NCBI GenBank assembly: GCA_013202585.1
Contig: JABMPQ010000039.1
Span: 1 to 51,410 of the forward strand
Length of the DNA: 51,410 nt
Direction: 5' to 3'
Source: Parcubacteria group bacterium
GTDB lineage: Bacteria; Patescibacteriota; JABMPQ01
In this document: in pieces, positions 1 through 51,410 of the stretch
Layout of the letters: every line of letters begins with the position of its first letter
Numbering within the stretch: the stretch's first letter is position 1
The notes under the pieces: generated by a model
What the model was told of the DNA's origin: nothing
The model's database searches: none
The model's input: the letters and a program-made list of their open reading frames with translations, nothing else
Program-made: the position numbers and the translations under genes

Positions 1-148
1 ATAGTAATCCTTCTAGACAGAAAAGCTTGTTCAGAGTAGATTTAGAGCTAGACATGGTAGTTGTTATTAGGGATTAGTCACTTTTTGCCTAATTAGACTA
101 CCATGTTTTAGTTATGCACCACCCAAATTGGTGAAGAGCCTGTTTGAG

Positions 149-177
149 TTGACTTTTGCCACGAATCCTGTTACTAT
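149..177 (+). promoter_or_regulatory. sigma70-type promoter of rnpB
   Basis: TTGACT (149-154), 17 nt spacer, TACTAT (172-177), with the RNase P RNA P1 helix beginning 6 nt downstream at 183. Confidence 0.75.
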
Positions 178-182
178 GTCCC

Positions 183-620
183 AGTCCAAGCAAACGAGAT
201 GATCGCCTATTGTAGCTGAAAGGCTGCAGTGGGAGGAAAGTCCGAGCACCATCAAAAATGGCAGTTGCTAACGGCAACCGAAAGAAAGGTAATTAGGAGT
301 CCCGCGGACTTGTGATTAGCTTGAATTTTAGGGAAACCTCGACAGCAGTCGTGGTCCCGTACTATCTCAATAGGATAGACACGGGAGTGCCGCAGAGACA
401 ATACTACCCCGCTAAGCGGGGCAAAGGTGAAAAGAAACGGGATGTTTTTCATGAAAGCTACCCGTTTGGCCTCATGGTGACATGAGTGCCTGGTAAACCC
501 TGCCTGGTGCAAGACCAAATTATCGGTCGCTTGACCCTGCTAGCAATAGTAGGGCTAGATAGATGATCATCCTGAACGCTCAGCGTTCAGACGAAACTCG
601 GCTTATTGTTTGCTTGGACT
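183..620 (+). ncRNA. rnpB: RNase P RNA, bacterial type A-like
   Basis: Perfect 13-bp P1 helix AGTCCAAGCAAAC (183-195) / GTTTGCTTGGACT (608-620); conserved GAGGAAAGTCCGAGCACC near 233-250; GCCGCAGAGACAATACTACC, GGTAAACCC and GATAGATGATCATC...ACGAAACTCGGCTTAT near the 3' end. Confidence 0.93.
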
Positions 621-663
621 TTTTGGTATATACTTATACCCAAGTACAAAGTAATATCCCCCG

Positions 664-2046
664 ATGAAAAAATCCGAATTAGCTTTTACCGCTGCGTTGG
701 TTCCCGTTGATTTCTTGATGATAATTTTGGCGGCAGTCATCACCTACTTTATTCGTTTTTCTGATCGAGTAGTGGAGATTTGGCCGGTGCAGTTTAATTT
801 ACCTTTGCGTCAGTATCTTTTACTGGCAATAGTAGTCACTCCCGTTTGGCTGCTTATTTTCGCCTTGCTGGGTCTTTATAACCCCAAGAAAAAGCGTCGG
901 CTAGTTGATGACTTATATAGCGTTTTTGTGGGAGTATCCACCGGAGTAATGGGAATCGTGTTATATATATTTTTACGAGCGGAACTTTTTTCCTCTCGTT
1001 TTTTGGTATTAGTGACTTGGTTGCTAGCAATAATTCTAATAGTGCTAGGTCGATCACTAATTCGTTGGCTACAGCACCGATTGTATAAATATAACTACGG
1101 GGTGCATCGAGTCGTGTTAATTGGTGATACTTCAGCTGCTAGACACATCAAAGATAGTTTCCAAAACCCACTGGCTGGTTATAAGATAGTGGGTATATTA
1201 GATGAAGTAAACGGCGACACGTTGCAAAAACTGGAGCAATTATCACGAGATCAAGGCGTGGATGAAATTATTCAGACAGATCCGGCCATTCCTAAAATCA
1301 AGGTTCTGGAGCTAATTGACTTTGCTGATGAGCGCAAAATTGACATGAAGTACATTCCTGACCTATTTGGCACGGAGGCTACTAATATAGAAGTAAGAGC
1401 GGTAGCGGGCTTTCCCCTGGTAGAATTTCGACGAACACCTCTAGATGGCTGGGGAAAGATCATTAAACGGATCATTGATGTAGTGGGCGCGACATTAGGA
1501 TTGATATTTTTACTGCCTTTATTTGTGGCTGTTGCCATTACTATTAAATTAAATACGCCAGGGACGGTATTAGTCAGATTAAAGCGAGTAGGCAGAGATG
1601 GTGAATTTGATATGTTCAAATTCCGCTCGATGGTTAAAGATGCGCACAAAATGAAAAAAGACCTGCTCAAGTTTAGTGAGCGTCAGGGTCCGTTATTTAA
1701 AATGAAAAATGATCCGCGTATTACTCGGGTAGGTAGGTTCTTACGCAAAACTAGGATCGATGAACTGCCTCAGTTGTTAAATGTGCTCAAGGATGACATG
1801 AGCTTGATTGGTCCGCGTCCCCACGAGCCAGAAGAGGTAGCGCAATATCAGAAACATCAGCGAAAAGTATTAGCTATTAAGCCGGGCATGACTGGCATGG
1901 GGCAGGTGAGTGGTGCTTCGGATCTCTCTTTTGCTGAAGAAGTAAAGCTAGATACTTATTATATCGAAAATTGGGCGCTAAAAATGGATTTGCAGATTTT
2001 ATTGCGTACTGTCAAGATTGTTTTGCAAGCGGAAGCCGCCCATTAG
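664..2046 (+). CDS. exopolysaccharide biosynthesis polyprenyl glycosylphosphotransferase (undecaprenyl-phosphate sugar phosphotransferase)
   Basis: N-terminal TM helices, CoA-binding-like middle domain, C-terminal bacterial sugar transferase motifs (KRIIDVVGA, FKFRSM, RKTRIDELPQLLNVLKDDMSLIGPRP, KPGMTGMGQVSG). Confidence 0.93.
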   Translation: MKKSELAFTAALVPVDFLMIILAAVITYFIRFSDRVVEIWPVQFNLPLRQYLLLAIVVTPVWLLIFALLGLYNPKKKRRLVDDLYSVFVGVSTGVMGIVLYIFLRAELFSSRFLVLVTWLLAIILIVLGRSLIRWLQHRLYKYNYGVHRVVLIGDTSAARHIKDSFQNPLAGYKIVGILDEVNGDTLQKLEQLSRDQGVDEIIQTDPAIPKIKVLELIDFADERKIDMKYIPDLFGTEATNIEVRAVAGFPLVEFRRTPLDGWGKIIKRIIDVVGATLGLIFLLPLFVAVAITIKLNTPGTVLVRLKRVGRDGEFDMFKFRSMVKDAHKMKKDLLKFSERQGPLFKMKNDPRITRVGRFLRKTRIDELPQLLNVLKDDMSLIGPRPHEPEEVAQYQKHQRKVLAIKPGMTGMGQVSGASDLSFAEEVKLDTYYIENWALKMDLQILLRTVKIVLQAEAAH

Positions 2047-2073
2047 ATTGTTTTCCAGTCGGCCAAATTAGAC

Positions 2074-2106
2074 CAAAAACTCCAAAAATTGTAAATGGAG
2101 TTTTTG
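2074..2106 (+). terminator. Rho-independent terminator
   Basis: CAAAAACTCC ... GGAGTTTTTG hairpin downstream of the sugar transferase. Confidence 0.7.
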
Positions 2107-2218
2107 TTTAATATAAGGGCAATACAGTCAGCTAGGTGCTAAATTTAGCCAAAACCCCTTGACGATAAACGAAAAACTGATATTATGTCATGATCATTCA
2201 GAAAAGGCAAAATTGATG

Positions 2219-2247
2219 TTGACAATGTTGAGAGTTTGTGATACACT
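2219..2247 (+). promoter_or_regulatory. sigma70-type promoter
   Basis: TTGACA (2219-2224), 17 nt, TACACT (2242-2247), 59 nt before the CDS start at 2307. A second candidate is TTGACG (2159-2164), 16 nt, TATTAT (2181-2186). Confidence 0.6.
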
Positions 2248-2306
2248 CTGATAAGAAGATAAGTTAGACGTATTAATAAATTGTTTAATATAAAGAAAGT
2301 AAACCA

Positions 2307-3389
2307 ATGACTAATCAGATAAATAATAACCCTAACAGTCAAGTGGAAGTGCAGGTGCTTCCCACCGATTTTGTGTTCAAACTAATTTCTAGTTTAAAGC
2401 CTAGAACCAAAGATATTTTGGTTAAACGCTTTGGATTAGACAGTGATCGTCGTCAGACGCTGGAAGAGATTGGTAAGAATCATGATATTACCAGGGAGCG
2501 GGTTCGACAAATTGAGTCAGCTGCTCTTAAGGATTTACAAAAAGGAAATAAGATAGAAGCGATTGAGCCCTGTGAGTCACTGTTGAAATCAGTTATCGCT
2601 GAACATGGTCAGGTTATGGAGCATAATCATTTGGTAGATACTTTTATAGAGAAAATATCACCAGCTGAAACTAATGGCAATGTAGTCGATTTTATTTTAA
2701 ATCTCAGCAATAAGTTCGATTGTCATGACAATACAGAGCATACTTATAAGGCCTGGGGGGCAAAAGGCGGCTCCATTGAAATACCACAAAAGGTTATTGA
2801 GGCTGCTCACCAAGTGTTAAAAAAGCAAAACAAGCCTCTACAAGAGCCAGAAATCGTAAAACATCTTTTGCAACACGAAACAGTTCAGAAACACGATGTC
2901 TCTGACCCTAAACACGTTCAATCTTATCTGAAATTAGGCAAGAAAATGCTAAAAAACCCATTTGATGAATGGGGATTTACTAGCTGGAATGAAATAGTAC
3001 CTAAGGGCGTGAAAGATAAAGCTTTTCTAGTACTCAAAAAGAACAAAGAGCCTCTCCACTTCAAAGAAATCACGGACAATATCAATAAAATAAGCTTTGG
3101 GGGTCGGCAGGCGATTCCTCAAACTGTGCATAATGAGCTGATTAAGGATGAACGTTTTGTCTTAGTTGGTCGCGGTATTTATGGACTAACTGAATGGGGA
3201 TATAGTTCAGGTACAGTAGCTGATGTGGTAGGACACGTCTTGAAAGAAGCCGGAAAACCAATGGCCAAAGACGAAATTATTTCTAAGGTTTTAGAGCAAA
3301 GAATAGTCAAACGTAATACAGTGGCCTTAGCTTTGCAAAATACGAAACGTTTCCAACGAGTTGATAAGCAATCTTATACTCTAGCCTAA
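2307..3389 (+). CDS. sigma-70 region 4-like HTH protein with C-terminal HARE-HTH-like winged-helix repeats
   Basis: LKPRTKDILVKRFGLDSDRRQTLEEIGKNHDITRERVRQIESAALKDLQ is a sigma region 4 signature; the C-terminal half has repeated HTH-like segments (VLKEAGKPMAKDEIISKVLEQRIVKRNTVALALQ). Confidence 0.8.
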   Translation: MTNQINNNPNSQVEVQVLPTDFVFKLISSLKPRTKDILVKRFGLDSDRRQTLEEIGKNHDITRERVRQIESAALKDLQKGNKIEAIEPCESLLKSVIAEHGQVMEHNHLVDTFIEKISPAETNGNVVDFILNLSNKFDCHDNTEHTYKAWGAKGGSIEIPQKVIEAAHQVLKKQNKPLQEPEIVKHLLQHETVQKHDVSDPKHVQSYLKLGKKMLKNPFDEWGFTSWNEIVPKGVKDKAFLVLKKNKEPLHFKEITDNINKISFGGRQAIPQTVHNELIKDERFVLVGRGIYGLTEWGYSSGTVADVVGHVLKEAGKPMAKDEIISKVLEQRIVKRNTVALALQNTKRFQRVDKQSYTLA

Positions 3390-3455
3390 ATTTATCTCTT
3401 CTCTCTGCTAACGAGGTGTTATATAATACAAAAATAAAGGCATTAATCTTGATTT

Positions 3456-4730
3456 GTGTTTGACGAGTTACCACCACTTGATTTTTTTAGTTATTTGTAC
3501 GAATTTTGGTACATGTTTTTTTCTGTTATTCGGAAAGTGTGGTGGTTAGTTATTCCAGGGTTCATGGCCGTTGTATATTACGTTTGGCTTAGTCTTAAAC
3601 GGATAAAGTATATTCGTTCCATCGAATATATACTTATAGCTATTAGTGTTCCTGAAGACAACGAGAAAAACCCAAAATCGATGGAAGAGGTTTTGAATGG
3701 CCTGTGGACAATTTATTCGCCACCAAATTTGAAAGAAATATTTCTCGAGGGTGAAAGGCAAAAAACATTTAGTCTGGAGATTGTTAGCGTTGCTGGTCAG
3801 GTCCGCTTTATTATTCGGGTGCCGACCATTTTAAGAGATCATGTCGAGGCTAACGTTTATGCCCAATATCCAGAAGCAGAAATTTCGGAAGTGGAGGATT
3901 ATGCGCCATTCATTCCCAGTAAATTTCCCAATGATCAGTACGATATGGTGGGGGTGGAATGGAAGCTGGCCAGAGAAGACGCTTATCCGATCCGGACTTA
4001 TAAACATTTTTTGGATGATATCAGCGAAGAGAAGTTCATTGATCCCCTTTCTAATGCCCTAGAAGTGATGAGTAGAATTGGCGATGGAGAACAAATCTGG
4101 TATCAGTTTATTCTCCGTCCAGTCAGTGATAAGTGGAAAAAAGAGGGTGATAAACTTGTCGATAAACTTATCAAGCGAAAGGGGAAACCGTATAATCCTT
4201 TGTTTTTAAAAGGGGTACAAACAGCGGTGAGCACTATCGAGCCAGCTGACGCAGCTCAAGGCAAAACAAATACTAAGGATCCTCCGCCCAGTGAAATGTT
4301 GTTTTTATCACCGGGCGAGCAAGATGCAGTTAAAGCTATTCAGGAGAATATTAGCAAAGGTGGCTTTCAAGTAAAAGTTCGGACGTTATATTTAGGACGT
4401 AAGGATGTATTTAATAAAAAGCGAATTGGTTTTCCTATGATGGGGACCTTTAAAGGTTTTAATTCTAATAATCTTAATTCTTTCAAGCCCCATAGAAAAT
4501 ACTGGACCTTTATCTCTTATTGGAAGAAAACCCGTATTCCTCCCCGTCAAACCAATTTAATTCGTCGTTATCAGTCACGTGACATTGATGCTGGAGCCCA
4601 GCCGTTTATCATGAGCGTAGAAGAGATCGCTACGGTATTCCACTTTCCTTATATCACAGTCAAGTCGCCAGCCGTGGTTACGGCCGAGGCTGGTAAAGGA
4701 ATGCCACCGGGTGATTTGCCGATGGAGTAA
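3456..4730 (+). CDS. conserved membrane-anchored protein preceding a TraG-like ATPase
   Basis: GTG start; N-terminal TM segment; same strand and 12 nt upstream of the TraG-like ATPase ORF. Confidence 0.6.
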   Translation: MFDELPPLDFFSYLYEFWYMFFSVIRKVWWLVIPGFMAVVYYVWLSLKRIKYIRSIEYILIAISVPEDNEKNPKSMEEVLNGLWTIYSPPNLKEIFLEGERQKTFSLEIVSVAGQVRFIIRVPTILRDHVEANVYAQYPEAEISEVEDYAPFIPSKFPNDQYDMVGVEWKLAREDAYPIRTYKHFLDDISEEKFIDPLSNALEVMSRIGDGEQIWYQFILRPVSDKWKKEGDKLVDKLIKRKGKPYNPLFLKGVQTAVSTIEPADAAQGKTNTKDPPPSEMLFLSPGEQDAVKAIQENISKGGFQVKVRTLYLGRKDVFNKKRIGFPMMGTFKGFNSNNLNSFKPHRKYWTFISYWKKTRIPPRQTNLIRRYQSRDIDAGAQPFIMSVEEIATVFHFPYITVKSPAVVTAEAGKGMPPGDLPME

Positions 4731-4742
4731 TCTATATTATCA

Positions 4743-6329
4743 ATGGGAAACCAAAACCCACAATCAGACGTTACCTTATTCGGCGAAACCAACTTCCGTG
4801 GTCAGAGTCGCCGTTTTGGTATTAAGGTAGACGATCGTCGGCGGCACATGTATGTGGTTGGAAAAACGGGCATGGGCAAAACGACCATGATGGAGAATAT
4901 GGTGATTTCTGACATTAAAGCTGGCAATGGGGTCTGCGTGGTTGATCCCCATGGCGAGTTTGCTGACAAAATGCTTGATTATGTTCCGGCCGATCGGATC
5001 AACGACGTTGTCTATTTTAATCCGGGTGATGTTGATAATCCGATTGCTTTTAATGTGATGGAGAATATTGATCCTGACCATAAGCATTTGGTGGCTTCAG
5101 GACTGCTGGGTGTATTCAAAAAGATCTGGGCTGATTCTTGGGGTCCGCGTTTGGAATATGTTTTGCGCAATACTATCCTCGCTTTGATGGATTATCCGGG
5201 CAGCACTTTGCTCGGTATCATGAAAATGCTGACAGATAAAGCTTTTCGCAATAAAGTGATCAAGAAGGTGCAGGACCCAGTTGTAAAGTCTTTTTGGGTG
5301 GATGAATTTTCCAAGTATCCTGATAAATTCATGACAGAGGCGATTGCTCCGATCCAGAATAAGGTTGGACAATTCTTATCAATTTCCTTGATTAGAAATA
5401 TTGTCGGGCAGTCTAAGTCAACTCTGGATATGCGTGACATCATGGATAATCGGAAAATATTATTGCTTAATTTAGCTAAAGGAAGAGTAGGTGAGGATGC
5501 CTCGGCTCTTTTTGGAGCGATGGTGATTACCAAGGTTCAGCTGGCAGCGATGAGTCGAGTTGATATACCCGAGGAGGAACGAGCCGACTTTTATCTTTAC
5601 GTTGATGAATTCCAGAATTTTGCCACCGAGAGTTTCGCTGATATCCTGTCTGAAGCGCGTAAGTATCATCTAGATTTGATAATGGCTCACCAGTATATTG
5701 ATCAGCTAGCCGAGGAAGTTCGCTATGCTGTCTTTGGTAATGTCGGCACTATTGTCTGTTTTCGAATTGGAGCAGCCGACGCCGAAGTGCTAGTTAAGGA
5801 ATTTGAACCAGTTTTTGATGAAACTGACCTAGTCAATCTAACTAAATTTCATGTGTATCTGAAGTTGATGATAGAGGGAGTGGCTAGTCAGGCTTTTTCA
5901 GCCACGACGTTACCGCCGCTATGGGATACTGAGGGTAACAGAGATAAAATTGTTGAAATCTCTCGCGAGCGCTATGCTAAAAAGCGAGACGTAGTTGAAG
6001 ACAAAATTGCGCGGTGGAGTGGGGTAATGGATGATGATGAGAAATCTTCGGCGCGATCTTCTGGCAGATCAAGTAGTGGTCGTTCTTCCAGTCAGAGCGA
6101 CGGTCGTTCCTCTAGCCAGAGTAGTGGTCGATCTTCTCAATCTCGAGCTAAGCCAGAAGATAAATCTCACCAACCATTCAAGAAAGCTTTTGCCACTGCT
6201 CTCAAGGGCGCAGATACAGCTAGCGCGGGAAAAAATAGTAGACAGACTGCCAGACCCCCGCGGAATAAGAGCAGAAATTCAGGAGTAAAACCAGGGCAGG
6301 TAGTAAAGGTTAACAACCAGAGCCGGTAA
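4743..6329 (+). CDS. TraG/TraD/VirD4-like (type IV coupling-type) ATPase
   Basis: Walker A VGKTGMGKTTMMENM, VDPHGEFADKML, Walker B-like DFYLYVDEFQNFAT, C-terminal Ser/Arg/Gln low-complexity tail. Confidence 0.85.
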   Translation: MGNQNPQSDVTLFGETNFRGQSRRFGIKVDDRRRHMYVVGKTGMGKTTMMENMVISDIKAGNGVCVVDPHGEFADKMLDYVPADRINDVVYFNPGDVDNPIAFNVMENIDPDHKHLVASGLLGVFKKIWADSWGPRLEYVLRNTILALMDYPGSTLLGIMKMLTDKAFRNKVIKKVQDPVVKSFWVDEFSKYPDKFMTEAIAPIQNKVGQFLSISLIRNIVGQSKSTLDMRDIMDNRKILLLNLAKGRVGEDASALFGAMVITKVQLAAMSRVDIPEEERADFYLYVDEFQNFATESFADILSEARKYHLDLIMAHQYIDQLAEEVRYAVFGNVGTIVCFRIGAADAEVLVKEFEPVFDETDLVNLTKFHVYLKLMIEGVASQAFSATTLPPLWDTEGNRDKIVEISRERYAKKRDVVEDKIARWSGVMDDDEKSSARSSGRSSSGRSSSQSDGRSSSQSSGRSSQSRAKPEDKSHQPFKKAFATALKGADTASAGKNSRQTARPPRNKSRNSGVKPGQVVKVNNQSR

Positions 6330-7414
6330 TGACTAAAAACAGTAATAAAGTAGCGGTGGCCATGTCGGGAGGGGTAGACTCTTCGGTGGCGGCCGCTCTT
6401 TTACAAAAAGCAGGCTATGAAGTAACGGGCTTTTTTATGTATTTCTGGCATGATGAGCGGGCGGAGCAGCCAGTTAATCGTTGTTGTTCGAGTGAATCTG
6501 AACAACAAGCGAGAGCAGTAGCCAAGCAGTTAGCGATCCCCTTTTATACCTTGGATTTTAAAAATGAGTTCAAGCGGCAAGTGGTGGATGATTTTTTGGC
6601 AGGATATCAGCAGTTATCCACTCCTAATCCGTGCGTGGTTTGTAACCGCGAGATAAAATTTGGCCGACTGCTTGATAAAGTGAGAGAGCTGGGATTTGAT
6701 TATCTAGCTACTGGACATTACGTGGGGAAGCGTCAGGAAGAGGGTAAGTATAAACTTTTTAAGGCTAAGGACGTTAAAAAAGATCAATCGTATTTCTTGT
6801 ATAATTTAAATCAAAAACAGCTTAAGCATTTATTATTTCCGCTGGGAAAATACACAAAAAGTCAGGTTAGAAAGATAGCCGCGAAACTTGATTTACTAGT
6901 AGCAAAATCAAAAGAAAGTCAGGATGTTTGCTTTGTCGGTGATAGTGTAGATGGTTTTCTCACTCGCAACTTGGGCGCAGGTAAGGAAGGCCCCATTATT
7001 GACACAGATGGTCAAGAGCTAGGAAGACATGAAGGTTTACGAGCTTACACTATTGGTCAGCGGAAGGGGATAAAGATTGGCGGCAGTGGACCTTATTATG
7101 TGCTTGATCGTGATTTTGCCAAAAATATCCTAATCGTAACGAGTGATAAGCAGGACAAAAGACTGTATTCAGTTGTGGTAAATTTCTCTAAGGCTAGTTG
7201 GGTAGATAGTGAAGAGTCATCCTTGCCTCTAGCAGCTGAAGCGGTAGTGCGGTATAATACAAAACCAGTGGAGGCAAAGATTGTCGAGAAGGACGGAGAA
7301 ATCTATCGAGCCCAGTTGGAGATTCCCCAGCGAGCAGTGATGCCGGGACAATCGATTGTATTTTATCAGGACGATGAATTATTAGGCGGAGGAGTAATTA
7401 AAGAAGTTAAATAA
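6329..7414 (+). CDS. mnmA: tRNA 2-thiouridine(34) synthase MnmA
   Basis: PP-loop AMSGGVDSSVAA, TPNPCVVCNREIKFG, LATGHYV, KDQSYFLY, SKESQDVCFV, YTIGQRKGI. Confidence 0.97.
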   Translation: MTKNSNKVAVAMSGGVDSSVAAALLQKAGYEVTGFFMYFWHDERAEQPVNRCCSSESEQQARAVAKQLAIPFYTLDFKNEFKRQVVDDFLAGYQQLSTPNPCVVCNREIKFGRLLDKVRELGFDYLATGHYVGKRQEEGKYKLFKAKDVKKDQSYFLYNLNQKQLKHLLFPLGKYTKSQVRKIAAKLDLLVAKSKESQDVCFVGDSVDGFLTRNLGAGKEGPIIDTDGQELGRHEGLRAYTIGQRKGIKIGGSGPYYVLDRDFAKNILIVTSDKQDKRLYSVVVNFSKASWVDSEESSLPLAAEAVVRYNTKPVEAKIVEKDGEIYRAQLEIPQRAVMPGQSIVFYQDDELLGGGVIKEVK

Positions 7415-7418
7415 AATT

Positions 7419-7634
7419 ATGGCTTATTTCAACGACCCGCAAAAAAGAATTCAAGAAGCGATAGATGACCTCCGGGAAGATATTGGCAAACGAGAGAAAG
7501 AAGTTAGAGGGTTAAAAAAAGATATTAGTGATTTGGAAAGAAAAAAAGAATTACTCGAAGGTGAGCTAGAAGAACTGTATACGAACGAAAAAAGATTGGA
7601 GAAAGATGCGACTAGAATGAAGTTACAAAGTTAG
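7419..7634 (+). CDS. small coiled-coil protein
   Basis: 71 aa, heptad-like charged sequence, tightly packed between mnmA and alaS. Confidence 0.5.
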   Translation: MAYFNDPQKRIQEAIDDLREDIGKREKEVRGLKKDISDLERKKELLEGELEELYTNEKRLEKDATRMKLQS

Positions 7635-7638
7635 AAAC

Positions 7639-9567
7639 ATGACTACGGCCGAGCTAAGAAAAAAATACTTAGATTTTTTTAAGCAGAAAGGGCATGCTAT
7701 TATCCCTTCCGCTTCTTTGTTGCCGGAGAATGATCCGACTACTCTTTTTACTGGTTCCGGTATGCAGCCAATGATTCCTTACTTGCTGGGCGAAAAGCAT
7801 CCGCAGGGAGCACTTTTAGCTGATTCGCAGAAGTGTTTTCGCTCCCAGGATATAGATGAGGTGGGCGACAATCACCATACGACATTTTTTGAAATGCTAG
7901 GTAATTGGTCGTTGGGAGATTATTTTAAAGAGGAGCAAATCCCCTGGTTGTTTGAGTTTTTGACGGACGTGGTTGGATTGGATCCGGCGCGAATTTACGT
8001 TTCTGTTTTTAAAGGTAAAAATGAAATTGATATTCCACGGGATGAAGATTCGGCTCAACTTTGGCAGGATGTTTTTGCGGGGGCTGGCATTGAAGCTAAA
8101 ATAGTTGATGGAGCAGAAAAAAAGGGGATGCAAAAGGGAAGAATATTTTACTACGACGAAACGGAAAATTGGTGGTCGCGCAGTGGGGTGACAAGCAATA
8201 TGCCAGCGGGTGAGCCGGGTGGGCCGGACTCAGAGATTTTTTGGGATTTTGGGGAACAACTTGGCATTCATGAAAAGTCAGAATACAAAGATCAACCTTG
8301 CCATGTTAACTGCAATTGCGGTCGGTTTAATGAAATTGGCAATAGTGTCTTTATGCAGTACAGGAAGACTGATAGTGGCTTTGAATCATTGCCGCATCCC
8401 AATATTGACTTTGGTGGTGGTTTGGAGCGGATGGTGATGGCGAGCATTGATACGCCCGATGTTTTTAAGATTGATACTTTCGTGCCGGTTATTACTAAGA
8501 TTGAAGAAATTAGTGGGCAGAGTTATGATGCTGGTGACGAGAGTGTTATGAAAGCAATGCGGATTATTGCTGATCACATCCGGGCAGCGACGATGATTAT
8601 GGCCGATGTGAATGGCGTGGAACCTTCCAAAGCTGATCAGGGATATATGGTGCGGCGATTGATTAGGCGGGCAGTACGTTATGGTAAGCAGATTGGTATT
8701 GAGGAAGAGTCCTGGACTAAAGGAATTGCTGAAATTATAATTGACGATTACAAGGCTGTATATCCGGAGGTGGAGAAGAAGAAGGAGTTTGTGGTTAGTA
8801 GCTTAGAGGAAGAGGAGAAAAAATTTAGTAAGACATTGGCTAAAGGACTCAAGGAATTTAAAAAATGGCATTCAGACCCTGTGGTTTATTGGGAAAATGA
8901 GTCTGCTGGTAAAGTCAGCGAGAAAGTTGCGAACGCCGATAAAATTGTTCCGGGCTTTGTTGCATTTAGATTATTTACAACCTATGGCTTTCCTTTCGAA
9001 TTAATCAAAGAAATCGCCAACGAGAAAAACCTCAAAGTCGATGAGACAGGCTTTCAGCAAGAAATGAAAAAGCACCAAGCCCTCTCTCGTTCCGCCTCCG
9101 CTGGCAAATTTAAAGGGGGACTGGCCGATGCCGATGAACAAACTACCAAGCTGCACACCGCTACTCACCTGCTTCAAGCAGCGCTGCGGCAAGTGCTAGG
9201 TGACCATGTTCAGCAAAAGGGCAGTAATATTACGGCTGAGCGGCTGCGCTTTGATTTTAGTCATGGGGAAAAAATGACCCCGGAGCAGCTAACTGCTACC
9301 GAAAAGCTAGTCAACGAGTGGATTGTTGCCGAACTAGAAATAAAGTGTGAGGAGTTGCCTTACGATGAGGCTAAAAAGCGCGATGTAATTGGATTATTCG
9401 AAGACAAATACGGCGATAAGGTAAAAGTCTATGGTGTGGGCGATGTTTCTGGCGAGCTTTGCGGTGGTCCACATGTGAAAAATACTAAGGAATTAGGTAA
9501 ATTTAGGATTAAGAAAGAACAGTCTTCGGGAGCGGGGGTAAGGCGGATTAAGGCCGTATTAGGATAA
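7639..9567 (+). CDS. alaS: alanyl-tRNA synthetase (short, lacks C-terminal DHHA1/C-Ala region)
   Basis: LRKKYLDFFKQKGH, SLLPENDPTTLFTGSGMQPM, DEVGDNHHTTFFEMLGNWSLGDYFK, THLLQAALRQVLG, CGGPHVKNT; ends right after the editing domain. Confidence 0.96.
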   Translation: MTTAELRKKYLDFFKQKGHAIIPSASLLPENDPTTLFTGSGMQPMIPYLLGEKHPQGALLADSQKCFRSQDIDEVGDNHHTTFFEMLGNWSLGDYFKEEQIPWLFEFLTDVVGLDPARIYVSVFKGKNEIDIPRDEDSAQLWQDVFAGAGIEAKIVDGAEKKGMQKGRIFYYDETENWWSRSGVTSNMPAGEPGGPDSEIFWDFGEQLGIHEKSEYKDQPCHVNCNCGRFNEIGNSVFMQYRKTDSGFESLPHPNIDFGGGLERMVMASIDTPDVFKIDTFVPVITKIEEISGQSYDAGDESVMKAMRIIADHIRAATMIMADVNGVEPSKADQGYMVRRLIRRAVRYGKQIGIEEESWTKGIAEIIIDDYKAVYPEVEKKKEFVVSSLEEEEKKFSKTLAKGLKEFKKWHSDPVVYWENESAGKVSEKVANADKIVPGFVAFRLFTTYGFPFELIKEIANEKNLKVDETGFQQEMKKHQALSRSASAGKFKGGLADADEQTTKLHTATHLLQAALRQVLGDHVQQKGSNITAERLRFDFSHGEKMTPEQLTATEKLVNEWIVAELEIKCEELPYDEAKKRDVIGLFEDKYGDKVKVYGVGDVSGELCGGPHVKNTKELGKFRIKKEQSSGAGVRRIKAVLG

Positions 9568-9581
9568 ATACACATTATATA

Positions 9582-9615
9582 TAACAGGCAGCTATTTGAT
9601 CCGCCTGTTATTTTT
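9582..9615 (+). terminator. Rho-independent terminator after alaS
   Basis: TAACAGGC (9582-9589) / GCCTGTTA (9603-9610) followed by TTTTT. Confidence 0.75.
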
Positions 9616-9687
9616 ATTTACCAGCATTCATGGTATAATATCCTGGCAGCTGGTAGTAACTAACTACGGGCAGTTTGTAATATAGTT

Positions 9688-10950
9688 ATGGGAATTTTTG
9701 ATAAAATAATTCGGCGGGAGAAGGTAGGGCATCACGCCTTAGCTTTAGACATTGGTACCGAAGTGGTAAAAGCTTTAATATTCGAAATAGACGCTGCTGA
9801 AGGCAAAGGAAAGGTGGTCGGAGTAGGTCGTCGACAGCAACGATTGGGCGATATGCAAGCGGGAGGAGTAACTGACATTGAGGGAGTGGTGCGTACTTGC
9901 GAAAAAGCACTAGAAGAAGCGGCTGAAGAAACTAAAGTGCGACCTGATCAAATCATTCTGGGTATTGCGGGTGAGTTGGTCAAGGGTACCACCACCACAG
10001 TGCATTATGAGCGCCTAAAGCCAAAGTCGAAGATTGACCTATCTGAATTGAAAAATATTATCCACAAGGTGCAATGGAAAGCCTTTGATAAAGTACGCAA
10101 ACAGCTTTCTTGGGAAACCGGACACAACGAGATGGATGTTCGTCTTATCAACGCGGCCATTGTTGATGTGAAAATCGATGGCTACAAAATTACTAACCCC
10201 CTTGGCTTTCAAGGTAAGGACGTTTCAATTTCTATTTTTGATGCCTATGCTCCTCTAGTTCATCTCGGAGCACTACAAACTATTGCTACTGAGCTAGATA
10301 TGGATCTACTTTCGATTGCGGCTGAGCCCTATGCTGTAGCGCGTTGTGTTGGTTCTGAAGACTCAGTCGAATTCAATGCTGTCTTTATGGACGTTGGCGG
10401 CGGTACGACTGATATTGCGGTAGTGCGAAACGGGGGATTAGAAGGAACTAAGATGTTTGCTTTAGGCGGACGAGCTTTTACCAAACGAGTAGCGAATGAG
10501 CTAGGCATCAGTTTCACCGAAGCGGAAAAGGTAAAAATCGATTATTCTAAAGGATCTTTAACAACGCAAAAAACACGCCAGGTAAAAAATATTTTGGACG
10601 CTGATTGTAAAGTCTGGTTATCGGGAGTAGAACTGGCTCTAAGTGAGTTTTCTAACATAGATCTTTTGCCAGCTCGTATTTTACTTTGTGGTGGAGGCAG
10701 TGTTTTGCCGGGGATCAAGTCTTCCCTATTATCCGAAACCTGGACGAAAAATTTGCCCTTTGCTAAGCCGCCTCGAGTTTCTTTTATCCAACCTAAAGAT
10801 GTGGCTAATATTGTTGATGAAACTGGCAAGTTGATTAATCAACAGGACATTACGCCAATGGCTTTGGCAAATTTAGCCATCGATTTAGCTGGCGAAGAAG
10901 ATATCTTGCATCGGGCTCTACGCAAAGTAGTAAGGATAATGCAGACCTAA
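9688..10950 (+). CDS. FtsA/PilM-like actin-fold ATPase
   Basis: ALALDIGTEVVKALIFE, FMDVGGGTTDIAVVRNGGLEGTKMFALGGRAFTKRVA, LLCGGGSVLPGI. Confidence 0.8.
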   Translation: MGIFDKIIRREKVGHHALALDIGTEVVKALIFEIDAAEGKGKVVGVGRRQQRLGDMQAGGVTDIEGVVRTCEKALEEAAEETKVRPDQIILGIAGELVKGTTTTVHYERLKPKSKIDLSELKNIIHKVQWKAFDKVRKQLSWETGHNEMDVRLINAAIVDVKIDGYKITNPLGFQGKDVSISIFDAYAPLVHLGALQTIATELDMDLLSIAAEPYAVARCVGSEDSVEFNAVFMDVGGGTTDIAVVRNGGLEGTKMFALGGRAFTKRVANELGISFTEAEKVKIDYSKGSLTTQKTRQVKNILDADCKVWLSGVELALSEFSNIDLLPARILLCGGGSVLPGIKSSLLSETWTKNLPFAKPPRVSFIQPKDVANIVDETGKLINQQDITPMALANLAIDLAGEEDILHRALRKVVRIMQT

Positions 10951-10957
10951 ATTCAAT

Positions 10958-12790
10958 ATGAACGATAAAGTATATTTAGAGACAGACGAAGAAATAACTT
11001 CGGCGATAGATAAAGTTGCCAGTGCTACCAGTAGCACTGTTTATGTTTTAGTACCGCGGCGAGCTTCGATTGTCCAAAGTATTGTTAATTTAAAACTACT
11101 ACAACGACAAGCTAGTCTTTTAAAGAAAAAAGTAATTTTGGTGACAACTGACGCGGCGGGTCGAGGTTTAGCTCGTAAGGCCGGCTTGGCTACTCAAACC
11201 AAGCTTTCTAACTGGACGAAAAAAGATAAGGCGAAAGAAGGAGAGCCAGTTTTATCACCAGGGGCAATTGAAGAAGATGATACTGATGTTGAGCAAGAAG
11301 ACTTCCTCGAAAACAACGAAGATATTATTGCTGAACCGGTTGACGATGACACTTCCCAAAAAATCGAACTAGGTGGTTTTCGTGGTTTAAGTCGGAAAAT
11401 CAAGCAGCCAATCAAGGAGTCTCCCCCGCCCGAAATAACCAAAGAACCTTCTGCTTGGAGTAAAATATTAGCTGTTACCAAGCAAGAAAAAGAATCTCAG
11501 CGTTCAGTCGCTAAGAAAAAATCGCCAGAACCAGAGGCTATTAAACCAGAAAAATCTCACCCCATTTCGCCTAAAAAATCTAAAAAAAGTCGTTCGGGAA
11601 AAGTATTTTTGCTGCCCTCTCTGAGTATTAAGTCATTCTCCCTCTTTTTTATTACTAGTCTGGTAGTTTTAGGGGTCGTTTTTTTCCTGGTGCTACCCAA
11701 AGCCGAAATCTCACTGGTTTCCAAAACTGAGCCTTTTTCTACTTCTTTTGACCTGGTAGTCAGTCAAAATATTTCCAGTATTGACAGTGACAAAACAATA
11801 ATCCCGGGAACATTAGTATCAGCCGAAAGCAAGAGTGATAAAAAAAAGTTTGCCGCCACTGGTGAAAAAGAAGTAGGTGATAAAGCTCGTGGTCAAGTAA
11901 CTTTTTATAATAGTTTCTCTTCCGAATCACAGTCCTTGCCCGCCGCAACCCAAATTATGACTAATGGATTGATTTTTGTGACTTTGCAGGATGTGGTAGT
12001 ACCTGGGGCGCAGGTAGAAGGAGGAGAAGCCATTTCCGGACAAGTTAAGGTACGGGTAGAAGCAGAAACACCTGGCGATAATTACAATATCGGTGCCTCC
12101 CGTTTTGTTATCACTAGTCTACCTAAAAGTAAACAAAGTGATATTTATGGTAAAAGCACAGCTCAATTCACTGGTGGTTCATCGCAAAAAGTAAAAGTAG
12201 CTTCGATTGAAGATTTGGATCATGCCCGTGACGCTTTATTTGTCGAAGCAGTTGATGAAGCCATTAAAGAGTTGGAAGAAGGATGGGATAGTGATAAGAT
12301 GTTAGTTCGAGATTTATTGGAGAAGGAAATTGTCGAAACAGAATCAAGTGTTGAAGCTGAGACGGAAGGGGATGACTTTGAAATGAAGGTGACTGTTAAA
12401 GTCTCTGGTTTTGCTTTCCAGAAAGATGACCTGGCCCAATTACTGTCAGGAAAATTTGATCAGTTGTTACCATCGGAAAAATATGTTGTCGATCAGAGCG
12501 TGGCCGAAGGTATCGCTTTCGAGAGGATCGAGCAGGATTTTGGAAAAGAGGAAGCTCTGACTACTAAAGTAGTGGTGAATAAAGAAGTGGCTTGGCAGGT
12601 AAATGAGCAAAAAATAAAAAGAGATATTAAAGGTAAAAGTGAACAAGAAGCTAAAGATTATATTTTGAATGATTCCAACATAATAAGTGTGGAAATTTCC
12701 TTCTGGCCGTTTTGGGTTAATAAGGTGCCAAAAACAGAGAAAAAAATTGAAATTATGCTTGACAAGGACAGAATTGTTGATAGTATGTAA
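10958..12790 (+). CDS. membrane-anchored protein, possibly with a baseplate J-like segment
   Basis: Cytoplasmic N-terminal domain, single TM (SFSLFFITSLVVLGVVFFLVLPKAEI), beta-rich extracellular part (ARGQVTFYNSFSSESQSLPAATQI...GDNYNIGA). Confidence 0.55.
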   Translation: MNDKVYLETDEEITSAIDKVASATSSTVYVLVPRRASIVQSIVNLKLLQRQASLLKKKVILVTTDAAGRGLARKAGLATQTKLSNWTKKDKAKEGEPVLSPGAIEEDDTDVEQEDFLENNEDIIAEPVDDDTSQKIELGGFRGLSRKIKQPIKESPPPEITKEPSAWSKILAVTKQEKESQRSVAKKKSPEPEAIKPEKSHPISPKKSKKSRSGKVFLLPSLSIKSFSLFFITSLVVLGVVFFLVLPKAEISLVSKTEPFSTSFDLVVSQNISSIDSDKTIIPGTLVSAESKSDKKKFAATGEKEVGDKARGQVTFYNSFSSESQSLPAATQIMTNGLIFVTLQDVVVPGAQVEGGEAISGQVKVRVEAETPGDNYNIGASRFVITSLPKSKQSDIYGKSTAQFTGGSSQKVKVASIEDLDHARDALFVEAVDEAIKELEEGWDSDKMLVRDLLEKEIVETESSVEAETEGDDFEMKVTVKVSGFAFQKDDLAQLLSGKFDQLLPSEKYVVDQSVAEGIAFERIEQDFGKEEALTTKVVVNKEVAWQVNEQKIKRDIKGKSEQEAKDYILNDSNIISVEISFWPFWVNKVPKTEKKIEIMLDKDRIVDSM

Positions 12791-12855
12791 AGCAGTCGAT
12801 AAATAGTTCAATTGAAATCGTTTAAAGGGTTTTTTAATTACCTTTACCTTTTTTT

Positions 12856-13152
12856 ATGGCAAAACGTCGCTTCCGAAAAAGAAAGAAAGACAATAAAAAG
12901 AATAAGTCAGTAGTGGTGGAAGAACCGGTCCAGAAGCCGGCTCGGAAGAATGTTATTGAAGTAGAAGGAATAGTGTTAGAAACGCTACCGGATGCGAAGT
13001 TCAAGATTAAGCTTGATAATGGCCAAGAGGTGTTAGGACATGTCTCGGGGAAAATGCGGATGTATTTAATCAAGGTTTTACCAGGTGATAGGGTAATAAT
13101 GGAAATGACCCCTTATGATTTAACTAAGGGGAGAATAACTAAAAGATGCTAG
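12856..13152 (+). CDS. infA: translation initiation factor IF-1 with basic N-terminal extension
   Basis: [65 protein letters not shown]. Confidence 0.95.
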
Positions 13153-13153
13153 T

Positions 13154-13267
13154 ATGAAAGTACGAACTTCGGTAAAAAAAATTTGTGATAAGTGTCGGGT
13201 TGTTCGTCGCAAAGGGACGGTATATGTAGTTTGCGATAATCCTCGGCATAAGCAGAGGCAAGGTTAA
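13154..13267 (+). CDS. rpmJ: 50S ribosomal protein L36
   Basis: My translation (not in the ORF track): [37 protein letters not shown], 37 aa, between infA and rpsM. Confidence 0.96.
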
Positions 13268-13316
13268 TTGTCTAATATCTGCGATCTATTGTCTAATATC
13301 TGAAATCTAATAATAT

Positions 13317-13706
13317 ATGGCGAGAATTGCTGGGGTTAACATTCCCCTAGATAAAAAAATAGAAGTGGCTCTGACCTACATTTATGGTATTGGTCAATCT
13401 TTAAGTAAAGAGATAATTACCAAGGCAGACGTTGATCCGGAGAAAAAAGTTAAAGAACTGTCCGAACCAGAAATAAATGATTTGCGAAAGTCAATTGAGA
13501 GCAATTACAAGGTAGAAGGAGAATTGCGACGAGTTATTTTATTGAACATTAAGCGTCTGAAAGAAATAAATTGTTATCGGGGTGGACGACACGTTAAAGG
13601 TTTACCGTCTAGGGGACAAAGAACCAAAACTAATTCTCGTACTGTTCGGGGCAATGTTAGGAAAACAGCTGGTAGTGGGCGTAAGCAGTCAGCCCAAAAG
13701 ACCTAG
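13317..13706 (+). CDS. rpsM: 30S ribosomal protein S13
   Basis: MARIAGVNIPLDKKIEVALTYIYGIG...GLPSRGQRTKTNSRTVRG. Confidence 0.98.
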   Translation: MARIAGVNIPLDKKIEVALTYIYGIGQSLSKEIITKADVDPEKKVKELSEPEINDLRKSIESNYKVEGELRRVILLNIKRLKEINCYRGGRHVKGLPSRGQRTKTNSRTVRGNVRKTAGSGRKQSAQKT

Positions 13707-13721
13707 TTAATAATAATATTT

Positions 13722-14249
13722 ATGGCCGAAAAAGCCGATAAAAAAGAAGAAAAATCACCAGTGAAGTCTACTGATGATAAAAATAAAGCTAAGACTCAGT
13801 CCCAGTCAAAGACTAAGGCTAAGCCGGAAAAGGCGGCTAAAGCTGAGACGGAGACCCAAGTTAAAGCTAAAAAGAGTCCTGCCCGGAAGAGTCAGATGAG
13901 AAAGTTGACTCGGGGTAAGGTTTTTATCAAATCAACTTATAATAATACGGTTGTTACCGTCACAGATTTACAAGGAAATGCGGTGGCCTGGCAAAGTGCG
14001 GGTTCTCTCGGGTTTAAGGGGGCGAAGAAATCTACTCCCTATGCAGCTACCCAGGTAGTTAAACAAGTGATTGATAAAGTAAAGGACACTGGCCTCAGCG
14101 ATGTTGACGTATTTGTTAGAGGAATCGGTGGCGGACGAGAATCGGCAGTGAGAGCTTTACATAATTATGGGTTGGTAGTTAATTCTATTAAGGACGTCAC
14201 TCCCGTACCACACAATGGCTGTCGTCCTAAGAAAGTGCGTCGCGTTTAA
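13722..14249 (+). CDS. rpsK: 30S ribosomal protein S11 with about 60 aa Lys-rich N-terminal extension
   Basis: GKVFIKSTYNNTVVTVTD...DVTPVPHNGCRPKKVRRV. Confidence 0.98.
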   Translation: MAEKADKKEEKSPVKSTDDKNKAKTQSQSKTKAKPEKAAKAETETQVKAKKSPARKSQMRKLTRGKVFIKSTYNNTVVTVTDLQGNAVAWQSAGSLGFKGAKKSTPYAATQVVKQVIDKVKDTGLSDVDVFVRGIGGGRESAVRALHNYGLVVNSIKDVTPVPHNGCRPKKVRRV

Positions 14250-14270
14250 TTATTTACCAGACAGAACAAT

Positions 14271-14903
14271 ATGGCCAGAAATTTAGATCCTAAATGTAAA
14301 CGGTGTCGGCGAGAGGGCGAGAAACTCTTCTTGAAAGGGGAACGTTGTTTTACGCAAAAATGTGCGGTAGTAAAACGAAATTATCCCCCCGGACAAGCTG
14401 GTCCAAACCAGACGAGGAATAAAGTGTCTGAGTTTGGCATACAGTTACGAGAGAAACAGAAAGCCAAGAAATTATATGGCATATTAGAGAAGCCATTACG
14501 CAATTATTTTCGCGAGGCAAACAAGCAAAAGGGAGCTACTGGCGAAACTTTGATTCGTCTTTTGGAAATGCGACTCGACAATGCTGTTTTTCGTTTATCT
14601 TTTGCCAAATCGCGTTCGTTAGCGAGGCAGATGGTATCGCACGGTCATATTTTAGTAAATAGCAAGAGAGTTTCGATTCCTTCCTATCAAGTAAAGGTTG
14701 GTGATGTGGTTGAGGTAGGAGAAGGCGCTAGAAAAAAGAAGGGATTTGCCAATTTAGTTGAAGAGATTAGTAAAGAAGAGATCCCCAAATGGCTCGAAAT
14801 TGATTCTAAGGGGGCTAAGGGGACGGTAATACGTGAGCCCGTGACTGATGACATTGGCCATAAAATAAATACTAGTATCATTGTGGAGTATTATTCTCGC
14901 TAA
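14271..14903 (+). CDS. rpsD: 30S ribosomal protein S4
   Basis: MARNLDPKCKRCRREGEKLFLKGERC...RLDNAVFRLSFAKSRSLARQMVSHGHILVNSKRV. Confidence 0.98.
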   Translation: MARNLDPKCKRCRREGEKLFLKGERCFTQKCAVVKRNYPPGQAGPNQTRNKVSEFGIQLREKQKAKKLYGILEKPLRNYFREANKQKGATGETLIRLLEMRLDNAVFRLSFAKSRSLARQMVSHGHILVNSKRVSIPSYQVKVGDVVEVGEGARKKKGFANLVEEISKEEIPKWLEIDSKGAKGTVIREPVTDDIGHKINTSIIVEYYSR

Positions 14904-14979
14904 TTGTTCTAATTAGATCATATATATTTACAATTCTGCAGCTAGTTGCTGCAATAACTCAATTAAGAAGAAAAACACT

Positions 14980-15936
14980 ATGCAAGAAATCACTTTACCC
15001 AGCAAAATAAAGCTAGAAGAGAAAGGCGATAATGAAGCAGCCGTTATTGTTGAGCCTTGCTATCCGGGCTATGGTACCACACTGGGCAACGCTATGCGCC
15101 GAGTATTATTGTCATCGTTACCAGGAGCGGCGGTATCAGCCGTTAAGATTAAAGGAGTCGACCACGAATTTTCTACCATCGAAAATATCAAGGAAGACGT
15201 AGTCGAAATTATCATGAATCTGAAGTCTCTACGCTTAGCATTGTTTACAGAAGAACCAATAAAATTAAAATTAGTAGGTAAGGGTTCTAAGGAGATGAAA
15301 GCAGGTGATATTGAAACTTCCGCTGACGTAAAGATTGCCAATCCTGACCTAGTAATTGCTACTGGTACTCATAAGAGCGTCGAACTAGAAATGGAAATTA
15401 CAGTTGAGAAAGGAAGAGGCTATGTGCCCACTGAACAAAAAAGCGCCAAAGATCTAGATGTCGGGACAATACTAGTGGATTCTATTTTTACCCCGGTACT
15501 AAAAATCGGTTACGAAGTAGAAAATATCCGATTAGGAAAACGAACTGACTATGACAAATTGGTTATAGATATAAAAACTGATGGTACTGTAGCCCCTCTA
15601 GACGCTTTTAATGATGCCGCCAAAATATTGGTAGACCAATTCACTTTTTTGGCTAGTCCCGAAGAAGCTATCAAAAAGGGCGAAGAGGCTGAAAAGCAGG
15701 AACTAGAGGAGAAGCAGGCCAAAGAAAAAGGAGATGAGGGGACAGGAACACCAATCCAGGAACTCAATTTTTCTACCCGGACTTTTAATGCTCTCAGTAA
15801 AGCTAAAATCAGAACTATTGATGATCTAGCCCAAAAGACCGAGAAAGATTTATTGTCACTGGATGGCTTGGGACAAACGGCTTTAGACGAAATCAAACGG
15901 GCTCTCAAAAAGATTGATTTAACTCTACCAGAATAA
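14980..15936 (+). CDS. rpoA: DNA-directed RNA polymerase subunit alpha
   Basis: VEPCYPGYGTTLGNAMRRVLLSSLPGAAV and C-terminal alpha-CTD (ELNFSTRTFNALSKAKIRTIDDLA). Confidence 0.98.
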   Translation: MQEITLPSKIKLEEKGDNEAAVIVEPCYPGYGTTLGNAMRRVLLSSLPGAAVSAVKIKGVDHEFSTIENIKEDVVEIIMNLKSLRLALFTEEPIKLKLVGKGSKEMKAGDIETSADVKIANPDLVIATGTHKSVELEMEITVEKGRGYVPTEQKSAKDLDVGTILVDSIFTPVLKIGYEVENIRLGKRTDYDKLVIDIKTDGTVAPLDAFNDAAKILVDQFTFLASPEEAIKKGEEAEKQELEEKQAKEKGDEGTGTPIQELNFSTRTFNALSKAKIRTIDDLAQKTEKDLLSLDGLGQTALDEIKRALKKIDLTLPE

Positions 15937-15939
15937 AAG

Positions 15940-16296
15940 ATGCGACACCGGAAAAATAAGCGAAAAATTAAAGGGAAGGCTACTACTGGCCGAGAAAATC
16001 TAGTGTATCGTAATCTAGCGGCTTCTTTGCTTGTTAATGAAAAAGTAAAGACTACAACTAAGAAAGCTCGCTTAGTTCAACCTTTAGTAGAAAAAATTAT
16101 TACTATTAGTCGCCAGAGTGATTTGAGTACTAAGCGACGTTTACACAATATGCTTAGGAGTAAAGAGGCGGAAAAGAAGGTACTGACTGAATTGGGTAAA
16201 AAGTATAAGGACAGAAAAGGTGGCTATACCAGAATACTTAAGCTTGGTTGTCGTCAAGGTGATGGAGCCGAGGTGGTGCAAATCGAATTAGTATAG
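15940..16296 (+). CDS. rplQ: 50S ribosomal protein L17
   Basis: MRHRKNKRKIKGKATTGRENLVYRNLAASLLVNEKVKTTTKKARLV. Confidence 0.97.
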   Translation: MRHRKNKRKIKGKATTGRENLVYRNLAASLLVNEKVKTTTKKARLVQPLVEKIITISRQSDLSTKRRLHNMLRSKEAEKKVLTELGKKYKDRKGGYTRILKLGCRQGDGAEVVQIELV

Positions 16297-16319
16297 TGAT
16301 TACAATCTGATACTTTATT

Positions 16320-16745
16320 ATGAAAAAATCCCCAGCAAAAAATAAGCAGCAGTCCGAGGAAGGCAATTGGTACTTGATTGATGCCAAGCAAGCCTCTTTG
16401 GGTAGAATGGCTACTCAGATTTCGGGGTACTTAACTGGAAAAAATCGACCTGATTATTCACCTCATGAAGACAAAGGAGGCTACGTGGTAATTATTAATG
16501 CTGATAGGTTAAATATTTCGGCTAAGAAATCGGCTGGCAAGCTGTATCATCATTATTCTGGCTATCCAGGCGGGTTAAAGACAAAGAGCTTGGCGGAAAA
16601 GTTAGAGCAGCACGGATCAACTTGGGTAGTGCGAGAGGCGGTACGGGGAATGTTGCCTAAGAATAGATTACGCAAAGGTCGTTTGGCCAGATTAAAAGTT
16701 TACGGTGGCACTGAACATCCTCACCAAGATAAGATAAAAAAGTAA
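16320..16745 (+). CDS. rplM: 50S ribosomal protein L13
   Basis: WYLIDAKQASLGRMATQISGYLTGKNRPDYSPHEDKGGYVVIINADRL. Confidence 0.97.
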   Translation: MKKSPAKNKQQSEEGNWYLIDAKQASLGRMATQISGYLTGKNRPDYSPHEDKGGYVVIINADRLNISAKKSAGKLYHHYSGYPGGLKTKSLAEKLEQHGSTWVVREAVRGMLPKNRLRKGRLARLKVYGGTEHPHQDKIKK

Positions 16746-16751
16746 TAATTT

Positions 16752-17249
16752 ATGAGTACGAAAGAAACTAAAAAAACAGTAGCTAAAGCTAAAGTTGATA
16801 AAAAGGTAGCTGTTGAGGCCAAGAAAGATGACAAGACAGAGGTGAAAAATTTACCTACTGGTCGTTACATCTATGCAACTGGGCGACGCAAAGAAGCAAC
16901 CGCGCGAGTGCGTCTATATCAAAAAGGCAAAGGAAATATTACTGTTAATGATAAGGATTACAAAAAATACTTTCCGACAACAGAGCTGCAGTATTTAGTA
17001 CGACAACCATTAGTATTAACAGGCAAAACTGATGATTTTGATATTACGGTCAAAGTGAATGGCGGTGGGGTACGTGGTCAAGCGGAAGCGATTCGCCATG
17101 GATTGGCGCGGACTTTGGAGACAGTTGAGCCAGAGTTGAGAACACCCCTGAAGCAAGCCGGATTTTTAAAGAGAGATCCTCGCATGAAAGAACGAAAAAA
17201 GCCAGGTCTGAAGAAAGCGCGACGGGCGCCGCAGTGGCAGAAGCGGTAG
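16752..17249 (+). CDS. rpsI: 30S ribosomal protein S9 with about 37 aa basic N-terminal extension
   Basis: [36 protein letters not shown]...[20 protein letters not shown]. Confidence 0.97.
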
Positions 17250-17269
17250 AGAATTTACCATTATATTTT

Positions 17270-17297
17270 AAAAGCCCTCACTAGAAGGGCTTTTATA
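17270..17297. terminator. bidirectional terminator between convergent genes
   Basis: AAAAGCCCT (17270-17278) / AGGGCTTTT (17286-17294) between rpsI (+) and the PEGA-domain gene (-). Confidence 0.75.
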
Positions 17298-17309
17298 TTT
17301 CACTAAAAA

Positions 17310-18707
17310 TTAATAGATCTCTTTCTCGACAATCGTACCTGATTTCCCCTCTTTATCCCGGTAATAAATCTTTTGCCCCTTCTTATCGGTAAATACTTGC
17401 TGGTAACGGTCAGCTAGAAAATCCGTCACTAGTTCAGTCCCATTGGCTTGGTCGCGACTATCTAGCTCTTTGATATATAACTTATTATTGGTAGCAAAAA
17501 TGATATGTTCTTCGTCGGGATACCAAGTGGCCAAATCTATTTTAGTGCTATAGCGAGTAAGTAAGTTGGTTTTGTTAAGATTATATTGCGAATGGGCAGC
17601 GGCCGATTCATCGTCCTCCGTGGCTTTGTAAAACCAAATCTCATTTTCGGTGTGAAAAACTAGCCCCTCGTCTTTTTTTGTCCAAGTAAAATTAAGTACC
17701 CCGTCTTTTAACTTGCTAAATTCTCCTTCATTTATCAAGAAAAGCGATTTGTTATCGGCTAAGAGAGCCAACTTGTTATTAGGAGAAACCTTGAGGATAT
17801 AACTATTACCGGGCAGTTGAGAAATTTCCGTGGGCTGACTTTCCTGCTCAATTTTATTTTTAGTGATATTACAAATAGTGAGGCCGTTTTCGTCCGGCTT
17901 TTGCTTTAAGTAAAATATGCTGCGTGGTCTGACTTCATAGTCGACCACGTTCTGGGCAATGACAGTGGGCTCGGTTGACATAGAAATATTGGCACTAACC
18001 AACTTACCTTGCTGGAGATAATAAACAAAGTCGGAGTCTTGAGTATCCCAACTAAGTTTTTCTAGATCAGATCCTGGAATAGCTTTTGACTCAGCTGATT
18101 TTTCGGCGTCGACAATAAAATATTGACTACTGGAGTTAAAAAGGACTTTACGGCTATCTGGCGACCATTCCAGGTTAGAAATGGAGCCCTGCTTTGTTGC
18201 TTGCTCTGACGGGAATAACTTTTTTTGCTCCGCACTATCAATATCAGCTAACCACAGTTCCGATCCCACTTCTCCCGGGGCAACATAAGCTATTTTTTTA
18301 TAATCGGGTGCTAGTACGAAGTTAGTTATCGCCGATTTTTGGGCAACAATCTTGGCTGGCGGATCAAGGAGAAATATCCGGGCGTGACTTACCCAGGTAA
18401 CTAGCTTCGATTCGACCGTTAAATTTTTCTCCCAAGTGGTGTAGTCGTCTTTAGTAAGCTTGATATTATACGTATCAGGAAAGACGCTAGATTGCTTGTA
18501 GGGAGTTTTATCGGTTACTAGTTGATCATTGATATAAACATTAACGTCTTCCGGTGTTGACTCAATAATAACCATCCCAATTTTCTTAAGGGATTTGTCG
18601 CTGAAATTGTAACGATAGCCGCTGGTATACAAAATTGCCAAAGGAGCCATCATGAGGAAGATGGCTATCGCAAAAACAAAAAATACTCTTCGTTTCCAAC
18701 GTTTCAT
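17310..18707 (-). CDS. PEGA-domain protein with beta-propeller-like C-terminal region
   Basis: N-terminal TM; IIESTPEDVNVYINDQLVTDKTPYKQSSVFPDTYNIKLTKDDYTTWEKNLTVES (PEGA); TolB/WD-like repeats such as LEWSPDSRKVLFNS. Confidence 0.75.
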   Translation of the reverse strand: MKRWKRRVFFVFAIAIFLMMAPLAILYTSGYRYNFSDKSLKKIGMVIIESTPEDVNVYINDQLVTDKTPYKQSSVFPDTYNIKLTKDDYTTWEKNLTVESKLVTWVSHARIFLLDPPAKIVAQKSAITNFVLAPDYKKIAYVAPGEVGSELWLADIDSAEQKKLFPSEQATKQGSISNLEWSPDSRKVLFNSSSQYFIVDAEKSAESKAIPGSDLEKLSWDTQDSDFVYYLQQGKLVSANISMSTEPTVIAQNVVDYEVRPRSIFYLKQKPDENGLTICNITKNKIEQESQPTEISQLPGNSYILKVSPNNKLALLADNKSLFLINEGEFSKLKDGVLNFTWTKKDEGLVFHTENEIWFYKATEDDESAAAHSQYNLNKTNLLTRYSTKIDLATWYPDEEHIIFATNNKLYIKELDSRDQANGTELVTDFLADRYQQVFTDKKGQKIYYRDKEGKSGTIVEKEIY

Positions 18708-19012
18708 TGGATGTGTTAACTTAGCTATAAAGTAGCAGTGTAGTCGATATTTGTCAAAGCCTGCGGGGAACCACAGGAGTCAAGAATAGAAACACCCTTT
18801 GACCCCGCTCACCTCGGCTTGTGTCTGCTGGCAACGCTAAAGCGTAGTTTTTGTGGGCTGGCGAGAGCGCAGCGGGTGGACAAACTCGGAACAGACGAGA
18901 ACACTAAAATAAAAATTGCAGAATTGTTTTTTTCTTCAATGTTTCAATAATCGTGGGTTTCAACGACTGTAAGAAAAAACCATGTTCGGAGACATGGCTT
19001 ACTAAAGGGCGA

Positions 19013-19630
19013 TTACATTACTCTTCTTCCTTCTCGGATTCCCCGAAGTGCTGCTGTAATGGCGTCACGAAGTTGGGATTTCAACGCCACTTGCACCAAA
19101 AGGCCTTCAACCTCAGCTATCGTGGTAAGCTTTGCCGCAATATTCTTATCGGGGTGGTTAACCACAACAACCACCAATGAATTTCCCTTCCGGCGGCAGG
19201 GCAGCACGAGGTGTTCCCAGCAGAAATCGCTTGTGAAAAGACTAAAAACCCCATGCTCAATTTCGACTGTGGCTGGATCAACTATTTCGTAACCATGCTG
19301 TCGAGCTGCCCATTCCGCCTCTTTTGTCTCTCTGGCCGGTGGATCCATGCGCAGAACAGAAAAGATAAGGCGGCAAAGGTCTCCAATGGTAACAGAGTCT
19401 GCTCCTTTCCCAGCTTCACCAAACACACCCATAAACATGGAGAGAGGCATATCCTCCGCTATGTTATAGCCATAGTCCATTATTACCTCTAGGCCCAACT
19501 CTATGCAATCACCACACATGTAAACATTCGGGCCGGCAACCATCTGCGTGACTTCCTTCTGGTCCTTCCCACAAAAGGAGCACTTTGCTTGACGTCTAGC
19601 GCTTCGGGGTGAGTCGACTGACTCTTCCAT
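19013..19630 (-). CDS. ClpX-type C4 zinc finger protein with C-terminal MshEN/T2SSE-N-like domain
   Basis: [30 protein letters not shown] matches the ClpX zinc finger; [78 protein letters not shown] has the GspE/PilB N-domain pattern. Strong SD (AGGGAGGATAT) before ATG. Confidence 0.65.
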
Positions 19631-19800
19631 GATCCATATCCTCCCTTTCAGGTAGTTGGCTTGCGTTTTTTAATTAAGGTACGTAGTTTTCGTCAACTTC
19701 TTTAAATATTATGTGTAACTGGTGTGCTTGTCAATAGTGGGGTTTTCGATTGCCAAGTAGCTATTTTTGGCTATAATGATGTAGTAAGTTAATTTAACAT

Positions 19801-21057
19801 ATGAGTAAGTTTATTATCCAAGGACAGAACAAATTAAAAGGCGAAATTAAAGTAGCTGGAGCGAAAAATTGTGCTTTGAAGCTTTTGGCTGCCTCCGTTT
19901 TAATACCAGGAGAATGTCGATTTACCAATGTACCAGAAATAGAAGAAGTCACTTTAATTACTCAAATATTAGAGTCTCTGGGGGCTAAAGTGAAGAAAGA
20001 AGGCAAGGGTGAGTATATCATTAATGGTGAGAGTATTAATAAAAGTGAGCTACCAGTTGAATTAGCGTCTAAGATAAGATCGTCAATTATGTTTGTTGCT
20101 CCATTATTGGCTCGTTTTGGGGAAGTAAAATTTCCCTATCCTGGCGGTTGCATTTTAGGTAAGCGGCCGATTGATATGTTTCTGGAGGGCTACCAGGCGT
20201 TGGGGGCAGAAGTAACGGAAAATGAAGGCTATTATCATATAAAAGCAAACAAGCTAACGGGCTGCAAGTATGTTTTTCCTTGGATTTCCCATACTGTTAC
20301 TGAGAGTATGATTATGGCGGCTGTGTTGGCTGAAGGCGAAACTACTTTGATGAATGCGGCCGGTGAGCCAGAAGTAGCAGCTTTGATTGAATTTTTACAA
20401 CAAGGTGGTGCACAAATTAATTGTTCAGATGTCGGAGAGATTAAAATAAAGGGAGTAGCTGAGTTATCAGGCAGTGATTACCAAATAATTCCAGATCGAC
20501 TTGAAGCTGGCACCTTTGCCATCTTAGGAGCTTTAGCAGGTGAAGAAATCAAAATTACTAATTGTGATCCGAGTCATTTGGAAGTCTTTTGGAAAATGCT
20601 TTCTCGAGCAGGAGTTGACTATAAGATTGGTGATAGCACGGTTACCGTTCAGGCTGCCCAAGAGCTGAAAGCAGGCGAAATTAGAACCCACGAGTATCCG
20701 GGGCTGGCCACTGATTTACAAGCTCCTCTGACCGTGTTGATGACCCAGGCCGAAGGTATTAGCCTAGTACATGAGACTATTTATGAAGGACGTCTTTTTT
20801 ATACCGACAGCCTTAACAAAATGGGAGCCAATATAGTTATGTGCGATCCGCATCGCGTGGTAGTCAATGGGCCGACTAAATTATATGGTACCGAATTAGC
20901 CAGTCCTGATATACGAGCGGGGATTGCCTTAGTGCTGGCTGCTTTGATTGCAGAGGGAGAAAGTGTGATAAATAACGCCTATCAGATAGATAGAGGATAT
21001 GAGGATATCGAAGGGCGATTGAAGGCATTGGGGGCGGATATTACTAGAGAGAAATAA
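19801..21057 (+). CDS. murA: UDP-N-acetylglucosamine 1-carboxyvinyltransferase
   Basis: MSKFIIQGQNKLKGEIKVAGAKNCALKLLAASVL...DLQAPLTVLMTQAEG...DIRAGIALVLAAL. Confidence 0.96.
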   Translation: MSKFIIQGQNKLKGEIKVAGAKNCALKLLAASVLIPGECRFTNVPEIEEVTLITQILESLGAKVKKEGKGEYIINGESINKSELPVELASKIRSSIMFVAPLLARFGEVKFPYPGGCILGKRPIDMFLEGYQALGAEVTENEGYYHIKANKLTGCKYVFPWISHTVTESMIMAAVLAEGETTLMNAAGEPEVAALIEFLQQGGAQINCSDVGEIKIKGVAELSGSDYQIIPDRLEAGTFAILGALAGEEIKITNCDPSHLEVFWKMLSRAGVDYKIGDSTVTVQAAQELKAGEIRTHEYPGLATDLQAPLTVLMTQAEGISLVHETIYEGRLFYTDSLNKMGANIVMCDPHRVVVNGPTKLYGTELASPDIRAGIALVLAALIAEGESVINNAYQIDRGYEDIEGRLKALGADITREK

Positions 21058-21125
21058 AACTTATTACCCTTGCATTTTCCCGTTCTGATGCTATAGTCGT
21101 TAAGATCTGCGTTTAACCCTAAAAC

Positions 21126-22136
21126 ATGTTTGTCAAAAAAGTAGGTATCGATCTCGGTACCGCCAATACATTAGTATATGTGCCTGGTAGGGGAATTGTT
21201 ATTGATGAACCATCAGTGGTAGCAGTCTCGATGGACGACAATTCGATTTTAGCAGTGGGTAATGAAGCCAAAATGATGCTGGGGAGGACACCGGACACTA
21301 TTGTTGCTTCCCGACCACTTAAAGATGGCGTCATTGCTGATTATCGAGTAACCGAAGCGATGCTTAAATATTTTATCACTAAGGCGATCGGCAACGTGCG
21401 CATGTTCCGTCCAGAGGTAATGGTTTCGATACCGGCCGGTATTACTAGCACGGAGCGACGAGCAGTGATTGACGCCACCATTCAAGCCGGTGCCAAGGCC
21501 GCTTATGTAATAAAAGAACCAGTGGCGGCGGCGATTGGGGCGGGAATTCCAATTGCTCAATCCAGCGGGAACATGGTAATTGATATTGGCGGAGGTACGA
21601 CAGAAGTGGCTGTTATTTCCCTAGGGGGAATTGTGGCTGCTAGTTCAGCGCGGGTGGCCGGTGATAAGCTAGATCAAGCGATTGCTGATTATATTCGAAA
21701 AAAACATGGTTTGGCGATTGGTGATCGCACGTCCGAGGAAATTAAAATAAAGATTGGCTCCGCTATCCCCGCCAAGAAGGAACAATGCATGGAGATTAAA
21801 GGTCGCGACATGGTTTCTGGCTTACCCCAGACTATCAAGATATGCTCAAATGAAGTGGCTGAATCAATCAAGGAAGAATTACGCGAGGTGTTACAAACTA
21901 TCAAATCAGTACTTCAAGATACCCCACCGGAATTATCAGCTGACGTTATTGATAAGGGAATGGTGTTGACTGGTGGTGGTGCTCTGCTGCGCGGATTGGA
22001 CACCCTGATAACAAAATCAATTGGAGTACTATGTTATGTGTCGGAAGATCCATTGTTGTGCGTGGCCAAGGGTAATGGAATTGCTTTAGAAAATTTGGAT
22101 TCGTATAAGAGAAGTGTGTTGTCGGCGAAGAAGTAA
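21126..22136 (+). CDS. mreB: rod shape-determining protein MreB (paralogue 1, standalone)
   Basis: KVGIDLGTANTLVYVPGRGIVIDEPSVVAV...MVIDIGGGTTEVAVISLGGIV...LTGGGALLRGLD. Confidence 0.95.
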   Translation: MFVKKVGIDLGTANTLVYVPGRGIVIDEPSVVAVSMDDNSILAVGNEAKMMLGRTPDTIVASRPLKDGVIADYRVTEAMLKYFITKAIGNVRMFRPEVMVSIPAGITSTERRAVIDATIQAGAKAAYVIKEPVAAAIGAGIPIAQSSGNMVIDIGGGTTEVAVISLGGIVAASSARVAGDKLDQAIADYIRKKHGLAIGDRTSEEIKIKIGSAIPAKKEQCMEIKGRDMVSGLPQTIKICSNEVAESIKEELREVLQTIKSVLQDTPPELSADVIDKGMVLTGGGALLRGLDTLITKSIGVLCYVSEDPLLCVAKGNGIALENLDSYKRSVLSAKK

Positions 22137-22239
22137 ATTAGATTACAGATGACAGATAATAGGTTGTAGATTGCAAATTGTAGGAAAACTGCAGCTTACT
22201 TTATCTGTAATCTATTATCTACAATCTTATATCTAAGCA

Positions 22240-23367
22240 ATGACTATCGGCGTTGACGCTTCTCGGGCTAACCGGGCGGCAAAAACAGGCACTGAGTGGT
22301 ACTCTTACAACCTCATTCTTGAGTTAGCTAAAATCGATTCTCGCAATCGATATTTTTTATATTCTCCGGATGTTCTGAGTGGGAAACTGGCCTCGCTATC
22401 AGATAATTTTCAGGAAAAAGTATTGCGCTGGCCGCCGAAGTATCTCTGGACGATGTTGCGACTTTCGTGGGAAATGAAGTGGCATGCCCCGGATGTTCTG
22501 TTTGTCCCCGCCCATATCATTCCCCTAATCAGTCCGGCCAGAACCGTGACGACGATTATGGACATTGGTTTTGTTAGTAAGCCGGAATTATATTCGTCAA
22601 AAGAGCTTAAATATCATAATTTTGGTTTGCGGCAGGCCATCAAAAAAGCAACCAAAATATTGACTATTTCAAATTTTACCAAACAGGAAATGGTCAAGCG
22701 CTGTGGGATTGATCCGGAACGCATTCAAGTAATATACCTGGGATTTGACGCTGGTATTTTTCAACCAAAGCGGGATCAGGCTAGGATCGAGTCAGTGTTG
22801 CAGAAATATAAAATTCCAACGCGAGATCCCTATTTTCTCTATATCGGGCGCCTGGAGGAAAAGAAAAATACGCCGGGGCTGATAAAGGCGTTTGCGGAGT
22901 TTAAGCAGAGTAATAAATCCAAGCACAAATTAGTTCTAGTCGGCAGCCCAGGGCACAATTATGAGCAGGTGCAGGAACTGATAAAAGAACACAAGCTAGA
23001 ACGAGAAGTAATTGAGACTGGCTGGGTAGATGAAGAAGACTTACCTGTTTTATTAAGTGCTAGTCTGGCTTTTGTTTTCCCTAGTTTTTATGAAGGTTTT
23101 GGTTTACCATTGCTCGAGGCCATGAGTTGCCAGACGCCAATTTTAGCTGCTCGGGCGGCTTCGATTCCGGAGGTGGCGGGTGGAGCGGCTTTACTATTTG
23201 ACCCCTATGACGTACCTGATATGGCCAAGAAAATGGAGATGATTGTCAGTAACGAAACGCTTAGGGTAGACTTGGTGCAGCGAGGCATTAGTCGGGTTAA
23301 AGATTTTAGTTGGGAAAAATGTACGCGGGAAACTTTGGCGGCGATAGAAAAAGTCGCAAGTAAATAA
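22240..23367 (+). CDS. glycosyltransferase family 4-like (group 1)
   Basis: YIGRLEEKKNTPGLIKAFAEF, ASLAFVFPSFYEGFGLPLLEAMSCQTPILAARAASIPEVAGGAALLFDP. Confidence 0.92.
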   Translation: MTIGVDASRANRAAKTGTEWYSYNLILELAKIDSRNRYFLYSPDVLSGKLASLSDNFQEKVLRWPPKYLWTMLRLSWEMKWHAPDVLFVPAHIIPLISPARTVTTIMDIGFVSKPELYSSKELKYHNFGLRQAIKKATKILTISNFTKQEMVKRCGIDPERIQVIYLGFDAGIFQPKRDQARIESVLQKYKIPTRDPYFLYIGRLEEKKNTPGLIKAFAEFKQSNKSKHKLVLVGSPGHNYEQVQELIKEHKLEREVIETGWVDEEDLPVLLSASLAFVFPSFYEGFGLPLLEAMSCQTPILAARAASIPEVAGGAALLFDPYDVPDMAKKMEMIVSNETLRVDLVQRGISRVKDFSWEKCTRETLAAIEKVASK

Positions 23368-23380
23368 TTATTTTGTTGAT

Positions 23381-24142
23381 ATGCAAAAATTCATCAAAGA
23401 AATCACTTACCAAGCTGGCCAGATTATCTTAGAAAAATTTGGCAAAGTGGGAGTGAAATATACTAAGAGTGATGCAACTGATGTAGTTACGGAGGCCGAT
23501 TTGGCTGCCAATGACTATTTAGTTGAGCAAATAAACAGCAAATACCCCGAGCACGGAATTATTTCTGAGGAGAGAGGCGAGAGTAAAACGGACGCCGAAT
23601 ATGTCTGGATAATTGATCCGCTTGATGGCACCAGGAATTATTCTCTGGGTACACCACTTTTTGGTGTAATGGTGGGATTGGCGCGGAAAGGTGAGATGGT
23701 GATGGGAGCAATATGTGATCCTACTCATGATCAGTTGTTTTTTGCTGAGAAAGACCAGGGAGCTTATTTAAATGACAAGAAAATACGATGCTCCGATATC
23801 AGAGAATGGGAGCGGAGTTATGGCATGGGTTTTGCAAATATTAATGAGAAAACAGCCAAGATAAGTTCTAAATTAATAGAGGCTGCTTCCAAAGAGCCAT
23901 TTTGGATGAATTCCTTTGGTGCTACAGCTATTGCCACCATGCAAGTTGCTAGCGGTAGGCGTGATTGGTGTATGTCACTTCACGATACAATATGGGATGA
24001 TGCTGCCCCAGCAATTATTTTACAAGAAGCAGGTTGTATAGTGAGTGATCATGAGGGAAAGCCTTGGACCCTTAAGAGTAAAGGCATGATAGCTGCCAAC
24101 CCTCATCTGCATAAGAAGCTGCTAGAGATTATTACAAAATAA
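23381..24142 (+). CDS. inositol monophosphatase family protein
   Basis: DVVTEADLAANDYL, GIISEERGE, VWIIDPLDGTRNY, SGRRDWCMSLHDTIWDDAAPAIILQEAG. Confidence 0.92.
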   Translation: MQKFIKEITYQAGQIILEKFGKVGVKYTKSDATDVVTEADLAANDYLVEQINSKYPEHGIISEERGESKTDAEYVWIIDPLDGTRNYSLGTPLFGVMVGLARKGEMVMGAICDPTHDQLFFAEKDQGAYLNDKKIRCSDIREWERSYGMGFANINEKTAKISSKLIEAASKEPFWMNSFGATAIATMQVASGRRDWCMSLHDTIWDDAAPAIILQEAGCIVSDHEGKPWTLKSKGMIAANPHLHKKLLEIITK

Positions 24143-24177
24143 TAGAATTTACTGGCTAGATGTGCTATATTGGGGCC

Positions 24178-25158
24178 ATGGGGAAAGAAACAAAAGCAAA
24201 AACTTGGGACGTCATTGGTCATCAATCGGTCATCGAGGCATTACAGCGTCATTTAGCAGCCGACAAGGTCAATCACGCCTACCTATTTGTCGGTTCGGAA
24301 TCAGTCGGTAAACGGAAAGTAGCTACCGAATTTGCTAAGGCTTTGTGTTGCCAAGGAGCGACTAAGCCCTGTGGCGAATGTAAAGATTGTCTAGATATTG
24401 AAGCCGGCCAGAAGGTCGATGTCACTCTAGTGAGTAAAGAGAAGGGCAAAATCGGTATTGATCAAATACGGAAAATACAACATCGCCTGGCTCTAAAATC
24501 CTATACTGGAGGACATAAAGTATGTATAATTGATGGAGCTGATTGTTTTACTTTGCCAGCCGCCAACGCCATTTTAAAAATTCTGGAAGAACCGGCCGAT
24601 AAGGTAGTTTTTATTTTACTAGCTGAGAATATTGAAAGCATTATCCCAACTGTGATTTCTCGCTCCGTCATTTTCAATTTTAATTTGGTGGCCAAATCAG
24701 AAATAGCCGAGGGCTTAGCGGATGAAAATAGCCCATCAGTATTGGCGGAAATAACCCAAGCTGCTTTTGGTCGACCGGGACTGGCCATAAAATATCTTAA
24801 TAACAGTGATGAATTACCTCGGCAGCAGGAGCGTCGGCAAGAGCTACTACAAATTTTAGATAAAGATCTTAATCAGTCCTTTCAGTTGGTTGGCAGTTGG
24901 AAAGTCAAAAACGAACAGGCGCGCGAGTTTATCAGCGTAATGACAGAATATTTCCGGGACTTAGCTGTTAATAAAGTTCAATGTTCAGAGTTGGCTTTAA
25001 TGGAAAAGGACACGACGATCACTGACCGATTTTCTGGATGTCAGATCAAGGATATTCTAAGTTATCTAGTGAAGGCGAGTAGTTTATTATCACAAAACGT
25101 AAACCCCAAACTTGTTATCGAAAATTTTATTGTAATGTTACATCATGACCAGACATAA
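24178..25158 (+). CDS. holB: DNA polymerase III subunit delta' (start likely M7 of the listed ORF)
   Basis: WDVIGHQSVIEALQRHLAADKVNHAYLFVGSESVGKRKVATEFAKALCC, zinc-binding CGECKDC, ANAILKILEEP. Confidence 0.85.
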   Translation: MGKETKAKTWDVIGHQSVIEALQRHLAADKVNHAYLFVGSESVGKRKVATEFAKALCCQGATKPCGECKDCLDIEAGQKVDVTLVSKEKGKIGIDQIRKIQHRLALKSYTGGHKVCIIDGADCFTLPAANAILKILEEPADKVVFILLAENIESIIPTVISRSVIFNFNLVAKSEIAEGLADENSPSVLAEITQAAFGRPGLAIKYLNNSDELPRQQERRQELLQILDKDLNQSFQLVGSWKVKNEQAREFISVMTEYFRDLAVNKVQCSELALMEKDTTITDRFSGCQIKDILSYLVKASSLLSQNVNPKLVIENFIVMLHHDQT

Positions 25159-26191
25159 AATTATCTTAATTTCATTATTATGCGCCTCATTGCCATTATT
25201 GGGTTTGGGTTGTGGCAACAATGAGCCCAGGGATGCGGGCGTCTATAAATCAACTGATGGTGGGGAAACCTGGGAGCAGAAAGTAAAGATTGATGACAAA
25301 CATGATATTTCCGGTTTAAGCGTAAATGAGGTGGTAATTGATGGCAATGATTCAAATAATGTTATTATCGGCACTAGGGAAAATGGCATCTATCGAAGCT
25401 CTGACGGCGGGGAGACTTGGCAAGAAACATCTTTGCAAGCCGGAGCAATATATGCGCTAGAGTTCAATCCAAATGATAGCTCAGTCATCTATGCTGCCGG
25501 TAGCGTAGATGAAATTGGCCAGATCTACAAAAGCTCAGATGGCGGCAGCAATTGGGAAGAAGTTTATGCAGAGACTAGTGACGACACCATAGTTAATGAT
25601 GTGACAGTTGATTGGTATGATCCTCGCACATTGTATGCTGGTACAAGCTTCGGCGCTTTGCTTAAGAGTAAAGATAGTGGCCGGAGTTGGGTAGCGATCA
25701 GGTGGTTTGAGGAAGATGAGTGGGTAGAAAAAATTGCCGTTAGCTATCAGGATAGTCGACAACTTATAATAGTTTCCAGTGATAGTCTTTACCAAAGCAA
25801 TGATGGTGGTGAGACAGTGACTGATATCGGTGATAGAATAGAACCAATTGGTGAAAAAAGCTACATTCTTGATATTGTTGTTCATCCGCAAGAAGAAAAA
25901 TATGTCTATCTCATTGGTCAAGTTGGGCTTTTGACTTCCCAGGATTGGGGTCAGACTTGGCAGAAAATTAATATTTTATCTAGTCCAAATATGCATACAG
26001 TTACCAATGTTGCTGTTGATCCTAAGGATGCCCAAAAAATATATTTCACCTTTGATTCTAATCTGTATAAAACTTCTGATGGCGGGGAGAATTGGTCAGT
26101 CAAACAGTTTACTACTGGCAAGTTGCGTGGGTTAGTAGTTGATCCGAGTGACACCTCAGTCTTGTATACAACGGTTTTGGCGGGTCAGTAG
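25145..26191 (+). CDS. secreted BNR/YCF48-like beta-propeller lipoprotein
   Basis: Lipobox LLGLGC; repeated SSDGGETW / SDGGSNW / SDGGENW motifs; overlaps the holB 3' end. Confidence 0.8.
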   Translation: MTRHKIILISLLCASLPLLGLGCGNNEPRDAGVYKSTDGGETWEQKVKIDDKHDISGLSVNEVVIDGNDSNNVIIGTRENGIYRSSDGGETWQETSLQAGAIYALEFNPNDSSVIYAAGSVDEIGQIYKSSDGGSNWEEVYAETSDDTIVNDVTVDWYDPRTLYAGTSFGALLKSKDSGRSWVAIRWFEEDEWVEKIAVSYQDSRQLIIVSSDSLYQSNDGGETVTDIGDRIEPIGEKSYILDIVVHPQEEKYVYLIGQVGLLTSQDWGQTWQKINILSSPNMHTVTNVAVDPKDAQKIYFTFDSNLYKTSDGGENWSVKQFTTGKLRGLVVDPSDTSVLYTTVLAGQ

Positions 26192-26226
26192 TAATTATCT
26201 ACTCACTACAATCTAACTAAAAATAT

Positions 26227-26784
26227 ATGTACCAACAAAAAATTACTGAGTCTAAGCAAGAGATGGAAAAAGCGCTGGATTATTTGAGTAGGGAATTTGG
26301 CAAATTGCGAGTCGGGAAGGCCTCTCCCTCTCTAATTGAAGATCTAGCAGTTGATTGCTATGGCGCCAAAACGCCCCTGAAACAATTGGCGACTATTAAC
26401 GTGACTGACGTGAGGATGTTGACTGTTCAGCCTTATGACAAAGGTTCGCTCAAAGCAGTTGAAAGTGCTATTACTCAATCTGATTTGGGTCTAAGTTGTA
26501 TGGCAGAAAAAGACGTCGTGCGAGTGATATTCCCGGAGCTCAATGAAGAGAGGCGTCAGGAGCTAGCTAAGGTCATTGGTCAGAAAGCAGAAGAAGCTAA
26601 GATCATTGTCCGGAACGCTCGGGAAAAGACCTGGAAAGAAATTAAGGAACTGGAAAATAGCGGTCAAGTTACCGAAGACGACAAGTACAAAGCTCAAGAA
26701 GAACTTGATAAAACAGTGGGCGAGATTAATGATAAAATTGGAGACGCGGAAAAGAAAAAGGAGCAGGAAGTGATGACAGTGTAA
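26227..26784 (+). CDS. frr: ribosome recycling factor
   Basis: KALDYLSREFGKLRVGKASPSLIEDLAVDCYGAKTPLKQLATI...RKVIGQ-like and NAREKTWKEIKELE. Confidence 0.96.
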   Translation: MYQQKITESKQEMEKALDYLSREFGKLRVGKASPSLIEDLAVDCYGAKTPLKQLATINVTDVRMLTVQPYDKGSLKAVESAITQSDLGLSCMAEKDVVRVIFPELNEERRQELAKVIGQKAEEAKIIVRNAREKTWKEIKELENSGQVTEDDKYKAQEELDKTVGEINDKIGDAEKKKEQEVMTV

Positions 26785-26804
26785 AATAACCCCTTACTCA
26801 TCCT

Positions 26805-27974
26805 ATGCTGACAACAATAATTCTATTTATTCTAATACTCGGCTTGCTCATATTCGTCCATGAGGTAGGTCATTTTGTTGTGGCGCGGAGGATGGGCGTT
26901 AAAGTAGAAGAGTTCGGCATGGGTTTCCCGCCCCGGATTGCCGGAATTTATCGTGATCGTCACGGTAAGTGGAAGAAAGTTATCGGTAATAAAGAGCCAG
27001 AAGACCCTAATATCCCGACAGTTTATTCGCTCAACTGGTTGCCAATTGGTGGTTTTTGCAAAATCAAAGGCGAAGATGGTAATGGTTCAAAAGATAAAGA
27101 TAGTTTCGCCAATAAGAAAATCTGGCAGCGAAGTCTGATTCTGATAGCCGGTGTAACGATGAATATTTTACTAGCAATGGTTTTATTGATTGCTGGTTTT
27201 AAGATGGGTTTGCCAGTAGCTATCGACGAGAGTGTGTCTGATAGTCAAGTGCGGGACCGAAAGATTCAAGTAATGGCTATTAGTGATAATTCTCCAGCCG
27301 CGCTGGCTGGTGTTCAGGTCGGTGACCAAGTTTTGTCGGTAGACGGTCAGGCAGTGGATGATGTCGGTCAAGTACAAGAATTAACCAAAGCTAGCCAGGA
27401 TCAAGAGATTACCGTGGGAATTAAAAGAGAAGAACAGGAGCAGAAATTGTCTTTGACGCCACGTAGCTCGTTTCCTGAGAACGATGGACCAGTTGGGGTT
27501 TCTTTGGTGGAGACGGGCATTGTTTCCTATCCCTGGCACCAAGCGATAATAAAGGGCGTAGTTGGCACTTTTGCCCTATTGGTGGCCATTGTGTTGGCTT
27601 TATTTAATATTATCAAAAATCTTTTGGTTGGTGCTGGAGTGACGGAAGAAATAAGTGGACCAGTTGGTATTGCTGTTATGACCGGCCAAATGGCTCGGAT
27701 GGGCTATGTTTATATCCTGCAATTTATTGCTATCCTGAGTGTAAATTTGGCGATAATTAATTTATTTCCTATTCCGGCGTTGGATGGGGGGCGATTGATA
27801 TTCCTAGCAGTGGAAAAAATTCGGGGCAAAAAAATAGGACGTAGGCTAGAGAACACTATCCACATGATTGGTTTTATTCTGTTATTACTTCTGATGTTAG
27901 CGATTACTTTTCGAGATGTGTTTAAATTTAGAGATATTTTTATTGGCCTTGGACAGAAAATAATCGGACAATAA
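26805..27974 (+). CDS. rseP: RIP metalloprotease RseP/site-2 protease
   Basis: LLIFVHEVGHFVVARRMGVKVEEFGMGFPPR, PDZ region, INLFPIPALDGGRL. Confidence 0.95.
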   Translation: MLTTIILFILILGLLIFVHEVGHFVVARRMGVKVEEFGMGFPPRIAGIYRDRHGKWKKVIGNKEPEDPNIPTVYSLNWLPIGGFCKIKGEDGNGSKDKDSFANKKIWQRSLILIAGVTMNILLAMVLLIAGFKMGLPVAIDESVSDSQVRDRKIQVMAISDNSPAALAGVQVGDQVLSVDGQAVDDVGQVQELTKASQDQEITVGIKREEQEQKLSLTPRSSFPENDGPVGVSLVETGIVSYPWHQAIIKGVVGTFALLVAIVLALFNIIKNLLVGAGVTEEISGPVGIAVMTGQMARMGYVYILQFIAILSVNLAIINLFPIPALDGGRLIFLAVEKIRGKKIGRRLENTIHMIGFILLLLLMLAITFRDVFKFRDIFIGLGQKIIGQ

Positions 27975-27975
27975 T

Positions 27976-28096
27976 AGGATTTACGTGTTTGACGCATTTC
28001 TTCGTTGGAAGCTGCGGTGCTCGTTCGACGTATGCCTGATACGTCTCACTTCACTCCTCGCTTCCGCCTCGAACTGCATCCAAACACGTAAATCCT
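27976..28096. repeat. 121-bp fold-back (palindromic) intergenic element
   Basis: AGGATTTACGTGTTTG (27976-27991) is the exact reverse complement of CAAACACGTAAATCCT (28081-28096); inner hairpin GACGTAT gcctg ATACGTC (28027-28045). Confidence 0.8.
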
Positions 28097-28111
28097 AAAT
28101 AAAATAAACGA

Positions 28112-29350
28112 ATGTATCAGTCTACTTTATTTAGCAAAACCAAAAAAGAAACTCCCCCAGATGAGGTTAGTCTGAACGCTCAACTATTATTGCAGGCTGG
28201 TTACGTTGATAAATTAGTAGCTGGCGTCTATAGCTATTTACCCTTGGGCTTAAAAGTACTCAATAATATCCAGGAGATTGTGCGAGCAGAGATGAACAAG
28301 ATTGGTGGTCAAGAGATATTAATGCCAGCTCTTTCTCCCAAAGCTAATTGGCAAAAGACTGGTCGTTGGGAAGGGTTTGATGTTTTATTTAAATTAAAAG
28401 GTTCGGGTGATAAAGAATATGCCCTGGGAGCTAGTCATGAGGAGGTGGTCACCCCGTTAGTAGATAAATACGTTAATTCTTATCGGGACTTACCAGTATC
28501 TTTGTACCAGATACAAACTAAGTTTCGTGATGAACCTCGTCCCAAATCAGGCTTGTTGCGCGGGCGGGAATTCAGCATGAAGGATTTGTACAGCTTCCAT
28601 CGTGATCAAGCCGATTTAGACAAATATTATGAGAAATTTATTGCCGCTTATAAGAATATTTTTAGTCGTTGTGGTTTAGATGCCAAGTTGGTGAAATCTG
28701 GCGGTGGTACTTTTTCTAAGTTTTCCGATGAATTCCAGGTTTTTACTCCTCACGGCGAAGACATTGTTTTCTCTTGCTCCAAGTGTGATTTACATCAAAA
28801 CAAAGAAATTTTTGCCGGTGATAAATGTCCCAATTGCCAAGGTAAACTAGAAGAAAATAAGGCAATTGAGGTCGGTAATATCTTTAAGTTGGGTAGTAAA
28901 TATGCCAAGGACTTTGGTCTCACTTATACAGATGAGAAAGGCCAAGAACAGGATGTAGTTATGGGTTGCTATGGTATCGGAATATCTAGATTAATGGGGG
29001 CGATTGTCGAGGTGCACCATGATGAAGCGGGGATTATCTGGCCAGCTAGCATCACGCCTTTTAAGGTGCACTTGATCCCAATCGGAGCTGATAAAAATGA
29101 TGAAGTAAAATCAGAAACTGACAAGCTGTATAAGGCTTTACAGGCAAAGAATATTGGAGTACTATATGATGACCGCTTAGATATGGGAGTAGGTCAGAAA
29201 TTAGCTGATGCAGATCTCTTAGGGATGCCAGTACGCTTAATTATAAGCGCAAAAACACTGGAAAATGGCGGTTGCGAGGTGAAAAGGCGAGATAGTGATA
29301 AAGTTGAAATTATGCCGTTTGATAAATTGGTAGAGCATTTAGAAAAATAA
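28112..29350 (+). CDS. proS: prolyl-tRNA synthetase lacking the INS editing insertion
   Basis: LLQAGYVDKLVAGVYSYLPLGLKVLNNI, PLSPK-like motif, FRDEPRPKSGLLRGREFSMKDLYSFH, IEVGNIFKLGSKYAKDFG; 412 aa with a CxxC...CxxC segment at the INS position. Confidence 0.95.
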   Translation: MYQSTLFSKTKKETPPDEVSLNAQLLLQAGYVDKLVAGVYSYLPLGLKVLNNIQEIVRAEMNKIGGQEILMPALSPKANWQKTGRWEGFDVLFKLKGSGDKEYALGASHEEVVTPLVDKYVNSYRDLPVSLYQIQTKFRDEPRPKSGLLRGREFSMKDLYSFHRDQADLDKYYEKFIAAYKNIFSRCGLDAKLVKSGGGTFSKFSDEFQVFTPHGEDIVFSCSKCDLHQNKEIFAGDKCPNCQGKLEENKAIEVGNIFKLGSKYAKDFGLTYTDEKGQEQDVVMGCYGIGISRLMGAIVEVHHDEAGIIWPASITPFKVHLIPIGADKNDEVKSETDKLYKALQAKNIGVLYDDRLDMGVGQKLADADLLGMPVRLIISAKTLENGGCEVKRRDSDKVEIMPFDKLVEHLEK

Positions 29351-29367
29351 TAAGCCAACTCTGTCTC

Positions 29368-30429
29368 ATGCCCATAATCAGTGACATCTTAGGTAAATTC
29401 TCCAAAGACATCGGTATCGATCTTGGTACCGCTAATACTTTGGTTTACGTAAAAAACGAAGGCATTGTCATTAACGAACCGTCAGTAGTAGCAATTAATA
29501 AACGTACCGGTCAGATATTAGCTATTGGCACTGAAGCTCGTAAAATGGTTGGGAAGACCCCAGCTCATATTGTTGCTAGTCGTCCGTTGGTAGATGGAGT
29601 GGTATCCGATTTTGAAATCACTGAGCAAATGCTCAAATATTTTGTGGAAAAGGTGCACAAAGGCAGTTTTTCTCTCTTGCCCCGTCCTCGAGTAGTAATT
29701 GGTATCCCTTCCGGAGTAACTGAGGTGGAGAAAAAAGCGGTAGAAGACGCCGCCAAGAGTGCTGGTGCTCGTCAGACATTTCTAGTAGAAGAGCCGATGG
29801 CGGCTGCTATTGGAGCTCGGTTACCAGTCCAGGATGCGGCCGGTAGTATGATTGTTGATATTGGCGGAGGCACTACCGAAATCGCAATACTATCTCTCGG
29901 AGGAGTGGTGGTGGCTAAGTCGTTGCGAGTGGCAGGGGACGAGATGAACGAAAATATCATTCAATTTGCTCGCGATGAGCTTAATTTATTACTAGGAGAG
30001 CGGACAGCCGAAGAAATTAAAATAGCAGTGGGCTCAGCTAGTCCTCTAAGAAAACCGTTGCAGACTGTTATGCGTGGTCGAGATTTGGTTACTGGCTTAC
30101 CTAAAGAAGTTAAGGTCTTGGATGAGGATGTTAGAAAAGCAATCGCTCGCTCGGTCCATACCATTGTTGATAATATTAAAATGGTAATTGAAGAAACTCC
30201 GCCGGAGTTGGTGGCTGATATTATGTGTAAAGGGATTGTCTTAGCTGGGGGCGGGGTATTACTGAGAGGTTTAGACAAGCTAATTACCGAACAAACGAAA
30301 ATTCCTGTTTTTCTGGCCGATGATCCTCTAACCTGTGTAGTGCGTGGTACAGGCATAATTCTGGAAGATATCGATAGCTTAAAAGAAGTCCTAGTTTCCC
30401 CCGAAGACGGTATGATAATAAAGAAATAA
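29368..30429 (+). CDS. mreB: rod shape-determining protein MreB (paralogue 2, mreBCD cluster)
   Basis: DIGIDLGTANTLVYVKNEGIVINEPSVVAINKRTGQILAIGTEARKM...MIVDIGGGTTEIAILSLGG. Confidence 0.96.
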   Translation: MPIISDILGKFSKDIGIDLGTANTLVYVKNEGIVINEPSVVAINKRTGQILAIGTEARKMVGKTPAHIVASRPLVDGVVSDFEITEQMLKYFVEKVHKGSFSLLPRPRVVIGIPSGVTEVEKKAVEDAAKSAGARQTFLVEEPMAAAIGARLPVQDAAGSMIVDIGGGTTEIAILSLGGVVVAKSLRVAGDEMNENIIQFARDELNLLLGERTAEEIKIAVGSASPLRKPLQTVMRGRDLVTGLPKEVKVLDEDVRKAIARSVHTIVDNIKMVIEETPPELVADIMCKGIVLAGGGVLLRGLDKLITEQTKIPVFLADDPLTCVVRGTGIILEDIDSLKEVLVSPEDGMIIKK

Positions 30430-30442
30430 AGGGGCTAATAGT

Positions 30443-31249
30443 ATGAAGTTTAAAAGTTTTCCTGGTTCCCTGTTTCTACTTGTCAGTACGGTTCTGGTCG
30501 TTCTATTCTTTATCTTGAATAGCACTAATCTCCTGCGGCCACTTACTAATGTTTTAAAGGCTGGTCTTTCTCCGATCCAGTCTTATTTTTATGATGTGGG
30601 AGAAAAAATTTCTACCTATTCTCGTTTGGTGGTTTCTATCCGCCAACTAGAGCAGCAAAATAAGGCTCTAGAGGAAAAAGTGAGGAGTCTTTATGTCAGT
30701 AAAAGTCAAGTAAAGGCTTTGACGAGTGAAAATAAAATGCTGCGTGAGGAATTGGGATTTGTCGGCGAACGAGAAGAAGAGATGGTTCCCTCTTTTGTGA
30801 TTAGTCGGGATCCAAATAATCTGTTTTTCTCTCTAGGAGTTGACCGGGGGAAAGAAGACAGTGTTGATAAAAGTATGCCAGTAGTTTTATCTGATGGTGT
30901 GTTGATAGGTCAAATCCTTGAAGCGGAAGCAAAAACAGCTAGCATTCTGCCAGTGGTTGATTCGCGCAGTAAGATTAACGCTGAGGTGGTTAATTCTGGT
31001 GCTACTGGCATAGTTACTGGTGAGCATAACCTAGCTTTAGTGATGGATATGATTCCGCAAAATAAAGAAGTAAAAGTAGGTGATTTAGTGGTAACTTCTG
31101 GTATTGGCCAGTTATTTCCGCGCGGGTTGCTATTGGGAGAAGTAGAAGAAATCAGTACTAGCAATAATGCCCTCTTTCAGAAAGCCAAAGTTAAACCGAT
31201 GTTCAATTTTCAGGATTTGCGCTTAGTATATGTAATTACAAACTGGTGA
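30443..31249 (+). CDS. mreC: rod shape-determining protein MreC
   Basis: N-terminal TM, coiled coil, VDRGKEDSVDKSMPVVLSDGVLIGQI, VTSGIGQLFPRGLLLGEV; between mreB and mreD. Confidence 0.93.
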   Translation: MKFKSFPGSLFLLVSTVLVVLFFILNSTNLLRPLTNVLKAGLSPIQSYFYDVGEKISTYSRLVVSIRQLEQQNKALEEKVRSLYVSKSQVKALTSENKMLREELGFVGEREEEMVPSFVISRDPNNLFFSLGVDRGKEDSVDKSMPVVLSDGVLIGQILEAEAKTASILPVVDSRSKINAEVVNSGATGIVTGEHNLALVMDMIPQNKEVKVGDLVVTSGIGQLFPRGLLLGEVEEISTSNNALFQKAKVKPMFNFQDLRLVYVITNW

Positions 31250-31779
31250 AAAGGCTTATATCACTAATAGGGATTTTTCTAGTTGTAATTATCCAAACAT
31301 CTCTCCTCCCTCATTTCTCTGCCCGCGGCTTTCTGCCTAGCATCATATTAGTAGTTGTGTTTTGCTGGAGTCTACTTGGTGATTATCAGGAGGCAGTTTT
31401 TTGGGCAATTGGCGGCGGCGCGTTGTTAGATATTTTTTCCTCAGCTAATTTTAGTGTTTTCATGATTTCTCTACTGCTGGTTGTTCTTATGCTGTATTTA
31501 ATATCAAATACGGTGGTCAGTTTTGATAAATACTACATGCGAGCCTGGTTATGTGGTCTCACTTCTTTAATTTATTGTTTACTGGTCGTTTTACTACCGT
31601 GGTTACTTTATATCATTTTCTCCCCTCAGGCTAAAATTGATCTCTCGGCCCATGTTTTTTTGACTATGTTAATCAGTGTGATAGTTAATATAGCGGCAAT
31701 GTTGATCATTTTCCCCCTCCTAGCTAAATACCAAAAAGTTATTAACGGATTTATGGCTAGCGTTAAAAATAGATTATGA
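31246..31779 (+). CDS. mreD: rod shape-determining protein MreD
   Basis: Multi-TM protein overlapping mreC and followed by PBP2. Confidence 0.8.
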   Translation: MKRLISLIGIFLVVIIQTSLLPHFSARGFLPSIILVVVFCWSLLGDYQEAVFWAIGGGALLDIFSSANFSVFMISLLLVVLMLYLISNTVVSFDKYYMRAWLCGLTSLIYCLLVVLLPWLLYIIFSPQAKIDLSAHVFLTMLISVIVNIAAMLIIFPLLAKYQKVINGFMASVKNRL

Positions 31780-33728
31780 AAAAAAAGGATCCTTTTAACG
31801 TCGATTATTTGGAAGACAAGGCGGTGGAACAGAATAGTGGTGAAGTGATGGAAAATTGGGACGAAGCTTTATTGACTGGTCGCCAGGACACTAAAGAGGT
31901 TAGAACTGTTAATCCCTTGTTTGATTATGGCAAGATCAAAATATTCTCGGCTCTGATTTTAGCTGTATTTTTACTACTTCTGGGACGATTAACTCAGCTA
32001 CAAGTATTAGCCGGTGACGAATTCAAGCAAGCAGCTGCCGAGAACAGGTTTAGAATAAATATTAAAAAGACGGTCCGAGGCATAATATATGATGCCAACC
32101 GGAATATATTAGTGCGCAATATACCCAGCTTTGATTTAGTTGTTATCCCGGCCGATTTACCTAAAGAAGAAGAGGAAAGAAACAGGATCTTGGATCAAGT
32201 TCAGTCTCAATCCGGAATCCCAGCTACCGAGTTTGCCGCCGTCTTAGAAAATGTTAATTTTACTTCTTACAATCCAGTATTAATCAAGCGCAATCTGGAG
32301 AGAGAAAAAAGCTTATATCTCCAACCCCGGTTGCAGGGTTGGCCCGGAGTCGATATTGAAATCAATGCCAGACGTCATTATGAAGATGCCTTAGCCTTTT
32401 CTCACACCTTGGGGTACGTAGGGAAGATAACGGAAGCAGAATTCGACGAGCTACAAACAGATGATTATCAATCCACTGACTGGCTGGGGAAAAGCGGACT
32501 GGAGAATTACTATGAACAAGAATTGCGTGGTCAGCATGGCAAAGAGCAAGTGGAAGTAGATTCCCGCGGGAAAGTCAAAGAAGTGGTGGCTGTCAATGAG
32601 CCGGTAGCGGGTAGTGATCTTATTTTGACAATTGATAAAGAGACGCAAATTAAGGTCAATGAAATAGTGACTGATAGTCTGGAAGAAATCGGAGCCAAAA
32701 GAGCAGCGGTGGTTATGTTAGAGCCTCATAGTGGTAAAATACTTTCTTTGACGAGTATGCCTACTTATGATAACAATGTTTTCACGGGGGGCATTTTGTC
32801 GGAGGATTATGACCGTTTGATCAATGATGAGAATAAACCCCTTTTTAATCGGGTGGTTAATGGTACATATCCCCCTGGTTCTACTATTAAGCCGGTAGTA
32901 GCCACCGCTGCTCTCGAAGAAGGAATTGTTAATGAGCATACCGTTATTGAAGACACTGGATCAATTAGTGTGCCCAATAAGTATAATCCCGATGTTGTTT
33001 ATAATTTTGTTGGCTGGGATTTGTCCGGTTTGGGACCGATGAATGTATATAGCGCAGTTGCTAAATCGTCCGATATTTATTTCTACGTGGTAGGTGGTGG
33101 TTATGAAAGTCGAGAGGGGTTAGGAGCGGAAAAATTAGAAAAATATTATCAGAAATTTGGTCTAGGAAGCAAGACAGGTATTGATTTGCCTGGTGAAAAG
33201 CTAGGCTTAATTCCTACACCCGAGTGGAAGGAAAAAGAAAAGAGAGAAGAGTGGTATTTAGGGGATACGTATCATATGTCTATTGGACAGGGAGATGTTT
33301 TGACTACCCCACTGCAAGTAGCTAGTTGGACGGCTACTGTTGCCAATGGCGGCACAGTCTATCAGCCATTTTTAATCCAGAAAATTATTGATAGTGACAG
33401 TGGCAATATTAAGGAAAACTTTCCTCAGTCTATCAAAGACAGTGTAGCTAGCCGCAACAATATCAAAATAGTGCAGCGGGCGATGCGGGAAACGGTTTTG
33501 ACGGGATCGGGTAAGTCTTTAAACTATTTACCTGTCTCCTCAGCGGGTAAAACTGGTACAGCCCAACATTCCGGTAGCGGTGACTATCATGCCTGGTATA
33601 CCGCCTTTGCCCCCTATGAAGACCCAGAAGTAGTAGTGACAGTTTTAGTGGAAGAAGGAGGAGGGGGAGATGAAGTGGCGGTGCCGATCGCCGGCAAAAT
33701 ATTAGAAGCGTATTTTAGTAGTAAATAG
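31776..33728 (+). CDS. mrdA: penicillin-binding protein 2
   Basis: NGTYPPGSTIKPVVATAALEEG, AKSSDIYFYVVGG, GKTGTAQHSGSGDYHAWYTAFAP. Confidence 0.94.
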   Translation: MKKKDPFNVDYLEDKAVEQNSGEVMENWDEALLTGRQDTKEVRTVNPLFDYGKIKIFSALILAVFLLLLGRLTQLQVLAGDEFKQAAAENRFRINIKKTVRGIIYDANRNILVRNIPSFDLVVIPADLPKEEEERNRILDQVQSQSGIPATEFAAVLENVNFTSYNPVLIKRNLEREKSLYLQPRLQGWPGVDIEINARRHYEDALAFSHTLGYVGKITEAEFDELQTDDYQSTDWLGKSGLENYYEQELRGQHGKEQVEVDSRGKVKEVVAVNEPVAGSDLILTIDKETQIKVNEIVTDSLEEIGAKRAAVVMLEPHSGKILSLTSMPTYDNNVFTGGILSEDYDRLINDENKPLFNRVVNGTYPPGSTIKPVVATAALEEGIVNEHTVIEDTGSISVPNKYNPDVVYNFVGWDLSGLGPMNVYSAVAKSSDIYFYVVGGGYESREGLGAEKLEKYYQKFGLGSKTGIDLPGEKLGLIPTPEWKEKEKREEWYLGDTYHMSIGQGDVLTTPLQVASWTATVANGGTVYQPFLIQKIIDSDSGNIKENFPQSIKDSVASRNNIKIVQRAMRETVLTGSGKSLNYLPVSSAGKTGTAQHSGSGDYHAWYTAFAPYEDPEVVVTVLVEEGGGGDEVAVPIAGKILEAYFSSK

Positions 33729-33770
33729 TTATTTAGTTGTCAGTAACCATTCCATTGTGGATAACTGTTG

Positions 33771-33798
33771 TTGACATAACAGCATGGGGAGCTAGAAT
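33771..33798 (+). promoter_or_regulatory. sigma70-type promoter upstream of greA
   Basis: TTGACA (33771-33776), 16 nt, TAGAAT (33793-33798). Confidence 0.65.
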
Positions 33799-33876
33799 CG
33801 GAGGGGTACGCAGCTACAATCCTTGTGTTTTATTAAGAGGCTGGACTTGTTCCAGTTTTGGTTTAAAGAGAATAAA

Positions 33877-34338
33877 ATGATAAAAAAGAACTATATAACA
33901 AAAAGTGGTCTAGTAGAATTGAAAGCAGAGCTAGAACAGCTACAAAAAGTTGAACGTAAGGAGGTTGCTAACCGTATTCGTAAAGCCGTAGAAGAAGGTG
34001 ATATTTCGGAGAGCGGTGAATATTCGGAGGCCAAGGAGCGACAAGCTTTTGTGGAAGGGAAAATAATAGAATTGACGGGAAGAATTAAAAATGCCGTAGT
34101 TATTAAGAAAAGCGGTCGGGGAAATAAGGTAAAAATCGGGTCGGTGGTGGTAGTAAAAAGTAATGGCCAGGAAACGAAATACAAAATAGTGGGCTCAGAA
34201 GAGGCTGATCCAGTAGCAGGTAAGGTTTCTAATGAATCGCCGATTGGGCAAGCATTTTTAGACAAAGAGGTAGGAGAAAAAGTGAAAGTAGAAACTCCGG
34301 TTGGCCCCAAAAGCTATAAAATCACGGCTATTGAGTAA
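33877..34338 (+). CDS. greA: transcription elongation factor GreA
   Basis: MIKKNYITKSGLVELKAELEQLQKVERKEVANRIRKAVEEGDISESGEYSEAKERQAFVEGKI; start taken at M19 of the listed ORF. Confidence 0.95.
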   Translation: MIKKNYITKSGLVELKAELEQLQKVERKEVANRIRKAVEEGDISESGEYSEAKERQAFVEGKIIELTGRIKNAVVIKKSGRGNKVKIGSVVVVKSNGQETKYKIVGSEEADPVAGKVSNESPIGQAFLDKEVGEKVKVETPVGPKSYKITAIE

Positions 34339-34374
34339 ATAGCTTTAAATAAGTACAGTTTTTGCTATAATTTA

Positions 34375-34566
34375 AGCAATCTACAGAGGGAACTGTTACC
34401 AAGCACCATTTCTACTGCAATTTCTCAATTTCGGCCATAATCGTTTCAAAACCTTTCGGCTTATCTTAGCAGATAGGCCTCAAGATTTGTTCAACGATTC
34501 TGACTCAAAATTGAGAAATTTCGCTACGAAAGCGTGCTTGATAACAGTTCCCTATAGTGGATTGCT
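34375..34566. repeat. 192-bp imperfect full-length fold-back between greA and lysS
   Basis: AGGGAACTGTTACCAAGCAC (34387-34406) pairs with GTGCTTGATAACAGTTCCCT (34534-34553) with 1 mismatch; outer AGCAATCTAC / GTGGATTGCT; inner AATTTCTCAATTT (34419-34431) / AAATTGAGAAATT (34508-34520). Confidence 0.8.
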
Positions 34567-34598
34567 TTTGTTTAGCTAATATTTAAATAAAAATACCT

Positions 34599-36707
34599 AT
34601 GGCTGAAGAGTCAGATTTTCGTCAAGCGCGTCTAGAAAAACTAGCCAACATCAAAGCTAAAGGGATGGATCCTTACCCGGCTAGTACCAAGCGAACGCAT
34701 ACTTGCCAAGAAGCGCTTGATGATTTTGCGACCCTAAAAAACAAGCCAGCCGTTTTGGTTGGCCGAATTATGACTATTCGATCACATGGTGGGTCCACTT
34801 TTATTCACATCAAAGATGAAACTGGCCAGCTGCAAGCTTATTTAAAGAAGGACATTTTGGGTCCGGAGGAATACAAGTTTTTTAATAATTTTGATGTCGG
34901 AGATTTTATCCAGTTAGAAGGTAAGATGTTTGTAACGAAAAAGGGAGAAAAAACATTAGAAGTAGCCAGTTATAATATTTTAACCAAGAGCCTGAAACCA
35001 CTGCCGGAAAAATGGCACGGGCTAAAAGATGTTGAGGAAAGATTTAGAAAAAGGTATTTGGATCTAATTGTTAATCCGGAGACACGGCAGAGATTTTTAC
35101 TGCGCTCAGCTATGATTGAAAAAATAAGACAATTACTGATTAAAAAAGGATACATTGAAGTTGATACCCCTATATTGCAGACTATTTATGGCGGTGGCTT
35201 TGCCAAGCCTTTTCAGACTCATCACAACGCCCTAGATATCCCCTTGTATCTGCGTATTTCGGATGAGTTATTTTTAAAAAGGTTAATAGTAGGCGGTCTG
35301 GAAAAAGTTTTTGAGGTTTGTAAAGATTTTCGCAATGAAGGAGTAGATTTGAGCCACAATCCTGAATTTACTTTACTAGAAATTATGACGGCTTATCAGG
35401 ATTATAAATTCAGTATGGATTTAGTGGAAGAAATTTACGAGGAAACAGCCAAAGATATTCTCGGGACAACGGAAATTGAATATCAGGGTAGTAAAATAAG
35501 CTTGAAAAGACCGTGGCAGCGAATGACAATGATTGAATCAGTTAACAAAGTTACCGGTCAGGACTTTGCCATAGATGATCCACGGACGGAAGCGACCAAA
35601 AAAGCTATCGCAGCTGGAATTGATAAAAAAGAATTGGAGCAATATCAATCAACGGGTGAGATCATTGCTTATGTTTTTGAGGAAAAGGTGGAAGAAACGC
35701 TGATCCAGCCGACAATTATTTATGATTATCCGGTTGAGATATCTCCTCTAGCTAAAAAATGTGCTGACGATCCACGCCTAGTAGAAAGGTTCGAGCATTT
35801 TATTGTTGGTTCCGAAGGGGGCAATCATTATTCTGAGCTTAACGACCCGGTTGATTTGAAGCAGCGCTTTATTGATGAGAAGAAGAAAGAAAAATCGGGC
35901 GTGGAGGAGGTTCACCAAACAGATAACGATTTTGTCGAGGCGATTGAGCACGGGATGCCGCCCGTGACTGGTATTGGTATTGGGATAGACCGGATGGCGA
36001 TGTTGTTTACTAACTCGAAATCGATCAAGGAAGTCATTTTATTTCCGACGATGAGGCCGAGAGGTGGCGGTGGTGATGATAAGTCTGCGCCAACTGTTAA
36101 CGCCAAAGAAAAAACAACTAAGCCTAATAAAATGGAAAAAGTCGATTTATCCATGACTCGCGACGATGCTTTCGCTCTACTTAAGGAGCACATCAAAGAC
36201 GAAAAAAACATTTTCCATTCGCGTGAAACGGAAGTAATAATGCGAGCGCTCGCGCAAAAATTAGGTGAGAACGAGGAGCTGTGGGGAATATCAGGTTTGC
36301 TGCACGATCTTGATTGGGAAGAGACACAAGAAAAACCGGAGGAACATGGGAAAGTGGCTGCTGAGCTTTTGAAAGGAAAATTTCCTGAAGTGGGTATCAA
36401 TGCCATTCAAGCGCACAATTATGAATATAATAAGGTCGTTGAGCGGCAGACTAAGCTGGACTACGCCGTGGCTTGCGCGGAGAGTATTACGGGTTTGATT
36501 TTTGCCAGCGCCCTAGTTCATCCGGATAAAAAGTTAGCTAACGTCAAAGCGAAATCGATCAGGAAAAAGATGAAAGATAAATCTTTTGCAGCCAAAGTAT
36601 CACGCGAGATGATCAAGGAGTGCGAGCAATTAGAATTATCGCTAGATGAGTTTATTGAGCTGAGCTTAGGAGCGATGCAAGAAATAAGTGATGAGTTGGG
36701 ACTATGA
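34599..36707 (+). CDS. lysS: lysyl-tRNA synthetase (class II) fused to C-terminal HD-domain phosphohydrolase
   Basis: LysRS motifs (RFRKRYLDLIVNPETRQRF, GGGFAKPFQTHHNALDIPLYLRI, FEVCKDFRNEGVDLSHNPEFTLLE, GMPPVTGIGIGIDRMAMLF) followed by IFHSRE...GLLHDLDWE...EEHG...AHN...KLDYAVA in one ORF. Confidence 0.93.
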   Translation: MAEESDFRQARLEKLANIKAKGMDPYPASTKRTHTCQEALDDFATLKNKPAVLVGRIMTIRSHGGSTFIHIKDETGQLQAYLKKDILGPEEYKFFNNFDVGDFIQLEGKMFVTKKGEKTLEVASYNILTKSLKPLPEKWHGLKDVEERFRKRYLDLIVNPETRQRFLLRSAMIEKIRQLLIKKGYIEVDTPILQTIYGGGFAKPFQTHHNALDIPLYLRISDELFLKRLIVGGLEKVFEVCKDFRNEGVDLSHNPEFTLLEIMTAYQDYKFSMDLVEEIYEETAKDILGTTEIEYQGSKISLKRPWQRMTMIESVNKVTGQDFAIDDPRTEATKKAIAAGIDKKELEQYQSTGEIIAYVFEEKVEETLIQPTIIYDYPVEISPLAKKCADDPRLVERFEHFIVGSEGGNHYSELNDPVDLKQRFIDEKKKEKSGVEEVHQTDNDFVEAIEHGMPPVTGIGIGIDRMAMLFTNSKSIKEVILFPTMRPRGGGGDDKSAPTVNAKEKTTKPNKMEKVDLSMTRDDAFALLKEHIKDEKNIFHSRETEVIMRALAQKLGENEELWGISGLLHDLDWEETQEKPEEHGKVAAELLKGKFPEVGINAIQAHNYEYNKVVERQTKLDYAVACAESITGLIFASALVHPDKKLANVKAKSIRKKMKDKSFAAKVSREMIKECEQLELSLDEFIELSLGAMQEISDELGL

Positions 36708-37123
36708 TAGAAGTAATGGTATTTGGCACTTTTGATATTCTTCATCCGGGTCATCTAGACTTTTTTCGACAAGCCAAGGAGCATGGTGATCATCTGACGG
36801 TAGTAGTAGCCCACGATGGGACGGTAAAGTCGATAAAAGGTAAATACCCAGTTAATAAACAAAATGAGCGAATGGCGGAGATTAATAAACAGGAAATAGT
36901 TGATGAGGTAGTGGCTGCAGCTTCGAGCGGTGATAAATTGCAAGTTGTTCGAGAACACAAACCAGCTGGGATTTGCTTGGGATACGATCAGCGGGAATTC
37001 GTCGGTGAGTTGGAGAAGTATATTGAGGATAATGGTCAGGATATTAAAATAATACGAACAAAATCATATAAACCAGAGATATATAAATCATCGAAAATAT
37101 TAGACAAAAATGCTCGATATTAA
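36704..37123 (+). CDS. cytidylyltransferase/adenylyltransferase-like protein (FAD synthase or TagD-like)
   Basis: MVFGTFDILHPGHLDFFRQAKEHGDHLTVVVAHDGTVKSIKG. Confidence 0.88.
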   Translation: MIEVMVFGTFDILHPGHLDFFRQAKEHGDHLTVVVAHDGTVKSIKGKYPVNKQNERMAEINKQEIVDEVVAAASSGDKLQVVREHKPAGICLGYDQREFVGELEKYIEDNGQDIKIIRTKSYKPEIYKSSKILDKNARY

Positions 37124-38423
37124 TCTAATCCGCAAGGATGCCAAAAAAATCAAGACTGTTTTAAAAGAGCGCAATAAAAAAGTTGACGTTGATTTGTTGT
37201 TGAAGCTAGATAAGGAGAAGCGAGAATTATTGCAAAAGGTCGAGGATTTGCGAGCTCAACAAAATAAGGCTAACAGTGAAATTTCTCGGGCAAAAGACGG
37301 TATTAAGAAAGCATTAATTCCAGAAATGAAGGCTATCTCGGAGAAGATAAAAGAGCATGAGCCGGAGTTGGAGAAAATCAGCGCACAGGTAAATGATCTT
37401 TTGAGCAAAATACCTAACATTCATTTGGGGGATGTGCCGATTGGTAAGGATGAGAACGAAAATCAGGTAGTTAAGACAGTCGGCGAACTTCCCAAGTTTG
37501 ATTTTAAGCCCAAGGATCACATGGCGCTAGGTGAGGCGCTCGACATCATTGATATGAAGAAGGCAGCCAAGATATCTGGTGCTCGCTTCGCTTATTTAAA
37601 AGGAGCAGCTGCTATGCTGGAGATAGCCCTTATTAATCTAGTCATTAGCACTTTAACCTCGGAAGAAAAATTACGGGAGATAGCTGATAGCGTCAAAAAA
37701 GATTACAATGCCAAACCGTTCATACCAGTTTTCCCTCCAGTAATGATAAATCCTGATATTTTTGCTCGGATGGGGCGGCTAACGGAGGAGGACAAAGATG
37801 ATAAGTATCATATCGAGAGCGACGATAAATATCTGATTGGCAGCGCCGAACATACCTTGGGGCCGCTGCACATGGACGAAACTTTAGCAGAAAAGGATTT
37901 ACCTATCAGATATATTGGCTTTTCAACCAACTTCCGGCGTGAAGCAGGCACTTATGGTAAGGACACCAAAGGTATTTTGCGGGTGCATCAATTTGACAAG
38001 CTGGAGATGGAATCATTTACCCTCGCTGATCATTCTCAGCTGGAGCAGGATTTTATTATTGCCATTCAGGAGTACTTGCTGGGTCAGCTCAAGCTACCTT
38101 ATCAAGTAGTTAATATTTGTACGGGTGACATGGGGGATCCTGATGCCCGACAGATCGATATGGAAGTATGGCTGCCAGGGCAAAATAAATATCGCGAAAC
38201 CCACACTTCAGACCTGATGACTGATTATCAAGCGCGACGACTTAATATCAAGGCAAAAAGGGATAACGGTCAGAAAGAACTAGTCCACATGAACGATGCG
38301 ACTGCTTTTGCTGTTGGCCGCACAATTATTGCTATATTAGAAAACTACCAACAAAAAGACGGCAGCGTGAAGGTACCGGAGATTTTACAAAAATACATGG
38401 GTGGGACAAAAGTTATTAAATAG
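37110..38423 (+). CDS. serS: seryl-tRNA synthetase
   Basis: MLDINLIRKDAKKIKTVLKERN, coiled-coil arm, FRREAGTYGKDTKGILRVHQFDKLEM, HMNDATAFAVGRTIIAILENYQ. Confidence 0.96.
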   Translation: MLDINLIRKDAKKIKTVLKERNKKVDVDLLLKLDKEKRELLQKVEDLRAQQNKANSEISRAKDGIKKALIPEMKAISEKIKEHEPELEKISAQVNDLLSKIPNIHLGDVPIGKDENENQVVKTVGELPKFDFKPKDHMALGEALDIIDMKKAAKISGARFAYLKGAAAMLEIALINLVISTLTSEEKLREIADSVKKDYNAKPFIPVFPPVMINPDIFARMGRLTEEDKDDKYHIESDDKYLIGSAEHTLGPLHMDETLAEKDLPIRYIGFSTNFRREAGTYGKDTKGILRVHQFDKLEMESFTLADHSQLEQDFIIAIQEYLLGQLKLPYQVVNICTGDMGDPDARQIDMEVWLPGQNKYRETHTSDLMTDYQARRLNIKAKRDNGQKELVHMNDATAFAVGRTIIAILENYQQKDGSVKVPEILQKYMGGTKVIK

Positions 38424-38432
38424 CTGATTGAT

Positions 38433-39641
38433 ATGGCTAGCGTTAATCAGAAAACTTGGGTAGAAATTGATCAGGCCGCTATTGCCCACAATGTACAGCA
38501 GTTTAAAAATATTATTGAGCCGGAAGTAAAATTGCTGGTAGCAGTTAAAGCCAACGCTTATGGGCATGGTTTAGTGGAAGTAAGTAAAATTGCGCTAGCA
38601 GCTGGGGCTGATTGGCTGGGAGTGGATTCAATTGATGAGGCGTTGGCTTTACGTCAGGCGGGCGTTAATGACCCTATTTTAATAGTCGGCTATGTATTGC
38701 GATCACGATTATCAGAAGCGGTGGAAAACGGATTTAGGTTGATTGTTTATAATCGCGAGACGATTGAGGAGTTGGGTAAAATTACATCCTTTGACCCTTC
38801 GACCAGGCTCAGGGCAAATTCTGCTCAGGATAGAAATTCTAAAGGAAAGATCAATATCCACCTTAAAATCGAAACAGGGATATCGCGCCAGGGAGTAATG
38901 CCCGAGGACGCTCCTAAGTTTGTCAAACTCATCAAGAAATTTCCTCACCTTAATATTGAAGGAATTTCGACTCACTTTGCCAATATTGAGGACACGACGG
39001 ATTATAGTTATGCCCAAAAACAGTTAAAGACTTTCCAGGAAGTTGTTTCCAGTTTGGAAAAAGAAGGCGTCAACATTCCTCTTAAGCATACTGCCAACTC
39101 GGCCGCGACAATGTTATTTCCCGAAACTCACTTTGACATAGCACGAGTGGGTATTAGTTTGTATGGTTTCTGGCCATCACCGGAGGCACAACAAACCGTC
39201 GGAGAGAAAAAGAAAGAAGGGGGTGTTCTAAAGGATTTTTCGTTACAAACCGTCCTTACTTGGAAAACGATAGTGGCTCAGGTCAAGGACGTCAAGGTGG
39301 GAACGGCGGTGGGCTATGGCTGTACCGAACGAGTAGAACGGGATAGCCGAATAGCGGTGTTGCCAATTGGCTATTGGGACGGCTACGATCGAAAATTATC
39401 CCGGGTCGGTGAGGTGTTAATTAAGGGTCAACGTTGTAAGGTGTTAGGACGAGTATTTATGAATATGACGGTAGTTGATGTAACTGATTGCGAGGAAGTA
39501 ACGGTGGAGGACGAGGTGGTTTTATTGGGCAGACAAGGCTCAGCCGAGATTACAGCCGACTCACTGGCTGATAGGATTGGGACAATCAATTACGAATTTG
39601 TTACTAGGATTAATCCTCTGATTAAGAGAGTAGTAGTATAA
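38433..39641 (+). CDS. alr: alanine racemase
   Basis: WVEIDQAAIAHNVQQFK, LLVAVKANAYGHGLVEVSK, IETGISRQGV, ARVGISLYGFWPS, AVGYGCTE. Confidence 0.95.
   Translation: MASVNQKTWVEIDQAAIAHNVQQFKNIIEPEVKLLVAVKANAYGHGLVEVSKIALAAGADWLGVDSIDEALALRQAGVNDPILIVGYVLRSRLSEAVENGFRLIVYNRETIEELGKITSFDPSTRLRANSAQDRNSKGKINIHLKIETGISRQGVMPEDAPKFVKLIKKFPHLNIEGISTHFANIEDTTDYSYAQKQLKTFQEVVSSLEKEGVNIPLKHTANSAATMLFPETHFDIARVGISLYGFWPSPEAQQTVGEKKKEGGVLKDFSLQTVLTWKTIVAQVKDVKVGTAVGYGCTERVERDSRIAVLPIGYWDGYDRKLSRVGEVLIKGQRCKVLGRVFMNMTVVDVTDCEEVTVEDEVVLLGRQGSAEITADSLADRIGTINYEFVTRINPLIKRVVV
38787..38845. repeat. candidate palindromic element inserted in frame within alr
   Basis: TTTGACCCTTCGACCAGGCTCAGGGCAAA hairpin-like core encoding FDPSTRLRANSAQDRNS, which appears to be extra sequence before the conserved KINIHLKIETG strand. 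Confidence 0.5.
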
Positions 39642-39647
39642 ACTGAG

Positions 39648-40577
39648 ATGGCCTGGATCAATATGGATAAACGGAAGAAAAAGCTATTTCGACGCAAGTC
39701 CCGTCGGGGCACTTTTAATAAGAAAAAAGGTAAATTATGGAGTAAGCAGAAGCTGCGGAATGATCTCTATTACCGTAATCGCGCTACTCAACGAAAAAAG
39801 CGTGAGTGGCTTTCTTCGACCCTGAAAAAAGTATACTTACTTGTTAGCATCGGCACTTTGTCTTTTTTAATTTATTTTCTTTTCTTCACTAATTTTTTCC
39901 GGGTAAATAAAATAATTCTCATTGACAATGTTGAAGTGAGCCAGACGGAAGTCGAAAAGGTGTTTGATAAATTTCGGGAGAGAAAAAGGTTATGGATACT
40001 GCCAGCGGATAATATTTTTTTGTTGAACAAGGATGATCTAAATGAGTTTTTAATAGCGGAGATACCTCGCTTGGAACAAGTAGAAATAGAAAAAAAGTTG
40101 ACTGATATGGTAAAAGTCAAAGCTAAAGAGCGGCAGCTATTACTGGTTTGGGTGGCTGGCAATGAGTTACATTATGTCGATCAATATGGCAGTGTTTGTT
40201 GTCGAGCGACGTTGGATGAGGTAGTGGAGCGGGATTTACCCTTGGTCTATGATTCTAATGATCGAGAGGTATATTTACGAGAAGAAGTAGTTACCCGTAA
40301 TTTTGTTGGTTTTTTGCAGGATTTGCATCAGAAGTTCCCACAGCAAGTTGATGCGGAAATTAAAAAGTTTTGGGCGCCTTCTATTCTAGCTAAAGAAGTC
40401 CACCTGGAAACAGAAGCGGGTTGGCGAGTTTATTTTAGTATCGACCGCAGCGTTGAATCTCAGTTGGGTGATTTGAAGATTGTCATGGATGAACAGATCA
40501 AAACGCGAATCGAAAGAGTCGATTATATTGATCTTCGTATTGACAATTGGGCTTATTACAAGTATAAAGAGTCTTAA
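39648..40577 (+). CDS. FtsQ-like POTRA-domain membrane protein
   Basis: Basic N-terminus, single TM (VSIGTLSFLIYFLFFTNFFRVNKIILIDNVEVS), FtsQ/DivIB-like layout. Confidence 0.6.
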   Translation: MAWINMDKRKKKLFRRKSRRGTFNKKKGKLWSKQKLRNDLYYRNRATQRKKREWLSSTLKKVYLLVSIGTLSFLIYFLFFTNFFRVNKIILIDNVEVSQTEVEKVFDKFRERKRLWILPADNIFLLNKDDLNEFLIAEIPRLEQVEIEKKLTDMVKVKAKERQLLLVWVAGNELHYVDQYGSVCCRATLDEVVERDLPLVYDSNDREVYLREEVVTRNFVGFLQDLHQKFPQQVDAEIKKFWAPSILAKEVHLETEAGWRVYFSIDRSVESQLGDLKIVMDEQIKTRIERVDYIDLRIDNWAYYKYKES

Positions 40578-40591
40578 ATCTAAAGGCGAAT

Positions 40592-40960
40592 ATGTTAGGT
40601 AAAATCATTCAAAAAGCCAAGAAAGTAAATATCTGGCACGATAAGCTTTTTCTCGTTTTAGTCGGGCTAGGTGTTTTGATTAATTTTGCTGTTTGGATGG
40701 TGCTGGCCTTAAAAATCAAACCCAGCGTTTATCCCATTCCACTCCACTACAATATCTATAGCGGGATTGACGCTATTGACCTATGGTACAAGTCATTTGT
40801 TATTCCGGCCTTTGGTTTTTTTCTCTTGTTCCTTAATTTTGTAGTTAGCCTCGCTTTCTATCGCCGGGAAAAGTTCATTACCCATTTACTAGCAGTGAGT
40901 AATGTTGTTATTCAGTTGCTTTTATTAGCAGCCAGCATTGTGATGATCCAAGAAATATAA
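40592..40960 (+). CDS. small multi-TM membrane protein
   Basis: 122 aa, about three hydrophobic segments; operon position before the glycosyltransferase. Confidence 0.55.
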   Translation: MLGKIIQKAKKVNIWHDKLFLVLVGLGVLINFAVWMVLALKIKPSVYPIPLHYNIYSGIDAIDLWYKSFVIPAFGFFLLFLNFVVSLAFYRREKFITHLLAVSNVVIQLLLLAASIVMIQEI

Positions 40961-40961
40961 A

Positions 40962-42488
40962 ATGATTAAGAATCTACAGGGGTTAAGCATCCACCAAAAA
41001 AGAAAAATGCCAATCTGGCGTTTTTTTGAGATTTTGCCTGGTTTGTTATCTTGGGGGACATTGATTGGCAGTGTCGTCTTATCTTTTATTAAGCCGGTTT
41101 GGGTAGCCTTGTTTATTATTTGTTTTGATATTTATTGGTTGATTAAAGCTCTTTATTCCGCCGTCCACTTAATTTCTTCTTATCGAAATCTCCGGAAAAT
41201 AGTTAAGGTAAATTGGCTAAAAAAGTGTCGAGCTATTGAGCGGTGCGATGATATTTACCATCTGATTATTTTGCCTACCTATAAGGAAGAGCTGGATGTC
41301 ATTAAGCCCACCTTTGAGGCTCTGGCTAACGCTAATTATCCCACTGATAAGATGATTGTAGTATTTGCGGGGGAGGAGAGGGATAAAGAAAGAGCCGAGA
41401 GAAATGCAGCTGCTATCAAAAACTTACACGGCGATAAATTTAACACCTTTCTGACGACCATTCACCCTCAGGATATTCCTGGAGAAATTGCTGGCAAGGG
41501 TTCAAATGAGACTTGGGCAGCCAAGCAAGCCAAAAAGGTTATCGATGAGAAGGGCATACCCTATGAAAATGTGATGGTGTCTGTCTTTGATGTTGATACT
41601 TGTGTTCATCCAGAGTACTTTGGCGCCTTGACCCATAAATTTTTGACTACCGAGAATCCACACCAAGCTAGTTATCAGCCAGTGCCGATGTTTTTCAATA
41701 ATATTTGGGATTCGCCAGCTCTAATGAGGGTAGTGGCGATGCACACCACTTTTTGGATGATGATGGAGCAAGGTAAGCCCGATAAACTAGTAACTTTTTC
41801 TAGTCATAGTATGAGTTTTAAAACTTTAGTTGATATTGGTTTTTGGGATGTTGATATAGTGTCTGAGGACGCGCATGTCTTCTGGCAATGTTTAATGCAC
41901 TACAACGGAGAATATCGAGTGGAGCCTTTATTAGTTCCAGTCTATATGGATACGGTCTTAGCCAGCACTTACAAGGAAAGTATTATCAATCAGTATAAGC
42001 AGCAAAGACGTTGGTCCTGGGGGATTGAAGACATCCCTTATATTTTTACCAATTTTATTGGCAACAAAAAGATTAGCCTCCGGAAAAAAATCAAGTTTAG
42101 TTTTTGGTCACTAGAAGGTTTTCATTCTTGGGCCACCAACGCCATCATCATATTTTCTTTAGGATGGTTGCCCCTAATTGTCGGAGGAGATGCTTTCACC
42201 CAAACTGTACTAGCTCAGAGCTTGCCTTATATCACTCAGATTTTGATGACCTTGGCCATGATTGGTATCTTTATTTCGGCTACTATTAATATGCTGATTA
42301 TTCCCGAAAGACCTAAGCACAAGACGAAGGCGTTAGTTATCAGTATGCTTTTGCAATGGTTGCTACTGCCAATTGCGGCTATCTTTTTAGGATCAGTGCC
42401 GGCCCTCGAGTCACAGACCAGAATGATTTTAGGTAAATACATGGGTTTTTGGGTAACGGAGAAAAAACGTAAATCTAATGCCAACTAA
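40962..42488 (+). CDS. membrane-embedded family 2-like glycosyltransferase
   Basis: YHLIILPTYKEELDVIKPTFEALANANYP, VSVFDVDTCVHPEYF, SEDAHVFWQCLMHY, QQRRWSWGIED; TM helices at both ends. Confidence 0.85.
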   Translation: MIKNLQGLSIHQKRKMPIWRFFEILPGLLSWGTLIGSVVLSFIKPVWVALFIICFDIYWLIKALYSAVHLISSYRNLRKIVKVNWLKKCRAIERCDDIYHLIILPTYKEELDVIKPTFEALANANYPTDKMIVVFAGEERDKERAERNAAAIKNLHGDKFNTFLTTIHPQDIPGEIAGKGSNETWAAKQAKKVIDEKGIPYENVMVSVFDVDTCVHPEYFGALTHKFLTTENPHQASYQPVPMFFNNIWDSPALMRVVAMHTTFWMMMEQGKPDKLVTFSSHSMSFKTLVDIGFWDVDIVSEDAHVFWQCLMHYNGEYRVEPLLVPVYMDTVLASTYKESIINQYKQQRRWSWGIEDIPYIFTNFIGNKKISLRKKIKFSFWSLEGFHSWATNAIIIFSLGWLPLIVGGDAFTQTVLAQSLPYITQILMTLAMIGIFISATINMLIIPERPKHKTKALVISMLLQWLLLPIAAIFLGSVPALESQTRMILGKYMGFWVTEKKRKSNAN

Positions 42489-43590
42489 TACTCCCCAATT
42501 TATAATCCTTTTTTTACTGGCAGTTTCTTTGTCAGCCTTGTTTACTTTGTTAGTGAGAAAATTAGCGTTGCGTTGGCAGATTGTTGACCAGCCGACTGAG
42601 GCGAGAAAAATCCATCGCCAGCCTACGCCTTTGTTGGGTGGGTTGGCTATTTTTGGCGCTTTTAGTTTAGCCGCCATTATTTTTCTGCTGTGGAACGATT
42701 CCTATTTCACCGGCTACATGTTGCCCAAGCATATTATTGGTATTATTTTAGGTGGGCTGGTACTAATGATTGGTGGGATTCTTGATGATAAGTATAATTT
42801 ATCACCCGGCAAACTTATTATCTGGCCGGTAGCTGCTTCTTTCATTGTAATTGCGTCTGGCATTGGCATTGATTTTATTTCCAATCCTTTCGGTAATGCT
42901 TTGGCGCTTGATTTGATCAATATAAAAGTGCTTACTTGGCAAGGAGTGCCATATTACTTTACGCCTTTGGCTGACATTTTTACGTTGGTGTGGCTTTTAG
43001 GGATGGTTTATACGACTAAGCTGCTTGATGGTCTTGATGGTCTAGTGTCTGGGATTACGGTGATTGGGGCGATGGTGTTGTTTTTTCTTAGTCTTACCCC
43101 CCAGGTAATGCAGCCGGAAACTGCCCTCTTGTGTATTATCATGGCGGGGGCGTCTTTAGGATTTTTGTTCCTAAATTTTCATCCGGCGCGGATCTTTTTA
43201 GGCGAGGGTGGGAGCACTTTTGTCGGGTTTATGTTGGGCGTGTTAGCAATCATTAGTGGCGGGAAAATTGCCACCGCTTTATTAATTATGGGCATTCCTA
43301 TTCTAGATGTCGGCTGGGTGATTGCCCGACGACTATGGTCTAAGCAGTCACCTTTTAAATCAGCTGACCGTAAGCATTTACATTTTCGGTTGCTGGATAT
43401 TGGCTTTACTCATCGGGGGACAGTGGTGTTTTTCTATATTATCAGTGCAGTATTTGGTTCGGTAGCTTTGTTGGTCGAGGGTAGGTATAAATTTCTGGTT
43501 TTAGCGGTGTTGTTTGTATTTATGTTTGGATTAGGGTTAGTGTTGGTTTTGAAGGCGAGGCGGCAGGATGGAAAGAAAATACAGACTTGA
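42478..43590 (+). CDS. WecA/TagO/MraY family glycosyl-1-phosphate transferase
   Basis: RKIHRQPTPLLGGLAIF, GGILDDKYNLSPGKL, TTKLLDGLDGLVSGIT, FLFLNFHPARIFLGEGGSTFVGFMLG. Confidence 0.92.
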   Translation: MPTNTPQFIILFLLAVSLSALFTLLVRKLALRWQIVDQPTEARKIHRQPTPLLGGLAIFGAFSLAAIIFLLWNDSYFTGYMLPKHIIGIILGGLVLMIGGILDDKYNLSPGKLIIWPVAASFIVIASGIGIDFISNPFGNALALDLINIKVLTWQGVPYYFTPLADIFTLVWLLGMVYTTKLLDGLDGLVSGITVIGAMVLFFLSLTPQVMQPETALLCIIMAGASLGFLFLNFHPARIFLGEGGSTFVGFMLGVLAIISGGKIATALLIMGIPILDVGWVIARRLWSKQSPFKSADRKHLHFRLLDIGFTHRGTVVFFYIISAVFGSVALLVEGRYKFLVLAVLFVFMFGLGLVLVLKARRQDGKKIQT

Positions 43591-43636
43591 CCGGGGAGTA
43601 AAAGTCAGTTACGATTTTTGTACTTTGATAGCAAAC

Positions 43637-43747
43637 AATGGGGAGTAGCCAAGTGGCCCGCCCGCAACGCTTCGCAAGCGAGCCTGCCCGCAGTGCTACA
43701 GCGTTGCAGGCGGGCTTGCTCGCGTAGCGATGCGGGCAGGTAAGGCA
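43637..43747 (+). pseudogene. partial 5' copy of tRNA-Gln split by a palindromic element
   Basis: AATGGGGAGTAGCCAAGTGG (43637-43656) + 84-bp GC-rich palindrome + TAAGGCA (43741-43747); the joined sequence equals 44013-44039, the 5' end of the intact tRNA-Gln. Confidence 0.8.
43657..43740. repeat. 84-bp GC-rich REP/MITE-like palindromic element
   Basis: CCCGCCCGCAACGCTTCGCAAGCGAGCCTGCC... pairs with ...AGGCGGGCTTGCTCGCGTAGCGATGCGGGCAGG. Confidence 0.85.
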
Positions 43748-43760
43748 ACATATATCAAGT

Positions 43761-44006
43761 ATGAAATTCTATTATACATATGTCCTATCGAGCAAAGATG
43801 GTAGGTTGTATGTCGGTTACTCTGAGAACATTAGGAAAAGAGTAGCAGAGCATCAACGAGGATTAGTTAGGTCGACCAAGTCTTATAGGCCATGGCAATT
43901 AGTGTACTATGAGGCTTGCTTGGAGAAGGAAGATGCGATAAAAAGAGAGAAACAGTTTAAGACTGGTTTCGGCCGTGCCTATTTAAAAAGAAGGATAAGA
44001 ATTTAA
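43761..44006 (+). CDS. GIY-YIG nuclease family protein
   Basis: YYTYVLSSKDGRLYVGYSENIRKRVAEHQRG...WQLVYYEACLEKEDAIKREKQFKTG. Confidence 0.92.
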   Translation: MKFYYTYVLSSKDGRLYVGYSENIRKRVAEHQRGLVRSTKSYRPWQLVYYEACLEKEDAIKREKQFKTGFGRAYLKRRIRI

Positions 44007-44014
44007 ATAATAAA

Positions 44015-44086
44015 TGGGGAGTAGCCAAGTGGTAAGGCACCAGGTTTTGATCCTGTGATTCGGGGGTTCGAATCCCTCCTCCCCAG
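44015..44086 (+). tRNA. tRNA-Gln, anticodon TTG
   Basis: Acceptor TGGGGAG/CTCCCCA, anticodon arm CAGGTTTTGATCCTG (anticodon TTG), T arm GGGGGTTCGAATCCCTC; CCA not encoded. Confidence 0.95.
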
Positions 44087-44125
44087 GAAAATATTATCTA
44101 TTAGAACTCGGCAGTCTGGAGCGAG

Positions 44126-44150
44126 AAAGCCCTAATTAAAGGGCTTTTTA
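44126..44150 (+). terminator. Rho-independent terminator downstream of tRNA-Gln
   Basis: AAAGCCCT aattaa AGGGCTTT TT. Confidence 0.7.
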
Positions 44151-44392
44151 TGATGAAAGGGGGAGTTCTAATTGGGGTTTGAGCGGGGAGAGTGGGATTT
44201 AGAACTGGGTTGGTTTCGAGCAAATTGTGTTGACATAATTATATATTTATCGCATATTAAATAGTCGTTCTGGTACCACCCTTTTTCTTTATGGAGTTCA
44301 TTTTAAGTCCTGTAATCTTAGTGAATGTGCGTGTCTTTCTAAAGAATGAGCTTTAGAAGGAAATGAACATTTATCATCTTGGAAGGTGAATT

Positions 44393-44587
44393 ATGTCACA
44401 AGGAGCAAATTGCTCAGACGTCGATCGTGTTTTAAGTAATACGGGACCCATATCTGATGAAGTATTAGAACAAGTGGGAGAACATCTGGAAACCTGCAAG
44501 CGCTGTCGGGCTGTCCTTGAGCTTGGCGAACTAATACAGATTCCGGACGATGAACTAAGGGAGTTATTAAAAAATGTCGAGCAATAA
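44393..44587 (+). CDS. small zf-HC2-like zinc finger protein
   Basis: 64 aa with HLETCKRCRAVLEL; GGAAGGTG upstream of ATG. Confidence 0.55.
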   Translation: MSQGANCSDVDRVLSNTGPISDEVLEQVGEHLETCKRCRAVLELGELIQIPDDELRELLKNVEQ

Positions 44588-44714
44588 CTTCTTCTGGTGG
44601 GTGAAGGAAAACCACGTTCCTAGCGCGATCGGTATGGTCAACGATAGATATCTTCAAAGACACACACAAATGATTTATGTAAAAGGAGGTGTCTGTCGTG
44701 ACCAAAAAAACTGA
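44574..44714 (+). CDS. small orphan protein overlapping both neighbours (not in ORF track)
   Basis: My translation: MSSNNFFWWVKENHVPSAIGMVNDRYLQRHTQMIYVKGGVCRDQKN; AGGGAG upstream; overlaps 44393-44587 and 44698-44901. Confidence 0.4.
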   Translation: MSSNNFFWWVKENHVPSAIGMVNDRYLQRHTQMIYVKGGVCRDQKN

Positions 44715-44901
44715 ACCGCTGAAACGTAACATTCTTCGCCCCGAACGACCACCCTGGCCTGATGACCCCAAGTCTATGAAGCTTTATCGTCGACACGCCG
44801 AGGATCTTGACGAGATCTGGAGAGGACACTCTCCAGTTATTCTCGGTACAATGTCCCAAACATTCGATGATGGTGATGGAGACGAGAGCTCAGAAGATTA
44901 G
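44698..44901 (+). CDS. small orphan protein
   Basis: GTG start preceded by AAAGGAGGTGTCTGTC; 67 aa with basic N-terminus and acidic DDGDGDESSED tail. Confidence 0.55.
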   Translation: MTKKTEPLKRNILRPERPPWPDDPKSMKLYRRHAEDLDEIWRGHSPVILGTMSQTFDDGDGDESSED

Positions 44902-44954
44902 AACTTTCAACCCCCTGGCTAGCACGCTACCATACGTACTAGCCTTTTTTAATA

Positions 44955-45117
44955 TATATAGTGAGTAGCAGGGTAGGGTAAAATCTGATAATATATAATT
45001 AGACTTGTGGACGTAAATCAGGAACATAAACATATTCCTCCTGCCGCTGAATTATAGTTCTAACGTTGTCCACGATGTGCAGTAGATTATTTTAAGGCTT
45101 ACATCAGCCTTTTTTTG
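44955..45117 (+). repeat. cassette-array repeat, copy A; contains candidate ncRNA about 45003-45117
   Basis: TATATAGTGAGTAGCAGGGTAGGGTAAAATCTGATAATATATAATTAG...AAGGCTTACATCAGCCTTTTTTT; TATAAT at 44994-44999; GTGGAC (45007-45012)/GTCCAC (45068-45073). Confidence 0.85.
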
Positions 45118-45200
45118 ATACAGAGTTTGGCTCTGGAAACAAATAATAAAAAACGTTACAATAACCGTCAGAGAAACATACAGTCAAGGGAGGTTCTTTC

Positions 45201-46307
45201 ATGGACTGGGGATATATGCTTGGTAGCACCTTTAAAACGCGCTGTGGCTGGATCTGGGAGATAGATAGGAGAGTGCGAGCCGGTCAGCTGCCTCCCGCCT
45301 ACCAGCGAACGGTAGTTAATCTGAGCGCAGCTTACTTCTTCTGGGGTTTGCTCAGTCGTCATTTGATCCGTGTGAGAAAAAGCTTCTCGCCCGTCGAGCT
45401 GCTAGTATCTATCACGGACTGGTGTCCTCACCAATGCCGCTATTGCTACAATCGCTCTGGTCAGGGTGAGTGTAAAGCCACCTACATCAATTTGGATCGG
45501 TTGAATGTAATCCTGGATGAGGTAAAAAAGGCTTTTGGCATCCGCTTTGCTGTCATCACTGGGGGAGAACCTTTTCCCTATGTGCTGAAGCTAGCTCAAA
45601 GACGACCTGACTTCACCTTCTTCGTTTACACCAGTGGGAATATCAGCGAACGTGCTTGCCAAGAAATGGTCAAGTTGGGTAACATCATTCCAGCTTTGAC
45701 TATTGTGGATGTCAATCCGGAGGTGCATGATTATATTCGGGGATCAGGAAGCTTTCAGCGGATTATGACAGCCCGGACACGGTTGCAATCTCATCAGCTT
45801 CCCTGGGGTTGGTCATTGACTTCATCACGGATCAATTTCCAACAACTGGTCAAGGGTGGACTGCTGGACAAGCTGGCGAGTTATCAGCCCTACTTTATCC
45901 GTGCCATGCCATGGATGCCAGTGGGACGATCAGATGAAGACCAAGTATTGTCGCTGGCGGAAATGGCGCAGGTGGGAAGTAATATTCGGGAGGCGCAGCA
46001 GCGAGGTATAGTGGTTTTCGACTATATCACTGCGCCAGTGGGTTATCCTTGTCTGGCGGGCGGGCGGCGTAGTTTCTTTGTGGCGCCAGATGGAAAAGGC
46101 GGCCTACGTATTTCACCTTGTGTCTTCATGGAAGGAGAGGTATCAGTCCCGATCACCTTTCGTGTTGATGGCTCGTCTACTCTACTGGAAACACTCCAGA
46201 ATAATCCTTGGTTTGTAAGTGCTAGAGATCTAGCGGGTCGTCATCAGTGCATTATTCACGCGAATCGCAGTGACTGGCCTCAGCTGGTGCGAGGAGAAAA
46301 AAGATAG
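45201..46307 (+). CDS. radical SAM protein
   Basis: SITDWCPHQCRYCYNRSG (CxxxCxxC) and VITGGEPF; GGGAGGTTCTTTC SD before ATG. Confidence 0.85.
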   Translation: MDWGYMLGSTFKTRCGWIWEIDRRVRAGQLPPAYQRTVVNLSAAYFFWGLLSRHLIRVRKSFSPVELLVSITDWCPHQCRYCYNRSGQGECKATYINLDRLNVILDEVKKAFGIRFAVITGGEPFPYVLKLAQRRPDFTFFVYTSGNISERACQEMVKLGNIIPALTIVDVNPEVHDYIRGSGSFQRIMTARTRLQSHQLPWGWSLTSSRINFQQLVKGGLLDKLASYQPYFIRAMPWMPVGRSDEDQVLSLAEMAQVGSNIREAQQRGIVVFDYITAPVGYPCLAGGRRSFFVAPDGKGGLRISPCVFMEGEVSVPITFRVDGSSTLLETLQNNPWFVSARDLAGRHQCIIHANRSDWPQLVRGEKR

Positions 46308-46358
46308 ATTGCTTGAGGGGATAGTTTCTACAACTATAACCCTCTTTTTTTATCCAAA

Positions 46359-46520
46359 TATATAGTGAGTAGCGGGGTGGGGTAAAATCTGATATTATAA
46401 GCTCAAGCTTGTGGACGCAAATCAGGTATATAAATATACTCATTCTGTCTCTGAATTATAGTTCTAACGTCGTCTACGATTTGCAGTAGATATTATTAAG
46501 GCTTGTTTAAGCCTTTTTTT
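46359..46520 (+). repeat. cassette-array repeat, copy B
   Basis: TATATAGTGAGTAGCGGGGTGGGGTAAAATCTGATATTATAAG...AAGGCTTGTTTAAGCCTTTTTTT; GTGGAC (46411-46416)/GTCTAC (46472-46477). Confidence 0.85.
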
Positions 46521-46654
46521 GATGGGGGAGAGTGTGGACGGTAGAACTACTAGATAAAAAAACTGCTCACAACGACTTGACTCTCGACACGCTGTACGTT
46601 ATTTTCAAAGTACAAGATGTCAAGCTAGAGCAATGTTCTAGTAAAGGAGGTGGC

Positions 46655-46819
46655 GTGTTATTGATCGTAATGATTTTTTTTGTCTGTTCAGGTTTAGCAT
46701 TCGTACTTTTAGCGTTTGAGGCGTTCGAGGGCGGCGATGCTCCTATCGGATTAGTACTTCTCGTCGTCGCCGTTTTAGTGTTCTCATGCACGAAGACTGC
46801 CTGCGGGGCGCTTTTCTAA
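46655..46819 (+). CDS. small two-TM membrane protein
   Basis: GTG start preceded by AAAGGAGGTGGC; VLLIVMIFFVCSGLAFVLLAFEAFEGGDAPIGLVLLVVAVLVFSCTKTACGALF; start refined from the listed ORF. Confidence 0.55.
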   Translation: MLLIVMIFFVCSGLAFVLLAFEAFEGGDAPIGLVLLVVAVLVFSCTKTACGALF

Positions 46820-46890
46820 AGCTCTTTTCACTTGTTCATTCGCAAGCAGTATATGAGGCTTCAACTGAAGACCTCTTTTTTTATCCTCAA

Positions 46891-46917
46891 TATATAGTGA
46901 GTAGCAGGGTAGGGTAA
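46891..46917 (+). repeat. truncated cassette-array repeat (5' stub)
   Basis: TATATAGTGAGTAGCAGGGTAGGGTAA identical to the start of copy A, then unrelated sequence. Confidence 0.85.
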
Positions 46918-46945
46918 TAAAAAACTGCTCACCGTGTGGGTGGGC
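46918..46945 (-). terminator. minus-strand Rho-independent terminator
   Basis: On the minus strand CTGCCCACC CACAC GGTGAGCAG TTTTTT, downstream of the 46966-47364 gene. Confidence 0.75.
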
Positions 46946-46965
46946 AGCACGTTGCAAATTTACTA

Positions 46966-47364
46966 CTAATACGTAGTAGTGGCTAAAAGACAAAGAAAAT
47001 TAATCAAGACAAATGTACTGATAATTAAAGTTAAAATCAATATCTTTGTCAGCTTCTTTCTAAATTTATCGATTATTAATTTGGAAGCAGTTCCAGTAAT
47101 AGTAACAATAATTATATTAAAAACTGAATAAGTTAAATCGCTAAATTCGAATAATGGATCACATAGAATAGCAATATATAAAGCCATACCACTTATATAA
47201 AGACTGAATATATACAAATCAGCTATAATTTCCTCTGGATAGAAAGGCCATATAGATTCGATAGGATCTACAACAATAGGGACGAAATTTACAAATATAA
47301 CTACCAAAACTCCAACCCCCAGTCCTATATAAGTGCCCCCATTAATATATTTTTTCCAGTTCAT
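46966..47364 (-). CDS. orphan multi-TM membrane protein
   Basis: 132 aa with several hydrophobic segments (TYIGLGVGVLVVIFVNFVPIVV, ILILTLIISTFVLINFLCLLA). Confidence 0.5.
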   Translation of the reverse strand: MNWKKYINGGTYIGLGVGVLVVIFVNFVPIVVDPIESIWPFYPEEIIADLYIFSLYISGMALYIAILCDPLFEFSDLTYSVFNIIIVTITGTASKLIIDKFRKKLTKILILTLIISTFVLINFLCLLATTTY

Positions 47365-47472
47365 ATTAGTTAACTAGTAAGCTAAGCGTATTCAGTATAT
47401 TACATGAATGGGTTATTTGTATAGAATAATCAATAAAGTTAATTTGACACCGTGAGATGTCGAATTGAATGG

Positions 47473-47500
47473 ATAAAAAAACTGCTCACCGTGGGTGGCA
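47473..47500 (-). terminator. minus-strand Rho-independent terminator, near-duplicate of the one at 46918
   Basis: Plus strand ATAAAAAAACTGCTCACCGTGGGTGGCAGCAG; reverse complement is a hairpin plus T-run downstream of the 47577 gene. Confidence 0.65.
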
Positions 47501-47576
47501 GCAGCGTGAAGAACAATGTCAGAACAGTAGTTTGTTGGTGGGCACAATGTACTCAACGAGAACGCGAATCAGGATA

Positions 47577-47849
47577 CTACTCTCCCAAAGTTGGCAAATC
47601 TCCTGGCGAATTTAACTTCAGTGGCGCATACTTGATAACTCCTCTTCCAGGAAGTTTGATGCCACCTTTAACTTGCTTTTGCCATCCTTGCTCACCAACG
47701 CCTTCGCCAGCGAAACACCACCCTCCGAAATCTCCAAGGGTCCATTGTAGATAACGTGCGGGGGAACCATCCTTAAACTCTACTTTGAGCACTTCCCCAT
47801 CGAAGTTCCCTGTCACCCCAGCCATTGTCATCAACGATCCAGTATCCAT
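47577..47849 (-). CDS. small orphan protein
   Basis: Likely start at M15 of the listed ORF (MDTGSLMTMAGVTGNFDGEVLKVEFKDG...), preceded by CTGGAGGTAATT. Confidence 0.5.
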   Translation of the reverse strand: MDTGSLMTMAGVTGNFDGEVLKVEFKDGSPARYLQWTLGDFGGWCFAGEGVGEQGWQKQVKGGIKLPGRGVIKYAPLKLNSPGDLPTLGE

Positions 47850-47968
47850 AATTACCTCCAGGTTTGCAGTTGGACAATCATTCCTCAACAAAGATATTCC
47901 ATTTATGGACTATCTAATCTCACCAAAGTGCAATTATTATATTCTACATATCTCCTTGATATTGTCTA

Positions 47969-48121
47969 GAGTAGCGGGGTAGGGTAAAATCTGATAATAT
48001 ACAATTAGACTTGTGGACGCAAATCAGGAATGTGAATATACTCACTCTGTTGCTGAATTATAGTTCTAACGTTGTTCACGATTTGCAGTAGATATTATTA
48101 AGGCTTATTCAAGCCTTTTTT
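47969..48121 (+). repeat. cassette-array repeat, copy C
   Basis: GAGTAGCGGGGTAGGGTAAAATCTGATAATATACAATTAG...AAGGCTTATTCAAGCCTTTTTT; GTGGAC (48013-48018)/GTTCAC (48074-48079). Confidence 0.85.
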
Positions 48122-48282
48122 GGTTGGGGGAAAGTGGGATCAGACTACTAGAAAAGTGCCAAATGTGTGTACACATTACCAAAGTGACTTGTATTTTATC
48201 GTTGTTTGTGTTTTAATGAAATGCTACTAATCACGAATGATCTTTTTACGTTGAGCCCAACCCAAGAAATAGGAGACATGGA

Positions 48283-48711
48283 ATGACTCAGCAACAACAA
48301 CACATCATCGACCTCGACGCCGACCCTTTTCTGCCCAAGGGTTGGAAGGGTGTGGAGGAGCATCGGAAGGGCGGCCAGTTTGAGTTTGACCCCACCCAGG
48401 TCGCGCTCTACCTAAGCGAGCGCCAGAAGGGCGGGAAGGTTATCGGTGGTCACGACCTCCGCGAGGAGTTGAAGGACAGGCCGGTCTTTAACGCCAATCT
48501 CCTCGACTGGTATCTGGTGCATCCCGAGCACATCCCCGAGGAGTGGAAAGGAAAGGCGATCTGCTTCTGGGGGACCATCTACCGCAACGCCCACGGCAGG
48601 CTCGTGATCCGTTGCCTCATCTGGAACGGCGATCGGTGGGACTGGAGCTACCGCTGGTTCGACGAAGTCTTCCGCGGTAGCGGCCCGGCGGCCGTTCCCG
48701 CAAGCGCTTAG
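48283..48711 (+). CDS. orphan 142-aa protein, GC-rich gene
   Basis: MTQQQQHIIDLDADPFLPKGWKGVEEHRKGGQFEFDPTQVALYL...; AATAGGAGACATGG upstream; clearly higher GC than surroundings. Confidence 0.7.
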   Translation: MTQQQQHIIDLDADPFLPKGWKGVEEHRKGGQFEFDPTQVALYLSERQKGGKVIGGHDLREELKDRPVFNANLLDWYLVHPEHIPEEWKGKAICFWGTIYRNAHGRLVIRCLIWNGDRWDWSYRWFDEVFRGSGPAAVPASA

Positions 48712-48818
48712 CCCTTGGGCTTTAGTTCTTTGGTCTCTGATTTCTGACCTTTGAACTCTGCCCTTGGATTTCGAACATTCAACCCGCGTTAGTTTTACCG
48801 ACTAGCGTGGGTCTTTTT

Positions 48819-48949
48819 TATATAGTGAAGTAGCAGGGTAGGGTAAAATCTGATAATATATAATTAGACTTGTGGACGTAAATCAGGAACATAAACATAC
48901 TCACCCTGTCTCTGAATTATAGTTCTAACGTTGTCCACGATTTGCAGTA
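48819..48949 (+). repeat. cassette-array repeat, copy D (3' terminator part missing)
   Basis: TATATAGTGAAGTAGCAGGGTAGGGTAAAATCTGATAATATATAATTAG...GTTGTCCACGATTTGCAGTA; GTGGAC (48872-48877)/GTCCAC (48933-48938). Confidence 0.85.
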
Positions 48950-49143
48950 TTAGGGTGTAAAAAATGCTCTGAAGATCATATTTAGATCAAACCTGTGGAC
49001 AAACAATACGCAAAATGCGTATTTTGTTTTATAATGAGGGCAAACATAAACAAAGGGTAAAACCCCTTTGTTTACTTACTCGTTCGGCCAAGTAAAAATA
49101 AATTATTACTTGGCGCTCTCTCGTTAAACAAATAACAAAACAA

Positions 49144-49926
49144 ATGAAAAAATCACTTCTCCTGACACTAGCCGGATTAGTGGTCCTAACTGTTCTTGCT
49201 TTCGGCTTACCAAGTCAAACCAAAGCTTCCGGTCCAGCTTCGGAACATCTCAAGGGATACATTCTTTTACAAGTAGAGAATAATGGCGAAGCGTGGTATA
49301 TCGATCCTCAAGATGGATATCGTTATTACCTGGCTCGTCCGACAGATGCTTTTAATATAATGCGTTTACTGGGTTTGGGAGCTACTCACGCCGACATTGA
49401 AAAAATCCCATCTAATTTACACAATGATAGCGATTTATTGTTCGCCAACATGCATATCGGAGAAATATTACTAGATGTCGAACGTAATGGCGAGGCTTGG
49501 TATATCTATCCAGGGGATATGTGGGGTTACTATCTCGATCGTCCAGGCACCGCTTTTCAGGTTATGCGTAATACCGGACTAGGGGCAACTGATAGCACAG
49601 TGATGGGTATCACTCCTAATATATCTATTTCCGGTGTGCGTTATGATGGCACTGGCTCAGCTGAGCCGGATGAATTTGTCCAGCTAGTCAATAATGGTCG
49701 GATGGCTCAGGATGTTGGCCAGTGGACGATAGAGGATGGTGATGGACACGAATTCGAATTTCCCGGAGGATATACTATCCAGCCTGGTGAATTTGTCAGA
49801 ATTTTTACCAACACGGGCGATCTTTCCTTTGATAGTGGCACAGCTATTTGGAATAATGACGGCGATACTTGCTTCTTGTATGGCTCCACAGGCTCGCTGG
49901 TTGATATGTATGCTTATAGTTTTTAA
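49144..49926 (+). CDS. secreted protein with two tandem repeats and C-terminal lamin-tail-like domain
   Basis: Signal peptide; repeats GYILLQVENNGEAWYIDPQDGYRYYLARPTDAFNIMRLLGLGAT / GEILLDVERNGEAWYIYPGDMWGYYLDRPGTAFQVMRNTGLGAT; LTD-like EPDEFVQLVNNG...DVGQWTIEDGDGHEFEFPGGYTIQPGEFVRIFT. Confidence 0.75.
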   Translation: MKKSLLLTLAGLVVLTVLAFGLPSQTKASGPASEHLKGYILLQVENNGEAWYIDPQDGYRYYLARPTDAFNIMRLLGLGATHADIEKIPSNLHNDSDLLFANMHIGEILLDVERNGEAWYIYPGDMWGYYLDRPGTAFQVMRNTGLGATDSTVMGITPNISISGVRYDGTGSAEPDEFVQLVNNGRMAQDVGQWTIEDGDGHEFEFPGGYTIQPGEFVRIFTNTGDLSFDSGTAIWNNDGDTCFLYGSTGSLVDMYAYSF

Positions 49927-50045
49927 ATAATTAGCATATCTCTATTTGCTGGTATAGAAAGCAGGGTCTTTCACCTTGCTTTTTTGTTAGCAGCGAAATA
50001 AAAAAGCCCGTTCAGCTTAATGCTTACTAGGGCTAGGTGCGAATG

Positions 50046-51098
50046 CTAGAGCGGAGTGTTAGGATCTTCCTTGCCCAATTCGTATTTCCAGATTCGGTAA
50101 GTAGCCGGATCGTAGAATCGACCATCCGGTAAGTGGGAAAGTGTCCCTACTACTCGCAAGTGGTCACTGAAAGCGAAATACCTTGGTGGTAAAGGATTAA
50201 TCCTAAACTCCATGTCCGCAATTTTCTGGTAGATCGTGGTCAAGGTAGCTTCGTCCAGAGCCATTTCCTCTTGTCCAGGAGAAGAGGGTTTAATGATCGA
50301 CAAGCGGAAGAAGTATTTTCCCTTCATTCCCTTCAGAGTCTCGCAGAACTTCCAGAAAACTTCTTCGTCATCTCCGCGAAAGAGGCCGGGAGCGAAGCAG
50401 ACTTGGTCGTGGGGATTTACGGCCATCCAAGCTTCAACCAGCTCTCTCGTCTCGGAAGCCAACATTAGTCCTCGAGCACCGGGGATAACGGATATCTGGA
50501 GATGAATCGAAGCCTGGGAGAGATTCTCTCGTTGCCAGCGCAGAAGATTATCGAAGGCTTCCCGCGTTCGCCGGTCATTTTTGAGGACAGTACTGATCTT
50601 AATTCCCAGCACTTTCCCTTTCATCCCAAACAACCCAACCAACTGATCTAAGACCGCCGGCAGCAAGGGATTCTCCAAAGGCTCACCGTTGTCCGTAAAT
50701 TTAAGGGAGAGTTGTCTCTTGTCGGTGCGGAAGTCGTGGTGGCGCGAGTATAGAAACAGTGGCGCTCGGAAGAGATCAACCATCTCGGCCACGCTCAAGT
50801 TGCGGTAGTAGGGCAAGTGGCAGTAGACACAGAAGGGACAGGCCTTAACAGAACACCCGTACTGAGTACCCGTGCAGACCATCAATTTCCCCTTCTCATC
50901 TTTTACATTCGGTGTCGTCTCATCGACGATAGTGGTGAGGAAGAATTCTCGCAGATCAGCCGGGGCAAAATGGAAGCCAAGACAAACCCCATCCTCCGGA
51001 CAGTTAGAGGAATCTACTCCTCTCGCTAATCGTAAGCAGTAGGGTGGCTCGAGAACTTCTAGATTTACCTCTTTTACTTTGATCCTCTCTCCTGGCAT
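50046..51098 (-). CDS. divergent RlmN-like radical SAM-type protein
   Basis: GTQYGCSVKACPFCVYC and LSLKFTDNGEPLENP resemble RlmN motifs; AAAGGAGGATGCT SD before ATG. Confidence 0.6.
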   Translation of the reverse strand: MPGERIKVKEVNLEVLEPPYCLRLARGVDSSNCPEDGVCLGFHFAPADLREFFLTTIVDETTPNVKDEKGKLMVCTGTQYGCSVKACPFCVYCHLPYYRNLSVAEMVDLFRAPLFLYSRHHDFRTDKRQLSLKFTDNGEPLENPLLPAVLDQLVGLFGMKGKVLGIKISTVLKNDRRTREAFDNLLRWQRENLSQASIHLQISVIPGARGLMLASETRELVEAWMAVNPHDQVCFAPGLFRGDDEEVFWKFCETLKGMKGKYFFRLSIIKPSSPGQEEMALDEATLTTIYQKIADMEFRINPLPPRYFAFSDHLRVVGTLSHLPDGRFYDPATYRIWKYELGKEDPNTPL

Positions 51099-51146
51099 AG
51101 CATCCTCCTTTTAGTTGTCAAAGAACAAAACAAGAACAAAACAAAA

Positions 51147-51176
51147 AACGCCCCCCGTCAGGGAGGCGTTTCTTCT
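51147..51176. terminator. hairpin terminator upstream of the 50046-51098 gene
   Basis: AAACGCCCCCC gtcag GGAGGCGTTT with flanking A/T runs. Confidence 0.55.
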
Positions 51177-51410
51177 CGGTTTTTTAGGCTAAGCTAGTAA
51201 GCTACCAAATTAAAACAAAGAAAGTCCCACAACGAGGCTTGGGGTCGTTCTTTGTCTTCTTAACTTGTAACATTATTTGATTAACCATTGTATTAATACA
51301 ATACTGAAATGTTGATAAGTTGTCAATTGGTTTTGGCGGGGCATCCACCATCAAATGGAACAAGAGGTATAATACGGGTAGTAATAAATAATCTCTTGTC
51401 CTATGATCGC

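Follow-up and report, generated by a model that had tools for sequence, protein, structure and literature searches.

The 51,410-nucleotide window analysed here (Parcubacteria group bacterium, GCA_013202585.1, contig JABMPQ010000039.1, positions 1-51,410, forward strand) carries, judging from sequence comparison, small cassettes stacked in tandem behind a tRNA-Gln gene, probably moved by a large serine recombinase (LSR) acting in trans. A search of the source genome recovers the repeat that punctuates the array in four copies (44955-45118, 46359-46522, 47969-48121 and 48819-48949; E 1e-38 to 1e-82) and a 27-bp stub (46891-46917; E 9e-5), all where an earlier sequence-only reading had placed them. 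That reading's description of a cassette array or recombination scaffold is borne out, with the repeat being a site-specific recombination junction at which gene content varies. Its boundaries are revised: the array starts at tRNA-Gln (44015-44086), which that reading had overlooked, and a first cassette (44087-45082) had therefore been missed. The LTD gene placed between copies (49144-49926) is found beyond the right end of the array. The distinct terminators described at segment ends stand ahead of the stub and of copies 1, 2 and 4; copy 3 has none. Below, C1, C2, C42, C44, C48, C63 and C69 denote contigs of the source genome, which is 79% complete, and G001 is a sister species of the same genus with a 100% complete genome. 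The array comprises the following features.

44015-44086, + strand: tRNA-Gln(TTG), called by ARAGORN; its 3′ end is the insertion site, with GTTC at 44066, 21 nt before the end
44087-45082, + strand: cassette 1; ORFs 44393-44587 (weak zf-HC2 match, under the cut-off) and 44689-44901; terminator 44917-44944
44955-45082, + strand: B1, putative right attachment end; core GTTCTAACGTTGTCCACGATGTGCAG at 45057-45082, 26 nt
45083-46486, + strand: cassette 2; A end with terminator 45094-45111; radical SAM gene 45201-46307 (PF04055, 1.2e-15); terminator 46315-46344
46359-46486, + strand: B2; core 46461-46486
46487-48088, + strand: cassette 3, probably what remains of two or three cassettes fused together; A end with terminator 46498-46515; ORFs 46532-46819 (+), 46966-47364 (-) and 47577-47891 (-)
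46891-46917, + strand: B stub, the first 27 nt of B, fused to A fragment 46918-46948
47476-47505, + strand: A remnant without B, repeat family D3
47969-48088, + strand: B3; core 48063-48088
48089-48947, + strand: cassette 4; A end with terminator 48100-48117; ORF 48283-48711; terminator 48782-48812
48581-48703, + strand: VR-like stretch at the 3′ side of the cassette-4 gene, with a match to the TR of the DGR on C42
48819-48947, + strand: B4, the last right end, with no A after it

The repeat is a composite of two parts, with copies 1-3 consisting of B|A and copy 4 of B alone. B (~128 bp) forms the right end of one cassette, and A, with its terminator, the left end of the next. Within B, a conserved arm of ~100 bp is followed by GTTCTAACGTCGTCCACGA and then by a short copy of the tRNA 3′ end; the B of copy 1 (44955-45082) terminates in GTTCTAACGTYGTCCACGATKTGCAG, and A starts with TAGATWWTATTAAGGCTTGTTTAAGCCTTTTTTT directly past CAG. 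An attP of the serine-integrase type is expected to be roughly palindromic; here the A half is asymmetric to B, and an inverted arm further inside is only weakly enriched (9 versus 4.7). Elsewhere in the source genome and in the sister species, A and B are found apart. On C2, A lies directly 3′ of a tRNA-Gln and B follows ~700 bp on, succeeded by other DNA, and on C42 the A-to-B distance is 3 kb. These further B copies stand at C2:20042 and C42:5554, with a B stub on C48; isolated A ends occur at C2:19417 and C42:2642 and on C1, C63 and C69. The A remnants at 46918-46948 and 47476-47505 suggest that the segment 46487-48088 once held up to three cassettes. The B stubs of the window (46891-46917) and of C48 (1376-1402) both stop at B position 27 and are fused to different sequence.

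Comparison of junctions and orthologous loci demonstrates precise insertion at tRNA 3′ ends. A begins right past the tRNA discriminator base (base 73), or past a preceding B, and insertion has a single orientation relative to the tRNA. G001 has A immediately 3′ of tRNA-Trp, -Gln, -Asp and -Lys; most remaining tRNAs of the source genome and of G001 have no A. Window genes upstream of tRNA-Gln are syntenic with G001 C6 (73-86% protein identity) up to the tRNA, and the window ORFs downstream of it give 0 matches at that locus. The arrangement FtsX-tRNA-Gln|A..B|flank on C2 corresponds to FtsX-tRNA-Gln|flank on G001 C28, the flank being 91/102 identical from the junction on, and this orthologous site of G001 is, by alignment, free of a cassette. 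A flank of this type is found next to B on C42 as well, again on its right, so the flank might be the end of an older element rather than the original sequence; the cassette is absent from the G001 site under either origin. A search of the source genome and G001 for a corresponding empty tRNA-Trp site found no orthologous flank. Compared locus by locus, the two species have exchanged the anticodons (CTG, TTG) of their two tRNA-Gln genes (window 44015-44086, C2, G001 C28 and C6). Small GIY-YIG genes also adjoin tRNA genes, in the window (43761-44006) and on C69 (L022), where the gene separates tRNA-Lys from a degenerate tRNA-Lys copy, next to which A begins.

The spacing within B resembles that of serine-integrase half-sites. 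When the final eight bases of 101 tRNAs were searched for again further downstream, with non-cognate controls, GTTC was offset by +5 in 9 cases versus 0.7 in the control, and every other offset scored 0-1; many of these loci had been picked through the B core, which makes the fixed core length a dependent feature, whereas the tRNA and the spacing were not selected on, and the cases at G001 tRNA-Asn and L241 were picked without the core. All four window B copies have GTTC 26 nt from the end, versus 21 nt in the tRNA, and the B at G001 tRNA-Trp shows +6 rather than +5. In serine integrases, the bound motif (ZD) lies 5 bp further out in attP than in attB (PMC3783163).

Locus structure further demonstrates a physical link between B-type ends and LSR genes. 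At L241, an LSR element at tRNA-His lies in tandem with a 1.85-kb LSR-less M16-peptidase cassette, and both close with the same B-type end at +5, ~90 bp of it near-identical. The LSR of this helper element has resolvase, recombinase and Zn-ribbon domains and is linked to the attachment site, whereas the window cassettes themselves have no recombinase; a tyrosine recombinase also lies beside the L241 LSR. The LSR ORF of L140 continues through the B half-site, G005 combines an LSR at tRNA-Trp with cassettes bearing Trp-like ends, and G111 has an LSR at tRNA-Gln and one cassette with a Gln-like end. In 17 of 30 CPR LSR loci not selected for tRNAs, the LSR gene and a tRNA/tmRNA are convergent, and the LSR gene runs into the 3′ end of the latter. 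The sequence-only reading was right that the window contains no recombinase; outside it, the source genome has four large serine recombinases, with LSRs at tRNA-Ile, tRNA-Asn and tmRNA, and two tyrosine recombinases. This 79% complete genome yielded no complete LSR at tRNA-Gln, the LSR on C2 being cut by the contig end. No LSR was found in the 100% complete genome of G001, so its cassettes may be relics. On C44 (L189), a large serine recombinase gene (7666-9273) runs into tmRNA-like sequence beside smpB. At L197, an inverted pair of core-like sites (GTTCGAACTTCGTCCAAAAACGCCCGC, at 5558 and 7588) surrounds a gene next to an LSR at tRNA-Ser.

Each cassette consists of A, one or more genes, usually its own terminator, and B, and the cassettes are inserted behind one another. 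A supplies a terminator to the tRNA severed from its downstream region, and B represents one half of the cassette attachment site. Under the proposed mechanism, the recombinase is predicted to be a CPR-type LSR that targets tRNA 3′ ends; other elements would encode it, and it would act in trans on cassettes without an LSR, presumably via circular intermediates. Neither a cassette circle nor an excision event was seen, and a canonical LSR is not expected to use attL as a target. Arrays might grow, on one idea, through a likeness of A to the natural downstream half-site that would make the tRNA|A junction reusable.

The B element is not confined to this genus, and sequence searches demonstrate both further arrays and CPR-wide occurrence. 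Its 20-bp core AGTTCTAACGTCSTCCACGA is present at 17 loci in 257 Gb (84,980 species genomes), against an estimated chance expectation of ~1, and all 17 belong to Patescibacteria-named or unclassified 'bacterium' MAG records. In a phylum sample of 380 genomes, the core is found in 16, with at least 24 matches versus 2 for the reversed pattern; scans of viral_contigs for B returned none. Arrays of two or three occur at G143, G005 and L137, and the B end repeats the 3′ end of the upstream same-strand tRNA at L127, L128, L129, L131, L133, L134, L137, L138 and L156. The cargo is one or two genes, for example radical SAM, MFS transporter, GDSL lipase, GNAT or M16 peptidase. We lean towards a wider reading in which LSRs across the CPR habitually act on tRNA 3′ ends and minimal one- or two-gene cassettes exploit them in trans. 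Here, tRNAs would be stepwise gene-capture platforms, a serine-recombinase counterpart of integrons able to carry DGR-diversified genes.

The same cassettes could instead have been moved to tRNA 3′ ends by a tyrosine recombinase, either host Xer or an IntI-like enzyme. Tyrosine integrases usually act on such ends (PMC4701971), one or more PF00589 proteins occur in each of the B-bearing genomes searched, and the L241 element carries one. We nevertheless consider this mover unlikely: the gene abutting the tRNA is an LSR, tblastn links no tyrosine recombinase to the cassettes, and G001 has cassettes yet only a generic Xer-like protein. The identity block, mostly 3-10 nt, and the +5 half-site shift are likewise features of serine integrases. 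A search for an IntI-type integrase with a linked attI found the two PF00589 proteins of the source genome, neither linked to the cassettes. The sequence-only reading had also offered an RNA gene, and B might encode a non-coding or tRNA-like RNA and have a terminator of its own, its copies having spread by homologous recombination. A terminator-like hairpin does usually follow B (22/42 versus 3 shuffled) and a segment of B can pair on folding, but B ends vary according to which tRNA is targeted, every insertion parts A from B at one fixed point, and the cassette is missing at the orthologous locus. With no Rfam match, and with the acceptor-like pairing of the complementary arms neither kept nor covarying across phyla (by eye), this origin appears highly improbable.

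The array might also be a fossil, owing its original insertion to an integrase but its present shuffling solely to homologous recombination among the repeats; this is compatible with movement by an LSR in trans. The stubs and fused remnants, the lack of an LSR in G001 and the 70-88% identity among window copies are consistent with it. The intact LSR beside two near-identical ends in L241 speaks against it, as does the B core, which is almost invariant over CPR classes and so suggests selection. We regard a fossil state as doubtful. An IS or MITE with a resident transposase, expected to show terminal inverted repeats, target duplication and many sites, was rejected, as insertion is directly past tRNA base 73 and in a single orientation to the tRNA.

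Trans-acting movement by an LSR recalls several known systems. Staphylococcal cassette chromosome (SCC) elements stack in tandem. In SCC composite islands, the end of the housekeeping gene rlmH receives elements through the action of large serine recombinases, the enzyme class proposed here, and pseudo-SCC elements without recombinase genes exist (PMC10581047). Unlike SCC, the CPR elements target tRNA 3′ ends of many kinds, measure 0.3-4 kb with one or two genes, share an attachment half conserved over CPR classes and bring a terminator with each left end; SCC proper (ccr genes, rlmH target) was rejected since the target here is tRNA/tmRNA. Integron cassettes are similar in being one-gene units in tandem with unrelated cargo, a site at the cassette end and, on the reading proposed here, a trans-acting enzyme. 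They differ in that no IntI-attC pair is shown here, genes lie on both strands, the tRNA is the platform and the recombinase is likely serine rather than tyrosine. An integron attC, an imperfect palindrome with its boundary in the R′ box at the 3′ end, was rejected because the boundary here falls inside the B|A junction, directly after CAG. Islander/TIGER-type islands with tyrosine integrases share the tRNA 3′-end insertion, short identity block and intact tRNA, but differ in integrase class, and the CPR cassettes are small with no integrase inside. CIME/IME elements lacking integration genes are att-flanked, mobilised in trans and accrete in tandem; the CPR cassettes are much smaller, form arrays of 2 to about 6 and occur CPR-wide.

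CPR bacteria have tiny genomes, and their gene acquisition is poorly known. A keyword literature search, covering few subscription journals, found no account of serine integrases or cassettes at CPR tRNAs. The attachment signature (GTTCTAACGTCGTCCACGA plus the tRNA 3′ end) allows cassette cargo to be listed across the CPR, and the att sites could be tested as genetic tools in these bacteria. The finding also indicates that a specialisation on tRNA ends, a target normally left to tyrosine integrases, is open to serine integrases.

The cassette-4 gene (48283-48711), described earlier as a GC-rich orphan, resembles a DGR variable protein. C42 (L017) carries a DGR at 1-2444, consisting of target gene, TR and reverse transcriptase (PF00078), directly left of an A end. 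The VR-like stretch of cassette 4 (48581-48703) is identical to this TR at 95/123 positions, with changes at 14/26 TR adenines versus 11/79 other bases (Fisher p 1e-4). It resembles DGR targets in matching a same-genome TR with adenine-biased differences. Unlike them, it sits in a tRNA cassette on another contig, and its cognate TR is uncertain. The C42 target itself is clean, with 14 of its 15 differences at TR adenines; the cassette-4 gene shows the adenine bias against the same TR and is more diverged.
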